From Mucilaginibacter rubeus (lineage in GTDB: Bacteria; Bacteroidota; Bacteroidia; Sphingobacteriales; Sphingobacteriaceae): a stretch of 64,000 bases of DNA. The DNA lies in NCBI RefSeq assembly GCF_014643835.1, contig NZ_BMKD01000011.1:1-64000 (forward strand), in the 5' to 3' direction. The notes under the pieces were generated by a model, which was not told where the DNA came from, did not search any database, and saw only the letters and a list, made by a program, of their open reading frames with translations. The translations under genes and the position numbers were made by a program. This document shows, piece by piece, positions 1-64,000 of the stretch (the first letter of the stretch is position 1; each line of letters begins with the position of its first letter).

Positions 1-465
1 TTTATTGACTGAACTCGCTCAGCCTCAACTTCTTTCGCTCTCTCAAGCACCCTTCCGTTTGGGTCTGCAAAGGTAGAAAACCTTTTCTTATTTCCAAAAC
101 TTTTTTATTTTTTATTTTTAAAGTTTTGCAGTGTTTATCTTTCTTCTCTTTCCCTCTTCAACACCGATTCTTTTACCCTTTGTATGAACTACCGCTCCTG
201 TTTGAAGCGGCTGCAAAGGTGCGAATTTCATTTTGATTTAGCAAGTGAAAATTTCACTTTTTTTTTAATCTTTTTATTCGCTTTTAATTTTCAAAAAACA
301 ACGCCTCTTTTTCTAAAGCGGTCACAAATGTACACAGAAAACCAGCTACCAACCAAGATATATTTTCAAATAATTAAACCTATTTTACAACTACCTGTAA
401 ATTAAGGTAAAATACATCCCCAAACACCCTCATAATTAAGTAAAGACGGGCATTTAGCTAATGTG
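1..465. other. Intergenic region with a thrice-repeated motif
   Basis: No convincing gene. The stretch is pyrimidine-rich and carries three loosely spaced copies of a motif like TGCAAAGGT or CACAAATGT (near 70, 212 and 325), each followed by A/T-rich sequence. A 73-codon frame at 184-405 has no family resemblance, low-complexity Phe/Leu content and runs across the repeats, so I do not treat it as a gene. The upstream gene lies outside the window. Confidence 0.5.
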
Positions 466-473
466 TATATTTG
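466..473 (+). promoter_or_regulatory. -7 box TATATTTG of the rRNA methyltransferase gene
   Basis: TATATTTG matches the Bacteroidota -7 consensus TAnnTTTG and ends 8 nt before the ATG at 482. It argues against translation starting at 461, which would lie upstream of the transcription start. No clear -33 TTTG was found at the expected distance. Confidence 0.5.
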
Positions 474-481
474 AAATGTAT

Positions 482-1867
482 ATGAATGAGCATAATTTCC
501 CTCCGCATTTCATCGCATCATTGAGCGCGGAAAACGGTTTCGATGAAGAAAATTTTGTAAAAGCGCACCGGTTTGAGGAGGCTCCAACCTCTATAAGGGT
601 TAATCCTTTTAAACCATCTGCCTTAAAAATTACACAAAATGTACCCTGGTGCGCCAACGGATATTATCTTGAAAGCCGCCCGTCGTTCACATTCGATCCT
701 CTTTTTCATGCCGGCTGCTATTATGTACAGGAAGCATCATCAATGTTTATTGATCATATTTTTAAAACCATCAACCAAAATAATGATGATGCGGTAAAAG
801 TACTTGACCTTTGCGCGGCACCCGGAGGTAAAAGCACCTTGCTTAATTCGGCCCTGCAACCTGCCGATTTATTAGTGGCAAACGAGATCATTAAAACACG
901 TGTACCTATATTAACAGATAATTTGAACCGGTGGGGTACAGCCAATACCATTGTTACCAATAATGACCCTAAAGATTTCAGCAGGCTGAAAAGCTTTTTT
1001 GATATCATACTCGCTGATGCCCCCTGCTCGGGCTCGGGCATGTTCCGAAAAGATCCGGACGCGATGAGCGAATGGTCGGAAGGGAACGTGAACCTTTGTC
1101 ATCAGCGGCAGGAACGCATACTTGCTGATATTTACCCAGCCTTAAAAGAAGATGGTTACCTTATATATAGTACTTGCTCCTACTCACACCAGGAAAATGA
1201 AGATATCCTGGACTGGCTTTGCACCGAGTTTGAGCTGGAAAGCATCCGCATACCTATTAATAAGGAATGGGGCATTGTTGAAACCCAGTCGCCGGAGAAA
1301 AAAGCCTGGGGCTACCGCTTTTACCCGGGTAAGGTAAAAGGCGAAGGCTTATTTGCCGCCTGCCTGCAAAAAAAAGAAAACAGCGGCGATCTGGCCTCCT
1401 TTAAAAACAACACGCAGCAAAAACTGCCGGGCAAGGAGCTCGACCAGGTGCGCTCATATATTAATAACCCCGACGACCTTTATTATTTTAAGGTAAATGA
1501 CGACTGGATGGCTATTAACCGCGCCCATAAAGAAAGCCTCAATATACTACAGCGACACCTCTATATTAAAAAATCGGGGGTAATTATTGGTAAACTTGCC
1601 GGTAAGGACCTGATCCCCGATCACGAACTGGCCCTAAGCCTTATAATTAATAAAGATGCAGTTTTGGAAACGCCCCTTAATAAAGATCAGGCTATCCAAT
1701 ACCTGCGCCGGGACAACATAGAACTATCCACAACAGATAAAGGCTGGACGCTCATGACCTATGAAGGGCATCCGCTTGGCTGGGCCAAATTATTGCCAAA
1801 TCGGATCAATAATTATTATCCTAAAGAAATAAGGATCCTCTCGACGCATCCTCCGAGGGAATGGTAA
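482..1867 (+). CDS. RsmB/RsmF-type rRNA (cytosine-C5) methyltransferase
   Basis: This is a NOL1/NOP2/sun-family, SAM-dependent RNA m5C methyltransferase, probably acting on 16S rRNA in the cytoplasm. Visible motifs are the SAM-binding LDLCAAPGGKS (near residue 115), the conserved-cysteine motif ADAPCSGSGMFRKDP and the second cysteine motif YSTCSYSHQENED. The C-terminal 150 residues fit the PUA-like RNA-binding tail of RsmF-type enzymes. The frame opens at 461, but a promoter box covers 466-473, so ATG 482 (461 aa) is preferred, with ATG 476 as alternative. The exact target cytosine cannot be told from the sequence. It is a monocistronic gene followed by a dispersed repeat. Confidence 0.88.
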   Translation: MNEHNFPPHFIASLSAENGFDEENFVKAHRFEEAPTSIRVNPFKPSALKITQNVPWCANGYYLESRPSFTFDPLFHAGCYYVQEASSMFIDHIFKTINQNNDDAVKVLDLCAAPGGKSTLLNSALQPADLLVANEIIKTRVPILTDNLNRWGTANTIVTNNDPKDFSRLKSFFDIILADAPCSGSGMFRKDPDAMSEWSEGNVNLCHQRQERILADIYPALKEDGYLIYSTCSYSHQENEDILDWLCTEFELESIRIPINKEWGIVETQSPEKKAWGYRFYPGKVKGEGLFAACLQKKENSGDLASFKNNTQQKLPGKELDQVRSYINNPDDLYYFKVNDDWMAINRAHKESLNILQRHLYIKKSGVIIGKLAGKDLIPDHELALSLIINKDAVLETPLNKDQAIQYLRRDNIELSTTDKGWTLMTYEGHPLGWAKLLPNRINNYYPKEIRILSTHPPREW

Positions 1868-1880
1868 TATTATGCCTTTA

Positions 1881-1963
1881 CGTTAGGGATTGAAGCGGAT
1901 ACCAGCCAATGTGGCTAAGGCCCTGCGCAGTATGAGCGGAAAGCCCGGCCGAAGGCAATGCCC
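1881..1963 (+). repeat. Dispersed intergenic element, copy 1
   Basis: This 83-bp element starts CGTTAGGGATTGAAGCGG, contains GCAGTATGAGCGGA and ends near GGCCGAAGGCAATGCCC. It aligns along its whole length with 59106-59186 and shares its ends with the inverted copy at 36200-36296. The ends are partly complementary (CGTTA against GGCAATG), so it can fold back. Confidence 0.75.
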
Positions 1964-1992
1964 TAATAAATAAAGATCGAACTTAAACTCAC

Positions 1993-2045
1993 AAAAAAAG
2001 CTAAGCCGCAAAGTTTTGGAATCTCTTCCCCCTTTGCGGCTTAGC
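1993..2045 (-). terminator. Rho-independent terminator of the beta-barrel gene
   Basis: A perfect 14-bp stem (2000-2013 with 2032-2045, GCTAAGCCGCAAAG) encloses an 18-nt loop. On the minus strand it is followed by seven T residues (1993-1999). It lies 66 bp beyond the stop codon of the minus-strand gene at 2111-2794. Confidence 0.85.
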
Positions 2046-2110
2046 GTATTTGCATAAAAGTAAATGCTACATTAAAGTTACTGTGATCAATTACCGTGCT
2101 CCATTATTTA

Positions 2111-2794
2111 TTATTGAAATTTAAACCCTAAACCAATTTGCCAAACCTGGTTACGGTAATCGGGCAGGTTTTGATCAGCATAAGGACGATTTTCACCAAG
2201 GTCGATATTATAACGACCGCGGATCTCCACATTGCGGTTAATGTCAAAACTTACGCCTACTACACCGGCAACGTAACTATGATTGGCATCATTGTCAATA
2301 TGATCAACACTGGTACCTAAACCGCTTTCGTAAGTATTTTTGGTTGATGTTAAAAAGGTAAGCTGCGGACCAACCAGCAGGTTAAAGCCCCGTACCACCC
2401 TAAATTTAGCCAGTAAAGGCACATCAATATAATTAGTGCGCTGTGTAAATTTCCCGTCCCGGTCATTCACCTCATATCCTTTTTGCGAAAACAATACTTC
2501 GGGCGCAAATGATAGTGGGTAGATAATAGGCACATCAAAGGTTAAACCCGCGTGCCAGCCGGCAAGTGAACTGGAACTGTAATTGCTGTTATAAGCATCA
2601 ACCGTATTTGAAACGTTTAAACCTACTGCTAAACCAACTTTGGGGGTGTAAAAATCATCATAGCGGCGTTGGGGCTGGGATCTTTCAACAACCCTGCGGG
2701 GTGGTCGGCGATGACGCGGTCCATAGTAATACCCCTGCGCGCTAACTGTCCCTACGGTAAAAAGGCACATTGCCAAGAAAAGTAATTTTTTCAT
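2111..2794 (-). CDS. Outer-membrane beta-barrel protein (porin family)
   Basis: A Sec signal peptide (MKKLLFLAMCLFTVGTVSA, cleavage before QG) is followed by a short Arg/Pro-rich linker (residues about 25-45). About 175 residues of alternating beta-strand pattern then end in aromatic FKFQ, typical for insertion by the BAM machinery. It fits the Bacteroidota 'PorT/outer membrane beta-barrel' group (PF13568/PF13505 type), whose members mostly have unknown function. The basic linker RHRRPPRRVVERSQPQRR is unusual for a periplasm-facing segment. It stands alone, with its own terminator, and shares no operon with its neighbours. Confidence 0.8.
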   Translation of the reverse strand: MKKLLFLAMCLFTVGTVSAQGYYYGPRHRRPPRRVVERSQPQRRYDDFYTPKVGLAVGLNVSNTVDAYNSNYSSSSLAGWHAGLTFDVPIIYPLSFAPEVLFSQKGYEVNDRDGKFTQRTNYIDVPLLAKFRVVRGFNLLVGPQLTFLTSTKNTYESGLGTSVDHIDNDANHSYVAGVVGVSFDINRNVEIRGRYNIDLGENRPYADQNLPDYRNQVWQIGLGFKFQ

Positions 2795-2979
2795 CGTATT
2801 TGTCTGTTTTAAATAAGTGGCGGAAAAGTCTTTAGCCCGTTAGTTTATCGGTTACTGCCGGCTTTTCCTTCTATGTATGTTAATAACGTGATAGATTAAT
2901 AAAAAACACAAAGGTTTATTAGCGGTTTGATTTTTGTAATAGTTGTAACATCATTTTCATCAAAAATTCAGAATAACGC

Positions 2980-2987
2980 TACATTTG
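2980..2987 (+). promoter_or_regulatory. -7 box TACATTTG of the GH3 gene
   Basis: TACATTTG matches TAnnTTTG and ends 4 nt before the ATG at 2992, so the transcript would begin at or very near the start codon. No good -33 element is visible. Confidence 0.45.
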
Positions 2988-2991
2988 GCCT

Positions 2992-4704
2992 ATGCAAGCT
3001 TCTAAAACCCGCATTTTCTACCCGCTGATTATCATCTTCACATTTTTCACCGCCGATGTTTTTGCACAAAAAGAAAGTTATATCCAATTGTTAGGCAAAC
3101 AAAACCGCTGGGTCGACTCGGTGTATCATAAAATGAGCCGCAAGCAGCGGGTTGCACAATTATTATTTGTAAGGGCGCATACCAATAAAGGGAAAGCCTA
3201 TGAAGATTCGGTTGGGCAGGTGATTAAAGAGCAGCAATTGGGGGGCGTTGTATTTTTTCAGGGTGGGCCGGTGCGCCAGGCCAACCTAATCAATAAGTAT
3301 CAAAAACTGGCCAAAGTACCTTTAATTATAACTATGGACGGCGAATGGGGCCTGGGCATGCGCCTGGATTCTACCATATCATATCCATACCAAATGACCC
3401 TCGGTGCCATACAGGATAATAACCTGATTTACAAAATGGGCCAACAGATAGCTTATGATTTTAAACGCCTGGGCATGCAAATGAACCTGGGGCCGGATAT
3501 GGATGTGAACAACAATCCTAATAACCCCGTTATCAATTACCGCTCTTTTGGCGATAACATGTATAACGTGGCCAAAAAAGGGATTGCTTATTTTAAAGGC
3601 ATGCAGGATGCAGGCTTGCTTACTTCGGCCAAGCATTTTCCGGGACATGGCGATACCAATGTCGATTCGCATTTTGATTTGCCGCTGCTTCCTTATAGTC
3701 GTAGCCGATTAGATTCATTGGAGATGTATCCCTTCCGGGAAGCTATCAATGCAGGTATTAGCGGGGTAATGATCGCTCATATGGCGATCCCTTCCTTAGA
3801 TAATACGCCCAAACTGCCCTCAACCCTTTCGCGCCCTATTATTACCGGAATCCTGAAAGATTCGTTAAACTTTAAAGGCCTGGTGATATCCGATGCGATG
3901 GAAATGAAAGGGGTAACCAAATATTTCCCCAAGGGCGAAGCCGATGTAAGGGCATTTATTGCCGGCAATGATATTATTGAACTATCTGAAAACTCCGACC
4001 GGGCTATCGGCCTGATCCGTAAGGCTGTGAGGCATGGCAGCGTTAGTGCTGTTGAGTTTGAAGCGCGGATCAAAAAGATCTTAGTTGCCAAATACTGGGC
4101 AGGGCTTAATCAATACAAGCCAACTGCTTTAACCAATTTAAGCCAGGACATTAACAGCGATGCCGCCAAAACACTGGTACAACAACTAAGCGACGCCGCG
4201 GTAACCCAATTGAAGAACAATAATGTAAAGCTTAATCCATTTTTAAAAACAGCCATCGTGAGTATAGGGGTAAGCTCGCCAACGCCTTTCCAGATGGAGG
4301 TTGTAAAAAGTTTCCCGAACAGCCGCATATTTATAGTTAATAAAGATGCACCGGCGATTGAAGTTGCCAATATCCTGAACTGGCTTAAACAATACCAGCA
4401 AGTAATTGTGGGCATACATGATGCCCGCCTGCGCCCGCAAAGCAAGCTTGACTACAGCAGCGATGTAAAACTGATGATTGCCGACCTGGCATCACGCAAA
4501 AACACGGCATTCAGTGTGTTTGCCAATGCTTATACTATAGCGGGTTTGCCGGGACTTGAAAAAGCTGGCAGTTTATTGGTTTGTTACCAGATGTCGCCCG
4601 AGTTGCAACAGTCGGCAGCGAAAGTGCTTAGCGGTCGGTTAAAGCCTACCGGTAAGCTGCCTGTAAGTGTAAATGCATTTTTTACAACGGGGATGGGGTT
4701 GTAG
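2992..4704 (+). CDS. Exported glycoside hydrolase family 3 protein (NagZ-like)
   Basis: This is a GH3 beta-N-acetylhexosaminidase-type enzyme, probably acting on peptidoglycan-derived or other GlcNAc glycosides in the periplasm. The N-terminus is a signal peptide ending ADVFAQ. The loop KHFPGHGDTNVDSH carries the His/Asp pair used as acid/base in NagZ-type GH3 enzymes, and VISDAMEMKGV holds the predicted nucleophile Asp. Residues about 390-570 form the GH3 C-terminal alpha/beta domain. Many Bacteroidota homologues are near 1000 aa because a beta-lactamase-like domain follows; here the protein ends cleanly after the GH3 C domain, and no remnant is seen in the next 70 bp. Confidence 0.88.
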   Translation: MQASKTRIFYPLIIIFTFFTADVFAQKESYIQLLGKQNRWVDSVYHKMSRKQRVAQLLFVRAHTNKGKAYEDSVGQVIKEQQLGGVVFFQGGPVRQANLINKYQKLAKVPLIITMDGEWGLGMRLDSTISYPYQMTLGAIQDNNLIYKMGQQIAYDFKRLGMQMNLGPDMDVNNNPNNPVINYRSFGDNMYNVAKKGIAYFKGMQDAGLLTSAKHFPGHGDTNVDSHFDLPLLPYSRSRLDSLEMYPFREAINAGISGVMIAHMAIPSLDNTPKLPSTLSRPIITGILKDSLNFKGLVISDAMEMKGVTKYFPKGEADVRAFIAGNDIIELSENSDRAIGLIRKAVRHGSVSAVEFEARIKKILVAKYWAGLNQYKPTALTNLSQDINSDAAKTLVQQLSDAAVTQLKNNNVKLNPFLKTAIVSIGVSSPTPFQMEVVKSFPNSRIFIVNKDAPAIEVANILNWLKQYQQVIVGIHDARLRPQSKLDYSSDVKLMIADLASRKNTAFSVFANAYTIAGLPGLEKAGSLLVCYQMSPELQQSAAKVLSGRLKPTGKLPVSVNAFFTTGMGL

Positions 4705-4775
4705 AAAAGAGATTAGAGACTGGCGATTAGAGGTTAGGTGCGCGCAGTTATAAATAATCTAACAGCCCATAACTG

Positions 4776-5342
4776 TTATTTAAACTGGCTTTCAGTTAAT
4801 ACTTTTTTATTTTTCATAACATTCAACAGGTATTGTGCCTCTGGCTCATAAAGATCTTCTCCAAAGCAGAAGTTTCGCATGCCATAGTCAAATGCTATAG
4901 TTCCCTTTTCTTTATTCCGGTAATAAAATACGAACCAAAATTTCCTGTCAGATTCCGAATCTATTTCCCTGATCCTAAACTCCCTGCATTCATTAAGATC
5001 GTAAACTTTTTCGCGGGTAAAAAGATCATTTTTTCGGTTGATGCTGAAGGTGCCCATTCCAATTTCGATGATCTCCTTGCCCCAAAACAACCAAATTATC
5101 GTTTTTACTGCCATAACTCCGCCAAGGGCCCAACCGCCTATCCATAGCAACATGAATACGCGGCCAAATTCGTTAGGGGAATTGAAAAGTTCACCAAATG
5201 CAGATGCTCCAAAATATCCCCAAAAAGTTATCCAGCAACAAATCCATATAATGGAGATATAATTTCGTTTTACAGGAATAGTAATTTTGAGATACTCGAA
5301 ATTATCCTCAACTATCGCCCGCCCCTGATAAGGTTTTTCCAT
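4776..5342 (-). CDS. Two-TM membrane protein of unknown function
   Basis: I do not recognise this 188-aa protein. A short N-terminal tail is followed by two hydrophobic helices (about residues 28-50 and 62-88), then a soluble C-terminal domain rich in Asn, Arg and aromatic residues (for example NECREFRIREIDSESDRKFW). This resembles the bPH-like membrane proteins common in Bacteroidota, but that is inference. The gene is convergent with the GH3 gene (71-bp gap) and divergent from the helicase gene. Confidence 0.65.
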   Translation of the reverse strand: MEKPYQGRAIVEDNFEYLKITIPVKRNYISIIWICCWITFWGYFGASAFGELFNSPNEFGRVFMLLWIGGWALGGVMAVKTIIWLFWGKEIIEIGMGTFSINRKNDLFTREKVYDLNECREFRIREIDSESDRKFWFVFYYRNKEKGTIAFDYGMRNFCFGEDLYEPEAQYLLNVMKNKKVLTESQFK

Positions 5343-5424
5343 GGTTAATATTATGGCCTAAATATCATATTTATTATCCTGTTTGCAAATGCAGCAGCAT
5401 CCTTTTTTATCTTTACTAAATATT

Positions 5425-8400
5425 ATGCAATCTACATTCAATAAATATAACGCTAAATTTCAGGAAGCCTTAGCCGGTTTAAATCCCGAGCAATTGGCCG
5501 CGGTTAACAAAATGGATGGCCCTGTACTTGTAGTAGCCGGCCCCGGTACAGGCAAAACGCAGATCCTGGCAGCGCGGATAGGCAAAATCCTGACTGATAC
5601 AGACGCTTTACCCAGCGAAATCCTGTGCTTAACGTACACCGATGCCGGCGCAGTGGCCATGCGCAAACGTCTGTTCGAATTTATCGGCCCCGATGCTTAT
5701 CGTATTAATATATATACATTCCATGCTTTTTGTAATGAGATCATCCAGGAGAACCTCGAGTATTTCGGCAAGCTGAATTTGGAGTCGCTTTCCGACCTGG
5801 AATCAGCTATGCTATTCCGGGAACTGGTTGATGAGTTCCCGAACGATCACCTGCTGAAGCGTTTTACGGGCGATATTTATTATGATGTTCCCCGGCTTAA
5901 AAGCCTGTTCAGCACTATGAAGCGGGAAAACTGGAACGCCGAAATGATTGAGCAGGCGGTAAATGACTATCTTGAAGATTTGCCTAACCGCGAGGAATTT
6001 ATTTATAAACGGGCTAATGCCAAAGCAGGCATCAAGATTGGTGATCCCAAACAAAAAGATATTGACGCCGCGCATGATGTGATGAAAAAACTGCTGGCTG
6101 CTGTTGGAGAGTACCAAAACTATACAGAAAAAATGAAAAGCCGCGGCCGCTATGATTATGACGACATGATCATTTGGGTGTTGCGCGCGTTCCGCGATAA
6201 TGAAGAAATCCTTCGTAAATACCAGGAACGTTATCAGTATATTCTGGTAGATGAGTTCCAGGATACCAGCGGATCGCAAAACGAGTTGCTGCGCTTTTTG
6301 CTTAATTATTGGGATACCCCGAATGTTTTTGTGGTAGGCGATGATGATCAGTCGATCTTTAAATTTCAGGGAGCCAACATGAAAAACATCCTTGATTTTG
6401 CCAATGACTATGTAGATACATTATACACCGTAGTGCTAAAACATAACTATCGCTCCAGTCAGCAGATCCTCGATATTTCAAAAGCGCTTATCGACAACAA
6501 TTTTGAACGATTAACCAGTCAGCTTAATTTAGATAAAGCTTTAAAATCGTCGCACCCGCGTTTTAATAACCTGTTGGTTGAGCCGGTGATCCGGGAGTAC
6601 GAAAACCCTGATAAAGAACTGGTTGATGTATCGCTACAGATAAAACAACTGGTGGCTGATGGCGTGCCCCCCGGCGAGATAGCAGTTATCTATCGTAATC
6701 ACAACCAGGTTGAGGAAATGATCAAATTCCTGGATGTGCAAAAGATCCAGGTAAATACCAAACGCAAGATAGATGTGCTTACCCAACCCTTTGGCGAAAA
6801 AATCATCAACATACTGCGTTACCTGGCCATGGAGCTCGATTCGCCATACAGCGGGGATGAATTGTTGTTTGAGATCATGCATTATGATTTCTTTAACATC
6901 CCCCCTATTGAAATTGCCAAGGCAAGCGTTGCTGTGTTTAAAGAAAACTTTGGTACCCTGGCTTACAATCAGCCTAAAACTTCTATCCGCCGTTACGTAA
7001 GCGAGATGAGGCCACCCAAACAAGCAGACCTTTTTCACCCCGACCAGCAACAGGAGATGCGGTACCTGGTAAGCAATATTGATTACCTGCTCAAAGAGTC
7101 GGTTAGCGTTACGCTGCAACAGCTTTTTCAAAGTGTGATAGCCAAAATGGGCATCCTGAAATATATCATGCAGCAACAGGATAAGGGCAGCTACATGCAA
7201 ATGCTTACCAGTTTTTTCGATTTCCTGAAAGATGAAAGCCGCAAAAGGCCAGACATCAACCTGCCTGATTTGATCTCGACCATCGAAATGATGAAGAAAC
7301 ATCAGATCCGCCTGGAGCTTAACCAAAGCATCTTTTCGGAGAATGGTGTCAACTTCCTCACGGCACACGGCTCAAAAGGCCTTGAGTTTGAATATGTGTT
7401 TTTTATTAGCTGCGACAAACGTACCTGGGACAGTAAAGGCCGGAACAGCGGTTTCAGCTATCCCGACACACTTACCCGCTCCGCCGCTGATGAAATTGCA
7501 CAGAAAGAGGAAGCACGCCGTCTGTTTTATGTGGCGGTAACGCGTGCCAAGCAGCACCTTATGATCTCATACGCTGCCAAGGACAGGAAAGACAAAGACC
7601 AGGAGGCAAGCCAATTTATAGGCGAGATATTAGCCAGCACCAATATGCAGGTACACTATCCTAAAGTGGATGCCATGGATATGATCGAGTTCCAGGCAAC
7701 CCAATTCAGCGAAGCCGAAAAACCAAAAGTTGAATTACTGGATAAAAACTACATCAATCAGCTGCTGCAGAATTACACCCTATCAGTAACCCACCTGAGC
7801 AGTTACCTGGACTGCCCGCTGCGGTTTTATTTTCAGTGTTTGATCAGGGTGCCATCGGGTAAAAGTCCAGCGGCTACTTTTGGACAGGCGGTACACTGGG
7901 CACTCAACAAAACTTACAGGCAGTTGAAGGATAATGATAACGAGTTTTTGAGTACGGAAAATTTCATGCGCGAGTTTAGATGGTATATGGCCCGCAATCG
8001 CGATTCATTTACTAAAGATGAGTTTAAGCTGCGCTCAGCATATGGTGAAAAGATCCTCCCCCCCTACTACGAACAAAATGTGCCACACTGGAATAAAATA
8101 GCGGTAACAGAACGATCTATAAAAAATATTGAAGTAGCGGGTGTTCCTATTAAAGGTAACCTGGATAAAATTGAATTTGACGGCAAGCAGGCTACGGTTG
8201 TCGATTACAAAACCGGCAAGCCTAAAAATGCAAAAGATAAACTACTGCGCCCAACCAATGATGCGCCAAACGGAGGCGATTACTGGCGACAGGCTGTTTT
8301 CTATAAAATACTGATAGATCATGACCGCACTACCGACTGGCAGGTGATCAGCACCATTTTTGATTTTGTTGAACCCATAAGCGATGGTGAATATTACCGC

Positions 8401-8595
8401 GAAAAATTTGTGATAACACCGGAAGACATAGAGACAGTAACCGGGCAGATTAAGGACACTTATGAGCAAATCATGGTCCACAATTTCAGCACAGGCTGCG
8501 GCAAAAAAGAATGCGATTGGTGCCATTTTGTAAAAAGTAATTTTAAACAAGCCGATGAGATTTTGGGGATTGTTGCGGAGGAGGAAGGGGAATAG
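5425..8595 (+). CDS. UvrD/Rep-type helicase with C-terminal Fe-S PD-(D/E)XK nuclease
   Basis: This superfamily 1A DNA helicase carries a nuclease domain and resembles AddB/RecB-like recombination proteins. Helicase motifs in order are AGPGTGKTQI (Walker A), LVDEFQDTSGSQ, VGDDDQSIFKFQGA, HNYRSSQQ, LTAHGSKGLEFEYVFF and FYVAVTRAKQHL. The last 270 residues hold the nuclease: LSSYLDCPLRFYF, GNLDKIEF, VVDYKTGKP, then CGKKECDWCHF. One Cys upstream plus the C-x4-C-x2-C cluster after the active site match the four-cysteine iron-sulfur 'staple' of AddB-type nucleases. The frame opens at 5383 (TTG, ATG at 5389), but ATG 5425 (MQSTFNKYNAKF) starts where homologues do. It likely acts in double-strand-break processing. 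Confidence 0.9.
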   Translation: MQSTFNKYNAKFQEALAGLNPEQLAAVNKMDGPVLVVAGPGTGKTQILAARIGKILTDTDALPSEILCLTYTDAGAVAMRKRLFEFIGPDAYRINIYTFHAFCNEIIQENLEYFGKLNLESLSDLESAMLFRELVDEFPNDHLLKRFTGDIYYDVPRLKSLFSTMKRENWNAEMIEQAVNDYLEDLPNREEFIYKRANAKAGIKIGDPKQKDIDAAHDVMKKLLAAVGEYQNYTEKMKSRGRYDYDDMIIWVLRAFRDNEEILRKYQERYQYILVDEFQDTSGSQNELLRFLLNYWDTPNVFVVGDDDQSIFKFQGANMKNILDFANDYVDTLYTVVLKHNYRSSQQILDISKALIDNNFERLTSQLNLDKALKSSHPRFNNLLVEPVIREYENPDKELVDVSLQIKQLVADGVPPGEIAVIYRNHNQVEEMIKFLDVQKIQVNTKRKIDVLTQPFGEKIINILRYLAMELDSPYSGDELLFEIMHYDFFNIPPIEIAKASVAVFKENFGTLAYNQPKTSIRRYVSEMRPPKQADLFHPDQQQEMRYLVSNIDYLLKESVSVTLQQLFQSVIAKMGILKYIMQQQDKGSYMQMLTSFFDFLKDESRKRPDINLPDLISTIEMMKKHQIRLELNQSIFSENGVNFLTAHGSKGLEFEYVFFISCDKRTWDSKGRNSGFSYPDTLTRSAADEIAQKEEARRLFYVAVTRAKQHLMISYAAKDRKDKDQEASQFIGEILASTNMQVHYPKVDAMDMIEFQATQFSEAEKPKVELLDKNYINQLLQNYTLSVTHLSSYLDCPLRFYFQCLIRVPSGKSPAATFGQAVHWALNKTYRQLKDNDNEFLSTENFMREFRWYMARNRDSFTKDEFKLRSAYGEKILPPYYEQNVPHWNKIAVTERSIKNIEVAGVPIKGNLDKIEFDGKQATVVDYKTGKPKNAKDKLLRPTNDAPNGGDYWRQAVFYKILIDHDRTTDWQVISTIFDFVEPISDGEYYREKFVITPEDIETVTGQIKDTYEQIMVHNFSTGCGKKECDWCHFVKSNFKQADEILGIVAEEEGE

Positions 8596-8919
8596 TTTTT
8601 TCTTAAAAAATTACTACCATACCATATGAAACACATCCTCCCGTTTTGCCTTTGGCGGTGTGATCACATTGACCACAAAAAGAAACGACAGGGGTTAACA
8701 GGGTTAACACAAATTCGAATATTTCTTAATATTAATCTAACAATCAGCTATTTATAAAAGGTACAGAGTTACACTAAAAATGCCCTGTGATCGGTGTTAC
8801 CACCTTAAACGTACAAATTTAAACTCGCCATAGGAGAAATCGCATCACGTGATTATTACAATATGTTTCATTCTGCAAATTCATTAATTCCATAAATTCG
8901 GGTTTCAGACATACATCAT
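8596..8919. other. Intergenic region with a copied gene start
   Basis: No gene seen in 324 bp. Positions 8623-8642 repeat exactly the 20 bp at 8917-8936, which are the start codon and first codons of the M28 peptidase gene; the similarity stops after that. A short direct repeat GGGTTAACA lies near 8690. Confidence 0.6.
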
Positions 8920-10266
8920 ATGAAACACATCCTCCCATTCCTCCTCCTCATCCTAACCTTGCCTGCCACTGCCCAAACCATCATAAAACAGGACGCTGGC
9001 ATTAAGCAAATGGTTGATGAGGTATCAGCCAAAAACATTGAGGCTACCATCCGCAAACTGGTTAGCTTTAAAAGCAGGCACACGCTGAGCGATACAACCA
9101 GTAAAACCACGGGCAGCGGTGCAGCGCGCAACTGGATCAAGGCCGAAATGGAGAAATATGCTTCGGAATCAAACGGGAGGATGACCGTACAGTTTGATAC
9201 GTTCACACAGCCTAAAGGTACACGTATCGATAAACCCATCAAGCTCAAAAACGTACTGGCCACACTGAAAGGTACCGATTCTAATGATACACGGGTGTAC
9301 CTGGTATCAGGACATTATGATTCACGCATTAACGATGTGATGGACGCCAACGGTGTTGAACCCGGCGCCAATGATGATGCTTCGGGTACCGCCCTTTCTA
9401 TGGAGTTAGCCAGGGTAATGGCTAAAAGATCATTCCCGGCTACTATTATTTTCATGACAGTGGTTGGTGAAGAGCAGGGTTTGTACGGATCTGCCAACGT
9501 AGCCAAACGGGCTAAAGCAGAAAACTGGAATGTGGATGCCATGCTGAATAATGATATCGTTGGCAATACTTACGGCATGGAAACCGACCTGAAAGATAAC
9601 CGCAGCGTACGTGTTTTTAGCGATGGTGTACCTACGGCAGCCACCGATAAACAAGTGGCAGCTTTGAAATCATTGGGAGGGGAAAATGATAGTCCGTCCA
9701 GACAACTGGCGCGTTACACTAAAGAAATTGGAGAGCGTTATGTTGACCAACTCGATGTGAAGCTTATTTATAGGCGCGACCGCTACCTGCGCGGCGGTGA
9801 TCACCTGCCATTTTTGGAACAAGGCTTTACAGCTGTAAGGTTTACCGAAATGAACGAAAACTTTAACCGCCAGCACCAGAACATCCGCACGGAAAACGGC
9901 ATTGAATATGGCGACCTGCCCGATTTTGTAGATTTTAATTACGTGCAAAAGGTAGCCCGTATGAACCTTTCAGTATTGGCTAATCTTGCTTCGGCCCCTG
10001 CCGAACCGCAGAATGTAGGCGTTATTACCAGCGATTTGACCAATAAAACCAAACTAAAATGGGAAGCTCCCGGCACCGGTAAAAAGCCCGCCGGTTATTA
10101 TGTATTGATGCGTGAAACCATCAGCCCCTATTGGGAAAAGAAATTCTATGTAACCGATACTATAGCTACGTTGAATTACTCAAAGGATAATTACTTCTTC
10201 GCGGTACAGTCTGTTGATGCTGAAGGGCACGAAAGTTTGCCGGTGTTTCCGAAGCCGGTGAGGTAG
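8920..10266 (+). CDS. Exported M28-family zinc metallopeptidase
   Basis: This is a periplasmic or secreted M28 aminopeptidase. After a signal peptide (MKHILPFLLLILTLPATAQ) the co-catalytic zinc ligands and active residues are all visible: SGHYDSR (His/Asp), GANDDASGT (bridging Asp), VGEEQGLYGS (Glu/Glu), LNNDIVGN (Asp), and the distal His in GGDHLPFLEQGF. The last 95 residues (from about APAEPQNVGV) look like a fibronectin-III-type accessory domain. Length and layout match Bacteroidota M28 proteins. The substrate is probably peptide N-termini, but specificity cannot be read. The ATG at 8920 directly precedes the signal peptide. Confidence 0.9.
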   Translation: MKHILPFLLLILTLPATAQTIIKQDAGIKQMVDEVSAKNIEATIRKLVSFKSRHTLSDTTSKTTGSGAARNWIKAEMEKYASESNGRMTVQFDTFTQPKGTRIDKPIKLKNVLATLKGTDSNDTRVYLVSGHYDSRINDVMDANGVEPGANDDASGTALSMELARVMAKRSFPATIIFMTVVGEEQGLYGSANVAKRAKAENWNVDAMLNNDIVGNTYGMETDLKDNRSVRVFSDGVPTAATDKQVAALKSLGGENDSPSRQLARYTKEIGERYVDQLDVKLIYRRDRYLRGGDHLPFLEQGFTAVRFTEMNENFNRQHQNIRTENGIEYGDLPDFVDFNYVQKVARMNLSVLANLASAPAEPQNVGVITSDLTNKTKLKWEAPGTGKKPAGYYVLMRETISPYWEKKFYVTDTIATLNYSKDNYFFAVQSVDAEGHESLPVFPKPVR

Positions 10267-10366
10267 ATAATCAAAAGATTGTAGGTTAGATAATGGACAT
10301 TAGATTTTGCACTCAAGAAAAATGAATTTTTTGAATTTGATTCACGGCTGTTTAAGAAGTGAGTAA

Positions 10367-11794
10367 TTAGCACTCCGGCAAACTGATAGGGATATTAATT
10401 GCCAATCCGCCATCACTTGTTTCCTTATACTTTGAGTTCATATCAAGCGCGGTTTGCCACATCGTTTTTACCACTGCATCAAGGCTTACCTTCGCTTTTT
10501 CGGGATTGCTTTGCAACGCCAGTTGTGAGGCAGTGATAGCTTTGATAGCACCCATGGTATTACGTTCAATGCAGGGGACCTGTACCAACCCACCAATCGG
10601 GTCGCAAGTGAGGCCGAGGTGATGTTCCATGGCTATTTCGGCAGCCATAAGTACCTGGCGTTGGGTACCGCCCATACATTCGGTTAATGCTGCCGCAGCC
10701 ATGGCAGATGATACGCCAATTTCGGCCTGGCAGCCGCCCATGGCTGCCGATATGGTAGCGCCTTTTTTAAAGATGCTTCCGATCTCGCTGGCAGTAAATA
10801 AAAAATTGATGATCTTTTGTTCGGTATTGCCATCGCAAAAAGCAATATAATATTGGAGCACTGCAGGAATAACACCTGCGGCGCCATTTGTTGGCGCAGT
10901 TACCACACGGCCAAATGAAGCATTCTCCTCATTAACGGCTAATGCAAAACAGCTTACCCAATCTAAAGTATTTTTAAAGCTATCGCCGGTATTCCTGATA
11001 GCTGCAACCCATTCCTCATAATTGCTATATTTATTGTTGCCGATGAGCTTTGCGTTTAATTTTGCGGCGCGCCTTGCCACATTTAACCCGCCAGGCAATT
11101 GGCCGGTAGTGTGACATCCCCGGTAAATACACTCTTTTAATGCCTTGAAGATATTCAATGCCCCGGTACGGGTTTCCTGTTCGCTGCGCCAGGCCAGCTC
11201 GTTTTCGGCCACAACTTCCGAAATCCGAAGACCTGTTTTGATACACCAGTGCAGCAGATCGGCTGCGGTATCAATCGGGAAGGGAAGGTCAACCTCCGCT
11301 TTTGATTGCCCTGAAGCACCTTCCTTCACCACAAAACCACCTCCTATCGAGTAGTATGTTTCAGAAATTGCCTTTCCGGTACTTAAAAATGCCTGAAAAG
11401 TTACCGCGTTTGGATGATAAGGTAAGCTTTCGTTAAACAGGAACAGCAGGTCATCCTCAGCATAAAAACTCAATGGTAAAATACCACCGATGATCAGTTC
11501 ATGCGAGCTTTTGATCTGCTCAATTTTAGGTATTACCTGGTCCACCTCGAAAGTAACCGGGTCATCGCCGCTTAAACCTAATAATATAGCTATATCCGTA
11601 CCGTGCCCATGACCTGTTTTGGCTAATGAGCCATATAATAAGATCTTAACCTGCTGCACCATCGGCAGTACCCCCTGTTGCTCAAGCGACTGCACAAACT
11701 GCTGCGCGGCACGCCAGGGGCCAAGCGTATGCGAGCTCGACGGGCCAATGCCTATCTTAAACATATCAAAAACCGAAATCTGTTCTCTTTGCAT
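10367..11794 (-). CDS. sdaA: L-serine ammonia-lyase, iron-sulfur-dependent, single chain
   Basis: This enzyme deaminates L-serine to pyruvate and ammonia in the cytoplasm using a [4Fe-4S] cluster. The N-terminal beta domain has the signature [18 protein letters not shown]. The alpha domain contains [26 protein letters not shown] and [18 protein letters not shown], which supply the cluster cysteines. At 475 aa it is the fused single-chain form. The frame can be opened 3 nt earlier with TTG, but ATG 11794 is preferred and a TAATTTTG box ends 5 nt before it. It is convergent with the M28 gene. Confidence 0.95.
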
Positions 11795-11799
11795 CAAGT

Positions 11800-11807
11800 C
11801 AAAATTA
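11800..11807 (-). promoter_or_regulatory. -7 box TAATTTTG of sdaA
   Basis: On the minus strand TAATTTTG matches TAnnTTTG and ends 5 nt before the sdaA ATG, which predicts a leaderless or nearly leaderless transcript. Confidence 0.45.
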
Positions 11808-11932
11808 AGGATAAATTATAATTACAGGTTCTATAATAAATACGTTATGCTAGTGCTTTTGATAAAAATAATTTATAATTTGCGTTGAACTTAAACAAAT
11901 AATACACTTAAACTTAAACACTAAACAAAATT

Positions 11933-12406
11933 ATGGATTCTTACACTTCTTCTTCCGACATGTCTGCGGGCATGGCTGGTGCTATTTTTGGTGCATTTTT
12001 CATCCCGTGCCTTATAATCTGGGTTATCGTGGTGATTAGTAGTTGGAAAGTGTACACCAAAGCAGGAAAACCTGGTTGGGCGTCAATCATTCCAATTTAC
12101 AACATCATTGTACTACTTGAGATAATTGGAAAACCTATATGGTGGATTATCATGCTTCTGATCCCTTGCGCTAATATAATTTTTGGTATTTGGATGATTA
12201 ACCTGTTAAGTAAAAGCTTTGGTAAAAGTGAAGGTTTTACAATTGGTCTGATTATCTTCCCGTTTATTTTTTATCCGATTCTTGGATTTGGAAGCGCAAC
12301 CTATTTGGGTCCATCTGCCAAAGAAGCACAGGGCGCTGCACCATTTAACCCAAATGATTACCGCGATCCGTTCAATAATCAAAACCCACCTCCACAAAAC
12401 TATTAA
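11933..12406 (+). CDS. DUF5684-type small membrane protein
   Basis: This 157-aa protein has four predicted membrane helices. The segment SSWKVYTKAGKPGWASIIPI followed by YNIIVLLEIIGKPIWWI is typical of the DUF5684 family, whose function is unknown. The C-terminal 35 residues are a soluble Pro/Asn-rich tail. The stop overlaps the next start (TAATG), so the two genes are translationally coupled. DUF5684 together with DUF2752 recurs in Bacteroidota; no role can be assigned from the sequence. Confidence 0.75.
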   Translation: MDSYTSSSDMSAGMAGAIFGAFFIPCLIIWVIVVISSWKVYTKAGKPGWASIIPIYNIIVLLEIIGKPIWWIIMLLIPCANIIFGIWMINLLSKSFGKSEGFTIGLIIFPFIFYPILGFGSATYLGPSAKEAQGAAPFNPNDYRDPFNNQNPPPQNY

Positions 12407-12765
12407 TGTGGGTAAATAATATCATGATATATGCTTCCTGCAGCCGGTTAGGGTTTATCCACTGGCTGCAGGGGCATTTAATACCCTGTCCCTTTAAATA
12501 TCTTACAGGTATTGATTGCCCCGGCTGCGGCTTTCAGCGCTCGGTAGTAGCACTCATCCAGGGCGATTTCCAAAAAAGCTTCTTCCTATATCCCGCGGCT
12601 ATTCCGCTAATCCTTTTTTTTATCTACGGCATAGCCGATGTTATTTTTAAACTCGATACTGATAAAGCCGTTGTAAAGAAAACCATTTTTATGATCAATG
12701 GTAGTATCGTGCTTATCAGCTATGTTATAAAGATGTGGCATCTTTATAATCACGTTGCTTATTGA
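12406..12765 (+). CDS. DUF2752 membrane protein
   Basis: Members of this family share a cysteine-rich GxxCPxCGxxRS motif; here it is GIDCPGCGFQRSV (about residues 35-47), followed by two membrane helices. Function is unknown, though the CxxC pair suggests metal or redox chemistry. The ATG at 12406 overlaps the preceding stop codon by one base; ATG 12424 (MIYASCSRLGF) is a second possible start. The 3' end overlaps the convergent RDD gene by 7 bp. Confidence 0.75.
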   Translation: MWVNNIMIYASCSRLGFIHWLQGHLIPCPFKYLTGIDCPGCGFQRSVVALIQGDFQKSFFLYPAAIPLILFFIYGIADVIFKLDTDKAVVKKTIFMINGSIVLISYVIKMWHLYNHVAY

Positions 12766-13493
12766 TAAGGCTCAGACATGGCGCTTACATGGCTGTAATC
12801 TTTAATAATAGCCTGTAAAAACTGCAGGTCGTTCATATCGGGAGGCAGTGTGGCTATTTTCAAATGCTCTTTTAGTTTTGTTGCCATATTGTAAACCACA
12901 ACGGCATTATGTGTTTTCATGTAATTATGTATCACGTCGGCTATCAGCCTTACATCGTTATCGTTTAGCTCAGCTACTTCTTTAAAAGTAGGTTCATAAT
13001 CGTCACCCGATGGCCTGAATGTTAAGCTGTCTATTTTGGTACGCGGATGTGTTTTTACCATAGCTGTTCCGGCAACCACATCACCTATACGCTGGCCGTT
13101 TTCAGTCACCAGGGCACAAAGCAGTGCGCCAAGGTTAAGGGTAATGCCAAAATCAACCATGCGCATCAGCCATCTTAACAGGTACTGTCCAAAGCGGGGA
13201 CGGTTACCATTGAGGCTGATCACCCGTATCTTCATTATCCGCTTGCCAACGCTTTGGCCATTAAGCAGCGTTTCGCAAATCAAATCGTAAAATACAAATA
13301 TCGCCGCCATGATAATTGCGCACGTTACCAGCACGCTTTCGGGCATTTTTCCGATGATCAGAAAAATAAAGATGAAATAGAAAGCAATGAAAATGGCGTA
13401 ATCAATTATCCGGGCAACTATCCGTTCGCCGAGGCCGGCTATTTCATAGTCTATATCAATATTTTGTGTTGTGTGTACGGTTATGGTTTGCAT
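12759..13493 (-). CDS. RDD family membrane protein
   Basis: The first RDD signature GERIVARIIDYAIF sits at about residue 22, and the conserved Asp of the third helix is in MVDFGITLNLG. Three membrane helices span about residues 30-140, and a 100-residue soluble C-terminal domain follows. RDD proteins are polytopic membrane proteins of uncertain function, some linked to ion exchange. The gene is transcribed away from the SpoIIM-MoxR operon, an arrangement that recurs in Bacteroidota and suggests related function. Confidence 0.85.
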   Translation of the reverse strand: MQTITVHTTQNIDIDYEIAGLGERIVARIIDYAIFIAFYFIFIFLIIGKMPESVLVTCAIIMAAIFVFYDLICETLLNGQSVGKRIMKIRVISLNGNRPRFGQYLLRWLMRMVDFGITLNLGALLCALVTENGQRIGDVVAGTAMVKTHPRTKIDSLTFRPSGDDYEPTFKEVAELNDNDVRLIADVIHNYMKTHNAVVVYNMATKLKEHLKIATLPPDMNDLQFLQAIIKDYSHVSAMSEPYQ

Positions 13494-13498
13494 CTTAA

Positions 13499-13506
13499 CA
13501 AAGATA
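13499..13506 (-). promoter_or_regulatory. -7 box TATCTTTG of the RDD gene
   Basis: On the minus strand TATCTTTG fits TAnnTTTG and ends 5 nt before the ATG at 13493. The 90-bp divergent region must also carry the promoter of the operon starting at 13584, for which only a weaker AAGATTTG is seen. Confidence 0.45.
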
Positions 13507-13583
13507 AATTTGTTAGTGTAAAATATGATTGCATATTAAAGATTTGTGAGTATTTTAACAAAAAATAAAACCTGCTTTTTAAA

Positions 13584-14546
13584 ATGCGTGAGGCGCTGTT
13601 TATCAAACAAAATACCGAAAAATGGAAGGCCTATGAAACCAATAAGCCAACGGACCCGGATGAGCTTGCTGCCGCATTTATAGCCATTACCGACGACCTG
13701 GCCTATTCCAAAACTTTCTTCCCACAATCAAATACAACAAAGTACCTTAACGGTCTTGCATCAACGTTTCACCAGGACATTTACAAAAATCAAAAGGAAA
13801 AAAGTAACAGGTTTGCAGCTTTCTGGCGATACGAACTGCCGCTGCTTTTTTTTCAGCATCGCAGGCAGTTATTGTATTCGCTTATCTTCTTTGCGGTTTT
13901 TACCTGTATGGGAGTGCTTTCGGCCAAATACGATAATCATTTTGTACGGCTTATCCTTGGCGATGATTATGTGAACATGACCAATGATAACATCGCGAAA
14001 GGTGATCCTTTCGGTGTATATAAAAGCAGTTCTTCGGGCCTGATGTTTTTCCAGATAGCCATCAATAATGTTTATGTCGAACTGCGCTTTTTTGTGATGG
14101 GCTTATTTTTTTCTGTTGGTTCATTATACGCCAGTTTAATGAACGGCGTTATGCTTGGCTCATTTCAGTATTATTTTTTCAGCAAGGGACTTGGAATCCA
14201 ATCCATACTGGTGATCTGGATCCATGGTACGCTTGAAATGTCGTCGTTTATTGTGGCCGGTGGTGCCGGTTTAGTACTTGGTAACAGTTTGTTGTTTCCC
14301 AAAACGTATACCCGGCTGCAATCATTAAAAAAAGGGGCGCTTGAGGGCTTGAAAATTACAGTAGGCCTTATTCCCATCATATTGTTAGCCGCTTTTTTTG
14401 AAAGCTTTGTAACGCGCCATACCGAAATGCCTGTTTGGTTAAGTATTATTATATTAGCTTCATCATTACTGTTCATGATATGGTATGTGATCCTTTACCC
14501 CGCAAAATTGAATAAAAACCTAAACTATATTAATACCGATCATTAA
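13584..14546 (+). CDS. SpoIIM-family (DUF95) membrane protein
   Basis: The 320-aa protein opens with MREALFIKQNTEKWKAYE, typical of the Bacteroidota stage II sporulation protein M family. A cytosolic N-terminus of about 100 residues is followed by six hydrophobic helices, with the conserved segment HGTLEMSSFIVAGGAGL. The name comes from Bacillus; nothing here implies sporulation. It is the first gene of a six-gene operon and abuts the next ATG with no spacer. In such operons the membrane genes accompany a MoxR ATPase and a DUF58 protein, probably in one envelope-associated complex (inference). Confidence 0.85.
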   Translation: MREALFIKQNTEKWKAYETNKPTDPDELAAAFIAITDDLAYSKTFFPQSNTTKYLNGLASTFHQDIYKNQKEKSNRFAAFWRYELPLLFFQHRRQLLYSLIFFAVFTCMGVLSAKYDNHFVRLILGDDYVNMTNDNIAKGDPFGVYKSSSSGLMFFQIAINNVYVELRFFVMGLFFSVGSLYASLMNGVMLGSFQYYFFSKGLGIQSILVIWIHGTLEMSSFIVAGGAGLVLGNSLLFPKTYTRLQSLKKGALEGLKITVGLIPIILLAAFFESFVTRHTEMPVWLSIIILASSLLFMIWYVILYPAKLNKNLNYINTDH

Positions 14547-15419
14547 ATGAAATATATTATTGAACTGAGGAGGATCCGTGATTTTGGCGAAATAATAAAT
14601 GACACCTTCACCTTCCTGAAACAGAATTTCAAACCGCTTTTTTCGTCATTACTCGTTATCTGCGGCTTTTTTGTGCTGGTTGGTACTGTTGCCACTGCAT
14701 TTTCACAATTATCTGTTTATGACAGTCTTGATCCAGGCGCTAAAGGCGACTATAACAGCACCCTCAAAGTGGGTATAAGTGCTGCAGCAAACGGTTTTGT
14801 GATGATGCTGGCGCAATTTTTTATATACCTTACCACCCTGTGTTTTGTCGCAGTTTATCTTGAAAAAAAAGGAGATAAACCAACGGCACAAGACGTTTGG
14901 GGTTATTTTAAATATTACTTTTTCCGTTCGTTAGGGAGTGGTCTTTTATTATTCATCCTGCTCATTTTCGGTTTTTTATTTTGTATAATACCAGGCATAT
15001 ATCTTACGCCGATATTTTACCTTATTTTGCCTACCATGATCATGGAGAATGCCTCATTTGGATACTCATTCAATAAAGGCTTCCGGCTTATAAAAGATCA
15101 CTGGTGGATGGTTTTTGGGATCATATTTGTTTGCTCGCTGATAGTAAGTGTAAGTAATTCAATTGCCAGTATACCTTTAATGCTTGTTGCCTCATTGCGG
15201 ATCCTCGTTTCTTTTAAATATCTTTCAATAGCAGCAGTGATATTTTTCAGTATGCTTCAAAATATTTTACTACTTACTTATGCTATTCCAACCATAGCCA
15301 TTGCCTTGTGTTATTTTAGCCTCCAGGAAAGAAAAGATGGAACCGGGATCTTAGAGCGTATAGAAGCATTTGGCACACATGCCGATAAAGCCGACGATCT
15401 GCCTGCCGAACAATACTAA
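14547..15419 (+). CDS. Polytopic membrane protein of the MoxR operon
   Basis: No firm family name. The 290-aa protein has about six membrane helices, with a pattern like the 'glycerophosphoryl diester phosphodiesterase membrane domain' or DUF7544-type proteins: FGEIINDTFTFLKQNFKPLF at the N-terminus and SFGYSFNKGFRLIKDHWW in the middle, both recurrent in these proteins. The start codon directly follows the stop of the SpoIIM gene, and the next gene starts 7 bp after its stop, so it belongs to the operon. Confidence 0.75.
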   Translation: MKYIIELRRIRDFGEIINDTFTFLKQNFKPLFSSLLVICGFFVLVGTVATAFSQLSVYDSLDPGAKGDYNSTLKVGISAAANGFVMMLAQFFIYLTTLCFVAVYLEKKGDKPTAQDVWGYFKYYFFRSLGSGLLLFILLIFGFLFCIIPGIYLTPIFYLILPTMIMENASFGYSFNKGFRLIKDHWWMVFGIIFVCSLIVSVSNSIASIPLMLVASLRILVSFKYLSIAAVIFFSMLQNILLLTYAIPTIAIALCYFSLQERKDGTGILERIEAFGTHADKADDLPAEQY

Positions 15420-15426
15420 TTGAGTT

Positions 15427-16191
15427 ATGCCTAAACCGATACTAATCCTTTTCATACTGTTGTGCTTTACCCTCAATCCGTCGGTGGCTAAAGTTGGCGG
15501 AAAGGCTATTCCCTTAAAAACAGACAGCGTTTTTAAAAAGAAGGCCGCGGTTGTGCGTATGGATAGCTCGAAGGTGAATGTACGCCGTTTTAATGAAAAT
15601 GCACTTGATAAATACCGGGCTGACAAGGAATATCAGTATAACGACAAAAGTATAGGTAATGAGTTGTCGTTCTGGGATAGGTTTTGGATGTGGTTTTGGC
15701 GTACCTTATTTGGCAGCTTAAGCATAAGCTCCGGCTTTGCTGGTTTTCTTAAATACTTCTTTTTGATACTGGCCGTTGGTGCACTCATCTTTTTTGTAAT
15801 GAAGTTGCTGGGTATGGATATGGGCAACCTGCTGCTGGGTAAGTCGCGCAAAACACCACTGGCCTATACCGAATCGACTGAGAATATCCACGAGATCAAT
15901 TTTGATGAGGAAATTGACAGGGCAATTTTAAACCACAATTACCGCTTAGCCGTTCGCCTGCTTTACCTGCGAAGCCTGAAGCAGCTTAGCGATGGCGGCC
16001 TTATCCAGTGGCAACCCGAAAAAACCAATTCGGCTTACGTATATGAGCTTAACAATCCATCTGTACGGCAATCTTTTGTATCGCTAACCAGGCAGTTTGA
16101 ATACGTATGGTATGGCGGTTTTAATATCGATGGTGCTGCTTTTGGTAATATAAACCAGTTGTTTCAAAACTTTAAAAAACAGCTGTTATGA
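15427..16191 (+). CDS. DUF4129 domain membrane protein
   Basis: An N-terminal signal-like helix (ILILFILLCFTLNPSVA) leads to an exported stretch. A membrane helix (about residues 108-130) follows, and then the C-terminal DUF4129 domain: HNYRLAVRLLYLRSLKQL, WQPEKTNSAYVYEL and FEYVWYGGF. DUF4129 domains usually accompany MoxR ATPases or transglutaminase proteins. The gene overlaps the next one by 4 bp (ATGA), so they are likely translationally coupled. Function is unknown; envelope location is inferred from topology. Confidence 0.8.
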   Translation: MPKPILILFILLCFTLNPSVAKVGGKAIPLKTDSVFKKKAAVVRMDSSKVNVRRFNENALDKYRADKEYQYNDKSIGNELSFWDRFWMWFWRTLFGSLSISSGFAGFLKYFFLILAVGALIFFVMKLLGMDMGNLLLGKSRKTPLAYTESTENIHEINFDEEIDRAILNHNYRLAVRLLYLRSLKQLSDGGLIQWQPEKTNSAYVYELNNPSVRQSFVSLTRQFEYVWYGGFNIDGAAFGNINQLFQNFKKQLL

Positions 16192-17369
16192 AGGACCTTA
16201 AGATTTACTTTATAATAGCCACAGTATTGTTTGCCGTTTACATAGTGGCAAACATGAATAAGCCCAGGGATATTAACTGGACGCCTACGTTCAGCAATAC
16301 CGATAAAATCCCTTATGGCACGCGGGTACTTTATGAGCGTGCCCGGGATATTTTTCCCGGTGCTGTGATCAAACCTAAACGCCAGGCCATTTACAATACT
16401 ATTGCCGAAGATTCCATCAAAGGCTCATCATACATTATCATAGCCGGGGGGCTCAATATTACCAAGCCCGATTTTAAACAGCTTAAACAATATATTACTG
16501 CCGGTAACGACGTCTTTATCGCCGCCGGATTTTTAGGGGCCGATTTTGAAAAGGAACTTAAAATAAGCATCACTAATAAATTTGCGGTTAATGGAAATAC
16601 TCATACGTTAATGCATTTTGTAAACCCGGCCCTGTCGCCCGAGGTGAATTATTTTGTTGATAAGGGTTTAACAGCAGGCTATTACGATAAATTTGATACC
16701 GCACATGCAGTAGTTATAGGTGAAACGGACGACCATAAGGCCAACTTACTGAAGTATCCGATGGGGAAAGGCAACCTGTATTTAACGCCCAATCCGGGTA
16801 TGTTCACTAACTACAGCTTGTTGAAGCCTCAGGGGGCCGAATGGGCTTCTACTGCTTTATCCATGGTAAAGAAAACACCGGAGATAGTTTGGGACGAATA
16901 TTATACTCAGGGTACCGGTGAGAATGACTCGCCGATGAGGGTATTCCTTGGGAATACGCAGTTAAAAGCGGCTTACTATCTGGCATTGTTTACCTTGCTG
17001 ATATTTGTGCTATATGAGGCGAAAAGACGTCAGCGCATTATCCCAATTATTAATCCGCTCGAAAACTCAACTCTTGATTTCGTGAACGTAGTAGGGCAGG
17101 TATACTATGAACGAAGGGACAACATTAACATCGCCCGGAAAAAAATGCAGTATTTCTGGGCTTTTATACGCGAAACTTACCGGATAAAAGCAAACCGGCC
17201 AGGTCCCGAATTTGTAGAAGAACTGGTTAACCGTACCGGTGCAACCGAAGACCTTGCCCGTGAATTGTCCGGTGCATTTATCTTCATCAGTACTCATGAC
17301 ATTGTAACAGATCAAGAGCTCATCAGGCTCAACCAACTTATTGAACAATTTTATATCCAATCCAGGTAA
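16188..17369 (+). CDS. DUF4350 domain membrane protein
   Basis: The 393-aa protein has an N-terminal helix (residues 6-22) and an extracytoplasmic DUF4350 domain (about residues 35-240, including YGTRVLYERARDIFP and NLYLTPNPGMFTNYSLL). A second membrane helix (ALFTLLIFVLYEAKRRQR, near 270) precedes a 110-residue cytosolic tail. DUF4350 folds resemble glutamine-amidotransferase-like domains but lack evident catalytic residues. It starts inside the DUF4129 gene and ends 2 bp before the MoxR ATG, so it is part of the same operon. Confidence 0.8.
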   Translation: MKDLKIYFIIATVLFAVYIVANMNKPRDINWTPTFSNTDKIPYGTRVLYERARDIFPGAVIKPKRQAIYNTIAEDSIKGSSYIIIAGGLNITKPDFKQLKQYITAGNDVFIAAGFLGADFEKELKISITNKFAVNGNTHTLMHFVNPALSPEVNYFVDKGLTAGYYDKFDTAHAVVIGETDDHKANLLKYPMGKGNLYLTPNPGMFTNYSLLKPQGAEWASTALSMVKKTPEIVWDEYYTQGTGENDSPMRVFLGNTQLKAAYYLALFTLLIFVLYEAKRRQRIIPIINPLENSTLDFVNVVGQVYYERRDNINIARKKMQYFWAFIRETYRIKANRPGPEFVEELVNRTGATEDLARELSGAFIFISTHDIVTDQELIRLNQLIEQFYIQSR

Positions 17370-17371
17370 AT

Positions 17372-18349
17372 ATGGAAAACGAATTTTTTGAACAACGTAC
17401 CGATCTATCTAAATTAAGCACTGCTGTTGAGCAAATAAAAGCCACGCTGGCAACCATCATCGTAGGTCAGCATGATTCAATCGATCTGCTTATTGCGGGG
17501 ATCCTGGCCGATGGGCATATCCTGATTGAAGGTGTGCCGGGCGTTGCCAAAACACTTACCGCAAAGCTTATTGCCAAAACTATAGATGCCCGGTACTCCC
17601 GTATTCAGTTCACACCAGATCTGATGCCATCGGATATCCTGGGAACCTCTGTTTTTAACCCTAAAACAACCGAGTTTGAATTTAAACAAGGGCCTATTTT
17701 CGGTAATATCATCCTGATAGATGAGATCAACCGTGCACCGGCAAAAACACAATCGGCTTTGTTTGAGGTAATGGAAGAACGGCAGCTTACCATTGACGGG
17801 CACCGCTATAAAATGGAAGAGCCATTCACCGTTTTTGCAACACAGAACCCGGTTGAGCAGGAAGGTACCTACCGCCTGCCTGAAGCCCAGCTGGATAGGT
17901 TTTTGTTTAAGATAGAAGTGAAATATCCAACGCTTGAAGAGGAAATAACTATCCTTAGTCGTCAGCATCAGCAAAAAACAACCGATCAGCTAAGCCAGGT
18001 GCAACCTTTACTCGCCGCTGCTGATATCAACCAGTTGCGCAACCAGGTGAGGGCCCTGCATGTAGAAGATAAGATCCTGGAGTTTACAGCTAAAATTATC
18101 CACGAAACACGTAATAGCAAATCCCTGCAGTTGGGCGGTTCGCCGCGTGCGTCGCTGGCTATTGTTAATGGAGCCAAAGCGCTTGCTGCTACCAGGGGGC
18201 GTGATTTTGTTACCCCCGATGATATTATTTATGTTGCCGCCCCTGTGCTGCGCCATCGGATTATGTTAACGCCTGATAAGGAGATGGAAGGCGTAACGCC
18301 CGACGAGGTGATAACCCAAGTAATACAAAAAATTGAAGTGCCACGATAG
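17372..18349 (+). CDS. MoxR-family AAA+ ATPase
   Basis: MoxR AAA+ ATPases act as chaperones that remodel or load cofactors into partner proteins, often with a DUF58 or VWA protein encoded next to them. Visible motifs: Walker A EGVPGVAKTLTAK, Walker B IILIDEINRAPAKTQSALFE, sensor-1 FATQNPVEQEGTYRLPEAQL and the arginine-finger region LDRFLF. The 325-aa length is normal. It lies between DUF4350 (2 bp) and DUF58 (9 bp). The client of this system is unknown. Confidence 0.95.
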   Translation: MENEFFEQRTDLSKLSTAVEQIKATLATIIVGQHDSIDLLIAGILADGHILIEGVPGVAKTLTAKLIAKTIDARYSRIQFTPDLMPSDILGTSVFNPKTTEFEFKQGPIFGNIILIDEINRAPAKTQSALFEVMEERQLTIDGHRYKMEEPFTVFATQNPVEQEGTYRLPEAQLDRFLFKIEVKYPTLEEEITILSRQHQQKTTDQLSQVQPLLAAADINQLRNQVRALHVEDKILEFTAKIIHETRNSKSLQLGGSPRASLAIVNGAKALAATRGRDFVTPDDIIYVAAPVLRHRIMLTPDKEMEGVTPDEVITQVIQKIEVPR

Positions 18350-18358
18350 TAAAAGCGC

Positions 18359-19705
18359 GTGAAAAAACTATTCCGACTATTTTATACCAACTTGTTTTTA
18401 ACTAACCGTTTATTCGGCGCGGTTGCTGCCTGTGTGGTATTGTATTTACTTTCGTTTTTCTTCCCCTGGCTGGGCATTGTGCCTGATATAGCTTTCTACG
18501 CTTTGCTGGCCTTGTTAATTGCCGATCTGTTCATCTTATATCGTTTAAGCGATGGTGTATTTGCCAAACGCCTTGCCCCTGAACGCTTAAGCAACAGCGA
18601 CGAAAACGAACTTAGTATTTATATCGAAAACCGGTATAGTTTCAGGATTAACACCGGAATTATAGATGAGATCCCCGCACAGTTTCAGAAACGTGATATT
18701 TGGTTTGCTACAACCCTTGCCCCCGGCGAACGTAAGCAGATTAATTACAGACTGAGGCCAACCCGCCGGGGCGAATATGAGTTTGGCTTTATCCGGGTTT
18801 TTGTGCGATCGGCTATTGGTCTGGTATCTAAACGTTACAATTTTGAGCAGGCTGAGACTTTGCCCGTTTATCCTTCTTTTTTACAAATGCGTAAGTATGA
18901 ACTGATGGCGATATCAAACCGGCTCACCGAGATAGGCATTAAGAAAATCAGGAGGATTGGCCACAGCATGGAGTTTGAACAGGTAAAATCCTATGTTCCG
19001 GGCGATGACTATCGCACCATAAACTGGAAGGCCACAGCCCGGCGGGGCGACCTGATGGTAAACTCCTATACTGACGAAAAATCGCAGCACGTTTATTGCA
19101 TCATTGATAAATCGCGGGCTATGCGGATGCCTTTTGAAGGGCTAAGTTTATTGGACTATGCCATCAACGCAAGCCTTGTGCTATCAAACGTAGCCCTGCT
19201 TAAAGAAGATAAAGCGGGTTTAATAACTGTAGGCGAAAAAATAGGTTCTATAGTGCCTGCCGATAAGAATTACGCGCAGCTTAATAAGATAATGGAGGTT
19301 TTATACAAGGAAAAAACCCGGTATCTGGAAACCAATATGGAGGCCCTTTATGTTACAACACGCAGGGTATTAAAACAGCGCAGTTTGGTGGTGTTCTTTA
19401 CCAATTATGAAAGCCTTTCGGCATTACAACGGCAATTACCATTTTTACGCAGGATAGCTAAATTTCATTTGCTGTTGGTCGTTTTCTTTGAAAATACGGA
19501 ATTAAAAACCCTGAGCGAACAGCCTGCCAAAGATGTCGAAGGCATCTACATAAAAACCATTGCCGAAAAGTTTGCTTACGATAAAAAGCTGATGGTTAAA
19601 GAGCTGGCCAGCCACGGCATCCAGTCGATACTGACATCCCCCCAAAACCTTACCATAAACACAGTAAACCGCTACCTGGAAATAAAGGCGAAGCAAAAGA
19701 TATAG
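18359..19705 (+). CDS. DUF58 domain protein, partner of MoxR
   Basis: The frame starts with GTG 9 bp after the MoxR stop; no closer ATG gives the conserved N-terminus. Two membrane helices (about residues 15-60) precede a beta-rich segment and the DUF58 domain with the signature DDYRTINWKATARRGDLM. A VWA-like fold follows (CIIDKSRAMRM). DUF58 proteins are the usual partners of MoxR ATPases. It is the last gene of the operon; no strong terminator is seen in the 240 bp before tex. Confidence 0.88.
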   Translation: MKKLFRLFYTNLFLTNRLFGAVAACVVLYLLSFFFPWLGIVPDIAFYALLALLIADLFILYRLSDGVFAKRLAPERLSNSDENELSIYIENRYSFRINTGIIDEIPAQFQKRDIWFATTLAPGERKQINYRLRPTRRGEYEFGFIRVFVRSAIGLVSKRYNFEQAETLPVYPSFLQMRKYELMAISNRLTEIGIKKIRRIGHSMEFEQVKSYVPGDDYRTINWKATARRGDLMVNSYTDEKSQHVYCIIDKSRAMRMPFEGLSLLDYAINASLVLSNVALLKEDKAGLITVGEKIGSIVPADKNYAQLNKIMEVLYKEKTRYLETNMEALYVTTRRVLKQRSLVVFFTNYESLSALQRQLPFLRRIAKFHLLLVVFFENTELKTLSEQPAKDVEGIYIKTIAEKFAYDKKLMVKELASHGIQSILTSPQNLTINTVNRYLEIKAKQKI

Positions 19706-19949
19706 ATGACCATACATCTCCCGAATTGCCATTACGCAATTACCCATTGCGCCAATATTACTTATCGGGATAATTTTTAACATCAGGCAATTTAGTCCGC
19801 GCAAAGACAATTTAAAACTGCCGGTTAACAAAATGTACCCTATATTTACATTGCCAACAATAGCCCAATCAAAACTTTCAACTTTTTGTTAGCAATCTTT
19901 TTTTGAATTGTAAGCCTATTCCCTCAACTTCGCAGTCCGAATTTTGATT

Positions 19950-22220
19950 ATGAGTATTCATTATAAAATAATAGCTGCAGAGCTTTCTGTAGCTGAGAAA
20001 CAGGTTACCGCTACGGTAGGCTTGCTTGATGAAGGAGCTACCGTTCCGTTTATTTCCCGTTACCGTAAAGAACTTACCGGCAGTTTGGATGAGGTACAGG
20101 TTGCCACTATTCGTGATCGTGTACAGCAACTGCGCGAGCTGGACAAACGCCGTGAGGCTATCCTGAAATCGCTTACAGATATGGGCAAACTAACGCCCGA
20201 GCTTGAAAAACAGATCAACGAAGCAGAAACAATGGTTACTTTGGAGGACCTTTATCTTCCGTACCGCCCAAAACGCAAAACCCGTGCTACTACAGCCCGC
20301 GAAAAAGGCCTGCAGCCATTGGCCGATGTTTTATTGGAACAAAAAAATATCGACCCCGAACTGATAGCTGCCGAATACATCAGCGATGAAAAAGGCGTAG
20401 CCAGCGTTGAAGAAGCTTTAGCTGGCGCAAGGGATATCATTGCCGAAACCATAGCCGAAAATGCTGAAATACGTACCAAAATCCGTGAACTGTTTGTTGA
20501 AAAAGGCACTTTCGCATCAAGAGTGGTTGAAGGCAAAGAGGAGGCAGGGATTAAATATAAAGACTATTTTGAATGGACTGAGCCTGTTAAAACAGCGCCA
20601 TCGCACCGCGTATTAGCCATGCGACGCGGCGAAAAGGAAGAGATCCTATGGCTCGACCTGAAACCTGAAGAAGATGAAGCACTGGAGATACTGGAAAATT
20701 CAGTTATCAAGGCAAACAACCCGGCTGCCGGACAAATCCGCCTGGCTATCACCGATGGCTACAAACGCCTGTTAAAACCATCGATGGAAACAGAGGTGCG
20801 CCTGCTTACCAAAAAGAAAGCCGATGAGGAAGCGATCCGCGTATTTGCCGAAAATGCCCGCCAGCTATTGCTGAGCGCGCCGCTTGGTCAAAAACGCGTA
20901 ATGGCGCTTGATCCGGGTTTCCGTACCGGTTGTAAACTGGTTTGTTTGAATGAGCAGGGCAAACTGCTTGAAAACACCACTGTTTATCCACACACGGGTG
21001 CGGGCCAGGCCCGCGAAGCTGAGAAAACGGTACAACACCTGTTTCAGAAATATAATATCGAGGCTATTGCTATTGGCAACGGCACTGCGGGCCGCGAAAC
21101 AGAAGTATTTGCTCGCAACCTGAATTTACCGGGCGTGACTATTGTAATGGTTAATGAAAGCGGTGCTTCTATCTATTCAGCGTCTGAAGTGGCGAGGGAA
21201 GAATTTCCGGATTATGATGTCACCGTAAGAGGTGCCGTATCTATTGGTCGCCGTTTGATGGACCCATTGGCCGAGCTGGTAAAGATCGACCCAAAATCAA
21301 TTGGTGTAGGCCAGTACCAGCACGATGTTGACCAAAACAAGCTGCAAACCTCATTAGATGACACGGTGATCAGCGCCGTGAACGCGGTGGGGGTTGAGTT
21401 AAACACTGCCTCAAAACAAATCCTGGCTTATGTATCAGGCCTTGGTCCGCAACTGGCACAGAACATTGTAGAATACCGCAACCAGAACGGCGCCTTTAAA
21501 CGCCGCGAGCAACTGAAAAAAGTTCCGCGTTTGGGCGATAAGGCATTTGAGCAGGCAGCAGGCTTCCTCCGGATCCACAATGCCGAAAACCCGTTAGACA
21601 CCAGTGCAGTTCACCCGGAGCGTTATGGTTTGCTTGAACAAATGGCTACTGATATGAAGTGTACGGTGAAAGACCTGATGAGCAACCCAACCCTGCGCAA
21701 AAGCATTCCGCTGCAAAAATATGTTTCCGAAACCGTTGGTTTGCCAACCCTGAATGATATCATGGCCGAACTTGCCAAACCGGGCCGCGACCCGCGCGAG
21801 CAGTTTGAAGCTTTCAGCTTTACAGAAGGTGTAAATGCTATCGGCGATCTGAAAGTTGGCATGAAGCTGCCGGGCATCGTCACCAACATTACAGCCTTTG
21901 GTGCTTTTGTCGATATCGGCGTTCACCAGGATGGCCTTGTTCACCTGAGCCAGATCACCAACCGTTACATCAAAGACCCTAACGAGGTACTGAAAGTACA
22001 TCAAAAGGTTGAGGTAACTGTTACCGAGGTTGATGTGAACCGCAAGCGTATTGCGCTATCCATGAAAGAGAACGATAAAAGCGAGCCCAATCAGCGCAGA
22101 AACGATGACCGCCGTCCGCAGGGTAATAACAAGCCCAACTTCAATAAAAGGGTTGAAAAAGAGCCGGAGACAGATATGGCTTTGAAACTGGCGGCGTTGA
22201 AGGGTAAGTTTAAGTTGTAA
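19950..22220 (+). CDS. tex: Tex-family RNA-binding transcriptional accessory protein
   Basis: Tex is a cytoplasmic nucleic-acid-binding protein linked to transcription and RNA turnover. The domain order is visible: helical Tex N-terminal region (VPFISRYRKELTGSLDEVQ, residues about 30-50); YqgF/RNase H-like domain (MALDPGFRTGCKLVCL, near 320); helix-hairpin-helix region (GVELNTASKQILAYVSGLG, near 490); S1 domain (LPGIVTNITAFGAFVDIGV, near 650); and a basic Asn/Arg-rich tail. The frame can be opened with TTG at 19944, but ATG 19950 (MSIHYKII) fits the family. It is convergent with prfA and they share a terminator. Confidence 0.93.
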   Translation: MSIHYKIIAAELSVAEKQVTATVGLLDEGATVPFISRYRKELTGSLDEVQVATIRDRVQQLRELDKRREAILKSLTDMGKLTPELEKQINEAETMVTLEDLYLPYRPKRKTRATTAREKGLQPLADVLLEQKNIDPELIAAEYISDEKGVASVEEALAGARDIIAETIAENAEIRTKIRELFVEKGTFASRVVEGKEEAGIKYKDYFEWTEPVKTAPSHRVLAMRRGEKEEILWLDLKPEEDEALEILENSVIKANNPAAGQIRLAITDGYKRLLKPSMETEVRLLTKKKADEEAIRVFAENARQLLLSAPLGQKRVMALDPGFRTGCKLVCLNEQGKLLENTTVYPHTGAGQAREAEKTVQHLFQKYNIEAIAIGNGTAGRETEVFARNLNLPGVTIVMVNESGASIYSASEVAREEFPDYDVTVRGAVSIGRRLMDPLAELVKIDPKSIGVGQYQHDVDQNKLQTSLDDTVISAVNAVGVELNTASKQILAYVSGLGPQLAQNIVEYRNQNGAFKRREQLKKVPRLGDKAFEQAAGFLRIHNAENPLDTSAVHPERYGLLEQMATDMKCTVKDLMSNPTLRKSIPLQKYVSETVGLPTLNDIMAELAKPGRDPREQFEAFSFTEGVNAIGDLKVGMKLPGIVTNITAFGAFVDIGVHQDGLVHLSQITNRYIKDPNEVLKVHQKVEVTVTEVDVNRKRIALSMKENDKSEPNQRRNDDRRPQGNNKPNFNKRVEKEPETDMALKLAALKGKFKL

Positions 22221-22277
22221 GCTATCCTCGCAATGACGCTTCTTTTTGTTCGATATAATTTTTAATTCTGGTAAACA

Positions 22278-22311
22278 AAAAGGTCCCCAACCTACCGATT
22301 GGGGACCTTTT
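22278..22311. terminator. Bidirectional terminator between tex and prfA
   Basis: A perfect 13-bp stem (22278-22290 with 22299-22311, AAAAGGTCCCCAA) has an 8-nt loop and A/T tracts on both sides, so it can work for both convergent genes. Confidence 0.85.
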
Positions 22312-22330
22312 CAATATTATCTAACCGAAT

Positions 22331-23404
22331 TTACGCTACTGTCCCTTCTTTCAACTTCTCAGCGTTCTCAGCAAACTGAAGCGATTCAAGGATCTCCTGC
22401 AAATCTCCATTAAGTACGCCCGGCAGGTTGTAAATAGTCAGACCGATACGGTGCTCAGTTAAACGTCCCTGAGGATAGTTATAGGTACGCACCTTGGCCG
22501 ACCGATCGCCGGTTGATACCATAGTTTTACGTTTTTTTGATGTTTCTTCCAGGTGTTTTTGCAGTTCCATTTCGTACACCCTCGAACGCAATACCTGTAA
22601 AGCCTTATCGTAGTTTTTCAATTGCGATTTCTGATCCTGGCACTGGGCAACAATACCTGTAGGGATGTGGGTTAACCTCACAGCCGAATAGGTAGTATTT
22701 ACCGACTGACCGCCCGGCCCTGAAGCGCAGAACAAATCTTTACGGATATCACTAACCTGCAGGTCGATATCAAACTCATCAACCTCGGGCAGTACTACTA
22801 CAGAAGCTGCTGAAGTATGTACACGGCCTTGTGTTTCGGTATCAGGCACACGTTGCACACGGTGTACACCCGATTCATATTTCAGGGTTCCGTAAGCGTC
22901 TTCGGCGTTTACATTAAATACAATCTCTTTATAGCCGCCGCTGGTGCCTTCGGTATAATCCACCAGTTCGGTACGCCAGCCGCGTTTTTCGCAATAGCGC
23001 ATATACATGCGGTAAAGGTCACCTGCAAAAAGGGCTGCCTCATCACCACCGGTGCCGCCACGGATCTCCACAATAGCATTTTTCGAATCTTCAGGATCTT
23101 TAGGGATCAGCATCAGGCGAATTTCTTCTTCCTTTACTTCCTGTTGAGCAAGCAGTTCGTCAAGTTCCATTTTGGCCATCTCACGAAACTCCTCATCTTT
23201 TTCGGTAGCCAGGATCTCTTTATTGGTTTCGATATTGCTCATAATGTTGCGGTATATATGATACTCGTCAACAATTTTGGCAAGGTCTTTATATTCTTTA
23301 TTCAACTGGGCAAAACGCTTCATATCCTGCATTACTTCAGGATTGCTCAATTCACCTTCAACATTTTTCCAGCGCTCGTATATCAGCTCTAATTTATCTA
23401 ACAT
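22331..23404 (-). CDS. prfA: Peptide chain release factor 1
   Basis: RF1 releases nascent chains at UAA and UAG codons. The GGQ loop is in [20 protein letters not shown], and the anticodon-recognition region reads [20 protein letters not shown], with PDT in the place of the P-x-T tripeptide of RF1. The 357-aa length is normal. The frame is uninterrupted, with no in-frame TGA or programmed frameshift as in prfB, which also supports RF1 over RF2. It is convergent with tex, and a 329-bp repeat-rich spacer separates it from lpxH, so it is probably transcribed alone. Confidence 0.96.
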
Positions 23405-23733
23405 ATTTTATAAATAATGATGCAGCTAAAACTGTTTGATATTGAACCGGCTTATGAAATATTTAACGTTTCGGGCGGCTTACAGGCTTGCTGCAAAAAA
23501 GTGCACAAAAGTACGCATTTTACTGCATATTTTAATTCAGTGGATTGTAAGTTGTTTTTCTTAGTTCATAGATAATGGTTCATGGATCATAGAGCGCTGC
23601 TGCCTATGGATAATAGTTTATGAACATAGGTAGCTCGGCTTATAGATCATAGTTCATGGATCATAGCAAAGCCACCCTATCAATATCAATTAGTCCAATC
23701 AAAAACCATGAACCATGAACTATGAACCATGAA
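23405..23733. repeat. Intergenic region of short ATGAAC/CATAG repeats
   Basis: No gene seen. The stretch holds several copies of a short unit in both orientations, ATAGTTCATGGATCATAG near 23580 and 23645 and CCATGAACTATGAACCATG near 23705-23735. The two orientations are complementary and can pair. The unit looks like a slippage-amplified intergenic repeat. Confidence 0.55.
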
Positions 23734-24480
23734 CTAAACAAAATATTCCAGTTTCAGTTCCTTGCCATCAAAAACGGCATAAGAAAAATATGAAATCCAT
23801 TCGCCAAGGTTAATATAACGGCTTTGAGGGGTTATTTGAATATCAAGCGGTATATGGCGATGGCCAAAAACAAGGTAGTCGTAAAAATTGATCTTTAATT
23901 CTTCACGGCAAAAATTTACCAACCATTCCTGTTCGCCTGGCTTTGGGTTTTCTTTTTTTGCATTGGTATCCCGGCTGTGGCGGCTCCATTTATTGGCTAT
24001 TCCCACGCCAAGGTTTGGGTGAATTCGGGCAAACAGCCACTGACAAAACCGGCTCCTGAAAAAGCCTTTTAAAAACTTATAAAAGTTATCCCCCGGACCA
24101 AGCCCATCGCCATGATGAATGAAAAATTTCTTTCCGCCGCGCTCAATTTTTAATTCATTGCTGATGATAGTTGCGCCCAGTTCATTTACAAAATAATCAA
24201 ACATCCACATATCATGGTTGCCTTTAAACAGGTAAAGCTTTACACCGGCATCGGCAAGTTCGGCAAGTTTGCCCAGGAAACGGATATAGCCTTTGGGCAC
24301 TACGGTTTTGTATTCAAACCAGAAGTCGAAAACATCGCCAACCAGGAATAGTTCGGCGGCATCATGCTTAATACTGTCGAGCCAGCGCGTTATCTTATCT
24401 TCGCGTTGGCGGCTTGAGGCATATGTGCCTGTGCCTAAATGAACATCAGAAGCAAAATAGAGTTTGTCGCGAACCGGCAT
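23734..24480 (-). CDS. lpxH: UDP-2,3-diacylglucosamine diphosphatase (LpxH-like)
   Basis: This calcineurin-type metallophosphoesterase is predicted to cleave UDP-2,3-diacylglucosamine to lipid X in lipid A synthesis at the inner membrane. Metal motifs are FASDVHLG, LFLVGDVFDFWFEY, FKGNHDMWMFD, FFIHHGDGLGPGD and LVFGHRHIPLD. The Arg-rich cap segment FKGFFRSRFCQWLF fits the lipid-binding lid. The frame extends to 24549, adding a hydrophobic 23-residue start, but MPVRDKLYFASDVHLG at 24480 is the family-like start (248 aa). It is divergent from the small gene at 24595. Confidence 0.88.
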   Translation of the reverse strand: MPVRDKLYFASDVHLGTGTYASSRQREDKITRWLDSIKHDAAELFLVGDVFDFWFEYKTVVPKGYIRFLGKLAELADAGVKLYLFKGNHDMWMFDYFVNELGATIISNELKIERGGKKFFIHHGDGLGPGDNFYKFLKGFFRSRFCQWLFARIHPNLGVGIANKWSRHSRDTNAKKENPKPGEQEWLVNFCREELKINFYDYLVFGHRHIPLDIQITPQSRYINLGEWISYFSYAVFDGKELKLEYFV

Positions 24481-24594
24481 ATCGGCAAAAGTACGTTTTA
24501 ACAGCCAAACAGAAAAGATAAAGATTGTTACACAATAACCAGCAAACAACGCCGTATCTTAGTGGTTATTCAGCATACATTAAACATTAAAATT

Positions 24595-24837
24595 ATGGCA
24601 ATCCCCGAAAACCCAAATCTTGACGATGCGCAGGAAGATAAAGACCCCGGCAACGAATTTGAACAGAACGAAGGCCAGGATACCGGTAACGAAATAATTG
24701 ATAAAAGCGAGCCGGATGTTGCCGGGTTAAATGCAGCCAGTCGCGCATCCGAATCGGCATTTACTTTAAATTTTGAAGATGGGTATGCCCCTGCTCCGGA
24801 TAAAAATGACGAAGACCAGCAATCGCCAAAGCACTGA
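24595..24837 (+). CDS. Small acidic hypothetical protein
   Basis: This 80-aa protein is strongly acidic and probably disordered: rich in Asp, Glu, Asn and Pro, with no membrane helix, signal peptide or Cys. I do not recognise a family. The frame can be opened with GTG at 24562, but ATG 24595 (MAIPENPNLD) is the sensible start. It ends 11 bp before an exported protein gene and may be co-transcribed with it. It is a likely real gene, judged on codon use and spacing alone. Confidence 0.55.
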   Translation: MAIPENPNLDDAQEDKDPGNEFEQNEGQDTGNEIIDKSEPDVAGLNAASRASESAFTLNFEDGYAPAPDKNDEDQQSPKH

Positions 24838-24848
24838 TATATTAAGCA

Positions 24849-25196
24849 ATGAAAAAAATATTACTGCCGGCATTAATCATGGTTGTTTTTGCCGGTAAGG
24901 CATCTGCACAGTCAAAAGGCTTCACGATGACTGATTTCAAGGCCAATATAGGCAAAACAGGCACTTTGTGCGATACTGTTTACTCGTACAAAGCGGTGAG
25001 CGATACGCTTACCCTGTTAAACTTGGGCGCGGCTTACCCAAGGCAAAAATACACCATAGCGGTAAAGGGCAATAAAATAAAGCTCGACCTGTCTACGATA
25101 AAAGGAAAACACGTATGCGCAACCGGCACATTTGAGTTTTTTAAAGGCCAGCCCGAAATCGTAGCCGACAAACCAGAGCAGATCACGGTTAACTAA
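24849..25196 (+). CDS. Small exported protein, possible OB fold
   Basis: A signal peptide (MKKILLPALIMVVFAGKASAQ) is followed by a 95-residue beta-rich domain. The pattern IGKTGTLCDTVYSYKAVSDT, YTIAVKGNKIKLDL and GKHVCATGTFEFFKGQPEI resembles the small OB-fold proteins often called tRNA_anti-like or DUF4920-type. The two Cys could form a disulfide in the periplasm. Function is unknown. A very strong terminator follows 14 bp after the stop. Confidence 0.7.
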   Translation: MKKILLPALIMVVFAGKASAQSKGFTMTDFKANIGKTGTLCDTVYSYKAVSDTLTLLNLGAAYPRQKYTIAVKGNKIKLDLSTIKGKHVCATGTFEFFKGQPEIVADKPEQITVN

Positions 25197-25210
25197 CAAG
25201 CTACCAGCGC

Positions 25211-25259
25211 CTTTTAAACAGGAAAAGCAGATCGTTGATCTGCTTTTCCTGTTTAAAAG
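25211..25259. terminator. Bidirectional terminator, 23-bp perfect stem
   Basis: Positions 25211-25233 pair without mismatch with 25237-25259, leaving a 3-nt loop (GTT). Flanking A/T runs let it serve both the small exported protein gene and the convergent beta-barrel gene. Confidence 0.85.
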
Positions 25260-25319
25260 AGAATAATCTTATTAAGGTTTTTTAGCCTTAATCTTTATGC
25301 ATTCCGCCTTTAGCTTCAA

Positions 25320-26075
25320 TTAAAAAGCTTTGTACAAACCAAATACAATCTGCCCTTCGGTAATTGGCTGCTTGGTTACCAAACGGCCCACATTAAGCGT
25401 ACGACCGGTTGTGGTTACATCGTATCCCTGTGATTTAACATAATTTCCTTTAAGCGATAATCCCCAACCTGCACCCATATCAAACCTGATTGCCGCGCTG
25501 CCGCCATAAGCAAAGGCATAACCTTTGGCGCTTTGCTGGGTAATGCTGCCGGTTTGCGCGTCAACACCGGTAACACTAATAGTTAACTGTGGTGATGTTT
25601 GGCTTTTGATTGCACCTGCCGATGCCCTTACATCAAATGATAAGCTGCGCCATACAAAGGTATATTGCGGGCCTACTAACAGGTTAAAGCTACGGTAACG
25701 TTTATCAGCGGTAACAGTTCCCTGGTCGGCTTTAAAATCGGTTGTATAGCCCTGCGATAATATCAGGTCGTCATCATATGAAAAATTGCTTTGGTCCTGG
25801 TATGAAAAAGTGTAACCGATACCAAAATTTCTGTAGATGTAATATGCTCCGTCAAGCTGGAAGGTGACGCCCTTGTTTGCAAAGCCCGATTTATTATTCT
25901 TATAATCCACCTTTTGGAAATCGCTTAACGGATAAGAAATACCCATACCTAAGCCTACATAAGGTTTAAGTTTTACTTTGGTTTCGTCATCTTTATCGTT
26001 GGTATCCTGAGCTTTTGAAGTAAATGCAAGCAGCATTAAAAGGCCTGCTGTAAAAAAAGTAAGGGTTTGTTTCAT
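25320..26075 (-). CDS. Outer-membrane beta-barrel protein (porin family)
   Basis: A signal peptide (MKQTLTFFTAGLLMLLAFTSKAQ) precedes a short acidic/lysine linker (DTNDKDDETKVKLK) and about 220 residues with regular amphipathic beta strands. It ends in VFGLYKAF with a terminal Phe, the BAM insertion signal. It is of the same general class as the protein at 2111-2794 but not closely similar. The cargo or role cannot be read. It is monocistronic, convergent with the small exported protein gene. Confidence 0.8.
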   Translation of the reverse strand: MKQTLTFFTAGLLMLLAFTSKAQDTNDKDDETKVKLKPYVGLGMGISYPLSDFQKVDYKNNKSGFANKGVTFQLDGAYYIYRNFGIGYTFSYQDQSNFSYDDDLILSQGYTTDFKADQGTVTADKRYRSFNLLVGPQYTFVWRSLSFDVRASAGAIKSQTSPQLTISVTGVDAQTGSITQQSAKGYAFAYGGSAAIRFDMGAGWGLSLKGNYVKSQGYDVTTTGRTLNVGRLVTKQPITEGQIVFGLYKAF

Positions 26076-26417
26076 GTTTGTTATTATGTAACTGTATTAC
26101 CGTTAGTTGCCGCTGCATCCTTAACCGCAAAGCAAACGTGTAAAAAAACGCATTATTATTGATACTTCGGTGATAACAAGCTCCGCTTCCGGGTTAAAAA
26201 TCACACGGGTTATCAACTGCAAAAAGTTAAAGGGGGTAATTTTTAATAATTTGCCCATATTTTACAACAGTTTTTTCACGCCGCTAATATAGCCTGCCAC
26301 GGGCAATTAAACAGCAACCATGTGTAAAATTAACAACTTTTAACCTTTTGAACCGTTATTGCCTTGCGGTAATGTACCCTGAATGGCTATCTTTAGTTGC
26401 CTGTAATTTAAACAACC
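26076..26417. other. Divergent promoter region, no gene seen
   Basis: The 342-bp A/T-rich spacer lies between the divergent beta-barrel and prolyl oligopeptidase genes. A TATCTTTA sequence 23 nt before the peptidase ATG (26387-26394) resembles a -7 box with one mismatch. No repeats or RNA genes were recognised. Confidence 0.4.
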
Positions 26418-28535
26418 ATGACAAAAACGTTCTGTTTATTTGCATTAGCTGTTTTACTTTGCAGCTATACACATGCACAAATGACTATAAAAACACTTCC
26501 ATACCCTAAAACAAAAAAAGTTGATGTTGTTGACACCTATTTTGGCACACAGGTGCCCGATCCATACCGCTGGCTTGAACATGATCATGCCGACGACACT
26601 AAAGCCTGGGTACAGGAAGAAAATAAGGTAACGTTCAACTATCTCGATCAGATCCCCTACCGGGCCGACATTCATAAGCGCCTGGAGTTTTTATGGAATT
26701 ACGAAAAATATAGCGCTCCCTTTAAGGAAGGCAAATACATTTACTTTTATAAAAACGACGGGCTGCAAAGCCAAAATGTATTGTACCGCCAATTAGGCGA
26801 TAACGGCGCCCCCGAAGTTTTTCTTGATCCCAATAAATTCTCTGCCGATGGTACTACCTCTTTACAAGGCATCCAGTTTAGCAAAAACGGGGAGCTGGCA
26901 GCCTACCAGATCTCTGAGGGAGGCTCGGACTGGCGCAAGGTCATCGTTATTAACACCGAAGATAAAAGCGTTGTGGGTGATACCCTGAAAGATGTAAAAT
27001 TCAGCGGACTGGCATGGCATGGTACCGATGGCTTTTATTATAGCAGCTATGATAAGCCGACAGAAGGCAGCCAGCTTTCGGGTATGACACAGTTTCATAA
27101 ACTTTATTACCATAAGCTGGGCACACCTCAAAGCACCGACAAGCTGATCTTCGGCGGTGATAAAACCCCTCGCCGTTACATAGGCGCTTACCTTACCGAG
27201 GATGAACGCTTTTTGGTGATCACAGCCGCCACTTCAACAACCGGCAACGAGCTTTATATCCAGGATTTAAGTAAACCCGGTAGCCAGATCATTAACGTTG
27301 TGAACAATTTTGATAACCAGCACAGCGTTTTGGATAATGTGGGGAGCAAGCTTTATATCCTCACCAATATCTACTCGCCCAATTTTAAAATAGTTACTGT
27401 TGATGCTGCCGAACCCGGCATTACCCATTGGAAAAACCTGATCCCCGAAACTAAAAACGTATTAAGCGCCACCACCGGCGGAGGTAAAATTTTTGCTGAA
27501 TACCTGCAGGATGCCACCTCGCTGATCCAGCAATATAATATGGATGGCAAACTTGAACGTACTATCCAGTTGCCGTCAATAGGCTCTGCGTCGGGTTTCG
27601 GCACAAAAAAAGAAGAGAAGGTTACCTATTACACTTTTACCAATTACATATACCCGCCAACTATTTTTAAGCTGGATATTGAAACCGGCGCCTCCTCTGT
27701 CTATAAAAAATCGGGGGCAAAGTTTGATCCTGAACAGTATGAATCAAAACAGGTGTTTTATACCTCGAAGGATAAAACAAAGATCCCAATGATCATCACC
27801 TATAAAAAAGGGACGGTACTTAACGGGCAAAACCCAACTTTGCTGTATGCTTACGGTGGTTTTGGCGTTAGCTTAACCCCTGCTTTCAGTACATCAAACA
27901 TCATATTGCTTGAGCATGGAGGTATTTATGCTGTGCCTAACCTGCGGGGCGGCGGCGAGTACGGCGAAACCTGGCACCGCAAAGGCATCAAGCTAAAAAA
28001 ACAAAATGTGTTTGATGATTTTATTGCCGCGGCCGAATACCTTATCAAAAACAAATATACCTCCAAAGATTACCTTGCCGTTTCGGGCGGCTCAAACGGT
28101 GGCCTGCTTATCGGCGCTATGCTAACCCAGCGTCCCGACCTGTTTAAAGTAGCCTTCCCTGCCGTAGGTGTGCTGGACATGCTGAGGTATAATAAATTTA
28201 CTGCCGGGGCCGGCTGGAGCTATGATTACGGCACCGCCGAAGATTCGGAACAAATGTTTAAATACCTGTATAACTATTCACCGTACCATGCCCTTAAACC
28301 GGGCATTTACCCTGCTACCATGGTTACTACCGCCGATCATGACGACCGTGTAGTACCCGCCCATTCCTTTAAATTTGCGGCACGCCTGCAGGAATACCAG
28401 CAGGGTACTGCGCCAACACTTATCCGCATTGAAACCAATGCCGGTCACGGAGCAGGACAAAGTACAGCCCAGCTCATCAATGGCCAGGTTGATAAATGGG
28501 CTTTCATGTTCTGGAATATGGGGATAAAGTGGTAA
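26418..28535 (+). CDS. Exported prolyl oligopeptidase (S9A)
   Basis: This serine peptidase cleaves after proline in short peptides, here in the periplasm judged by the signal peptide (MTKTFCLFALAVLLCSYTHAQ). The seven-bladed propeller spans about residues 90-440. The alpha/beta hydrolase domain carries the nucleophile in GGSNGGLLIGAML (Ser about 558), the acid in DHDDRVVPAHS and the His in NAGHGAGQ. The N-terminal VDTYFGTQVPDPYRWLE is the classic S9A start. Length (705 aa) is normal. An SGNH hydrolase gene follows 31 bp downstream and may be co-transcribed. Confidence 0.93.
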   Translation: MTKTFCLFALAVLLCSYTHAQMTIKTLPYPKTKKVDVVDTYFGTQVPDPYRWLEHDHADDTKAWVQEENKVTFNYLDQIPYRADIHKRLEFLWNYEKYSAPFKEGKYIYFYKNDGLQSQNVLYRQLGDNGAPEVFLDPNKFSADGTTSLQGIQFSKNGELAAYQISEGGSDWRKVIVINTEDKSVVGDTLKDVKFSGLAWHGTDGFYYSSYDKPTEGSQLSGMTQFHKLYYHKLGTPQSTDKLIFGGDKTPRRYIGAYLTEDERFLVITAATSTTGNELYIQDLSKPGSQIINVVNNFDNQHSVLDNVGSKLYILTNIYSPNFKIVTVDAAEPGITHWKNLIPETKNVLSATTGGGKIFAEYLQDATSLIQQYNMDGKLERTIQLPSIGSASGFGTKKEEKVTYYTFTNYIYPPTIFKLDIETGASSVYKKSGAKFDPEQYESKQVFYTSKDKTKIPMIITYKKGTVLNGQNPTLLYAYGGFGVSLTPAFSTSNIILLEHGGIYAVPNLRGGGEYGETWHRKGIKLKKQNVFDDFIAAAEYLIKNKYTSKDYLAVSGGSNGGLLIGAMLTQRPDLFKVAFPAVGVLDMLRYNKFTAGAGWSYDYGTAEDSEQMFKYLYNYSPYHALKPGIYPATMVTTADHDDRVVPAHSFKFAARLQEYQQGTAPTLIRIETNAGHGAGQSTAQLINGQVDKWAFMFWNMGIKW

Positions 28536-28566
28536 CGATTTTTTAATTTCAATACTCAATTTATAA

Positions 28567-29343
28567 ATGAAAAAATACCTGTTAGCTGTTGTTCTGTTAT
28601 TCGTTGCCTCGGCAATAACATTCGCGCAGCATAAAAAACCAAATTTAAACATTGTATTTATAGGCAACAGCATAACCCAGGGCGTGCAGCTGGCCAATCC
28701 GGCAACTGAAGCGCCGCCAGCCACGGCAGTGGCTTATCTGCAAAAACAAAAGAACCTGGACACAGTAAGTTTCAGTAACCAGGGCCATAGCGGCTACACC
28801 ACGCTCGATTTTTTGCCAGGCACAGGTACTTTTGCCAAAGTTGAAGAAGCGGCTAACGCTTTTACCAATAAGGACGCATTACTCATATTTTCGGTAAAAC
28901 TTGGCACAAATGACAGTGCTATACACGGGCCGCATGGTGCTCCCGTATCGCCTGAAGATTATCAAAAAAATTTAAAGACCATAGCTGATAAACTTTTAGC
29001 CGATTTTCCGAAAGCGGTTATCATTTTCCAGCATCCGTTATGGTACAGCCCCAATACATACAACGGCGCAAAATATTTGCAGGAAGGGTTAAACAGGCTG
29101 CAAAGCTATGTGCCGATGATAGATGCGCTTGTAAAAGCATACGCTTCAACAAACCCCAAACAGGTTTTTGTGGGCGATACCAAAGCATTCGCCTACTTCG
29201 AAAAAAATCATTTAACTGATCTCATCCCCGAGAATGGTAAACAAGGTACTTTTTATCTTCACCCCAATAAAAAGGGGGCCGAAGCTTTAGGGCATTTTTG
29301 GGGGATGGCTATCAATAAAATAATAAAGCATTATTTTAAATAA
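28567..29343 (+). CDS. Exported SGNH/GDSL-family esterase
   Basis: A signal peptide (ending AITFAQ) is followed by an SGNH hydrolase domain. Block I is FIGNSITQG with the catalytic Ser, the Gly block is near FSNQGHSGYTT, the Asn block is KLGTNDS, and the catalytic His is in FYLHPNKKGAEALG. The family includes sialate O-acetylesterases and other carbohydrate acetylesterases acting in the periplasm; the exact substrate is unknown. It is 258 aa, 31 bp after the prolyl oligopeptidase gene. Confidence 0.85.
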   Translation: MKKYLLAVVLLFVASAITFAQHKKPNLNIVFIGNSITQGVQLANPATEAPPATAVAYLQKQKNLDTVSFSNQGHSGYTTLDFLPGTGTFAKVEEAANAFTNKDALLIFSVKLGTNDSAIHGPHGAPVSPEDYQKNLKTIADKLLADFPKAVIIFQHPLWYSPNTYNGAKYLQEGLNRLQSYVPMIDALVKAYASTNPKQVFVGDTKAFAYFEKNHLTDLIPENGKQGTFYLHPNKKGAEALGHFWGMAINKIIKHYFK

Positions 29344-29483
29344 ATTAGTTATTGCTTTGCATCTTTTAAATGAAAGCTAAAGCAGAATGTGCAAAACCGA
29401 AATAACATATTGATTTTCAATACCATTAAGTTACTTCCTGTAAATTAAATAATAGGCGCTATATAAGCCTACTGGCACACTAA

Positions 29484-32400
29484 TCACCTTAAAATCACCA
29501 CATAGCCCGAAATAACAATGTTATTCATCTTTGTATTTACTATATAGTAGTAAGTACCGGACGGCAGCGGTTTTCCCTGGTAAGTGCCATCCCAGGGCTT
29601 AGGATATCCTACAGAATGGAATAAAGACTGTCCGTAACGATTATAAACATCAACTGTGCTGTTTTCATACGCTACTAAGCCTTTAATTTCCCAATAGTCA
29701 TTTACCCCATCACCATTTGGTGTAAAGGTGTTGCTAACGTTTATTACCGGCGAAACCTTAACTGCAACCTGGCTTTCGTTCACACAGCCGTTTGATTTAT
29801 CAGTGATTTTAAGTTTGTAAATTATATCCTGATCGCCCGTTACTACCGGGTTTTTAGCTGTGGGGTTATCCAGACCGGTGGCCGGTGTCCATTCATAGGT
29901 TACGTTTTCGCTGCCTACTACCGGGTTTAAAGTAATGGTATGCCCTTTTAATACATATCTTGTATCGCCGGCTGCATCTGCCTGCACTGTTGGCGGCGGA
30001 ACAAAATTGATGGTGATATCATCAGTAGGCGTATGACAATTATCAGCCTGGGTTGCGGTAAGTATCAATTTAACCGAGCCTTTTGCAATATCTATTGGGT
30101 CGGGCTGAAAGGTTGGAGCGTATACATCATCCGAAGGGATAAATTTACCTAAGCCCGATGCTGACGTCCACTTAACGGTAGTGCCTGAAAGCGGCCGACC
30201 ATTTAATGGCACCATAGGGGTTTGGTTACAAACATTATCAATGCTTGGCGGTCCTGCATCGGCACCAGGATCCGGTGCAAACTTAAATGTTACATCTTTT
30301 GATACGGCCGAACACCCATCAGGACTTGTTGACGTAAGGGTTAAAGTGACGGAACCAGCATTCTTATCTGCAGTTGATGGAAAATATTTACCTATCGGGT
30401 CATCCTGTTTAGAGAAAGTGCCGCTGCCGCTGGTACTCCAGATACCGGTTCTATATACGCTAATCACCTCGCCGGCAAGTTGTATAAATGGATCATTAAC
30501 ACATACGTTATGAGAAGGGCCGGCAACAACAATTGGGAGCGGGTTAACTTTAACGTCTACTGGATCACTTGGTTCGCCCGGGCAGTTATTAATTATCAAA
30601 TACAAATTATAAGGACCCGCGTTAGCAGCTGTGGCGTTTGGAATGGTTGTGCTCGGGCTTTGAGTTTCCAATCTAAAATTGTTGGGACCGGTCCACAAAT
30701 ATGTTGCACCTGCTATAGGCTGGGTTTGCAGTATAATATCGTTGCCTTCGCAAACGGGGCTGTTGCTGTGCCCATCTATTTTTAATGTCTGGGGCCTTAC
30801 AGTTACCGTATATTTAACTGGAGTGCCCGGACAGCCAAATGCTACAGGCGTTATGGTATAAGAAACCTGGATAGGGTTTGTTGTAGTATTAACCAGGGCT
30901 TCATTAATAGGATTGGCGGTTTGATCGGTAACCGGGGCATTGCTGATGCCGGTGACAGCCGGCCTGCTCCATAAAAAAGTAGCCGTAGATATATTGGATG
31001 TTAAAGTAAGCCCCAGTGGTGTGTTGTTACATTTCGGCTCTGAAGGTGGTGGATTGGTAATTACCGCTCCCGGATTAACCCTTACCTTAAGCGGATACGG
31101 GATTCCCGGACAATCATTTGTTTTAAAATTAAACACGTAAATAACATCAATAGGATCAGTGGTGGTATTATAAAGCACCTCTTTTATGGTAGGTGACGCC
31201 TGGCCCGCTACAGCAGCATTACTGATACCCGGAACGGCCTCCCTGCCCCATGTAAAGCTTGTAACCTGGGTGTTAAATTTAACTTCATAATTGGTGCTTG
31301 TACCATTACAAACCGGGCCGGGGGGAGCACTTTTAACCACAGGGGTGGCATTTACCTTTACTGTGTATGTAAACACAGGCCCGGGGCAACCGTTTAAATA
31401 TGGTGTTATTTTATATGCCACGTCAACAGCTGCACCGTTTGCATCGTTATTTAACAGTGTTTCGGTAATTGAGCTTGATGTTTGGCCCGTTACCGGGGGG
31501 TTACTGATGCCGGCAACCGCGGGGCGGTCCCATGAGAAAGTGGTACCGGGCTGGTCGGCGGTGATCGCGTAATTTAGCGCGGTACCGCTGCATATCGGAT
31601 CGCCTGTGGCGCTGCTTATTACCTGTGGGGCGGGCGTAACTTTTACATCAACTTTAGTGCGTTCACTAATACAGTTATTAACCTTAGTCTCCACATAATA
31701 AGTTCTGTTGATGGTTAACGGAGCTGTAGGAAAAGGGTTTCCCTGGTGTACAGGGGTGCCTCCGACGGGCACATTGTACCAAGTGTAGGTGCCCGTTGAG
31801 CCGCTTGCGGTAAGTATAGCAGATTGGCCTTCACAAACCGTTGCTGTGTTATCGGTGCCAACCGTAGGTGCTGCCGGAGGGGGTATCGCCTTAACCAAAA
31901 CAGGGGTACGCGCACTGGTAATACCGCCCACTGTTGTCGCAACATAATAAGTAATATCGTTTAGTATTGGCGGGGTAGTAAATATCGGGCCAACCTTAAG
32001 AGGTGTTCCACCGGTAGCATCGCTATACCAGCGGTATGTTCCGCCCGGCGCTGTGGCTACGAGGGTGGTTGTACTGCCTGTACAAACAGATTTACCAGGG
32101 GCCGTTGGCGCGGCAGGCACCGGGTTTATAGTTATGGTAACCGTGCTTGATTTTGAACCGCAAGGTCCCGCAGGATCATTAGATGTTAAAGTTAGTGTCG
32201 CTACTTTTTCTCCCGTAGCCGGCGTATAAACAGCATCCTTACTTGTTGGGTCGGAGAACGTCCCCGCGCCGCCTGTCCATTTTACTGATGTAGCCCCCCC
32301 TCCAAAACTTCCGGCCAACTGTACAAGGTCGCCCTGCTTTTTAACCTGGTCCGGGCCTGCATCAACGATAACCCTATTGTAAATAGTTATCTGGTTGGTA

Positions 32401-34862
32401 GCAATACTTTGCGGACAGCCGCTGCTCGCCGCTATAGTATTGGTTATGGTGTACGGCCCGCCGGCGCGGCTTCTCACCAGGTCAATCTCGCCGGTGCCGG
32501 GATTCTTAAATACGATATTACCGGTCGGTTCGCTGAAAACGCCGGCACTTGCCCCCGGCTGGAAAACCGGCAGCGGGTTTTTTACATCGTTACAGATGGG
32601 AGTATTATATGTAAAAGTAGCATCCGGTGTTGTTACTATGGAGATGCTTTGGCTGGCCGTTCCCGGGCATGAGCCCCCATAGGTAAAAGTAATGGTGTAT
32701 TTTCCGGGAATACTTGCCGCCACATTGATCTCGCCTGTGGTGTTACTCACAAAAACCAGCCCGGGTGTTGACGAAAAAGTACCTCCGGCCGGATTAAGAA
32801 TAGCAGGCTTTACATTACTTCCCGATGTACATATCGTGCCCGAAGGATACCGAAACTGGGGGTCAATAATAGATGTTATTGATACCGTGAAAGCGGTACG
32901 CGGACTAACACATGTGCCATTAACGGCCTCGGCATAAAAAGTTGTTTGTGCAAACAAAGGGTCGGTAGTATAAGTGTTGCCGGTGTGCACCGGTGTACCG
33001 CCTGTAGCACCAGTATACCATTGGATGGTTGCGCCCGAAGCCGGAACGCTTAAATTGGCAGGGTCGCCGGGGCATACCGTTGCAGTACCGTTAACCGTTG
33101 GAGCGGCAGGCAGTGGGGTAACCTGTATGGTTACCGGGGTACGCTGGCTGCTACAGCGGTTGGCTGTACTTTGTACATAATAAGTGGTATTTGCAGTTAG
33201 CTCGGGCGTAACATAGGTGTTGCCGGTTATTAACAGGTTGCCGCCGGTGGCCTGGTCATACCATTCATAGTCATCGGGCGAGCCTGTTGCTGTAAGTGTA
33301 GCCGCTGTACCGGCACATATTGCCGGGACTGGTTGCACAGCGGGGGCCGGGATCGGATCAAGTACGGTTACGGTAATTGCCGATCTGTCGCTGATACATG
33401 TCCCTACCGTTGTTTGAACATAATAAGTTGTAGTGGCTGTTAAAGCGGGAGTTATAAACGTATCGCCCGAAAATATAGAGGTACCTCCGGTGGCCGCGGT
33501 AAACCATTGAAAACTTCCGCCTTGTGCCGACGTTGCTGTTAAAGAGGCTGTTTCCCCATTGCAAATTACCGGCCCGTCGGGCACCACCGGTGCATCCGGG
33601 GCAGGGGTAACAGTAATTGTTATCGGGGTACGCTCGCTTGTGCAACCGCCGGTGGTATGCTCAACATAATAAGTTTTATTACTGGTTAAAGCCGGGGTTT
33701 GAAAAGTATTGCCAGTACCAACCGAACTGCCACCTGTGGCTGCTGTATACCAGTTATACGTGCCGGTGGGCGATGGATCGGCAGTTAAGGTAATACCGGT
33801 GCCATAGCAGGCAGACGGTGATTGCGAAGGTGGCGCGGCCGGTATTGGCGTTACAGATACCGGCACCGCGATACGGTCGCTTGTGCAATCGCCTACCCGT
33901 GTTTGCACATAATAAGTAACCGCAGAGGTAAGCACCGGGGTTGTATAATCCGGGCTTGAAATTAACGGCGTGCCTCCTGAAGGTACATCAAACCACTCGG
34001 CTACCCCCGAGGCATCAGCATGCAGCGTAATAGCCGATCCGGAACAAGTGCTGTAGCCACCTGCAGGAAGTACAGGAACGGCTGGCGGCGCATTAATCCG
34101 GGCAACTACAGGGATACCAGAGCTGGCACAATCTTTAATTACTGTAAAAAGATAATAAGTGGTATTTGCAAATAATGGGGGCGTTGTATAGGTTGCATCG
34201 TTGCTCAATGGTGTTCCTGTTCCCGAGGAATTTGAATACCAGGCATAACTGTCGGCACCCGACGCTATTAACGTTGCAGGGGTACCATAACACACCGGAT
34301 CTGCCTGGATGCCTGGCCGGCCTGTTACATTAACAACAACCGAGCTCCGTGTACTGGTACAGCTGCCTACTGTTGTTTCCACATAAAAAATGGTACGCTG
34401 GGTAATCGGGTCTGTCTTATATGGGTTACCAGTAAACAGGAAATTGCCATCAGCATCGTACCACTGGTAAGTTCCTCCGGGAGCCGTTGCTGTTAAAGTT
34501 GCCGAAGTATTGGGGCAAACAACCGGATTGGCTACCGTAGGCGGATTTGGAGAAGCTACAGCGGTAATCGGAATATTGGCAACCTTTGGCTGGCAGCCCG
34601 GGGTTTTATCACTAACCGTTACCGTATACGTTCCGGCTTTGTTTACATCAATAGATGGCGTATTTTCACCGGTGTTCCAGATGTAGGTAAATGGGCCTGT
34701 ACCGCCCGATAGGTTAGCGGTTAACGTTACATTCTTTCCCGAACATATCGTATTAGCTGTTGAGGATATGGTTACATTCAATGTACAAACTTGACTATAC
34801 CCTGCTAACGACCAAATAACCAACAGGAATAGTACAAGCAACGGCTTATTAATGTTCTTCAT
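29484..34862 (-). CDS. Giant T9SS-exported Ig/PKD-repeat protein
   Basis: This cell-surface protein of about 1790 aa has a signal peptide (MKNINKPLLVLFLLVIWSLA, then GYSQ) and an SprB-like first domain. Seven tandem Ig_7-type repeats of about 80 aa follow, each with C-x-G, WY and TTYYV...C-S-R landmarks; a different spacer region comes next, then two more Ig_7 repeats. Three PKD-like repeats (SRPAVTGISNAPVTDQT type) and several more Ig/PKD segments complete the array. The C-terminal 90 residues (TFTPNGDGVNDYWEI, VYNRYGQSLF, PLPSGTYYYIV) are a CHU_C type-B sorting domain, which directs type IX secretion. The frame extends to 34946, but the signal peptide fixes ATG 34862. The likely role is adhesin or gliding-related; ligand unknown. 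Confidence 0.92.
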   Translation of the reverse strand: MKNINKPLLVLFLLVIWSLAGYSQVCTLNVTISSTANTICSGKNVTLTANLSGGTGPFTYIWNTGENTPSIDVNKAGTYTVTVSDKTPGCQPKVANIPITAVASPNPPTVANPVVCPNTSATLTATAPGGTYQWYDADGNFLFTGNPYKTDPITQRTIFYVETTVGSCTSTRSSVVVNVTGRPGIQADPVCYGTPATLIASGADSYAWYSNSSGTGTPLSNDATYTTPPLFANTTYYLFTVIKDCASSGIPVVARINAPPAVPVLPAGGYSTCSGSAITLHADASGVAEWFDVPSGGTPLISSPDYTTPVLTSAVTYYVQTRVGDCTSDRIAVPVSVTPIPAAPPSQSPSACYGTGITLTADPSPTGTYNWYTAATGGSSVGTGNTFQTPALTSNKTYYVEHTTGGCTSERTPITITVTPAPDAPVVPDGPVICNGETASLTATSAQGGSFQWFTAATGGTSIFSGDTFITPALTATTTYYVQTTVGTCISDRSAITVTVLDPIPAPAVQPVPAICAGTAATLTATGSPDDYEWYDQATGGNLLITGNTYVTPELTANTTYYVQSTANRCSSQRTPVTIQVTPLPAAPTVNGTATVCPGDPANLSVPASGATIQWYTGATGGTPVHTGNTYTTDPLFAQTTFYAEAVNGTCVSPRTAFTVSITSIIDPQFRYPSGTICTSGSNVKPAILNPAGGTFSSTPGLVFVSNTTGEINVAASIPGKYTITFTYGGSCPGTASQSISIVTTPDATFTYNTPICNDVKNPLPVFQPGASAGVFSEPTGNIVFKNPGTGEIDLVRSRAGGPYTITNTIAASSGCPQSIATNQITIYNRVIVDAGPDQVKKQGDLVQLAGSFGGGATSVKWTGGAGTFSDPTSKDAVYTPATGEKVATLTLTSNDPAGPCGSKSSTVTITINPVPAAPTAPGKSVCTGSTTTLVATAPGGTYRWYSDATGGTPLKVGPIFTTPPILNDITYYVATTVGGITSARTPVLVKAIPPPAAPTVGTDNTATVCEGQSAILTASGSTGTYTWYNVPVGGTPVHQGNPFPTAPLTINRTYYVETKVNNCISERTKVDVKVTPAPQVISSATGDPICSGTALNYAITADQPGTTFSWDRPAVAGISNPPVTGQTSSSITETLLNNDANGAAVDVAYKITPYLNGCPGPVFTYTVKVNATPVVKSAPPGPVCNGTSTNYEVKFNTQVTSFTWGREAVPGISNAAVAGQASPTIKEVLYNTTTDPIDVIYVFNFKTNDCPGIPYPLKVRVNPGAVITNPPPSEPKCNNTPLGLTLTSNISTATFLWSRPAVTGISNAPVTDQTANPINEALVNTTTNPIQVSYTITPVAFGCPGTPVKYTVTVRPQTLKIDGHSNSPVCEGNDIILQTQPIAGATYLWTGPNNFRLETQSPSTTIPNATAANAGPYNLYLIINNCPGEPSDPVDVKVNPLPIVVAGPSHNVCVNDPFIQLAGEVISVYRTGIWSTSGSGTFSKQDDPIGKYFPSTADKNAGSVTLTLTSTSPDGCSAVSKDVTFKFAPDPGADAGPPSIDNVCNQTPMVPLNGRPLSGTTVKWTSASGLGKFIPSDDVYAPTFQPDPIDIAKGSVKLILTATQADNCHTPTDDITINFVPPPTVQADAAGDTRYVLKGHTITLNPVVGSENVTYEWTPATGLDNPTAKNPVVTGDQDIIYKLKITDKSNGCVNESQVAVKVSPVINVSNTFTPNGDGVNDYWEIKGLVAYENSTVDVYNRYGQSLFHSVGYPKPWDGTYQGKPLPSGTYYYIVNTKMNNIVISGYVVILR

Positions 34863-35210
34863 AAGTCTCTTTATACTCAATAAATGTGGCTGCAAGCGGC
34901 TCATTTTAACAACTCCCCTTATTGAGCACAGTTTTAAGATTGGCAAACAATACTGTTATGCTATACCAATCCGGCAATGATGTGCGCCTTTTTACGTAAA
35001 ATACTAAAAATAGGTTTGATAAAACGTCAACAAAATGCACAATGAAACCCTGATGAAATTATTTCTTTTATAGATTAAAAAAATACCCGGCTAGGAAAAT
35101 AACCAGGTATAAAAGAGGCACGATAGTGTACCTCGTACAATTACAGGATCTGCCGGTAATCATTCACCCCCCGGCAGCGATATAATAGTATTTTAAAGAT
35201 CCGGATTGAC
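34863..35210. other. Spacer between trpC and the giant surface-protein gene
   Basis: This 348-bp region holds the upstream region of the surface-protein gene and the 3' flank of trpC. A 7-bp stem (35150-35156 with 35171-35177) without a T tract may be a weak transcription stop. No trpF, trpB or trpA remnant is visible. Confidence 0.45.
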
Positions 35211-35993
35211 TTATAACAAAGCCACAAAATCACGCATTGCCTGTCCAGGATCCTGTTGTTTCATGAAAGTTTCGCCAATTAGAAAACCATTGAAACCTTC
35301 CAGTTTAAGGTGCCTGATGGTTTCGGGATCGCTGATGGCGCTTTCCGAAATCTTCATAAACTCGGCGGGGATATGTTTAGCCAATTTGTAAGATGTTTCA
35401 ACCGACACGGTAAAATCGGCCAGGTTGCGGTTATTTACGCCAATGGCATCCAGGTTAGGGTTAATGCTGCGTTCCAGTTCTTCGAGGTTATGTACCTCAA
35501 GCAATACGTTAAGGCCTATACTTTTGGCAAGTTTGGCCAGGGTATCAATTTCGGCAGGTGTAAGTATAGCGGCTATGAGCAGGATAATATCGGCGCCTAA
35601 TGACTTGGCCTCTATCACCTGGTACTCATCTATCATAAAATCCTTGCGCAATACAGGGATGCTATTTACCGAACGCGCTTTCACCAGATCGGCTTTCCGG
35701 CCCATGAAGAAGTTACGGTCGGTTAAAACCGAAAGTGCCGAAGCGCCGGCAGCGGCATAATCTGTTGTAACGGCGCTAACCCGCACCTTGTCGTTAATAA
35801 TACCTTTTGAAGGCGATTTACGCTTAAACTCGGCTATGATACCGGTACGTGACGGATCGAGCAGAAATTCTTTGAATGAATAGGTTTCACGGTGAAAATG
35901 ATCCGATTCTTCAAGTACGGTATATGATGTACGTTTTTTTGCCGAAGCAACTTCTCTTTTTTTGTTGGCAACTATTTTATCAAGTATCGTCAT
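35211..35993 (-). CDS. trpC: Indole-3-glycerol phosphate synthase
   Basis: TrpC closes the indole ring of CdRP to give indole-3-glycerol phosphate in tryptophan synthesis. TIM-barrel motifs are complete: AEFKRKSPSKG (catalytic Lys), VLTDRNFFMG, VLRKDFMIDEYQ, LLEVHNLEEL, GVNNRNLADF and ISESAIS. The 260-aa length is normal. It lies 395 bp downstream of trpG, and the usual trpD between them is replaced by repeats. Whether it still shares the trpE transcript is uncertain. Confidence 0.95.
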   Translation of the reverse strand: MTILDKIVANKKREVASAKKRTSYTVLEESDHFHRETYSFKEFLLDPSRTGIIAEFKRKSPSKGIINDKVRVSAVTTDYAAAGASALSVLTDRNFFMGRKADLVKARSVNSIPVLRKDFMIDEYQVIEAKSLGADIILLIAAILTPAEIDTLAKLAKSIGLNVLLEVHNLEELERSINPNLDAIGVNNRNLADFTVSVETSYKLAKHIPAEFMKISESAISDPETIRHLKLEGFNGFLIGETFMKQQDPGQAMRDFVALL

Positions 35994-36013
35994 AGTATCG
36001 AAGCACTAATATT

Positions 36014-36147
36014 TATGTCATTGCGAGGCGCGAAGCAATTAGTCTTACCCAACCCCGTCCAGAGGAGAGGATTTTAAGTGCTTTTTAAATCTTCCTTTCC
36101 GTAGGAGATTTAGAGGGGCTAATTGCTCTCTTCCTTATAATGACATA
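36014..36147. repeat. 134-bp foldback element in the trpC-trpG gap
   Basis: The outer ends are inverted: TATGTCAT (36014-36021) with ATGACATA (36140-36147), and GCAATTAG (36035-36042) with CTAATTGC (36119-36126). The 13-nt spacers between the two paired blocks are equal in length but unpaired. The left arm contains the widespread intergenic word ATTGCGAGGCGCGAAGCAAT, also seen in reverse orientation near 59341. Confidence 0.7.
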
Positions 36148-36199
36148 GTTGTAAGCTATTGGTTAATAAGTGTATTTTTCAATCAATTTTATAACATGT

Positions 36200-36296
36200 G
36201 CGTTGCCTGCGGCCCGGGCTTTTTGTTACAAGTCCTCGCTTTTCCTGCCCCCAATCCCAACCCGCGCTGTGGGCTTTTCACTGCAATCCCTAACGC
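36200..36296 (-). repeat. Dispersed intergenic element, copy 3 (variant)
   Basis: On the minus strand it begins GCGTTAGGGATTGCAG and ends GGGCCGCAGGCAACGC, matching the ends of copies 1 and 2, while the centre differs and is longer (97 bp in all). GCGTT at one end pairs with AACGC at the other. Confidence 0.65.
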
Positions 36297-36331
36297 GGCC
36301 ACCGCGCACCGCTAAGTGTCCTGCTCTCCGC

Positions 36332-36353
36332 GAGAGACCCTGCGGGGACGTTA
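36332..36353 (+). repeat. GAGAGACCCTG motif, copy 1
   Basis: GAGAGACCCTG followed by CGGGGACGTTA recurs as GAGAGACCCTG-ATGGAACGTTA at 59035-59056. In both places it lies next to a copy of the dispersed element. Confidence 0.55.
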
Positions 36354-36388
36354 TATCAATTTTTCAAAGTTATCATTATTTCATAAAA

Positions 36389-37009
36389 CTAAGCCTTAAG
36401 CCAGTTTTGCATCATTTCCTTACCATAATCGGTGAGGATTGATTCGGGGTGAAATTGTACGCCCCTTACATCGTATTGTTTATGCTTAAGCGCCATGATA
36501 GAATTATCGGCTTCATCAATAGCGGTAACCTGCAATGAATCGGGCAGGTCATTCCCGCTCACTACCCATGAGTGGTAACGCCCAACTTTAAAGCTTTCGG
36601 GCAAACCGGCAAATAGTTTTTCATCGCCATCTGTCACCTTTATCGGCGTCGCGATACCATGCATAGGCTGGTTAAGATTGTACAGGCTCCCGCCAAATGC
36701 TTCGGCAATAGCCTGCTGACCAAGACATACCCCAAATATGCTTTTGGTGGGTGCATACTTTGCTATTACATCCAGCAGCAAACCAGCCTCCGAAGGGATG
36801 CCCGGCCCCGGCGATAGGATGATCTTATCAAAAGCCTCCACATCCTCAATGGCAAACTGATCATTTCTCCAAACCTCACATTCCAGACCAAGCTCGTTAA
36901 CCAAATGCACCAGGTTATAGGTAAAGGAATCGTAATTATCGATTATCAGGATGCGCCCCCCCCGCCCCCTAAAGGGGGTGCTTGAAGGAGTATTTATATT
37001 TTCATTCAT
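36389..37009 (-). CDS. trpG: Anthranilate synthase component II (glutamine amidotransferase)
   Basis: TrpG supplies ammonia from glutamine to TrpE for anthranilate formation, and may also serve aminodeoxychorismate synthase. The class-I amidotransferase core is complete: LIIDNYDSFTYNLVHL, SPGPGIP, FGVCLGQQAIAEAFGG (catalytic Cys), RYHSWVV, and VQFHPESILTDYG (His/Glu). Homologues usually start at M-x-ILIIDNYDSF. Here no start codon exists near that point, and the frame begins 18 residues upstream with NENINTPSSTPFRGRGG, encoded by a C/G-rich palindromic repeat (36965-36978). So a repeat has become the N-terminus. The gene lies 77 bp after trpE. Confidence 0.93.
   Translation of the reverse strand: MNENINTPSSTPFRGRGGRILIIDNYDSFTYNLVHLVNELGLECEVWRNDQFAIEDVEAFDKIILSPGPGIPSEAGLLLDVIAKYAPTKSIFGVCLGQQAIAEAFGGSLYNLNQPMHGIATPIKVTDGDEKLFAGLPESFKVGRYHSWVVSGNDLPDSLQVTAIDEADNSIMALKHKQYDVRGVQFHPESILTDYGKEMMQNWLKA
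36965..36978. repeat. CCCCCTAAAGGGGG palindrome inside the trpG start
   Basis: The 14-bp palindrome lies in the coding sequence of the extra N-terminal residues of TrpG. A sister palindrome, CCCCCTTTAGGGGG, is at 37059-37072 between trpE and trpG. Confidence 0.7.
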
Positions 37010-37058
37010 TGTATTATATGTCTTAAAAACTATCAAATTTAAATTATCCGCTATAATT

Positions 37059-37072
37059 CCCCCTTTAGGGGG
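37059..37072. repeat. CCCCCTTTAGGGGG palindrome between trpE and trpG
   Basis: The palindrome sits in the 77-bp trpE-trpG spacer and is followed by TTAGGGGGCG. It belongs to the same C/G-rich intergenic repeat type as 36965-36978. Confidence 0.65.
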
Positions 37073-37086
37073 TTAGGGGGCGTTAC

Positions 37087-38496
37087 TTACAGCTCCTCCG
37101 CCAGTTCAAAAGCCCTTCTCAAAGCCGAGATCTTGGTATCAACCTCCCGTAATTCACTTTCGGGGATCGAACCAGCCACGATGCCGGCACCTGCCTGATA
37201 ATGCAGGGTGTTATTTTTGCTTAAAAACGAACGGATCATGATGGCATGGTTAAAATCTCCGTTAAAACCCAGAAAACCTATCGCACCACTGTAAAAGCTG
37301 CGTTTAATGTTTTCGTTTTCATCGATGATCTCCATGGCACGGTATTTTGGAGCGCCGCTCAGCGTGCCCGCCGGGTAAGTATCAGCTACAACTTTAAAGG
37401 CCGATACACCGGGCTTCAGTTTTCCGCTTACGTGTGATACCAAATGGATCAGGTGCGAGTAGTACTGAACCTCTTTAAATGCCTTCACGGTTACATTTTC
37501 GCAGTGACGGCTCAGGTCGTTACGGGCCAGGTCAACCAGCATCACGTGTTCTGCCGATTCTTTGGGGTCATTCTCGAGGTTGCGGGCCAGCTCGGCATCG
37601 CGCTCATCATCACCGCTGCGTTTAAATGTTCCGGCTATCGGGAATATGTTGGCCACATTATTTTTTATGGTGATCTGCGCTTCGGGCGATGAGCCAAAGA
37701 TCCTGAAATCGCCAAAATCAAAATAGAAGAGGTATGGTGATGGGTTGATAGAACGCAGGGCGCGGTAAACGTTAAACTCATCGCCCAGGAAAGTACGGGA
37801 GAAAGCCCTTGAAGGCACTATCTGGAAAACATCGCCCCGATAAATGTGCTGCTTCATTTTCTCCACTATGGCAATGAACTCATCGCCGGTAAGGTTCGAT
37901 TTTTCATCGCCATTGCTTTTAAAGCTATACTCGGGGAAGTTTTTGTTTTTGATGAGGTATTCCAGTTTTTCGATACCGCCATTGGTTGGTGCACCTTCGG
38001 GCTGATTATGAAATATGTAAAGTTCATTTTTAAAGTGATCGATAGCGATGATGTACCTGTAAATATGGTACTGCATCACCGGGATCTGGCGTGTAGCATC
38101 ATCGCTTTGCTTTAGTTTAATGGTTTCATAATGTTCAACAGCCTCGTGGGTAAAGTAACCAAACAAGCCATTGGTGATCATTTTTAGCGGCAGCGAGTCG
38201 GTTTCAAAGCTACCGGTAAAATTGTTAAGCTGTTCAATCAAATCAAACGTACCAGCCTCATGTACTTCCTGGCTGCCATCGGGATATTGTTTTTTTAGGA
38301 TCCCGTTATTGAGCACGATGCCGCTGAGCGGTTCGCAGCAAATGTAGCTGGTGCTGTTTTCGCGGCTGTGATAATCCGAGCTTTCCAGCAGCAGCGAGTT
38401 AGGGAATACATCGCGCAGGCGAAGGTAAATACTCACCGGTGTGGTGGTGTCGGCCAGCAGCTTTTTATAGGTGGTAGTGATTTTAAATGTGCTCAT
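37087..38496 (-). CDS. trpE: Anthranilate synthase component I
   Basis: TrpE converts chorismate to anthranilate using ammonia from TrpG, the first committed step of tryptophan synthesis. The N-terminal LLESSDYHS carries the LLES motif of the tryptophan feedback site. The catalytic half shows FQIVPSRAFSR, YLFYFDFGDFRIFGSSPEAQ, IAGTFKRSGDD, HVMLVDLARNDL, YPAGTLSGAPKYRAMEIID and AGAGIVAGSIPESE. Length (469 aa) is normal. The start lies 25 nt after the T tract of an attenuator terminator, so expression is likely set by charged tRNA-Trp as well as by feedback inhibition. Confidence 0.95.
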   Translation of the reverse strand: MSTFKITTTYKKLLADTTTPVSIYLRLRDVFPNSLLLESSDYHSRENSTSYICCEPLSGIVLNNGILKKQYPDGSQEVHEAGTFDLIEQLNNFTGSFETDSLPLKMITNGLFGYFTHEAVEHYETIKLKQSDDATRQIPVMQYHIYRYIIAIDHFKNELYIFHNQPEGAPTNGGIEKLEYLIKNKNFPEYSFKSNGDEKSNLTGDEFIAIVEKMKQHIYRGDVFQIVPSRAFSRTFLGDEFNVYRALRSINPSPYLFYFDFGDFRIFGSSPEAQITIKNNVANIFPIAGTFKRSGDDERDAELARNLENDPKESAEHVMLVDLARNDLSRHCENVTVKAFKEVQYYSHLIHLVSHVSGKLKPGVSAFKVVADTYPAGTLSGAPKYRAMEIIDENENIKRSFYSGAIGFLGFNGDFNHAIMIRSFLSKNNTLHYQAGAGIVAGSIPESELREVDTKISALRRAFELAEEL

Positions 38497-38521
38497 GTTT
38501 ATTTTTCAAATATCTTAAAAC

Positions 38522-38554
38522 AAAAAAACCCGGCGAATTGGGGTCGCCGGGTTT
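38522..38554 (-). terminator. trp attenuator terminator
   Basis: On the minus strand an 11-bp perfect stem (AAACCCGGCGA with TCGCCGGGTTT, 38544-38554 and 38526-38536) with a 7-nt loop runs into seven T residues. It lies between the leader peptide stop (38591) and the trpE ATG (38496), the position expected of an attenuator. The upstream leader segment AATTGG-CA-GCCGG (about 38603-38615) can pair with CCAATT and CCGGC of this hairpin, forming an alternative antiterminator. Confidence 0.85.
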
Positions 38555-38590
38555 CCTATTTAGGTTCACAATTGATTAGGTTGTCTCTGA

Positions 38591-38659
38591 TCAAAAAGCG
38601 CAAGCCGGCTGCCAATTTAATTGGTGCCACCAGCTGTTTTTATGTGTGTTTTTAATCAT
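38591..38659 (-). CDS. trpL: trp operon leader peptide
   Basis: This 22-codon frame starts ATG ATT AAA AAC and contains SWWHQLNW, with Trp codons at positions 10, 11 and 16 (two adjacent). It ends with TGA at 38591. It lies 8 nt after a TAAATTTG -7 box and upstream of the terminator before trpE. The codons after the Trp pair (AAT TGG CAG CCG G) are the same bases that could form the antiterminator. A ribosome stalled at Trp10/11 for lack of charged tRNA-Trp would leave that segment free and let RNA polymerase reach trpE. The peptide probably has no function of its own. Confidence 0.85.
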   Translation of the reverse strand: MIKNTHKNSWWHQLNWQPACAF

Positions 38660-38667
38660 CGCGGTCA

Positions 38668-38697
38668 CAAATTTATAAAGAAATTTGAATTGTCAAA
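38668..38697 (-). promoter_or_regulatory. trp operon promoter
   Basis: On the minus strand TTTG (38694-38697), an 18-nt spacer and TAAATTTG (38668-38675) match the Bacteroidota promoter consensus TTTG-N19-TAnnTTTG. Transcription would start within a few bases of the leader peptide ATG at 38659. Confidence 0.75.
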
Positions 38698-38744
38698 TTT
38701 TTTGTGAAATTATTTATTTGCTAAATCCTATTAGCTACGTAGAA

Positions 38745-39170
38745 TTACTGTGGAATAAGCATAATACCTACCGAAATAAGTACAATCCCGATCAAATAAA
38801 AGATAGCGATGGCTTTATGCTTAGCCTCTGGCAGGGCAGCTTTCTTCGATTTGCTGTGACCGATAGTGATTAATGCTATGGCAATAAGCATGATAACCCA
38901 ATGCTCAACCGTAAAATAACGGGTGACAGGGTTTTTCATGGTCTCTTTGCTAAACTGCACCATCGGACTGATAAAAAACAGGATGATGCCCAGCAAAAAT
39001 TGTGTATGTACCGAGATCATGGCAAACAGGTTAAGCTTACGGTTGCCCTCGCCATATGGTCTTTTACCCAACCAGCCCATAAAGGCACGTACAAGGGCCA
39101 GTAATACCAATACAATAACAATGTACCTGAAACCGGAATGGAATTCCTTAAAAAAGCTATAAAGTGTCAT
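38745..39170 (-). CDS. Four-TM membrane protein of unknown function
   Basis: This 141-aa protein has four membrane helices (about residues 15-33, 48-68, 88-106 and 120-138). Conserved-looking His residues sit near the helices (FHSGFRY, SVHTQFLLG, EHWVIM, IGHSKSKKAA). The His pattern suggests heme b or metal binding, as in small cytochrome-b-like proteins, but this is inference. It lies just upstream of the trp promoter on the same strand, with an 85-bp gap to the leader peptide. A strong foldback repeat lies between it and the pdhC terminator. Confidence 0.65.
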   Translation of the reverse strand: MTLYSFFKEFHSGFRYIVIVLVLLALVRAFMGWLGKRPYGEGNRKLNLFAMISVHTQFLLGIILFFISPMVQFSKETMKNPVTRYFTVEHWVIMLIAIALITIGHSKSKKAALPEAKHKAIAIFYLIGIVLISVGIMLIPQ

Positions 39171-39247
39171 ACATCAAAATTTGCCGTGAATATACGATAT
39201 AAAGGTCATTGAAGTCATTAGGTCATCGTGTCATTTTTTGCAGACAT

Positions 39248-39362
39248 AAACTGCCGCGGGCTTTCAGCCCGTGGTGAATCACTATGTAAGCTTTCAGCTT
39301 ACATTTCTTCAGCTGAAAGCTGAAACTATGCGCAACCACGGGCTGAAAACCCTCGGCAGTTT
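39248..39362. repeat. Cloverleaf-like foldback repeat
   Basis: Outer arms 39248-39274 and 39336-39362 pair at 25 of 27 positions. Two inner hairpins sit between them, GTAAGCT-TTC-AGCTTAC (39286-39302) and TTCAGCT-GAA-AGCTGAA (39308-39324). The left arm also contains a local hairpin CGGGCT-TTC-AGCCCG. The whole resembles a REP/BIME-type element. Confidence 0.8.
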
Positions 39363-39379
39363 ATTCTTATATAAACAAA

Positions 39380-39409
39380 AAAAGCGATGAGCCTAAACCC
39401 ATCGCTTTT
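39380..39409 (-). terminator. Terminator after pdhC
   Basis: A 10-bp stem (AAAAGCGATG with CATCGCTTTT) with a 10-nt loop is followed on the minus strand by a T tract. It lies 41 bp beyond the pdhC stop. Confidence 0.8.
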
Positions 39410-39450
39410 CAAAATCCGAAATCGAAAATCCGATATTCGAAATCAATAAA

Positions 39451-41103
39451 TTATATCAGCAGCCTTACCGGCTCTTCTAATAATTGCTTTAATGTTTGCA
39501 GGAAAGCAGCAGCTGTAGCACCGTCAACCACGCGGTGGTCGGCGCTCAGGGTAACCTTCATGATGTTGCCAGGTACTACGGCACCATTTTTAACAACCGG
39601 AACAGCCTGAATACCGCTTACAGCAAGGATACATGCGTTTGGTGTGTTAATGATGGCCGTAAACTCGTCAACGCCAAACATACCAAGGTTTGAAATAGTG
39701 AAAGTAGAACCTTCCATTTCGTTTGGCTGTAGTTTTTTAGATTTTGCTTTGCCTGCAAACTCTTTCACTTCAACCGAAATGTGGCTTAATGATTTACCAT
39801 CGGCAAATTTGATAACCGGTACCAATAAACCTTCGTCAACAGCAACGGCAACGCCAACGTGAACGTGCTCATTAGTGCGGATCTTATCACCCAGGAATGA
39901 CGAGTTGATAGCAGGGTGCTGCCTTAAGGCAACAGCGCAGGCTTTAACAACAAAATCATTAAATGAAATTTTAACCGGAGCGATCTCGTTCATACGGGTA
40001 CGGGCCACAATAGCCTGATCCATATCAATGCTCATGGTTACGTAGAAATGCGGAGCAGTAAACAAGCTTTCGCTTAAGCGGCGGCTGATAGCTTTACGCA
40101 TTTGAGTAACCGGCCTTTCGCTGAATTTCTCTTCGCCTGTAAAGGTTGGCAATACGATAGGTGCTTTTGCAGCAGCAGCCGGAGCGGCAGCAGGTGCAGC
40201 TTCAGTAACAGGAGCCGCAGCCGGTTTAGCCGACGGTGTATATTCTTCCACATCCTTTTTGATGATACGGCCGCCTTCAGCGCTGCCTCTTACATCATTA
40301 AGGTTGATACCTTTATCTTTAGCTATTTTACGCGCAAGCGGAGATGCTTTTACGCGGCTGTCATCAGTGTTAGAAGCTTCAGTGGCAGTAGCAGTTGCAG
40401 TCGCCTTCGCTTTAGTTTCAGCAGGTGCAGCTTCAGCGGCGGCAGGGGCCGAACCACCATCCTGTAATAACGGAGTGATGTCGGTACCTTCTTTACCTAC
40501 TATGGCAATGATATCATTTACTTTAGCGGCTTCACCTTCTTTAACACCTATATATAACAAGGTACCGGCTTCGTAACCCACAACTTCCATGGTAGCCTTA
40601 TCGGTTGCCACATCAGCCAGTGAATCATCAGCTTTTACTTTATCGCCAACTTTAAAGTTCCATTTTTCGATGGTACCTTCGGTCATGGTATCGCTTAGCA
40701 ATGGCATGCGAATCACCGTAGCCGGAATGCTTGATAAATCAACCTTAGGTGCGGCTGGTGCCGGAGTAGCGCCAGGTGCTTTGTCGGCAGCTGGTGCCGC
40801 TTCCTTAGCAGGCTCTGCGGCAGCGCCACTGCCAGCCTGGTCAAGTAAAGACTTGTAATCTTCACCTTCTTTACCTAAAATGGCAATTACAGAATCAACC
40901 GGGGCGGCAGCACCTTCCTGTATACCGATATACAGCAATGTACCATCCTGGTACGATTCAAAATCCATGGTAGCTTTATCAGTTTCAATCTCGGCCAGTA
41001 CATCGCCCGATTTAACCTTGTCGCCAACTTTTTTATGCCATTTCGCCAATACCCCTTCGGTCATGGTATCGCTCATTTTAGGCATTTTTACTACTTCGGC
41101 CAT
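39451..41103 (-). CDS. pdhC: Pyruvate dehydrogenase E2 (dihydrolipoamide acetyltransferase)
   Basis: E2 transfers acetyl groups to CoA in the pyruvate dehydrogenase complex. Two lipoyl domains are clear, each with the lipoylated Lys (ETDKATMDF near residue 43, ATDKATMEV near 170). They are joined by Ala/Pro-rich linkers, then comes the E1/E3-binding domain (KASPLARKIAKDKGINLNDV, near 255) and the catalytic domain ending in SADHRVVDGATAA with the active His and Asp. Length (550 aa) fits a two-lipoyl E2. It lies 139 bp downstream of pdhA on the same strand and ends at its own terminator. The E1-beta gene is not here. Confidence 0.94.
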   Translation of the reverse strand: MAEVVKMPKMSDTMTEGVLAKWHKKVGDKVKSGDVLAEIETDKATMDFESYQDGTLLYIGIQEGAAAPVDSVIAILGKEGEDYKSLLDQAGSGAAAEPAKEAAPAADKAPGATPAPAAPKVDLSSIPATVIRMPLLSDTMTEGTIEKWNFKVGDKVKADDSLADVATDKATMEVVGYEAGTLLYIGVKEGEAAKVNDIIAIVGKEGTDITPLLQDGGSAPAAAEAAPAETKAKATATATATEASNTDDSRVKASPLARKIAKDKGINLNDVRGSAEGGRIIKKDVEEYTPSAKPAAAPVTEAAPAAAPAAAAKAPIVLPTFTGEEKFSERPVTQMRKAISRRLSESLFTAPHFYVTMSIDMDQAIVARTRMNEIAPVKISFNDFVVKACAVALRQHPAINSSFLGDKIRTNEHVHVGVAVAVDEGLLVPVIKFADGKSLSHISVEVKEFAGKAKSKKLQPNEMEGSTFTISNLGMFGVDEFTAIINTPNACILAVSGIQAVPVVKNGAVVPGNIMKVTLSADHRVVDGATAAAFLQTLKQLLEEPVRLLI

Positions 41104-41242
41104 ATATTAATAGTATTATAAATTCAGTATAAATATAGTTAGTTCTTATCGTGAAGTTTAAAGTCTGAAGTTTTTAGCCTGAAGTCTTTTTTTTTGACCG
41201 CAAAGACTATAGGCTTTCGACTTAGTACTTTCGACCTAAAAC

Positions 41243-42238
41243 TTAGTCCCTTATGTAAGGGTAATCTTCTTGAACGTAAACATCTGTATATAATTCAGAT
41301 GCATCCGGCCATGGTGATTCTTCAGCAAACTTCACAGCTTCGTCAACAATAGCTTTGATCTTAGCGTCCATTTCGTCAAACCATGCTTCATCAGCATATT
41401 TTTCGGCAAGGATAGTTTGTTTGGTAGCCTCAAGAGGGTCTTTCGCTTTATAGCTTTCCAACTCCTCTTTAGTACGATACTTTTGCGGATCGGACATGGA
41501 GTGCCCTTTATAGCGGTAAGTACGCATTTCAAGGAAGGTTGGACCTTCGCCTGCGCGCGCGCGCTGAACAGCTTCGTCCATTGCTACGTGTACAGCAGCA
41601 GGGTCCATACCATCAACCGGCGATGAAGGGATTCCATAAGGCAGGCCTAATTTATAAATATCAGTCTGCGCGGTTGTACGCTCAACAGAAGTACCCATGG
41701 CGTAACCATTGTTTTCGCAAACAAAAATTACAGGCAGTTTCCAAAGCGCAGCCATATTAAAGGTTTCGGTAAGTGCGCCCTGGCGTACGGCACCATCACC
41801 CATATAGGCAATGTTCACAAACTCGGTACCTTTATATTTTTCGGCAAAAGCAATCCCGGCACCCAGTGGTACCTGGCCGCCCACAATGCCGTGACCACCA
41901 TAAAAATGTTTTTCTTTATCAAACATGTGCATAGAACCACCTTTGCCTTTTGAGCATCCGGTAGCTTTACCATACATTTCGGCCATAATGGCGTTTGGAG
42001 TTACACCTTTAGCAAGTGCATGAGCATGATCACGATATGCGGTGATCATACTGTCTTCAGGTTTAATTACAGACATGGCTCCGGCCAAAACAGCCTCCTG
42101 CCCAATATATAAGTGGCAAAAGCCCCTGATCTTTTGTTGTCCGTATAACTGTCCTGTTTTTTCTTCGAACCTGCGCATCAATAGCATCTGTTCGTACCAC
42201 ATCAGGTAGGTGTCCTTGTTTATTTCGATTGAACTCAT
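41243..42238 (-). CDS. pdhA: Pyruvate dehydrogenase E1 alpha subunit
   Basis: E1-alpha binds thiamine diphosphate and, with E1-beta, decarboxylates pyruvate. Family features: MLLMRRFEEKTGQLYGQQKI at the N-terminus, YRDHAHALAKGV, the thiamine motif GDGAVRQGALTETFNMAALW ending in ENNGYAMG, and the phosphorylation-loop-like YRYKGHSMSDP. At 331 aa it has the normal E1-alpha size. The promoter is probably the TAGATTTG box 29 nt upstream. The next gene on the strand is pdhC; pdhB must lie elsewhere in the genome. Confidence 0.95.
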   Translation of the reverse strand: MSSIEINKDTYLMWYEQMLLMRRFEEKTGQLYGQQKIRGFCHLYIGQEAVLAGAMSVIKPEDSMITAYRDHAHALAKGVTPNAIMAEMYGKATGCSKGKGGSMHMFDKEKHFYGGHGIVGGQVPLGAGIAFAEKYKGTEFVNIAYMGDGAVRQGALTETFNMAALWKLPVIFVCENNGYAMGTSVERTTAQTDIYKLGLPYGIPSSPVDGMDPAAVHVAMDEAVQRARAGEGPTFLEMRTYRYKGHSMSDPQKYRTKEELESYKAKDPLEATKQTILAEKYADEAWFDEMDAKIKAIVDEAVKFAEESPWPDASELYTDVYVQEDYPYIRD

Positions 42239-42267
42239 GTATTAAACAACCTTTTTGGAGTAAAGCG

Positions 42268-42275
42268 CAAATCTA
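42268..42275 (-). promoter_or_regulatory. -7 box TAGATTTG of pdhA
   Basis: On the minus strand TAGATTTG matches TAnnTTTG, 29 nt before the pdhA ATG. A TTCG (one mismatch to TTTG) lies 19 nt further upstream at 42295-42298. Confidence 0.6.
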
Positions 42276-42602
42276 ATTATATCCTGCAAAATATCGAAAC
42301 CTCAAGCAAATTGTTGCAAAATTTTATTTGGTGGCCTTAAGGTGTGTTTAAACACAACAAACTGGCTGTTTATGAGTTTGGCATAGTCCGGCAGGTTAAA
42401 ATAGAACTTAAAAAAACACACCACGGCGCAATAAATTATCGTTTTACGAAGTTTTAGAAGGGTTGTTTTTCGCAAAAGACTAAAAAAAGCCTTTAAATAA
42501 TTACAACCAAATTACATTAATACACGTACAAAAGCCTGTTTATTAAAAGGATGTGTAATAAAAAGCACTTTTTTATATTTTTTGAAAAATAAGCTGCATT
42601 TA

Positions 42603-42633
42603 TTTGCAATTTTAAAAAATATAAATAGTTTTG
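42603..42633 (+). promoter_or_regulatory. Full-consensus promoter of the NlpC/P60 gene
   Basis: TTTG (42603-42606), exactly 19 nt, then TAGTTTTG (42626-42633) give a perfect match to TTTG-N19-TAnnTTTG. Transcription should start near 42639, giving a 5' leader of about 65 nt before the ATG at 42706. Confidence 0.8.
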
Positions 42634-42705
42634 TAGAGCACGATAGACATAGTGTCTGATTTAATAAACAATTTGTTGTCCTAACTCAACAAACAAACTG
42701 ATTAA

Positions 42706-43311
42706 ATGAAGAAATTTGCCCTGGCTATTGCCTTACTTTTCAGCGTCGTAGCTTCACAAGCTCAAACCAAAAGTGCTCAAAGCACCAGTGATGATAACAA
42801 AGACGACCAGGAAAGTTTAGGTAAAGCATACTTTTCCCAAATTATGGGAGTTGCTTTATCTGCTACCTCAAACATGAAACTCTTTCACTTTGTTTACGAT
42901 TGGATTGGTACCCCTTACCATTTTGGCGGAAGCTCAAGAAGAGGCATTGACTGCTCAGCCTTCACCAAAGAATTGTACAGCGAAGTTTTTAACCTCGATA
43001 TTAAGCGTAACTCACGCGATATTTTCAGCATGGTTAACCCTGTTGGTAAGGATGAGTTAAAAGAAGGCGATTTGGTTTTCTTTAAGATCCACAGCCGCAG
43101 CATTTCGCATGTAGGTATTTACCTGGGTAATAATAAATTTGCTCATGCCTCGTCAAGGGGTGTAGCCATCAGTAGCCTTGACGATGCTTACTACAGCCGT
43201 TTCTTTTATAAAGGCGGCAGGTTGTTAGCTTCATTTAAGGATGAGTTTAAAGGTTCGGCATCGACGGGTAACAACGATATGGGCGACGACGTAGACGAAA
43301 GCAAGAACTAA
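42706..43311 (+). CDS. Exported NlpC/P60 (C40) peptidoglycan endopeptidase
   Basis: NlpC/P60 enzymes cut peptide links in peptidoglycan. A signal peptide (MKKFALAIALLFSVVASQAQ) and an acidic linker precede the catalytic domain. The nucleophile is Cys83 in GIDCSAFTKELY, the His lies in SHVGIYLGNNKFAHAS, and the upstream GTPYHFGGSS is typical. The C-terminal tail is again acidic. Unlike most family members it has no LysM or SH3 binding domain. It carries its own strong promoter and a terminator. Confidence 0.92.
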   Translation: MKKFALAIALLFSVVASQAQTKSAQSTSDDNKDDQESLGKAYFSQIMGVALSATSNMKLFHFVYDWIGTPYHFGGSSRRGIDCSAFTKELYSEVFNLDIKRNSRDIFSMVNPVGKDELKEGDLVFFKIHSRSISHVGIYLGNNKFAHASSRGVAISSLDDAYYSRFFYKGGRLLASFKDEFKGSASTGNNDMGDDVDESKN

Positions 43312-43340
43312 ACGATTTTGAAATAAATAAACTAATTTGG

Positions 43341-43370
43341 TCCCTTCATCCCGGTGAGGGGATTTTTTTT
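43341..43370 (+). terminator. Terminator of the NlpC/P60 gene
   Basis: An 8-bp stem with one G-U pair (TCCCTTCA with TGAGGGGA) is followed by eight T residues (43363-43370). It lies immediately before the start codon of the CapA-like gene at 43374. Confidence 0.75.
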
Positions 43371-43373
43371 ATA

Positions 43374-44516
43374 ATGAAATTTTTATTGCTTACGGCAGCC
43401 TGCCTGGCGCTGTTTTTACAGGCGTGTAACCATCCGCCAAATAAAAAACAAATCCTGGCCCCTGCACCTAAACCCGATACTGCCACTACAACAACTACAT
43501 CAGTTGTTCAGCCTGATTCATCCATATCCATTGCCGCTGTTGGCGATATGATGCTCGGAACATCGTACCCTAATAATTATACCCTCCCACCCGACAGTGC
43601 GAAAAACAGTTTTAATGTAATAGCTAACGAACTAAGAAACGCCGACGTAACTTTTGGCAATCTTGAAGGCAGCTTGCTTGACGGAGGGAACCCCGCCCAT
43701 TATAAACTGCATCAACGAAGTAAAGCTTACTTGTTCAGGATGCCTACAGCCTATGCAGGCGTTTTTAAAAACGCCGGTTTTAACTTGCTGAGCCTGGCCA
43801 ATAACCATATAGGCGATTTTGGCGATACGGGCCGGATGAGTACCACTCACGTGCTTGATAGCATAGGGATTAATTATGGCGGATTGCTTAGCCACCCCTC
43901 CACGGTGTTCGAACGTAACGGCGTTAAATATGGCTTTTGCGCTTTTGCCCCCAATGCCAATACCCTGCCTATTCTCGACCTAAAGAACGCAGCCCGTATC
44001 ATAAGCCAACTGAAACAGCAGTGTGATATTCTCATTGTATCGTTTCATGGTGGTGGCGAGGGCGTAGCTTATGAACATATTCCTTTTGCAATGGAATCAT
44101 TCATCAGCGAAAAGCGTGGCGATGTAAATGCCTTTGCCCATAATGCTATTGATGCCGGTGCGGATATTATATTGGGCAATGGCCCGCACGTGAGCCGGGC
44201 AATGGAGGTTTATAAAAACCGGCTGATCGCTTACAGTCTCGGTAACTTTTGTACTTATAAATCAGTAAGTGTAGCGGGGGTTTGCGGTCTGGCGCCATTA
44301 CTAAAAGTAAACCTGAATAAAAAGGGAGAGTTTTTGAAAGGGCGCATCATATCCCTAAGGCAAGCGCATGATAAAGGGCTTGAACTTGATTCGCTTAACC
44401 GTGCTGCTATCCGGATCAGGGAACTTACAGAAGCCGACTTCCCGAATGCGGGATTACTTATATCCGACACGGGCGAGATCAGCCTTAACCCGGCTATTCA
44501 GAGCGAGAATTTATAA
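43374..44516 (+). CDS. CapA/PgsA-like metallophosphoesterase lipoprotein
   Basis: The N-terminus is a lipoprotein signal (LLTAACLALFLQAC, lipobox Cys at about residue 18) followed by a Pro/Thr-rich linker. The CapA domain shows AAVGDMMLGT, FGNLEGSLLDGG, LSLANNHIGDFGDTG, VSFHGGGEGVAYEH and ADIILGNGPHV, together the metal-binding pattern of the family. CapA proteins take part in poly-gamma-glutamate capsule synthesis, but many Bacteroidota copies stand alone and have unknown substrate; no capB or capC lies nearby. Confidence 0.87.
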   Translation: MKFLLLTAACLALFLQACNHPPNKKQILAPAPKPDTATTTTTSVVQPDSSISIAAVGDMMLGTSYPNNYTLPPDSAKNSFNVIANELRNADVTFGNLEGSLLDGGNPAHYKLHQRSKAYLFRMPTAYAGVFKNAGFNLLSLANNHIGDFGDTGRMSTTHVLDSIGINYGGLLSHPSTVFERNGVKYGFCAFAPNANTLPILDLKNAARIISQLKQQCDILIVSFHGGGEGVAYEHIPFAMESFISEKRGDVNAFAHNAIDAGADIILGNGPHVSRAMEVYKNRLIAYSLGNFCTYKSVSVAGVCGLAPLLKVNLNKKGEFLKGRIISLRQAHDKGLELDSLNRAAIRIRELTEADFPNAGLLISDTGEISLNPAIQSENL

Positions 44517-44573
44517 ATAGATACCAGGGCAGGAATTGACTCCGGTATCTACATAGCTGTTAAACTTAAGAGA

Positions 44574-44699
44574 AAAAGCGCGGGATTGTGCGATTCCCCT
44601 CTTGAGATGGGCGGAGGGGTGTGTTGCTACTTTGGTAAACTTGTAGCAGAAACATACCCCCGCTCCCGCTCGCTTCTCCGCCCCCCTCTCAAGAAGGGA
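44574..44699. repeat. Foldback repeat with GGGATTGTGCGATTCCC motif
   Basis: TCCCCTCTTGAGATGGG and CGGAG (44595-44616) pair with the inverted stretch at 44676-44699. The left flank, AAAAGCG-x-GGGATTGTGCGATTCCC (44574-44598), recurs at 46660-46684 with 24 of 25 bases equal. Confidence 0.65.
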
Positions 44700-44805
44700 T
44701 TTTTATTTTTCTACACTCTTTTCCCGAAGGAAAAGAGTGGTCGTACAGCAAAGCGCAGGCCGGGTGAGTAAATTATGCGATTTACCATACAGGCTAACAC
44801 GCTAT

Positions 44806-44994
44806 TTAAGCCGCTTCATCCTTAGTATTCCGCACCAGGCTGATACCCGTTGTAAAAAATATTAATGAGATAATACCTATTACCACCATGGTGGTTATTT
44901 GCGCGCTATGGTTTATGATAGCTACACCGGTATAAATAAGGCCAACTATACCAAGCACGCTCAATATAGCTCCAAAAGTTCGTTTTAAGTTCAT
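44806..44994 (-). CDS. Small two-TM membrane protein
   Basis: The frame extends to 45021, but MNLKRTFGAILSVLGIVGL at 44994 is the likely start (62 aa). Two hydrophobic helices (about residues 7-27 and 36-54) are joined by a short loop, and the C-terminus is charged (RNTKDEAA). It is not recognised beyond being a small inner-membrane protein. It is divergent from the SPFH gene at 45089. Confidence 0.5.
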   Translation of the reverse strand: MNLKRTFGAILSVLGIVGLIYTGVAIINHSAQITTMVVIGIISLIFFTTGISLVRNTKDEAA

Positions 44995-45088
44995 AACAGG
45001 TGTGTTGTTTTTTATAAGCATTTTTTAAAAAACAAATAACACACCAATAATTAATGCTACTTTTATTTTAAACATAATAAACCAAACC

Positions 45089-46036
45089 ATGCCCGAATCA
45101 TTTGGATCATTGATAACAATCATCATTTTTGTTGTTATCCTTATTACTATTTTCACCTCGTTTGTGTCTGTAAAACAGGGCACTATAGTAGTTATCACCG
45201 TATTTGGCAAATACCGCCGCATCCTAACCCCGGGGCTTAATTTCAAGATCCCTTTTATCGAAAACATTTACTCCAAAATCTCTATCCAAAACCGCTCGGT
45301 TGAGCTGGAGTTCCAGGCGGTAACTTACGACCAGGCCAATGTGTATTTTAAGGCCATGCTGCTGTACTCGGTACTTGACCAGCAGGAAGAAACCATCAAA
45401 AACGTAGCTTTTAAATTTGTTGATGAGCGTAACCTGATGCAGGCCCTGATCCGTACGGTTGAAGGCTCCATCCGTGCTTTTGTAGCTACCAAACGCCAGA
45501 GCGAGGTACTGATATTACGCCGCGATATTGTGGAACACGTAAAAGAGCAACTGGATGTGATACTGGAAGGCTGGGGCTACCACCTGCAGGACCTCCAGTT
45601 AAACGATATTACTTTTGATGACGTGATCATGAAATCAATGAGCCAGGTGGTGGCATCAAACAACCTGAAGGCCGCTGCCGAAAACGAAGGCCAGGCCCTG
45701 CTCATCACCAAAACCAAAGCTGCCGAGGCCGAGGGTAACGCTATCAAAATTTCGGCCCAGGCCGAGCGTGAGGCAGCTCAATTACGTGGCCAGGGCATTG
45801 CGCTGTTCCGCGAGGAAGTTGCCCGCGGTATGACTGTAGCCGCTAAAGAAATGGCCGAAGCCAACATGGATACCTCGGTGATTTTGTTCACCATGTGGAC
45901 AGAATCCATCAAACACTTTTCCGAAAACTCAAAAGGGAATGTTATTTTCCTGGATGGCTCAACCGATCAGATGCAACATACGTTAAAAGAAATGATGGCC
46001 TTAAACCTTTTACATACTGACAACGTCAAAAAGTAA
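45089..46036 (+). CDS. SPFH/Band-7 domain membrane protein
   Basis: An N-terminal membrane anchor (residues 6-27) is followed by the SPFH domain (VKQGTIVVITVFGKYRRILTPGLNFKIPF onward, quoted in part as TVFGKYRRILTPGL). Next comes a long Ala/Glu/Lys-rich coiled coil (about residues 195-265, AENEGQALLITKTKAAEAEG) and a C-terminal segment. The profile is like stomatin/HflK-type scaffolds that organise membrane microdomains or control proteases. No nfeD-like or hflC partner is adjacent; a DUF922 gene follows 26 bp later and may be co-transcribed. Confidence 0.9.
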   Translation: MPESFGSLITIIIFVVILITIFTSFVSVKQGTIVVITVFGKYRRILTPGLNFKIPFIENIYSKISIQNRSVELEFQAVTYDQANVYFKAMLLYSVLDQQEETIKNVAFKFVDERNLMQALIRTVEGSIRAFVATKRQSEVLILRRDIVEHVKEQLDVILEGWGYHLQDLQLNDITFDDVIMKSMSQVVASNNLKAAAENEGQALLITKTKAAEAEGNAIKISAQAEREAAQLRGQGIALFREEVARGMTVAAKEMAEANMDTSVILFTMWTESIKHFSENSKGNVIFLDGSTDQMQHTLKEMMALNLLHTDNVKK

Positions 46037-46062
46037 AAGTTTGAAACCGCCAGTTTTTTTAA

Positions 46063-46620
46063 ATGAAAAGAAATATAGTGAAAGTGATAGGCCCTGCGGC
46101 CATGTGTTTTTTAATGATGATTGCGCCTGCTTCGGCACAGTCATTTCACCAGCTAACTGCCAATGATTTTTGGGGAACGCCGCGGGCTAATGCCGGCGGC
46201 GTTGTAGCTTATACCAACTGCACCATCGATTACCGGTACCAGGCCCGGCGCGAAGGCAGGGGTTACCGGCTGAATTTTAACATCAGGCTCATCCTTAACA
46301 ACAATAAATCATGGCTTGATAAAAGCAGGGTTAATACGCCGCAGCAACTCAGCGAAATACTGAAACATGAGCAGGGCCATTACACCATTGCCTTTTTAGA
46401 GCAGCAGGAGCTGCTACGCATAGTAAGCAATACCCGTTTCAGCAATAATTACAACTACGAAGCCATGGCCATTTTTAACCGTATCGACGCCAAGTACAAA
46501 CAGCTCAATGCCGATTATGATGAGGATACGGCTCACATGACAGATCGCAAGCAACAGCATAGCTGGGACGTGTATTTTCAGCAGAAGCTTAAGTTTTTGC
46601 CAGGGGATACGGAGAGTTAG
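46063..46620 (+). CDS. DUF922 exported protein, predicted Zn-dependent protease
   Basis: A signal peptide (about residues 1-27, ending APASAQ) precedes a DUF922 domain. The key motif is LKHEQGHYTIAFLEQQEL, an HExxH-like zinc site, and TANDFWGTP plus YTNCTIDY are typical N-terminal landmarks. The family is annotated as predicted secreted Zn-dependent protease; activity has not been shown for this member. It follows the SPFH gene by 26 bp on the same strand. Confidence 0.8.
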   Translation: MKRNIVKVIGPAAMCFLMMIAPASAQSFHQLTANDFWGTPRANAGGVVAYTNCTIDYRYQARREGRGYRLNFNIRLILNNNKSWLDKSRVNTPQQLSEILKHEQGHYTIAFLEQQELLRIVSNTRFSNNYNYEAMAIFNRIDAKYKQLNADYDEDTAHMTDRKQQHSWDVYFQQKLKFLPGDTES

Positions 46621-46659
46621 TTTTTTTTTGCATGCTCAAACATCCTTTGCCTAAGGAGT

Positions 46660-46684
46660 AAAAGCGAGGGATTGTGCGATTCCC
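46660..46684 (+). repeat. Second copy of the AAAAGCG-GGGATTGTGCGATTCCC motif
   Basis: It matches 44574-44598 at 24 of 25 bases and directly borders the left end of the IS derivative. CTCTCAAGAGGGG, also part of the 44.6-kb repeat, borders the right end, suggesting the IS jumped into a copy of that repeat. Confidence 0.65.
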
Positions 46685-46690
46685 TTCCGG

Positions 46691-47228
46691 GCATAGCCGT
46701 CAATTTAAGCGAAAGCAATAAAAATGAGTTTGTTTTTTTGAGATTGAGGGCAGAACGTAGTTTGCCCGTAAAGGCAAACTTTATGTATTTTTGCTCTCAT
46801 AGTTTTATTTCTATTTTTTTGAAAGGCAGACCGGTGGAGGTCCTTGATGTTGATCTCAAGACCTTGTATCTCTCTACAAGGCAATTCTATTGCTAAAAGT
46901 AGCTCCAGGGCTCCTTTGATAAACTCCGTCAGCCCTTCATTATACTTTTGATGCAAAGCCTGTTTCGATATATTAAGTGACTGCCTTAACATCAGCTGCA
47001 TACTCATGCCATTAAATGATTGATTGCTGTCAAATAGCAGCGTATCCAGAAGATCTGCTCCGCTTGTCTTCCTTAAACGTTTGATCACTCCCGTGTTTTT
47101 AGCAAGGCTATCAAGAAATCCAGGGTCAAATAATTCCGCTTTTATGCGTTTAAATAACCCTGTCAGGTTTGGTTGGCCGATTCTTGCTCTTAAAATTTTC
47201 ATACTATTCCTTAAATTGACGACTATGC
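46691..47228 (-). mobile_element. Internally deleted IS4-like element with both inverted repeats
   Basis: The ends GCATAGCCGTCAATTTAAGC (46691-46710) and, inverted, GCATAGTCGTCAATTTAAGG (47209-47228) match at 18 of 20 positions. Between them lies a single frame resembling only the N-terminal 100 residues of an IS4-family transposase. The 538-bp length is far short of a full IS4-type element (1.2-1.5 kb). This is a non-autonomous, MITE-like derivative. No clear target-site duplication could be read. Confidence 0.75.
46705..47202 (-). pseudogene. Truncated IS4-family transposase
   Basis: The first part, FLDSLAKNTGVIKRLRKTSG, LLDTLLFDSN, MLRQSLNISKQALHQKYNEG and FIKGALELLL, follows the helical N-terminal region of Bacteroidota IS4-type transposases. 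After about residue 120 the expected catalytic DDE core is missing. The frame instead runs through the 3' untranslated end of the element, including a TTTGCC-GGCAAA hairpin near 46760, into the left inverted repeat. It cannot encode an active transposase. Confidence 0.75.
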
Positions 47229-47298
47229 TCTCAAGAGGGGGGCATTAATGCGCATTAGCGGCATTGCTTTGTTCCTTTACAGCAATGACGCTTTTGTT

Positions 47299-47943
47299 TT
47301 ACACCGGTTCTCGCTCTACCTCAACCGGCCTTTTACCATACCTATTAATAACTTCAGCCAAAATCAAATTAGGTACCCAGCTTAAAAAGGCAATGATGAG
47401 GTAGTTATTATGAAAATTTACGCCATTACCTAAAACAGTAAACAGCCAGATATAAAAGCGCAGGGTAACCGCGCCGAAGGCGAGGGCATAACTCCGGTTC
47501 ATCATTTTGATGTGATCGTCAATCCTTCCTTTTTTTATCAGCAGAAACGCAGCCAGTGTAAAAGCAGCCCACAATGTGTTTTGCAATAAAAAAGATATGA
47601 ATACACCCGTTCCCCGGTTTATAAAAAGCGTCATGACATAGGCTCCCGGCGCAGCAAAAAAAAGCACACCAAACACATACAATTTTCCCAATGCCCTGTG
47701 CAGCGCTTTATTATTATATACCTTTTTTGAAAACTGAAAGAATCCGGCCAGTAGGATCACACTGCTGCCTATAATATGACAATAAAAAGCAGGCAGGTAC
47801 CACCCGGTTTCAACCGCCTTTTGTTTGATGTGCAAAAAGTAGGAGTCATGATTAAAATCCCAGTATTGAATAAATGTGCCCGCACAGAGTATAAATACCC
47901 AGAAAAACGCAAAATATCTTAATATGCGGGCGGTAATGCTCAT
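47299..47943 (-). CDS. DUF2306 membrane protein
   Basis: This 214-aa protein has about six membrane helices. Conserved His residues sit near helix ends: FYCHIIGSSVILLAGFFQF, NKALHRALGKLYVFGV and RIDDHIKMMNRSYALAFGAV, the hallmarks of DUF2306. The His pattern suggests heme or quinone interaction, but the function is unknown. Its ATG overlaps the stop of the upstream WG-repeat gene by 4 bp, so the pair is translationally coupled. Confidence 0.82.
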   Translation of the reverse strand: MSITARILRYFAFFWVFILCAGTFIQYWDFNHDSYFLHIKQKAVETGWYLPAFYCHIIGSSVILLAGFFQFSKKVYNNKALHRALGKLYVFGVLFFAAPGAYVMTLFINRGTGVFISFLLQNTLWAAFTLAAFLLIKKGRIDDHIKMMNRSYALAFGAVTLRFYIWLFTVLGNGVNFHNNYLIIAFLSWVPNLILAEVINRYGKRPVEVEREPV

Positions 47944-49844
47944 TTAGCTGCAAGTACATTAGGCTTTATTGCCGGCAATCCTTTAAGCTTCTGATCAATC
48001 CACTGGATATTATATTTGTCAATTTCGGTAAGCGAATCCTGAACGCTGACGTTTTCTGATTTATAATGTCCGTAAAATTGTTGTTCGAACATCTCCGTCC
48101 AGCGTTTGTCTTTAAACTTATAATTATAATCGGCATAAATTTCGTTTTTCATATATCGCAGCACTTCTGGCGAAATTGCCCCGCTGCTGGTCATTTCATA
48201 TCGGCCATCGATCATCTTATAACAAATGTAACAGCCATCAATAAAATGATTGTCCATTTTACGGAATTTAGTAAATGCGAAAACCCTTTTGGTGTTCATC
48301 GTTTCCTCCACCTTGCCGTTTTGTATCTTTAGCAGATGAAATACTGGCAGTTCATTTAGATATGTGTTGTTATATAATTCAATACTTCCAACAGATGTTA
48401 CTTTAACCTCCAGTAACGAATCGCTCAGCGCATTGATGTTAAACTCATTGCAACGGCCGCTGAATTCGCCGCCACCTTCTTCAGTATTAATATCGGTATT
48501 GATCCGGTAACCATACAGCTTATTATTCTTGTTATCAATAAGCACCATATTGTTGCTGTCATAAAATTCCGCCCGGCCGCCTATAAAGTAATCGCGGATG
48601 GAGTAATAAGCACTTTGGATCCAATTATCGCTACCTGTTGCTGAGCTGTTTACAGGCAAAGCTTTGGCTTTTACAATGTACCGACTGCTTGACTCTTCAA
48701 AATAAACATGGTTTCGCAGCGGATTTTTAAATTGTTTAATTCCTGAAATTAAATGCAGATCATCAAGGTATGAAGGAGGAATGTAAATAGCTCCATGCTG
48801 CTCCCTTGAATTAAACTCGGTAATCCCGCCTGCCGGACTCTGATTTAAGGTGAATGAAGCCGGTTGCTTAAGTTTACCGAAAATATCCTTCACGTGAATA
48901 TCCGCCTTTTCCGAAACCGTATAATCGCTTTTCAGCCAAAAATAATCATCGCCCTTCCTAATAGCTGCAACGTTTTCAGCATCGTTCAGAGGGAATATCT
49001 GGTCATATTCCACAGGTAATACTACTTTGCCGCTAAGGTCATAGAAGCCGCGTTTGTGGCCTTTTTCTACTTCAACAAGGTTAGGAAAAGTGCCGCCTAT
49101 GGTATATACAAGATCGTATTCGGCCGGAATTATCTCTTTGTAATCAGGACTTACCAATCCCATTTTATAGGTTTTAGCGGTATCTTTTTCCTGCTGAAAT
49201 TGTTCTGAAAAATCCCATTTGCCTTTTACCACATAAAAATAGGTTTGATCTTTAATGTGGCTAAACCAGATTATGCTATCGTATTTGGTCTTTAGGTTAT
49301 TAACATCGGCGAAAGCCTTTAAAGTTACCGGGCTGTAAATCTCTTTATCACTGTAATTTTTTTGCCAGGCACTGCTTTTATAAGCTATATAATCAGTCAT
49401 GAAACTGGTGCCATCAACCTGGTAAATTTTGTATTTGTTATTCTCTTCTTTTTCAATAGTGAACGTCAAACTACTTAGTCTGCTGCTGAGATGATCACCA
49501 CTAAATGTTACCGGTACCACTGCAACCGCAAGTTCGGGGTTCGTAAAGGTGATCGTGCTTTGATCAACATTCAACTCAAGCTTAAACGAGGTTTCAGGGT
49601 CATCAGCTTTGTTGATCAATGCCGCAATTAAACGGCTGATAGGTTCACTGTTTTGCTTATCCTGGAAATATGCGAGTAAGGAGTCACGATTACCCTTAAT
49701 TAATTGTTGATTGAAATTTTTCAGGAACTGGGTTATATCGCCCTGTTTTGGAGAGGAAGCACCCTTCCCTTTCAATAAGAAGTATCCGCTTATAGCTAAA
49801 ATAACTACAGTTACCGTAATGATTATAACAGGTTTGGTTTTCAT
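47940..49844 (-). CDS. WG-repeat containing exported or membrane-anchored protein
   Basis: An N-terminal hydrophobic helix (residues 7-24, uncleaved-looking) leads to a long extracytoplasmic region of about 600 residues. Around residues 220-310 there are WG (beta-strand) repeats: YKEIIPAEYDLVYTIG and KRGFYDLSGKVVLPVEYDQI. The rest is unassigned, with many Asp/Tyr/Asn residues. WG-repeat proteins usually mediate protein contacts. A TACCTTGG box, one mismatch from TAnnTTTG, ends 4 nt before the ATG. It is coupled to the DUF2306 gene by a 4-bp overlap. Confidence 0.7.
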   Translation of the reverse strand: MKTKPVIIITVTVVILAISGYFLLKGKGASSPKQGDITQFLKNFNQQLIKGNRDSLLAYFQDKQNSEPISRLIAALINKADDPETSFKLELNVDQSTITFTNPELAVAVVPVTFSGDHLSSRLSSLTFTIEKEENNKYKIYQVDGTSFMTDYIAYKSSAWQKNYSDKEIYSPVTLKAFADVNNLKTKYDSIIWFSHIKDQTYFYVVKGKWDFSEQFQQEKDTAKTYKMGLVSPDYKEIIPAEYDLVYTIGGTFPNLVEVEKGHKRGFYDLSGKVVLPVEYDQIFPLNDAENVAAIRKGDDYFWLKSDYTVSEKADIHVKDIFGKLKQPASFTLNQSPAGGITEFNSREQHGAIYIPPSYLDDLHLISGIKQFKNPLRNHVYFEESSSRYIVKAKALPVNSSATGSDNWIQSAYYSIRDYFIGGRAEFYDSNNMVLIDNKNNKLYGYRINTDINTEEGGGEFSGRCNEFNINALSDSLLEVKVTSVGSIELYNNTYLNELPVFHLLKIQNGKVEETMNTKRVFAFTKFRKMDNHFIDGCYICYKMIDGRYEMTSSGAISPEVLRYMKNEIYADYNYKFKDKRWTEMFEQQFYGHYKSENVSVQDSLTEIDKYNIQWIDQKLKGLPAIKPNVLAAK

Positions 49845-49995
49845 ACAACCAAGGTAAGCTATTTTTTGAAATAGTAAAAACGAGCCAAAATCCTTAAAAT
49901 TAGGCCAATAAATATTACTTATATTACATAATAACTATATAGTTAAAATCTATATAACATCAATTATAAGTATTCAGGGGGCGGTTTTAAATTTC

Positions 49996-50003
49996 TATAT
50001 TTG
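49996..50003 (+). promoter_or_regulatory. -7 box TATATTTG of ahpC
   Basis: TATATTTG fits TAnnTTTG and lies 27 nt before the ahpC ATG. No TTTG at -33 was found; weak -33 elements are common at regulated promoters. Confidence 0.55.
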
Positions 50004-50030
50004 CATAAACATTAAAAGAAATATCAAAAT

Positions 50031-50576
50031 ATGTTAACCATAGGACAAAAATTCCCCGAATTTTCTAAAACAGCAGTAGTAAGCCTTGAAAAAGGTAAAG
50101 AGTTTGAAACCCTTAATTCTGAGTATTTAACCAACGATGATAACGTTTGGACTGTAATGTTCTGGTGGCCAAAAGACTTCACTTTTGTTTGCCCTACTGA
50201 AATTGCCGAATTCAACAAAAACTTTGGCGAATTCCGTGACCGTGAAACCCGTTTGATCGGTGCGTCTACCGACTCTGAGTTTGTTCACGCTGCATGGAGA
50301 AGAGATCACGACGATTTGCGTGATTTGAAATTCCCTATGCTTGCTGATACTTCAAAATCATTAGCCGAAGACCTGGGCATTTTAGAGCCAACTGAAAAAA
50401 TTGCTTACCGTGCTACTTTCATCATCGACCCACAAGGTATCATCCGCTGGGTATCAGTTAACGACCTGAGCGTTGGCCGTAACGTGAAAGAAGTATTACG
50501 CGTACTTGACGGTTTACAAACCGACGAGCTTTGCCCTTGCAACTGGGAAAAAGGTCAGGAAACTTTAACTGTATAA
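50031..50576 (+). CDS. ahpC: Peroxiredoxin, AhpC type
   Basis: AhpC reduces hydrogen peroxide and organic peroxides in the cytoplasm. The peroxidatic Cys54 is in FTFVCPTEIAEF, and two Cys near the C-terminus (168 and 170, in ELCPCNWEKG) give the three-cysteine layout known from Mycobacterium tuberculosis AhpC rather than the enterobacterial AhpC-AhpF type. The AhpD-like protein encoded 233 bp downstream is the likely reductant. Length (181 aa) is slightly short for the family. A terminator follows the stop. Confidence 0.93.
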   Translation: MLTIGQKFPEFSKTAVVSLEKGKEFETLNSEYLTNDDNVWTVMFWWPKDFTFVCPTEIAEFNKNFGEFRDRETRLIGASTDSEFVHAAWRRDHDDLRDLKFPMLADTSKSLAEDLGILEPTEKIAYRATFIIDPQGIIRWVSVNDLSVGRNVKEVLRVLDGLQTDELCPCNWEKGQETLTV

Positions 50577-50594
50577 TTGTACAATAGATAAACG

Positions 50595-50626
50595 TCCCCG
50601 TACTGTATCCGGTGCGGGGATTTTTT
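50595..50626 (+). terminator. Rho-independent terminator after ahpC
   Basis: A 9-bp stem with one G-U pair (TCCCCGTAC 50595-50603 with GTGCGGGGA 50612-50620) is followed by six T residues. Confidence 0.85.
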
Positions 50627-50694
50627 ACACCCTTTTTTAAGCTGAAGAAAGATCGAAAACGAAAGGCTAAAAGCCTAAAGCTGAAGTTGTTTTA

Positions 50695-50787
50695 GTAGAG
50701 ACGCATCACATGCGTCTCCCTCCAGGACACGCAACCTGCTTAGCGATATCGATTTTCATGTGGGAGACGCATGTGATGCGTCTCTAC
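50695..50787. repeat. 26-bp perfect inverted repeat with nested palindromes
   Basis: Arms 50695-50720 and 50762-50787 are perfect reverse complements (GTAGAGACGCATCACATGCG...). Each arm itself folds as AGACGCAT-CAC-ATGCGTCT. It lies between the ahpC terminator and the ahpD-like gene and resembles a mobile REP-type repeat. Confidence 0.8.
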
Positions 50788-50809
50788 AATAAAAATTAAC
50801 CCAAAAAAA

Positions 50810-51394
50810 ATGAACGAAAGTACCGAAGTGATCCAGGAGATACTTGAAAGTATCGGATTAGATAAAAATTATCGCACAGCCAGCCTGAGCCTTTTAGAAA
50901 CAGGCGAATCACGTTACCTGCGCGACCTTAAGCTGAACTTTACCAGCACCCTTACCTCAGCACATTTAACTAATAAAGAATGCGCCTTGCTGGGTTTGGC
51001 TACTGCTGTAAACAATAACAACGTTCCGCTTACCAACTTCTTTACCAAATACGCTAAAGAACAGGAGGCTACTGATGCCGAAATTGCCGAAGCTGTAGGT
51101 TGCGCCTCATTGCTGGCATCAAACAACGTATTTTACCGTTTCAGGCATTTTACCCAAAAGGAAAAGTACACCCAAATCCCAGCACGGATCCGTATGCAGT
51201 TAATGATGAAACCGGTAACCGGTAAAGAGTTTTTTGAACTGGCCAGTTTAGCAGTATCAGCCATTAATGGTTGCGAGATGTGTGTGAACGCACATGAGGA
51301 TTCGCTTATAAAATTGGGCACTACCGAGGAGCGTATTTTTGATGCCGTACGTATAGCATCATTAACTACAGCTACAGGTAAAGTTATATTTTAA
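50810..51394 (+). CDS. AhpD-like carboxymuconolactone decarboxylase family protein
   Basis: The C-terminal half carries NGCEMCVNAHEDSL, with the Cys155-x-x-Cys158 redox pair and His162 of the AhpD active site. The protein is all-helical and 194 aa long, close to AhpD. In the mycobacterial system AhpD recycles oxidised AhpC using lipoamide systems; the same pairing is inferred here because ahpC is the previous gene. A terminator and a 93-bp inverted repeat separate the two, so this gene may have its own promoter. A hairpin terminator follows at 51418-51455. Confidence 0.87.
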   Translation: MNESTEVIQEILESIGLDKNYRTASLSLLETGESRYLRDLKLNFTSTLTSAHLTNKECALLGLATAVNNNNVPLTNFFTKYAKEQEATDAEIAEAVGCASLLASNNVFYRFRHFTQKEKYTQIPARIRMQLMMKPVTGKEFFELASLAVSAINGCEMCVNAHEDSLIKLGTTEERIFDAVRIASLTTATGKVIF

Positions 51395-51417
51395 CAAGCT
51401 TAACTTATTTTAACAAT

Positions 51418-51455
51418 GAAAAAGGCATGAAACAATAAAATTTCATGCCTTTTTC
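51418..51455 (+). terminator. Terminator after the ahpD-like gene
   Basis: A perfect 15-bp stem (GAAAAAGGCATGAAA with TTTCATGCCTTTTTC) with an 8-nt loop lies 23 bp after the stop codon. The T-rich 3' arm serves as the run of U. Confidence 0.8.
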
Positions 51456-51483
51456 ATAAATAGTATTTTATTGCCCAATAAAA

Positions 51484-51516
51484 TTTGCGTTTATTAATTA
51501 AAATCCAGTAAATTTA
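51484..51516 (+). promoter_or_regulatory. Candidate promoter of a small RNA
   Basis: TTTG (51484-51487), 21 nt, then TAAATTTA (51509-51516) differs from TTTG-N19-TAnnTTTG by one base in the -7 box. No known gene follows on this strand before the terminator at 51612. Confidence 0.45.
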
Positions 51517-51521
51517 TACCT

Positions 51522-51648
51522 TAAGATTAAACAAACCCCGGTCGCAATATTCAAATATGTTGTTTATGCGGGAGGAGTTACTTAAATTTTAATTGTTAAT
51601 TTTTTTTGGGGAAAGCCGTTCCGGTAATAGTGGAACGGCTTTTATTGT
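51522..51648 (+). ncRNA. Candidate small RNA or micro-protein transcript
   Basis: A transcript of about 125 nt is implied by a promoter-like element at 51484-51516 and a strong terminator at 51612-51648 that no annotated plus-strand gene can account for. Within it a short frame at 51557-51592 reads MLFMREELLKF, with an internal ATG preceding REELLKF. No match to a known RNA family could be made from the sequence alone. It is either a small RNA or the mRNA of a micro-protein. Confidence 0.4.
51612..51648 (+). terminator. Orphan terminator at 51.6 kb
   Basis: A perfect 11-bp stem (AAAGCCGTTCC 51612-51622 with GGAACGGCTTT 51632-51642) is followed by a T-rich tail on the plus strand. On the minus strand the hairpin is followed by CCCC, so it is less suited to end the efflux operon. 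Confidence 0.75.
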
Positions 51649-51649
51649 T

Positions 51650-53194
51650 TTAGTGCGAATCCGCAACAGCTTTCAGCTTTTTGAACGGCTGCAGGTAAAG
51701 CAACGGTATCGAAAATAACATCACTAATCCCGATATCCAATAAGCATCGTCATACGTTAACAACAATGTTTGCCTGGTAACCATACCTTCGATAGCCTGA
51801 TATGCCATATGGGTGGCATCAATCATTGATTTGCCTTTGGCCATAAATCCCTGGGTAAGCATATGCAAACGGTCATTGAAAGGATTGTTGTATGGGTTGA
51901 TGTTCACCAGCAGGTTGTTACGGTGCACACCCTGGCGTATATGGATGAGGGTGGTTAATGTAGCTATCCCGAAAGAACCACCCAACTGGCGCATCATATT
52001 GTTCAAGCCCGATCCCTGACCTAACTCAGGGCCCTTCAAATCTGCCATGGCCAACGTAGTAAGCGGCACAAATAATAAAGCCATACCCACACCACGGATT
52101 AATAACGGTATTAACACATCCTTTTCGCCCGTAGCCAGTGTCGAATTGCTTAACATATGTGTAAATACATAAAAAAGGAACATGCCCGCAGTAGCCATAA
52201 ACTGGGCTGGTATGCCCTTATTTAGCATTTTGCCTATAAATGGCATCATCACAATGGTACATAAACCACCGGGGAACAACAGCTCACCGGTTTGCTGGGC
52301 GTTAAAGCCAAGCAGATTTTGACAAAACACCGGGAACACGAACACCGATCCATACAAACCAAACCCAAGTATAAAGGATGTGAACATGCCCACAGCAAAA
52401 CTTCGGTGCCGCAGAATGCTGAAGTTTACAATCGGGTGCTCGGTACTCATCTCACGCCAAATGAATAATATGGTACCTAATACAGCCGATATAGTTAAAA
52501 CCAGGATGTATGGCTTAGCAAACCAGTCTTCACTTTCACCTTTTTCAAGTACGGTTTGTAAGCTGCCTACTGCAATAGCCAGCAGGATAATACCCCACCA
52601 GTCAACAGGTTTGCCTTTGGCATCCTTGGGTGTTTCCCGCACGAAGGTGTAGGTACAAAAAGCCGCCAGTGCCCCTACCGGGATGTTTACATAAAAGATC
52701 CAAGGCCATGAATAGTTTTCAACTATCCAGCCGCCAATAGTTGGGCCTACAGTTGGGCCTACAACCGCTCCCAAACCAAATAGCGCGGTTGCAGTGCCTA
52801 TCTGTTCACGGGGCCAGGTTTCAAGCAATATGGCCTGGGCTGTTGAAATTAAACCACCGCCGGCAATGCCCTGAATAATCCTGAACAATACCAGCTCATC
52901 CATACTGTGCGCGTTACCGCATAAAAATGATACAATGGTAAACACGATGATAGATGCCATGAAATAGTTTTTACGCCCAAAACGGCCGCCCAGCCAACCC
53001 GACATGGGCAATATGATCACGTTTGCTACCGCATACCCGGTAACTACCCAGGCCACATCCTCAAGGGTTGCGCCAAGGTTACCTTGTATGTGAGGCAACG
53101 CTACGTTAACGATAGTGGTATCTATCAGCTCCAGTAATGAAGCTGTGATCACCGTAATGGTGATGATCCACTTTTTAAAGCCAGTTTCAGCCAT
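51650..53194 (-). CDS. DHA2-family MFS drug-efflux permease (EmrB-like)
   Basis: This 14-helix proton-driven exporter of the inner membrane has 514 aa. The signatures are TIVNVALPHIQGNLG (helix 1, DHA2 type), motif A GWLGGRFGRKNYF and motif C GLGAVVGPTVGPTIGGWIVE. The start follows HlyD by 4 bp, so it is the last gene of the tetR-tolC-hlyD-MFS operon. Together with HlyD and TolC it should form an envelope-spanning pump like EmrAB-TolC. The substrate is unknown. Confidence 0.93.
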   Translation of the reverse strand: MAETGFKKWIITITVITASLLELIDTTIVNVALPHIQGNLGATLEDVAWVVTGYAVANVIILPMSGWLGGRFGRKNYFMASIIVFTIVSFLCGNAHSMDELVLFRIIQGIAGGGLISTAQAILLETWPREQIGTATALFGLGAVVGPTVGPTIGGWIVENYSWPWIFYVNIPVGALAAFCTYTFVRETPKDAKGKPVDWWGIILLAIAVGSLQTVLEKGESEDWFAKPYILVLTISAVLGTILFIWREMSTEHPIVNFSILRHRSFAVGMFTSFILGFGLYGSVFVFPVFCQNLLGFNAQQTGELLFPGGLCTIVMMPFIGKMLNKGIPAQFMATAGMFLFYVFTHMLSNSTLATGEKDVLIPLLIRGVGMALLFVPLTTLAMADLKGPELGQGSGLNNMMRQLGGSFGIATLTTLIHIRQGVHRNNLLVNINPYNNPFNDRLHMLTQGFMAKGKSMIDATHMAYQAIEGMVTRQTLLLTYDDAYWISGLVMLFSIPLLYLQPFKKLKAVADSH

Positions 53195-53198
53195 AATG

Positions 53199-54254
53199 TT
53201 ATTCTTTAATTACAGATACGTTTACGCTCATACCAGGGCGTAATTTTGCAAGCTCCTCTTTAGTGCCGTTGATTTTAATTTTTACAGGCACACGCTGTAC
53301 AACTTTTACGAAGTTACCGGTAGCATTATCCGGAGGCAACAGAGAGAATTTAGCACCTGTGGCAGGCGAAAAATTGTAAACCTGGCCTTCCAGCTTCATA
53401 TCTGGATAAGCGTCAACTTCAATTTCAACTTTTAAACCATTTTTGATATTGGTAAGCTGGGTTTCTTTGTAGTTGGCAGTAATGTATAAGCTGTTGTCAT
53501 TCACAATTGAGAACAAAGTTTGACCAGCTTGTACCAACTGACCCAACTGTACATTCTTTTTAGACGCTAAACCACTGGCAGGTGATTTTACCAGCGTGTA
53601 ACTTAATTGCAGTTTTGCATAATCAATATCAACCTGCCTTTGCGATACACCCGTGTGGGTAACAGCTAACTGGCTGCGGGTTGTGCCAATTTGCTGCACA
53701 GCCGCTTTGTACTGATCCTGCGATGCCTTGTAATTAGCTTTTGCAACATCCAAATCGGCCTTAGCCTGGTCAAATTGTTGCTGGGTTACCGACCCGTCTT
53801 TTACCAGATTAGCGTAACGGTCGTAATCTTTCTGTACTTTTTCTAAATGGGCCAGATTTGATGAAACCTGGGCTTTTGCACTTGCAGAGTTTGCTTCGTT
53901 GGCGAAAATTTGTGATTGATTTACATTAATGCCTGCGCTTGCGCCAACTTGTGCCGCCTGAGCCTGCTCTAATTTTACTTTATAGTCGCGGTCATCAATT
54001 TTAACCAGCGGCTGACCAACGTTTACATGAGTGTTTTCTTCAAAATAAATTGAATCAACATATCCGCCAACGCGGGCAACTACAGGGCTGATATCACCGT
54101 CGATCTGGGCATCATCAGTATCAATGTGTTTGCTAAAGTAGATGTATTCTTTTATACCGAAAATTACGCCGCCAATAAGTACAATGCCTAATATGATGGG
54201 GATAACTTTGTTTTTCTTTTTCGGTTGTTCCGGTGTTTCTTGTTCCTTTGCCAT
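53199..54254 (-). CDS. HlyD-family periplasmic adaptor (EmrA-like)
   Basis: The adaptor links the MFS pump to the outer-membrane TolC channel. A cytosolic Lys-rich tail and one membrane helix (residues 18-36) lead to the lipoyl half-motif near VARVGGYVDSIYFEENTHVN. A long helical hairpin (about residues 85-190) follows, then the second lipoyl half (LVKSPASGLASKKNVQLGQL) and a beta barrel (PGMSVNVSVIKE at the end). The 351-aa length is normal. The gaps are 4 bp to the MFS gene and 22 bp to tolC. Confidence 0.93.
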   Translation of the reverse strand: MAKEQETPEQPKKKNKVIPIILGIVLIGGVIFGIKEYIYFSKHIDTDDAQIDGDISPVVARVGGYVDSIYFEENTHVNVGQPLVKIDDRDYKVKLEQAQAAQVGASAGINVNQSQIFANEANSASAKAQVSSNLAHLEKVQKDYDRYANLVKDGSVTQQQFDQAKADLDVAKANYKASQDQYKAAVQQIGTTRSQLAVTHTGVSQRQVDIDYAKLQLSYTLVKSPASGLASKKNVQLGQLVQAGQTLFSIVNDNSLYITANYKETQLTNIKNGLKVEIEVDAYPDMKLEGQVYNFSPATGAKFSLLPPDNATGNFVKVVQRVPVKIKINGTKEELAKLRPGMSVNVSVIKE

Positions 54255-54276
54255 TTTATTTAAAGGTTTGGTATTG

Positions 54277-55641
54277 TTATTTGTTGATTTTTCCTGTTGA
54301 TTTTAATAGTGTATAGTAAGCCAGACCCGCATCGGCTTTAGCCAATTCTAAATTGATCTGTGCCTGGTAAAGCAAGGTTTCGGCATCGGCCCTATCGGTT
54401 GCAGATGCTATATTGCTTTTGTATTTTGATTCGAGGATCTTGTTGTTTTCACCGGCCTGATCAATAGAGGTTTGTAAAAGTTTAACCTTTTCAAGCGCCT
54501 GGGTATAGCTTTGGTAGCTTTGGTTCACTTCATTTTTTATCCTGTCGGTAGTGATGCCTTTGTTGATCTCAACCTGCTGCTCCTGGATCTTAGCCTCGGT
54601 AACTTTGTTCTTGTTGGTCCAAAGGGAGCTGAAGTTCCATGATACGGTTAATCCTACAGATATAGGGGTGATAAAATTACCGCTTTTAGGTATCGGGTTG
54701 GCGCTTACATCAACATAATAAGCAGCAGCCGATGCGCCTACCGTTGGCAGGTTATTAGCTTTAACGCTTTTAGTATTGGTTTCAGCAACGCGACTGCGTA
54801 AAGCAAATTGTTTAAACTCAGGGCGGGCGGCCATTGCTGTATCAAGGTAAGCAGTTAACGGAGATACCTGCCTGTCGGCTTCGGTGATCTGGTCGATGTT
54901 TAGCTGTGTCCCTTCCGGTAAACCTAACAACACATTAAGATTATAGTTGATGATACGACGGTTAGTTTCCAGGTCGACACCGTTAACCTCGATATTTGAG
55001 CGTTGTAATTGAAAGCGCAGCACATCGTTTTTGGTTACCAAACCCTGTTCAAAAAAACGCTGTGCCTGTTTAATTTGTACATCAACAGTAGCAAGGTTTT
55101 GAGCTACCACCTTTTTGCTTTGCAGCACTTTGTAAAGGTTATAGTACGAACTGATGATATCATAAACTACCTCGTCTTTATCATTTTCAACATCAAGGCG
55201 GGAAACCTGGGTGAGCAGATCGGTAGATTGGCGGGCATATTTCAATTTATTACCGCCAAATATGGTTTGGTTTAAGCTCAGGATCCCTAAATACGCATCG
55301 GCATGTGATGGCAGGTTAATGCTTTCAGAACCCAAGGCCAGCCTGTTGGCCGGGATCTGGGCACGATTGTAGCCATAACTTACTTTACCTGTTGGCAATG
55401 CTTCGTCTTTTGCCTGATTATATTGAGAAACAGCTTGCTCAACTTTCGAATTTGATAGTTTTAAAGTTTTGCTGTTTTCAAGGCCGAGTTTAATGGCTTC
55501 GTCAAGTGTAATTGTCCTGTCTTGTGCGCTGGCAGCAAAAGGCAGGTTCAAAACTATGAGGGCGATACTACCGCGTAAAATGGGCCGTAACACCTGCTTT
55601 AATAGCTTAAGGTGGTTGGTTTTGTTATTTTGAGTTGTCAT
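54277..55641 (-). CDS. TolC-family outer-membrane efflux protein
   Basis: This trimeric outer-membrane channel subunit has a signal peptide (about residues 20-40, ending FAASAQ) and begins RTITLDEAIKLGLENSKTLK, the usual TolC repeat start. Two long helical repeats follow, each with beta strands (for example GKVSYGYNRAQIP and GLTVSWNFSSLW). The ATG at 55641 lies 17 bp inside the upstream tetR gene. It should pair with the HlyD and MFS proteins encoded next. Confidence 0.92.
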   Translation of the reverse strand: MTTQNNKTNHLKLLKQVLRPILRGSIALIVLNLPFAASAQDRTITLDEAIKLGLENSKTLKLSNSKVEQAVSQYNQAKDEALPTGKVSYGYNRAQIPANRLALGSESINLPSHADAYLGILSLNQTIFGGNKLKYARQSTDLLTQVSRLDVENDKDEVVYDIISSYYNLYKVLQSKKVVAQNLATVDVQIKQAQRFFEQGLVTKNDVLRFQLQRSNIEVNGVDLETNRRIINYNLNVLLGLPEGTQLNIDQITEADRQVSPLTAYLDTAMAARPEFKQFALRSRVAETNTKSVKANNLPTVGASAAAYYVDVSANPIPKSGNFITPISVGLTVSWNFSSLWTNKNKVTEAKIQEQQVEINKGITTDRIKNEVNQSYQSYTQALEKVKLLQTSIDQAGENNKILESKYKSNIASATDRADAETLLYQAQINLELAKADAGLAYYTLLKSTGKINK

Positions 55642-56272
55642 GTTCTTTAACTAAATAAGCTTTTAAAAGTCTTTTCATGTATGTTTTAACACGTGGTTTC
55701 AGTTCATTCTCCATAAACTTTTCATCACGAATATCATGTCCCAGTATTAATGATGATAGCTGCGGCATGTTAACTATGTAATTTTTTGTGCCAAAAAGGG
55801 TAGCTATTACCAGTGCTATATCGGCATCTGTATGAAACAAGCCGCTGTTTACGCCTTCTTCCATAATCCTTTTTACCTCATATACATTTACCATCAGTAT
55901 TTCGATGATCTTATCGGTAAGGTCGCCACGTTTATTCATGGACACTTCCCTGTTAATGAGTTTTTGAAAACAGTTGTTGGCTATGATGCGTTCAACGTAA
56001 TTGTCGATACATTTATTCAGTTTATCCCAGGCATTCATGCTGCCATCGCTGTTAATATTTTGCAGCAGCGTACGGAACGAATTGATCTTGCGTTCAAAAA
56101 CAGCCAGGAAAAGTCCTTCTTTTGATCCAAAATAGTAATTGAGCATAGCCATGTTTACACCGGCTTCGCCCGATATGGTACGGGTGGAGGCTCCGTCATA
56201 ACCCAGGTCCGCGAATACCTTTTCGGCCACGTCGAGGATATGTTCCTTTTTATCTATTTTATCTTTTTCCAT
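55625..56272 (-). CDS. TetR/AcrR-family repressor of the efflux operon
   Basis: The N-terminal helix-turn-helix reads ILDVAEKVFADLGYDGASTR then TISGEAGVNMAMLNYYFGSK (about residues 12-52), and the C-terminal helical domain would bind an inducer. It is the first gene of the tolC-hlyD-MFS operon and overlaps tolC by 17 bp. Two palindromes upstream (56291-56310 and 56336-56351) are the probable operators, the first overlapping its -7 box, so it probably represses its own operon. Confidence 0.92.
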   Translation of the reverse strand: MEKDKIDKKEHILDVAEKVFADLGYDGASTRTISGEAGVNMAMLNYYFGSKEGLFLAVFERKINSFRTLLQNINSDGSMNAWDKLNKCIDNYVERIIANNCFQKLINREVSMNKRGDLTDKIIEILMVNVYEVKRIMEEGVNSGLFHTDADIALVIATLFGTKNYIVNMPQLSSLILGHDIRDEKFMENELKPRVKTYMKRLLKAYLVKEHDNSK

Positions 56273-56285
56273 TGTTTTAACGGCA

Positions 56286-56293
56286 CAAAATTA
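56286..56293 (-). promoter_or_regulatory. -7 box TAATTTTG of the efflux operon
   Basis: On the minus strand TAATTTTG matches TAnnTTTG, 13 nt before the tetR ATG. Its upstream end overlaps the palindrome at 56291-56310. Confidence 0.6.
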
Positions 56294-56310
56294 ATCAAAC
56301 GATTGATTAA
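56291..56310. promoter_or_regulatory. TetR operator candidate 1
   Basis: TTAATCAAACGATTGATTAA is a 20-bp near-perfect palindrome (9 of 10 pairs). It overlaps the -7 box of the efflux operon, so a bound repressor would block RNA polymerase. Confidence 0.75.
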
Positions 56311-56335
56311 GTGTATCGGATTGAAGCAGAAAAAG

Positions 56336-56351
56336 TTAATCAGTTGATTAA
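56336..56351. promoter_or_regulatory. TetR operator candidate 2
   Basis: TTAATCAGTTGATTAA shares the same TTAATCA/TGATTAA half-sites with a shorter centre. The two sites are 43 bp apart centre to centre, about four helical turns. Confidence 0.65.
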
Positions 56352-56522
56352 GATTACCATCAAATGACAGATTTGTTTGACAATGCTTGAAAAAATTGTA
56401 AAAATCAAAAGTGTTTGTTGAAACATTTAATATTTATCATTAAAAACTTTAACAGATTGATGGTCACCGTAATGGTTTTGTTATATTATTGATACAGGAA
56501 ATACAGAATATCTATCTTTCAA

Positions 56523-56530
56523 TATATTTG
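56523..56530 (+). promoter_or_regulatory. -7 box TATATTTG of the PIG-L gene
   Basis: TATATTTG matches TAnnTTTG and ends 5 nt before the ATG at 56536, again implying a leaderless or very short-leader mRNA. Confidence 0.4.
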
Positions 56531-56535
56531 TTGCT

Positions 56536-58989
56536 ATGAAGCGTATCCACCTCATTGCAGTATTCCTGTTTGCAACTGTTTTTTCAAAGGCCCAAACCAA
56601 CCCACCTACCGATCTCGGCACTATTCAGCAAAACCTTAAAAAACTTGATGTGCTTGGTAGTGTATTATATGTTGCCGCCCATCCCGATGATGAAAACACC
56701 CGCCTGCTGGCTTACCTGGCGCAGGAAAAACATTATCGCACCGGTTACCTGTCGCTCACCCGTGGCGATGGCGGACAAAACCTGATAGGCAATGAGCAAA
56801 GTGAGCTGCTTGGTTTGATCCGTACGCAGGAATTGCTGGCTGCCCGCCGGATTGATGGCGCCGAACAGTTTTTTACCCGCGCCAATGATTTCGGCTTTTC
56901 AAAAGGACCGGAAGAAACGCTAAAGATCTGGGATAAGGAAAAAGTATTGGGCGATGTAGTTTGGGTGATCCGCAAATTCAGGCCGGATGTGATCATTTGC
57001 CGCTTCCCAACAACCGGCGAGGGGGGCCATGGGCATCATACCTCTTCCGCTATATTAGCGCAGGAAGCTTTTACAGCCGCCGCCGATCCAAACCGTTATC
57101 CGGAGCAGTTAAAATATGTAAAACCATGGCAGGCCAAACGCCTGATGTGGAACACTTTTAGTTTTGGCAACATTAATACTACCTCGGCCGATCAGTTTAA
57201 GATCAATGTTGGGGTTTATAATACCATCCTGGGTAAAGGTTATGGTGAAATAGCTGCCGAAAGCCGTAGCAATCACAAAACGCAGGGTTTTGGTTCGGCC
57301 AAACAACGCGGCGAATCATACGAATTTTTTAAAACTATTTTGGGCGATGCCCCGCAAAACGACCTCATGGATGGCGTTAATACCACCTGGAAGCGCGTTA
57401 AAGATGGCGATGCTATCTCAACGTTAACAGGTGTTATCAGCCGGAATTTTATTAGTGACGCGCCCGAAAAATCAGTACCGGCATTGGTACAATTGCTGAC
57501 GAAAGTGGAGAAAATATCGGATAACTACTGGCGCGAACAAAAAACCAAAGAGCTGAACAACCTGATTACAGCTTGTGCCGGTCTTTGGTTTGAAGCTTAC
57601 GCAGCCGAGCCAACATATGCTTTGGGCGATAAAATGAGCATACGTGCACAGGTGATCAACAGGTTTAACTATCGTGTTAAGATAAACAGCATTGATGCTA
57701 ACGATAGCGCATTAGCATTGCAAAGCAAGGAGATACCATTTAATCAACTGCAAACTTTTGAAACTACTGCCGCCGCATCTATGTTAACGCAGCCGTACTG
57801 GCTTGCAGCCTCGCACCCCATTGGTGTTTACACTTTGCCCGATAACACCTTGGCCGGCAATCCCGAAAACCCAGATCTACCCAAAATTACCTTCCAGTTT
57901 ATCATTGAGGGGAAGCCTATTAATATTGACCGCCGCATAATATATAAATACGTTGACCCGGTTAGGGGCGAGGTTTATCAGCCTATTGAAATAACGCCGC
58001 CGGTAACCGCCAATATCGAAGGCAAGGATTATATCTTCAGCACACAGCAGGTACAAACGGTATTGGTAAACCTGAAAAGTTTTACCAAAGCAAATGGAAC
58101 CATCAGCCTGAAACCTGTTGCCGGTTGGAAAATAAGCCCCGAAAAAATTGACTTCACCGATAAGGATAAAAATGAGGAATGGTCAGTAGCATTTACGGTT
58201 ACCCCAACTGATACTAAAACTAAGACTACCGATCTGGAAGCAGTGGTTAACGCTAACGGCCAACCATTTTCACTTAGCCTTCGCCGTATCAGGTATGATC
58301 ACGTACCAGCTATTACCCTATTTCCGCCGGCACAAACAAAGCTTGTTTACCTCGATCTTAAACATAACGGCAGAAAAATAGGCTACATTGCCGGTGCCGG
58401 CGACCAAATGCCCGAAGCTTTGCGCCAGGTAGGTTATGATGTACATTTGCTAAGTGAAAATGAGGTGATGAATGGCGATCTTTCGGGTTATGACGCCATA
58501 GTAACCGGGGTACGGGCTTACAATGTGAATGAGCGCCTTGCTTATCAGCAGGCAAAACTAATGGCTTATGTAAAAAATGGCGGCAACCTGGTAGTGCAAT
58601 ACAACAATAACAATGGTATTGTTGTAAAACAAATAGGCCCGTATCCGTTCACTGTAGTGAACAGGAGGGTCACCGACGAAAATGCCGAGGTAACTGTTTT
58701 AGATCCTCAAAACCCGGTGTTAAACTATCCTAACAAAATAACCAATGATGATTTCAGCGGCTGGATCCAGGAGCGCGGATTGTATTTTGTAAGCAATATC
58801 GACCCGCAGTACAAACCCATTTTGCAAATGCATGATAAAGCCGAGGAGCCTCTTAACGGATCATTAATTGTTGGTGATTATGGCAAAGGCAGGTTTATAT
58901 ACACGTCACTCGCATTTTTCAGGGAATTACCTGCCGGTGTGCCCGGAGCTTACAGGTTGTTCATTAACTTGTTGAGCAAGCCAAAGTAA
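56536..58989 (+). CDS. Exported PIG-L/LmbE-family deacetylase
   Basis: A signal peptide (ending FSKAQ) precedes a LmbE-like N-acetyl-sugar deacetylase domain. Zinc motifs are AAHPDDENTR (residue about 50) and GEGGHGHHTSS (near 160). Residues about 330-600 are beta-rich accessory domains, and the C-terminal part (from about 605, KIGYIAGAGDQMPEAL to NLVVQYNNNNG) resembles a ThuA/glutamine-amidotransferase-like fold. This roughly 820-aa multidomain layout is common in Bacteroidota, where it probably acts on exported glycans or glycoconjugates. It is monocistronic. Confidence 0.87.
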   Translation: MKRIHLIAVFLFATVFSKAQTNPPTDLGTIQQNLKKLDVLGSVLYVAAHPDDENTRLLAYLAQEKHYRTGYLSLTRGDGGQNLIGNEQSELLGLIRTQELLAARRIDGAEQFFTRANDFGFSKGPEETLKIWDKEKVLGDVVWVIRKFRPDVIICRFPTTGEGGHGHHTSSAILAQEAFTAAADPNRYPEQLKYVKPWQAKRLMWNTFSFGNINTTSADQFKINVGVYNTILGKGYGEIAAESRSNHKTQGFGSAKQRGESYEFFKTILGDAPQNDLMDGVNTTWKRVKDGDAISTLTGVISRNFISDAPEKSVPALVQLLTKVEKISDNYWREQKTKELNNLITACAGLWFEAYAAEPTYALGDKMSIRAQVINRFNYRVKINSIDANDSALALQSKEIPFNQLQTFETTAAASMLTQPYWLAASHPIGVYTLPDNTLAGNPENPDLPKITFQFIIEGKPINIDRRIIYKYVDPVRGEVYQPIEITPPVTANIEGKDYIFSTQQVQTVLVNLKSFTKANGTISLKPVAGWKISPEKIDFTDKDKNEEWSVAFTVTPTDTKTKTTDLEAVVNANGQPFSLSLRRIRYDHVPAITLFPPAQTKLVYLDLKHNGRKIGYIAGAGDQMPEALRQVGYDVHLLSENEVMNGDLSGYDAIVTGVRAYNVNERLAYQQAKLMAYVKNGGNLVVQYNNNNGIVVKQIGPYPFTVVNRRVTDENAEVTVLDPQNPVLNYPNKITNDDFSGWIQERGLYFVSNIDPQYKPILQMHDKAEEPLNGSLIVGDYGKGRFIYTSLAFFRELPAGVPGAYRLFINLLSKPK

Positions 58990-59034
58990 GCGAATAAATG
59001 CGCATTGCCAGGCGAAGATATCAGGATCCTCTGT

Positions 59035-59056
59035 GAGAGACCCTGATGGAACGTTA
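59035..59056 (+). repeat. GAGAGACCCTG motif, copy 2
   Basis: It matches 36332-36353 (GAGAGACCCTG, then ACGTTA) and lies 50 bp before copy 2 of the dispersed element. Confidence 0.55.
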
Positions 59057-59105
59057 AAAAATCATGATGACGTATAAAAATAGTTTAGCGATAGTGCCTG
59101 GGCCG

Positions 59106-59186
59106 CGTTAGTGATAGTAGCGGATACCGGCCTTGTGGCTAATGCCTGTGCAGTATGAGCGGATAGCGCGGCCGCAGGCAACGCCC
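59106..59186 (+). repeat. Dispersed intergenic element, copy 2
   Basis: It starts CGTTAGTGATAGTAGCGGA, contains GCAGTATGAGCGGATAG and ends GGCCGCAGGCAACGCCC. It aligns with 1881-1963 over its whole length with short indels. GCGTT and AACGC at the ends can pair. Confidence 0.75.
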
Positions 59187-59550
59187 ATATTTCTGATATT
59201 GATCAAAAAAACACATTTAAAAATCAACAACTTACAATAACGAAGACAACCCGACCGGAGGGAACTCATTAATACCTATATAATTATTAATAATCCCAAA
59301 CTGTACAAGCAGCCACACAGAACTGCTCTTCTAAGTGGAGATTGCTTCGTACCTCGCTATTAAGGCTATCTTTATCTTTTCCTTTATTGAACGCGACTAT
59401 CCGGCAAAAAACACTTTATGTTATCAAAACCGTGTCAATTTCAGCGCGTTAACAATTTTTTAATATAAAACTCTTTCAATTACAGTAAATTCTATTTACG
59501 TTTGAATTTTTTCTTGATGTAGCTTCAAATAATTTTTTACCCTGAAGCAC

Positions 59551-62445
59551 ATGTTACGCGTTGACAGTTCCAAACCATGCCAAATTATTTATGCCATTGC
59601 CAAGCATGACTACCTGTCGTATGTTATTGAGCCTCACATTGTTCAGCTTAACCCCAACGGTGAATTTTCGTTAACCCATCAGCGTTTATTTTCCAATACC
59701 GCCAAAGAATTTTGCGAGTTTTTGGACGAAACTGATATTAGGTTGATCAAATTGTTGGAGGAGATGGAGCAGGGAAATGTGATCAAAAGGTATTACAAAA
59801 AACCAATCCGCCCGTTCGAGTTTTTCTCCAAGATCTTCAATGAGCAGATGTTCGATATGATCCGCCCAAAACTGGAGAAACGGATAGCTGAAGCGTTGTC
59901 ATTACTTTGCGGCAAGCAGGTATACCAGATGAGTAAAGAAGGTTATCCGGGCGAACGCAAACTTCAGCTGGCTGCCGAGGCGGCATCGGTGTTATTTCAT
60001 TTCAGGCGCAGTGAAGAAGAGATCAGGTATTTTCCTACCATCAAATACCAGGGTATGCGCATCGAGTTCATGTTTAAAAATGCCGAGATAATTTGCAATC
60101 ACCCGGCCTGGATGCTGCTCGACGATACCTTGTATTATTTTGATAAGGAAATTGAAGGTAAAAAACTACAGCCCTTCCTGAATAAGCGTTTCATCGCTAT
60201 ACCAAAATCGTCGGAGCAATCATACTTTGAAAAATTTGTGGCCCCGCTTATCGAAAAGCATAATGTTTATGCCGAAGGTTTTACCATCAATACCGAAAAG
60301 TATGATGCACGCCCCGTGCTTAAGCCCATTTATATTGAAGGCGGCACTTCGCAGTTGCAACTTTCCTTTAAGTATGCGGGCTATATATTTCCTTATGGCG
60401 ATGGCAGGCACATTTCTGTGCGGATGGAAAAAACCGGTGATGATTACCTGTTTCACCGTATCAAGCGTTCAACTACCTGGGAAAAAGGCAAAATGCACCA
60501 ATTGGAGCAAATGGGGCTTAAAATAGCTTCATCATTGTTCCAAAACCTTGAAGTTGCCGGACGCGATGAAGATGACGACCGCTCGTTCTCTGTTTTTGAA
60601 TGGCTCAATCAGCATCATGATCAGCTTATTGAACAGGGCTTTGAACTGGAACAGCCTGAAGGGCAAAAACGCTACGTATTTGGCAGCAGTAAAATTGAGC
60701 TTGAAGTAACAGAAAATAACGACTGGTTTGATATCAACGCCATGGTGAGCTTCGGCCCCTACCGAATCCCTTTTATCCAGTTAAAAAACCATATCCTCAA
60801 TCATAAAAAGGAATTTACATTACCATCGGGCGAGATAGCCGTGATTCCCGAAAAATGGTTTTCACAATACGGTAACCTGCTGCACTTTACCGAAGGCAGC
60901 AATGAGTTAAAATTACGCCGTCATCATATAGGCCTCGTTACCGATTTGGCCGAAGGCGAAATGGCCAGCGTTACCATGACCCGTAAACTGCAAAAGCTAA
61001 CTAATTTTGATGAGCTGGAGGATGCGCCGATGCCTGTTAATTTTGAAGGTCATTTGAGGCCGTACCAAAAAGCAGGCTATAACTGGTTCCACTTTTTAAA
61101 GCAATACCACTTTGGCGGCTGCCTTGCCGATGATATGGGTTTGGGTAAAACCATCCAAACTTTATCACTGCTGCAAAAGCACAAGGAAGATACGGAAGAG
61201 GCTGGAGGCAAAGCCACTTCGCTGGTGATCATGCCAACCTCGCTGATATATAACTGGCTTAATGAGGCCCGCAAATTCGCGCCACAATTGAAACTTATGG
61301 TACATACGGGCACTATGCGCTACCGCAGTGCCGAAGTTTTTGCCAATTACGATGTGGTGATCACTACCTATGGTATCAGCCGCATTGATATCGAAATGTT
61401 TAAAGGCTTCTTTTTTGATTATGTGATCCTGGACGAAAGCCAGAATATCAAAAATCCGTCGTCGAAATCATACCAGGCGGTTAAACAGCTCAAGTCTCGC
61501 TTTAAATTGATCTTGAGCGGTACCCCGGTCGAAAATTCGGTTAACGATTTGTGGACGCAAATGTCGTTCATTAATCCTGGTTTATTGGGCGCGCAACAGT
61601 TTTTCCAAAACGAGTTTGTGGCGCCGATAGAAAAGAAAAAGGATGAAGATAAGGCCCGCAAACTTCAGGCCCTGATTAAGCCTTTTGTGTTACGCCGCAC
61701 CAAAGAGCAGGTAGCAACAGAATTACCACCCAAAACTGAAAATCTTTTCTACTGCCAGATGACAGAAGAGCAGTCGTCGGTTTATGAAGAGGTAAAATCC
61801 GAATACCGGAATGAGTTGCTGAAAAGCCTGGAAGATGGCACGTTTGCTAAAACACAGATCCAGGTACTACAGGGCTTGATCAAGCTAAGACAAATTGCCA
61901 ACCATCCGATCATGATCGATAAGGATTATGAAGGCGACAGCGGTAAATTTGAAGATGTGGTTCATACCTTAGGCAACGTGCTTGACGGTGGGCATAAAGT
62001 GCTCATATTTTCGCAGTTTGTAAAACAGCTGAGCATTTACCGCGAGCATTTTGAGCGCATTGGTATTCCTTACGTCTACCTGGACGGCGCTACGCAAAAC
62101 CGGGGCGACGTGGTTAAACAATTCCAGGAGGATGAAAAAACGCGTGTGTTCCTGATCTCGATAAAAGCGGGGGGCGTAGGTCTTAACCTTACCGAAGCCG
62201 ATTATGTGTTCATCCTCGACCCATGGTGGAACCCGGCTGTTGAGCAGCAAGCCATTGACCGCACACATCGTATCGGGCAAACCAAAAACGTTTTCATCTA
62301 TAAATTCATCACCAAAGATTCGGTTGAAGAAAAGATCCTGGCCCTGCAACAGCGTAAGCTCAGTCTGTCAAGAGCATTGATCACTACCGAAGAAAGCTTC
62401 ATTAAATCGCTTACAGCTGAGGATATTAAGGAAATATTGGGGTAA
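59551..62445 (+). CDS. SNF2-family DEAD/DEAH-box helicase
   Basis: This superfamily 2, Swi2/Snf2-type ATPase has 964 aa. The N-terminal 480 residues form the bacterial SNF2-associated region. ATPase motifs follow: FGGCLADDMGLGKTIQTLS (I), IMPTSLIYNW (Ia), YVILDESQNIKN (II, DESQ in place of DEAH), LILSGTPVENSVNDLW (III), VLIFSQFVKQL (IV), FLISIKAGGVGLNLTEAD (V) and QAIDRTHRIGQ (VI). Bacterial SNF2 proteins such as RapA relatives remodel nucleic-acid-protein complexes; the partner here is unknown. No methyltransferase or restriction gene is adjacent, so a defence role is not supported. Confidence 0.93.
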   Translation: MLRVDSSKPCQIIYAIAKHDYLSYVIEPHIVQLNPNGEFSLTHQRLFSNTAKEFCEFLDETDIRLIKLLEEMEQGNVIKRYYKKPIRPFEFFSKIFNEQMFDMIRPKLEKRIAEALSLLCGKQVYQMSKEGYPGERKLQLAAEAASVLFHFRRSEEEIRYFPTIKYQGMRIEFMFKNAEIICNHPAWMLLDDTLYYFDKEIEGKKLQPFLNKRFIAIPKSSEQSYFEKFVAPLIEKHNVYAEGFTINTEKYDARPVLKPIYIEGGTSQLQLSFKYAGYIFPYGDGRHISVRMEKTGDDYLFHRIKRSTTWEKGKMHQLEQMGLKIASSLFQNLEVAGRDEDDDRSFSVFEWLNQHHDQLIEQGFELEQPEGQKRYVFGSSKIELEVTENNDWFDINAMVSFGPYRIPFIQLKNHILNHKKEFTLPSGEIAVIPEKWFSQYGNLLHFTEGSNELKLRRHHIGLVTDLAEGEMASVTMTRKLQKLTNFDELEDAPMPVNFEGHLRPYQKAGYNWFHFLKQYHFGGCLADDMGLGKTIQTLSLLQKHKEDTEEAGGKATSLVIMPTSLIYNWLNEARKFAPQLKLMVHTGTMRYRSAEVFANYDVVITTYGISRIDIEMFKGFFFDYVILDESQNIKNPSSKSYQAVKQLKSRFKLILSGTPVENSVNDLWTQMSFINPGLLGAQQFFQNEFVAPIEKKKDEDKARKLQALIKPFVLRRTKEQVATELPPKTENLFYCQMTEEQSSVYEEVKSEYRNELLKSLEDGTFAKTQIQVLQGLIKLRQIANHPIMIDKDYEGDSGKFEDVVHTLGNVLDGGHKVLIFSQFVKQLSIYREHFERIGIPYVYLDGATQNRGDVVKQFQEDEKTRVFLISIKAGGVGLNLTEADYVFILDPWWNPAVEQQAIDRTHRIGQTKNVFIYKFITKDSVEEKILALQQRKLSLSRALITTEESFIKSLTAEDIKEILG

Positions 62446-62487
62446 CCGCCCCCTCCCAAACCTGTCCCCTGAAGAGAGAGTGCTTTA

Positions 62488-62531
62488 AACGAAAAAGCGA
62501 TGAATAATTAATACTCATCGCTTTTTTCGTT
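62488..62531. terminator. Bidirectional terminator between SNF2 and aminotransferase genes
   Basis: A stem of 16 bp with one bulged base (AACGAAAAAGCGATGA with TCATCGCTTTTTTCGTT) has an 11-nt loop and A/T runs on both sides. It is flanked by C/G-rich repeat words (GGGGGAGATTTAGAGGGGG on the right) like those near 36110. Confidence 0.8.
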
Positions 62532-62586
62532 CTAATAACACGCTGTTTTTAAAGTCTCACCCTTCAGGGGGAGATTTAGAGGGGGC

Positions 62587-63843
62587 TTATTTTAACTTGC
62601 TCAACGCCGCTTTAACCCTCGGTATCAGGGCTTGAATTTCGCTCAGCGGGGTAGCACCTACAGAGGCACGGAACCAGTTCACCTCATCACCTGTACCAAA
62701 GGCCGAGAATGGAACAAATGCGGCTCCGGCCTCTTTAATTAAATAAAAGTTAATATCTGCCGAATCTTTCAATACTTTGCCGTCCGGAGTGGTTTTGCCA
62801 CTGTAATCTATTTTCAGGGTAAGGTAAATAGCGCCCATAGGTTCAATAGAATCTACGTTTAACCCGCTGGTTTTCATCTCCTGGAAACCTTCATGCAGGG
62901 CAGTAAGGCTTGCCTGGATCTTTCCTTTTAAGTCATCAAGATAACTGTTTACATCAGCCTCGTCAGTTAAAAATTTGGCCATAGCCATCTGTTCAGGCTT
63001 TGGCGACCAGGCACCCATGTGGCCTACAATGGCTTTCATATTTTCGATAACCAGCTCCGGCCCGAAACCCCAGCCTACACGTACACCAGTTGCTGCAAAA
63101 CATTTTGAACCGCCATCAACAAAAATCGTGTAATCTTTTAATTCAGGGCGAAGGGTTACCGGATCGTAATGCTTATGCTCGCCAAAAGTTAACTGCGAGT
63201 AGATTTGATCGTATAATAAATACAGTGGTTTCTCACCCGCTGCACGGCTCTTGTTTTCGGCAATTACAAGGTCGCAGATCTCTTCCAGGTCCTTTTTGCT
63301 GAACATAGTACCGGTAGGATTTAAAGGCGAACACAACGCCAGCAAAGCCGCTCCTTTTAAATGCGGGCGAATATCATCTGCAGTAGGCATAAAATTATTT
63401 TCAGGAGCGGTAGGGATTATCACTGCATCAGCATTCAGCAGATCGCTGTAATGGTTATTGTTCCATGACGGTGCAGGGAAAACCACTTTTTCGCCGGGGT
63501 TAACTACCGCCAAAAATATAGAATAGATCAGCGGGCGCGAACCACCCGAAATCAGGATTTGGTTGGGTGCATAGTCAAGACCTAAACTTCTTTTCAAAAA
63601 GCCACTTACACTCTGGCGCAGATCAAGCATGCCATCAGCAGCCGGGTAGTTGGTTTGATTATGATTATAGGCGTCAATAATCTTTTCCTTTAGAGGAGTT
63701 GGAATAGGATAAATATTGGAATCGAAATCGCCGATGGTAAGGTTGGCGATATTCTGGCCTTGTCGTTTTAATTCGTTGATCTCGCCCGCAATCTTGATGA
63801 TCTCCGAGCCATGCAAATTTTGAGCTAATAAGGAAACACTCAT
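62587..63843 (-). CDS. PLP-dependent aminotransferase, class I/II
   Basis: This fold-type I aminotransferase has 418 aa. Landmarks are NLTIGDFDSNIYPIPTPL, YPAADGMLDLRQSVSGF, ILISGGSRPLIYSIFLAVVN, CSPLNPTGTMFSKKDLEEIC, YDQIYSQLTF and the PLP lysine in FVDGGSKCFAATGVRVGWGF. The Arg that binds the substrate carboxylate is in WFRASVGA. The substrate is probably aspartate or an aromatic/other amino acid; the sequence alone does not decide. A TATCTTTG promoter box lies 22 nt upstream of the ATG. Confidence 0.9.
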   Translation of the reverse strand: MSVSLLAQNLHGSEIIKIAGEINELKRQGQNIANLTIGDFDSNIYPIPTPLKEKIIDAYNHNQTNYPAADGMLDLRQSVSGFLKRSLGLDYAPNQILISGGSRPLIYSIFLAVVNPGEKVVFPAPSWNNNHYSDLLNADAVIIPTAPENNFMPTADDIRPHLKGAALLALCSPLNPTGTMFSKKDLEEICDLVIAENKSRAAGEKPLYLLYDQIYSQLTFGEHKHYDPVTLRPELKDYTIFVDGGSKCFAATGVRVGWGFGPELVIENMKAIVGHMGAWSPKPEQMAMAKFLTDEADVNSYLDDLKGKIQASLTALHEGFQEMKTSGLNVDSIEPMGAIYLTLKIDYSGKTTPDGKVLKDSADINFYLIKEAGAAFVPFSAFGTGDEVNWFRASVGATPLSEIQALIPRVKAALSKLK

Positions 63844-63865
63844 GGATTTATGTATTTATGAGCGG

Positions 63866-63873
63866 CAAAGATA
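63866..63873 (-). promoter_or_regulatory. -7 box TATCTTTG of the aminotransferase gene
   Basis: On the minus strand TATCTTTG matches TAnnTTTG. A TTTC lies about 19 nt further upstream, one base off the -33 consensus. Confidence 0.6.
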
Positions 63874-63918
63874 GCCGATTGAGGTGAAAGGCGAAAGGGT
63901 ATAGGAAGGTAAAAGGAT

Positions 63919-63991
63919 AAAGGCAAAAGGTGAAAGGTTTATTTGAGGGATTACAAAAAGCTGTATGGCTAAAAGAAAACCTTTTGCCTTT
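63919..63991. repeat. AAAGGCAAAAGG inverted repeat at the window end
   Basis: AAAGGCAAAAGG (63919-63930) and its reverse complement (63980-63991) lie in a purine-rich stretch with several degenerate AAAGGTGAAAGG units. It may continue beyond the window. Confidence 0.55.
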
Positions 63992-64000
63992 GACCTTTTG

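Follow-up and report, generated by a model that had tools for sequence, protein, structure and literature searches.

In the trp attenuator of Escherichia coli (trpL; RF00513), tandem Trp codons lie within a short leader open reading frame (ORF), the leader transcript can fold into the stems 1:2, 2:3 and 3:4, and a terminator stands before trpE. Within the Bacteroidota, the Bacteroid-trp RNA (RF01692) is entered as a probable RNA and a probable cis-regulator in table 1 of PMC2864571. Of 296 genomes examined in the phylum, 29 gave matches to this RNA (27 above the cut-off), 27 of the 29 falling in a single family, f26, and because 12 of the 29 loci (minus-strand loci not turned round) carry a leader ORF with three adjacent Trp codons, such as ...NNTWWWNNLRQTS, the Rfam family seems to represent leader-peptide attenuators of this type. 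Upstream of amino-acid operons, strong clues for attenuation by leader peptides are likewise reported by the authors of a transcriptomic study of Flavobacterium psychrophilum (PMC9723704), which belongs to another family, although the words trpE and tryptophan are absent from the main text of that report. With this Rfam family and the flavobacterial data, attenuation in Bacteroidota is not new as an idea; an earlier, sequence-only reading of this DNA had also mentioned predicted cases in the phylum. Leader peptides read from about the first nucleotide are described for the leaderless trpL of Sinorhizobium meliloti (PMC7298713) and for Streptomyces lividans (PMC8079986); the terminated S. meliloti leader, moreover, acts in trans and so provides a Sinorhizobium precedent for attenuator RNAs with a trans function (PMC7298713).

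The window considered here, that is, the whole analysed stretch of 64,000 nucleotides of Mucilaginibacter rubeus DNA, carries on its minus strand a trpE-trpG-trpC operon that is almost certainly under ribosome-mediated transcription attenuation. The sequence-only reading had proposed a classical attenuator of this type, and the proposal is supported by adjacent Trp codons (WW) in 80/80 near relatives, by constant spacing, and by covariation of stem 1:2 and of the antiterminator. The leader is a branch of this kind of control that Rfam does not list, and what is new in it is an element predicted to be complementary to the open stretch of an RNA gene that is conserved, present in several copies and tailed by a terminator; the earlier reading, whose attenuator parts were recovered, had not foreseen this element. 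Taken as a whole, the locus is likely to be explained by an attenuator together with pairing in trans between the element and the small RNA (sRNA). Its parts, in the direction of transcription, are as follows.

38668..38697, minus strand: promoter of the sigma-ABfr type, with -33 TTTG (38694-38697), an 18-nt spacer and -7 TAAATTTG (38668-38675), read from the sequence and near relatives
38660..38667, minus strand: 8-nt gap from the -7 box to the leader ATG, with a predicted 5' UTR of 3-4 nt (spacing in relatives and the start-site rule of PMC6847099)
38591..38659, minus strand: leader peptide ORF MIKNTHKNSWWHQLNWQPACAF with stop, 22 codons, ATG at 38659 and TGA ending at 38591
38627..38632, minus strand: tandem Trp codons 10-11, the presumed stall site, within the 5' arm of stem 1:2
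38603..38635, minus strand: stem 1:2, AGCUGGU/GCCGGCU below and CCAAU/AUUGG above, -12.9 kcal/mol
38605..38617, minus strand: antiterminator segment 2, AATTGGCAGCCGG, with GCCGG in 75/80 near relatives
38558..38579, minus strand: element CTAATCAATTGTGAACCTAAAT, able to pair along 22 nt (G-U included) with the sRNA core ATTTAGGTTTATAATTGGTTAG, in a predicted duplex of -27.3 kcal/mol for the window leader
38536..38550, minus strand: antiterminator segment 3, CCGGCGACCCCAATT, comprising the terminator 5' arm and loop (swap test on 77 other leaders)
38522..38553, minus strand: intrinsic terminator, 10-pair stem 38544-38553/38527-38536 with T tract (RNAalifold on 70 leaders)
37087..38496, minus strand: presumed trpE, taken to encode anthranilate synthase component I, ATG at 38496; best 80 relatives 79-100% identical
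36389..37036, minus strand: next operon gene, taken from sequence features to be trpG; order common to L031 and L049
35211..35993, minus strand: third gene, likewise taken to be trpC; order common to L031 and L049

The window comes from a Mucilaginibacter close to M. gossypii, its TrpE being 100% identical (rounded) to that of strain Gh-67. No ORF of the size of trpD lies between trpG and trpC (35994-36388), nor in the corresponding place in L031 and L049; in the window this gap holds repeat-like DNA, including TTGCTTCGCGCCTCGCAATGAC, which resembles pieces near trpE in genus g26. The near relatives are the best 80 of 233 trpE relatives from a genome scan, 74 titled Mucilaginibacter and six Bacteroidetes MAGs (L051, L075, L079, L084, L101 and L105), and the full set of 80 underlies the counts of sRNA pairing, duplex energy and spacing, the 1:2 swap and the tree described below. 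The family sample outside Mucilaginibacter comprises 41 loci from 14 genera, taken among the matches listed; with Mucilaginibacter it covers 15 of the 21 genera with a family trpE match among those listed (g163, g166, g167, g168, g172 and g175 being left out). Outside the family, 59 of 67 trpE matches were fetched, the other eight being dropped for genomes already in the RF01692 set (five, of f26), short upstream DNA (two) or a truncated gene (one).

A leader ORF, defined by an ATG, 8-40 codons and adjacent Trp codons, lies upstream of trpE in all of the near relatives (best 80 of 233), whereas by chance one turns up in 0.44% of dinucleotide shuffles, and of 2050 control windows drawn from these loci 9 contain one. 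With the same definition applied within 350 nt of trpE, such leaders occur in 28/41 loci of other Sphingobacteriaceae and 37/59 loci of other families in the class, against 0.6% of shuffles in each case, and when W-x-W is also allowed the counts rise to 37/41 and 44/59. Leader-peptide control of trp is in this way extended from a mainly flavobacterial Rfam family to the Sphingobacteriaceae and to further families of the class. Compared with the known families themselves, the leader scores 16.8 bits against Trp_leader (RF00513), below the gathering score of 41, and gives no match to RF01692 at E up to 10 (gathering 49 bits), a family that is likewise without a match in G001. None of 23 loose Rfam matches to the leader exceeds its own gathering score; the best, STnc180 (6.5e-05, 33.1 bits, gathering 50), was put down to an A/T-rich stretch and a terminator in common, and was set aside. 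The locus differs from E. coli trpL in its Bacteroidota promoter, its predicted near lack of a 5' UTR and its additional sRNA-complementary element.

The promoter that the sequence-only reading had placed upstream of the leader on the minus strand is present and constant in near relatives, a TAnnTTTG box occurring in 79/80 and TTTG 18 nt ahead of it in 78/80. The spacing of 8 nt between the -7 box and the leader ATG, also noted in that reading, is exactly 8 in 57 of the 80 and lies between 7 and 10 nt in 78, and on account of this short distance translation of the leader is probably almost leaderless. In Flavobacterium johnsoniae many start sites lie 4 or 5 nt past the -7 box, as inferred by the authors of PMC6847099, and application of that rule would leave 3-4 nt of 5' UTR at the window leader; the leaderless translation suspected earlier fits this rule, with a start site that is itself deduced from the spacing. 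Such 5' UTRs are rare in the phylum: those below 10 nt make up about 3.7% in Bacteroides thetaiotaomicron (PMC7366714), and the leaderless share in F. psychrophilum is 5.5% (PMC9723704). The box lies 5-8 nt ahead of an ATG in 31/37 leaders of other Sphingobacteriaceae (six without a box by pattern) and 4-10 nt ahead in 21/43 leaders of other families (15 without a box), distances that lean towards short values since, among in-frame ATGs, the one closest to the box was used. Among leaders of f26, the RF01692-type L111 has 17 nt between the -7 box and ATG, unlike the present leader, and L219 has 7. The S. meliloti and S. lividans leaders differ in belonging to other phyla, while here the start is predicted and the spacing is conserved over the genus and much of the family. 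As Bacteroidota mRNAs are described as lacking Shine-Dalgarno sequences (PMC6847099), a start so near the promoter bears on how the ribosomes of this phylum load on a regulatory leader.

The leader had been read as 22 codons with Trp at positions 10, 11 and 16, all of which are present in the window, and conservation in relatives separates the tandem pair from the third. WW stands at codons 10-11 in 76/80 near relatives, and WWH also occurs in 76/80, whereas 54/80 leaders have only two Trp, so that Trp16 is not a conserved feature. The stretch in which it lies, TTGGCAGCCGG, is preserved as nucleotides and is read in three frames among the 80 (by text patterns, 43 LAAG-like, 24 WQP-like and 10 GSR-like, with 3 unassigned), and Trp16 is lost because the nucleotides are kept and the reading frame is not. 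This is how segment 2 of an attenuator should look, with selection apparently acting on the RNA and not on the peptide. In genus g161, the three leaders L140-L142 have a lone Trp where the stall site usually lies, no adjacent Trp codons, and the sRNA element.

The leader transcript (38510-38664) folds at -43.3 kcal/mol, as compared to a mean of -30.8 (sd 3.65) for 200 shuffles, none of which was as good (z -3.4). Its terminator, predicted earlier as a G/C-rich hairpin with seven U just upstream of trpE, holds up as a stem of 10 pairs and -17.3 kcal/mol followed by seven T at 38522-38528. An unbroken terminator stem was found in 69/80 near relatives by a strict detector, which detected none in the other 11, and a loose terminator pattern fits 77/80. 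The antiterminator formed by AATTGGCAGCCGG and CCGGCGACCCCAATT reaches -13.9 kcal/mol as a duplex and -10.4 as a hairpin with a 54-nt loop, and on these values is weaker than the terminator. The alignment of leaders (A1; 70 rows out of 81, near-duplicates removed by eye) led RNAalifold to recover the terminator with 12 predicted pairs, of which 4 show two-sided changes in at least one row; stems 1:2 and 2:3 were not recovered from these 70 leaders, the MAFFT alignment being out of register there. Since the arms of 1:2 change and the MAFFT gaps shift, a half-swap test was used for this stem instead.

The CCAATT/AATTGG pairing that the sequence-only reading had offered as a third hairpin is present, but its lower part had been missed: it stacks on AGCUGGU:GCCGGCU, which closes stem 1:2. 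The upper helix varies on both sides among near relatives (CCAAU/AUUGG, CUAUGU/ACAUGG, CUAUAC/GUAUGG, CUUAC/GUAAG, CCUUA/UAAGG, CCGUG/CAUGG and others) and keeps a mean of 4.53 pairs over 38 distinct segments, where swapping the 3' halves gives 3.54 (sd 0.16; at most 3.97 in 500 runs); in two of the 80 the helix is down to 2 pairs and in four to 3. Many stem pairs are invariant within the genus and thus uninformative for covariation, and the mutual exclusion of antiterminator and terminator, also claimed earlier, finds its covariation in other genera and families. From 180 loci, 18 were dropped for want of a Trp-cluster leader and 16 for want of an unbroken terminator stem (own detector), which left 146, among them 77 from outside Mucilaginibacter. 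In these 77 leaders segments 2 and 3 pair with a mean of -12.69 kcal/mol, as against -9.83 with swapped partners (sd 0.27; best of 300 swaps -10.58); the figures are -13.08 against -11.59 (best -12.86) for 36 leaders of the family and -12.34 against -9.71 (best -11.04) for 41 of other families. The leader L157 is illustrative, having CAGG in segment 2 and CCTG (5') and CAGG (3') in its terminator arms, whereas several other members of its genus carry CCGG in each of these positions.

In the proposed mechanism, RNA polymerase would start 3-4 nt ahead of the leader AUG and a ribosome would load on the almost leaderless mRNA. When charged tRNA-Trp is plentiful, the ribosome would pass both Trp codons to the stop and cover segment 2, allowing the 3:4 terminator to form; when it is short, the ribosome would stall on UGG-UGG, releasing segment 2 from stem 1:2 to form 2:3 and prevent the terminator. 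The loop that separates segments 2 and 3 would additionally hold the 19-22 nt sRNA site in loci of the Mucilaginibacter type and in one other genus; where the leader stop is close to this site, a ribosome halted there would hide part of it. The element most probably pairs in trans, and it may thereby make the terminated leader a sponge, or an sRNA bound in the antiterminator loop may favour termination.

The element appears as a near-invariant consensus, CTAAYCAATTRTAAACCTR, ahead of the terminator and common to near-relative leaders. At least 18 of its 22 positions pair with the sRNA core in 80/80 near relatives, and all 22 in 26 of them, where 200 shuffled cores gave a mean of 15.5 paired positions and at most 17.55 (a control on 20 of the 80 leaders). 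Duplex energies range from -20.3 to -32.8 kcal/mol (mean -27.3), as compared to a mean of -13.4 (sd 2.5) for shuffled leaders, the lowest of 400 of which, at -21.9, overlaps the weakest real duplex. A T-to-A mismatch lies inside the site in 16/80. Beyond the genus, all three g161 leaders pair with the sRNA at -24.2 to -28.1 kcal/mol, and the other 38 of the 41 family leaders give -10.1 to -19.7, within the shuffle range, when the Mucilaginibacter sRNA sequence is used; the pairing element was thus seen in loci of the Mucilaginibacter type and in a single other genus, and not elsewhere. On the trpE tree, 33 changes fall in a 19-nt core of the element that was trimmed after inspecting the variation, of which 26 preserve pairing (C or U facing G, A or G facing U) and 6 disrupt it, where random placement would keep 18.1 (p 0.0004). 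The three positions beyond the core underwent 29 changes, with pairing kept in 3, broken in 21 and restored in 4, and over all 22 positions 29 of 62 changes keep pairing and 27 break it; in the flanks there are 3 to 19 changes per position. Because the sRNA core is invariant, double compensatory changes are absent. The comparison with shuffles and the pattern of substitutions suggest that the pairing of leader element and sRNA is probably real.

The partner came to light when the element consensus minus its first base was searched in 12 genomes with up to 2 mismatches, giving 7-25 sites per genome as against 2-8 for the reversed pattern, with an exact 18-mer, TAACCAATTATAAACCTA, recurring. Eighteen of 19 fetched exact sites are the opposite strand of a conserved RNA gene, which would be transcribed against the element and consists of CTTCTCATAATTTAGGTTTATAATTGGTTAG, then a hairpin whose loop resembles GCCCATC, and lastly a T run; the remaining site (L244) lies upstream of an ORF that we take to resemble an outer-membrane receptor. 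Copies of the gene were seen in the genomes of relatives, and with up to 3 mismatches it is present in 52/52 Mucilaginibacter genomes (1-4 copies), in 3/3 g161 genomes, and in 151/251 genomes and 14/25 genera of the family, at up to 31 copies per genome, the reversed-pattern control being 0 in all rows. It recalls the FopS sRNA of Bacteroides (RF04319; PMC11697453), also described with an open 5' stretch, a terminator and paralogues, but the one copy compared (L240) is a weak look-alike at 17.3 bits (E 0.76-2.4; gathering 56), and a scan of seven sRNA loci gave no Rfam family over threshold.

What the match is for can be weighed against several readings. Some other form of trp control, be it a T-box, a riboswitch, TRAP or a repressor site, is highly improbable: no supporting point was found, and a scan of the window for RNA families, at Rfam gathering thresholds, returned no match. 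That the locus is a plain attenuator in which CTAAYCAATTRTAAACCTR is kept for another reason, such as polymerase pausing, protein binding or an open antiterminator loop, with the sRNA match of no use, is unlikely. Attenuation requires nothing further, the leaders of other genera, g161 apart, lack the match, and part of the output shows an A-rich stretch at the element's place in other genera too; yet a match of 19-22 nt to an RNA gene that these genomes themselves conserve goes far beyond shuffles, and substitutions within the core, trimmed as it was after inspection, favour those neutral to pairing.

If the pairing is real, the sRNA might be the regulator, its binding in the 2:3 loop disfavouring the antiterminator and lowering trpE whatever the Trp supply, a reading that is possible but rather doubtful. 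Consistent with it, the site lies past the Trp codons and ahead of the terminator stem in 80/80 near relatives, and the open 5' stretch and terminator are as in FopS, which represses its targets (PMC11697453). Its spacing, however, is tied to the terminator, whose stem begins 6-10 nt past the element in 80/80, and not to the leader stop, from which it lies -4 to 18 nt away, and other candidate sites also precede terminators (three ssb loci and one dnaA-like 3' end); both points fit a sponge as well. The converse, that the terminated leader is the regulator, a sponge made when Trp is plentiful that titrates the sRNA in the manner of S. meliloti rnTrpL, is entertained tentatively, at somewhat less than even confidence. 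The constant spacing of element and terminator argues mildly for a sponge-like 3' module, the site is mostly unpaired in the predicted fold (0.68 against 0.42 average unpaired), and a trans-acting trp attenuator RNA has a precedent (PMC7298713), whereas 1-4 sRNA copies per Mucilaginibacter genome may be hard to titrate. Under a two-way scheme, put forward with similar reserve, the terminated leader RNA would soak up the FopS-like sRNA or be switched by it, so that Trp status would feed the sRNA network of the whole cell by way of a nearly leaderless attenuator. The preferred reading, an attenuator with trans pairing, raises the question of an attenuator talking in trans to a paralogous sRNA family and suggests two layers of control in one switch. 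Literature searches not aimed at exactly this question yielded no report of a trans-acting attenuator RNA in Bacteroidota, and we know of none.

The sRNA family shows several further features. One copy, at L240:1287-1359 (plus strand), comprises the open stretch CTTCTCATAATTTAGGTTTATAATTGGTTAG and a terminator, and others were noted in L241, L242, L245-L247, L250-L253, L259, L260, L262, L263, L265, L267, L268 and L271-L302, several stand-alone copies sharing an upstream motif like TAGTGTTACTTTTACAC. In L241, L252, L283, L286 and L302 a tRNA-like gene lies directly ahead of the sRNA core, and some other copies stand alone; in the four that were folded it measures 111-113 nt, with a T-arm GGTTCGA and pairing ends, and it holds ACACCTCCTTGTC, which we take to read like the anti-Shine-Dalgarno of 16S rRNA. 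ARAGORN reported no tRNA in L241 or L252, Rfam gave nothing at E 1 in L241, and no counterpart of a tRNA-like RNA ahead of sRNA copies was found in the literature. Upstream of trpE and in the same orientation, at distances of 0.7 to about 11 kb, a match to the sRNA core also lies in G360 (C124), G387 (C8), G428 (C70), G434 (C18), G399 (C26) and G393 (C17), genomes of g168, g27, g176 and g165. For the leader motif of genus g26, AGGTTTAGGTTGATA, the complement (1 mismatch) occurs 8 times as against 0 reversed in G557 and 4 against 1 in G137, and 2-3 times against 1-3 in the other four g26 genomes, the counts in all six including the leaders' own opposite strand.

A G-U-degenerate complement of the 19-nt sRNA core gave 38 sites in eight genomes (20 sRNA genes, 4 trp leaders and 14 others), as against 11 for the reversed control, in a scan that is not fully blind to trp since the trp element had set the length of 19. 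When the sRNA genes are put aside, no site is found in more genomes than the trp leader (4/8), followed by the 3' end of ssb (3/8), and genomic context was read for 11 of the 14 other sites. Three of these lie at the 3' end of a gene taken to be ssb (L304, L307 and L308, about 1500), where the letters differ and the pairing is kept. A complement of the core also lies at the 3' end of a presumably dnaA-like gene (L255); in all four loci it overlaps the stop codon or falls within the 3' UTR, with a terminator a short way downstream. In L270 the complement, TAACCAATTATAAACATG, overlaps the start codon of a gene that we assume to be CoA-transferase-like, a candidate target of the sRNA.
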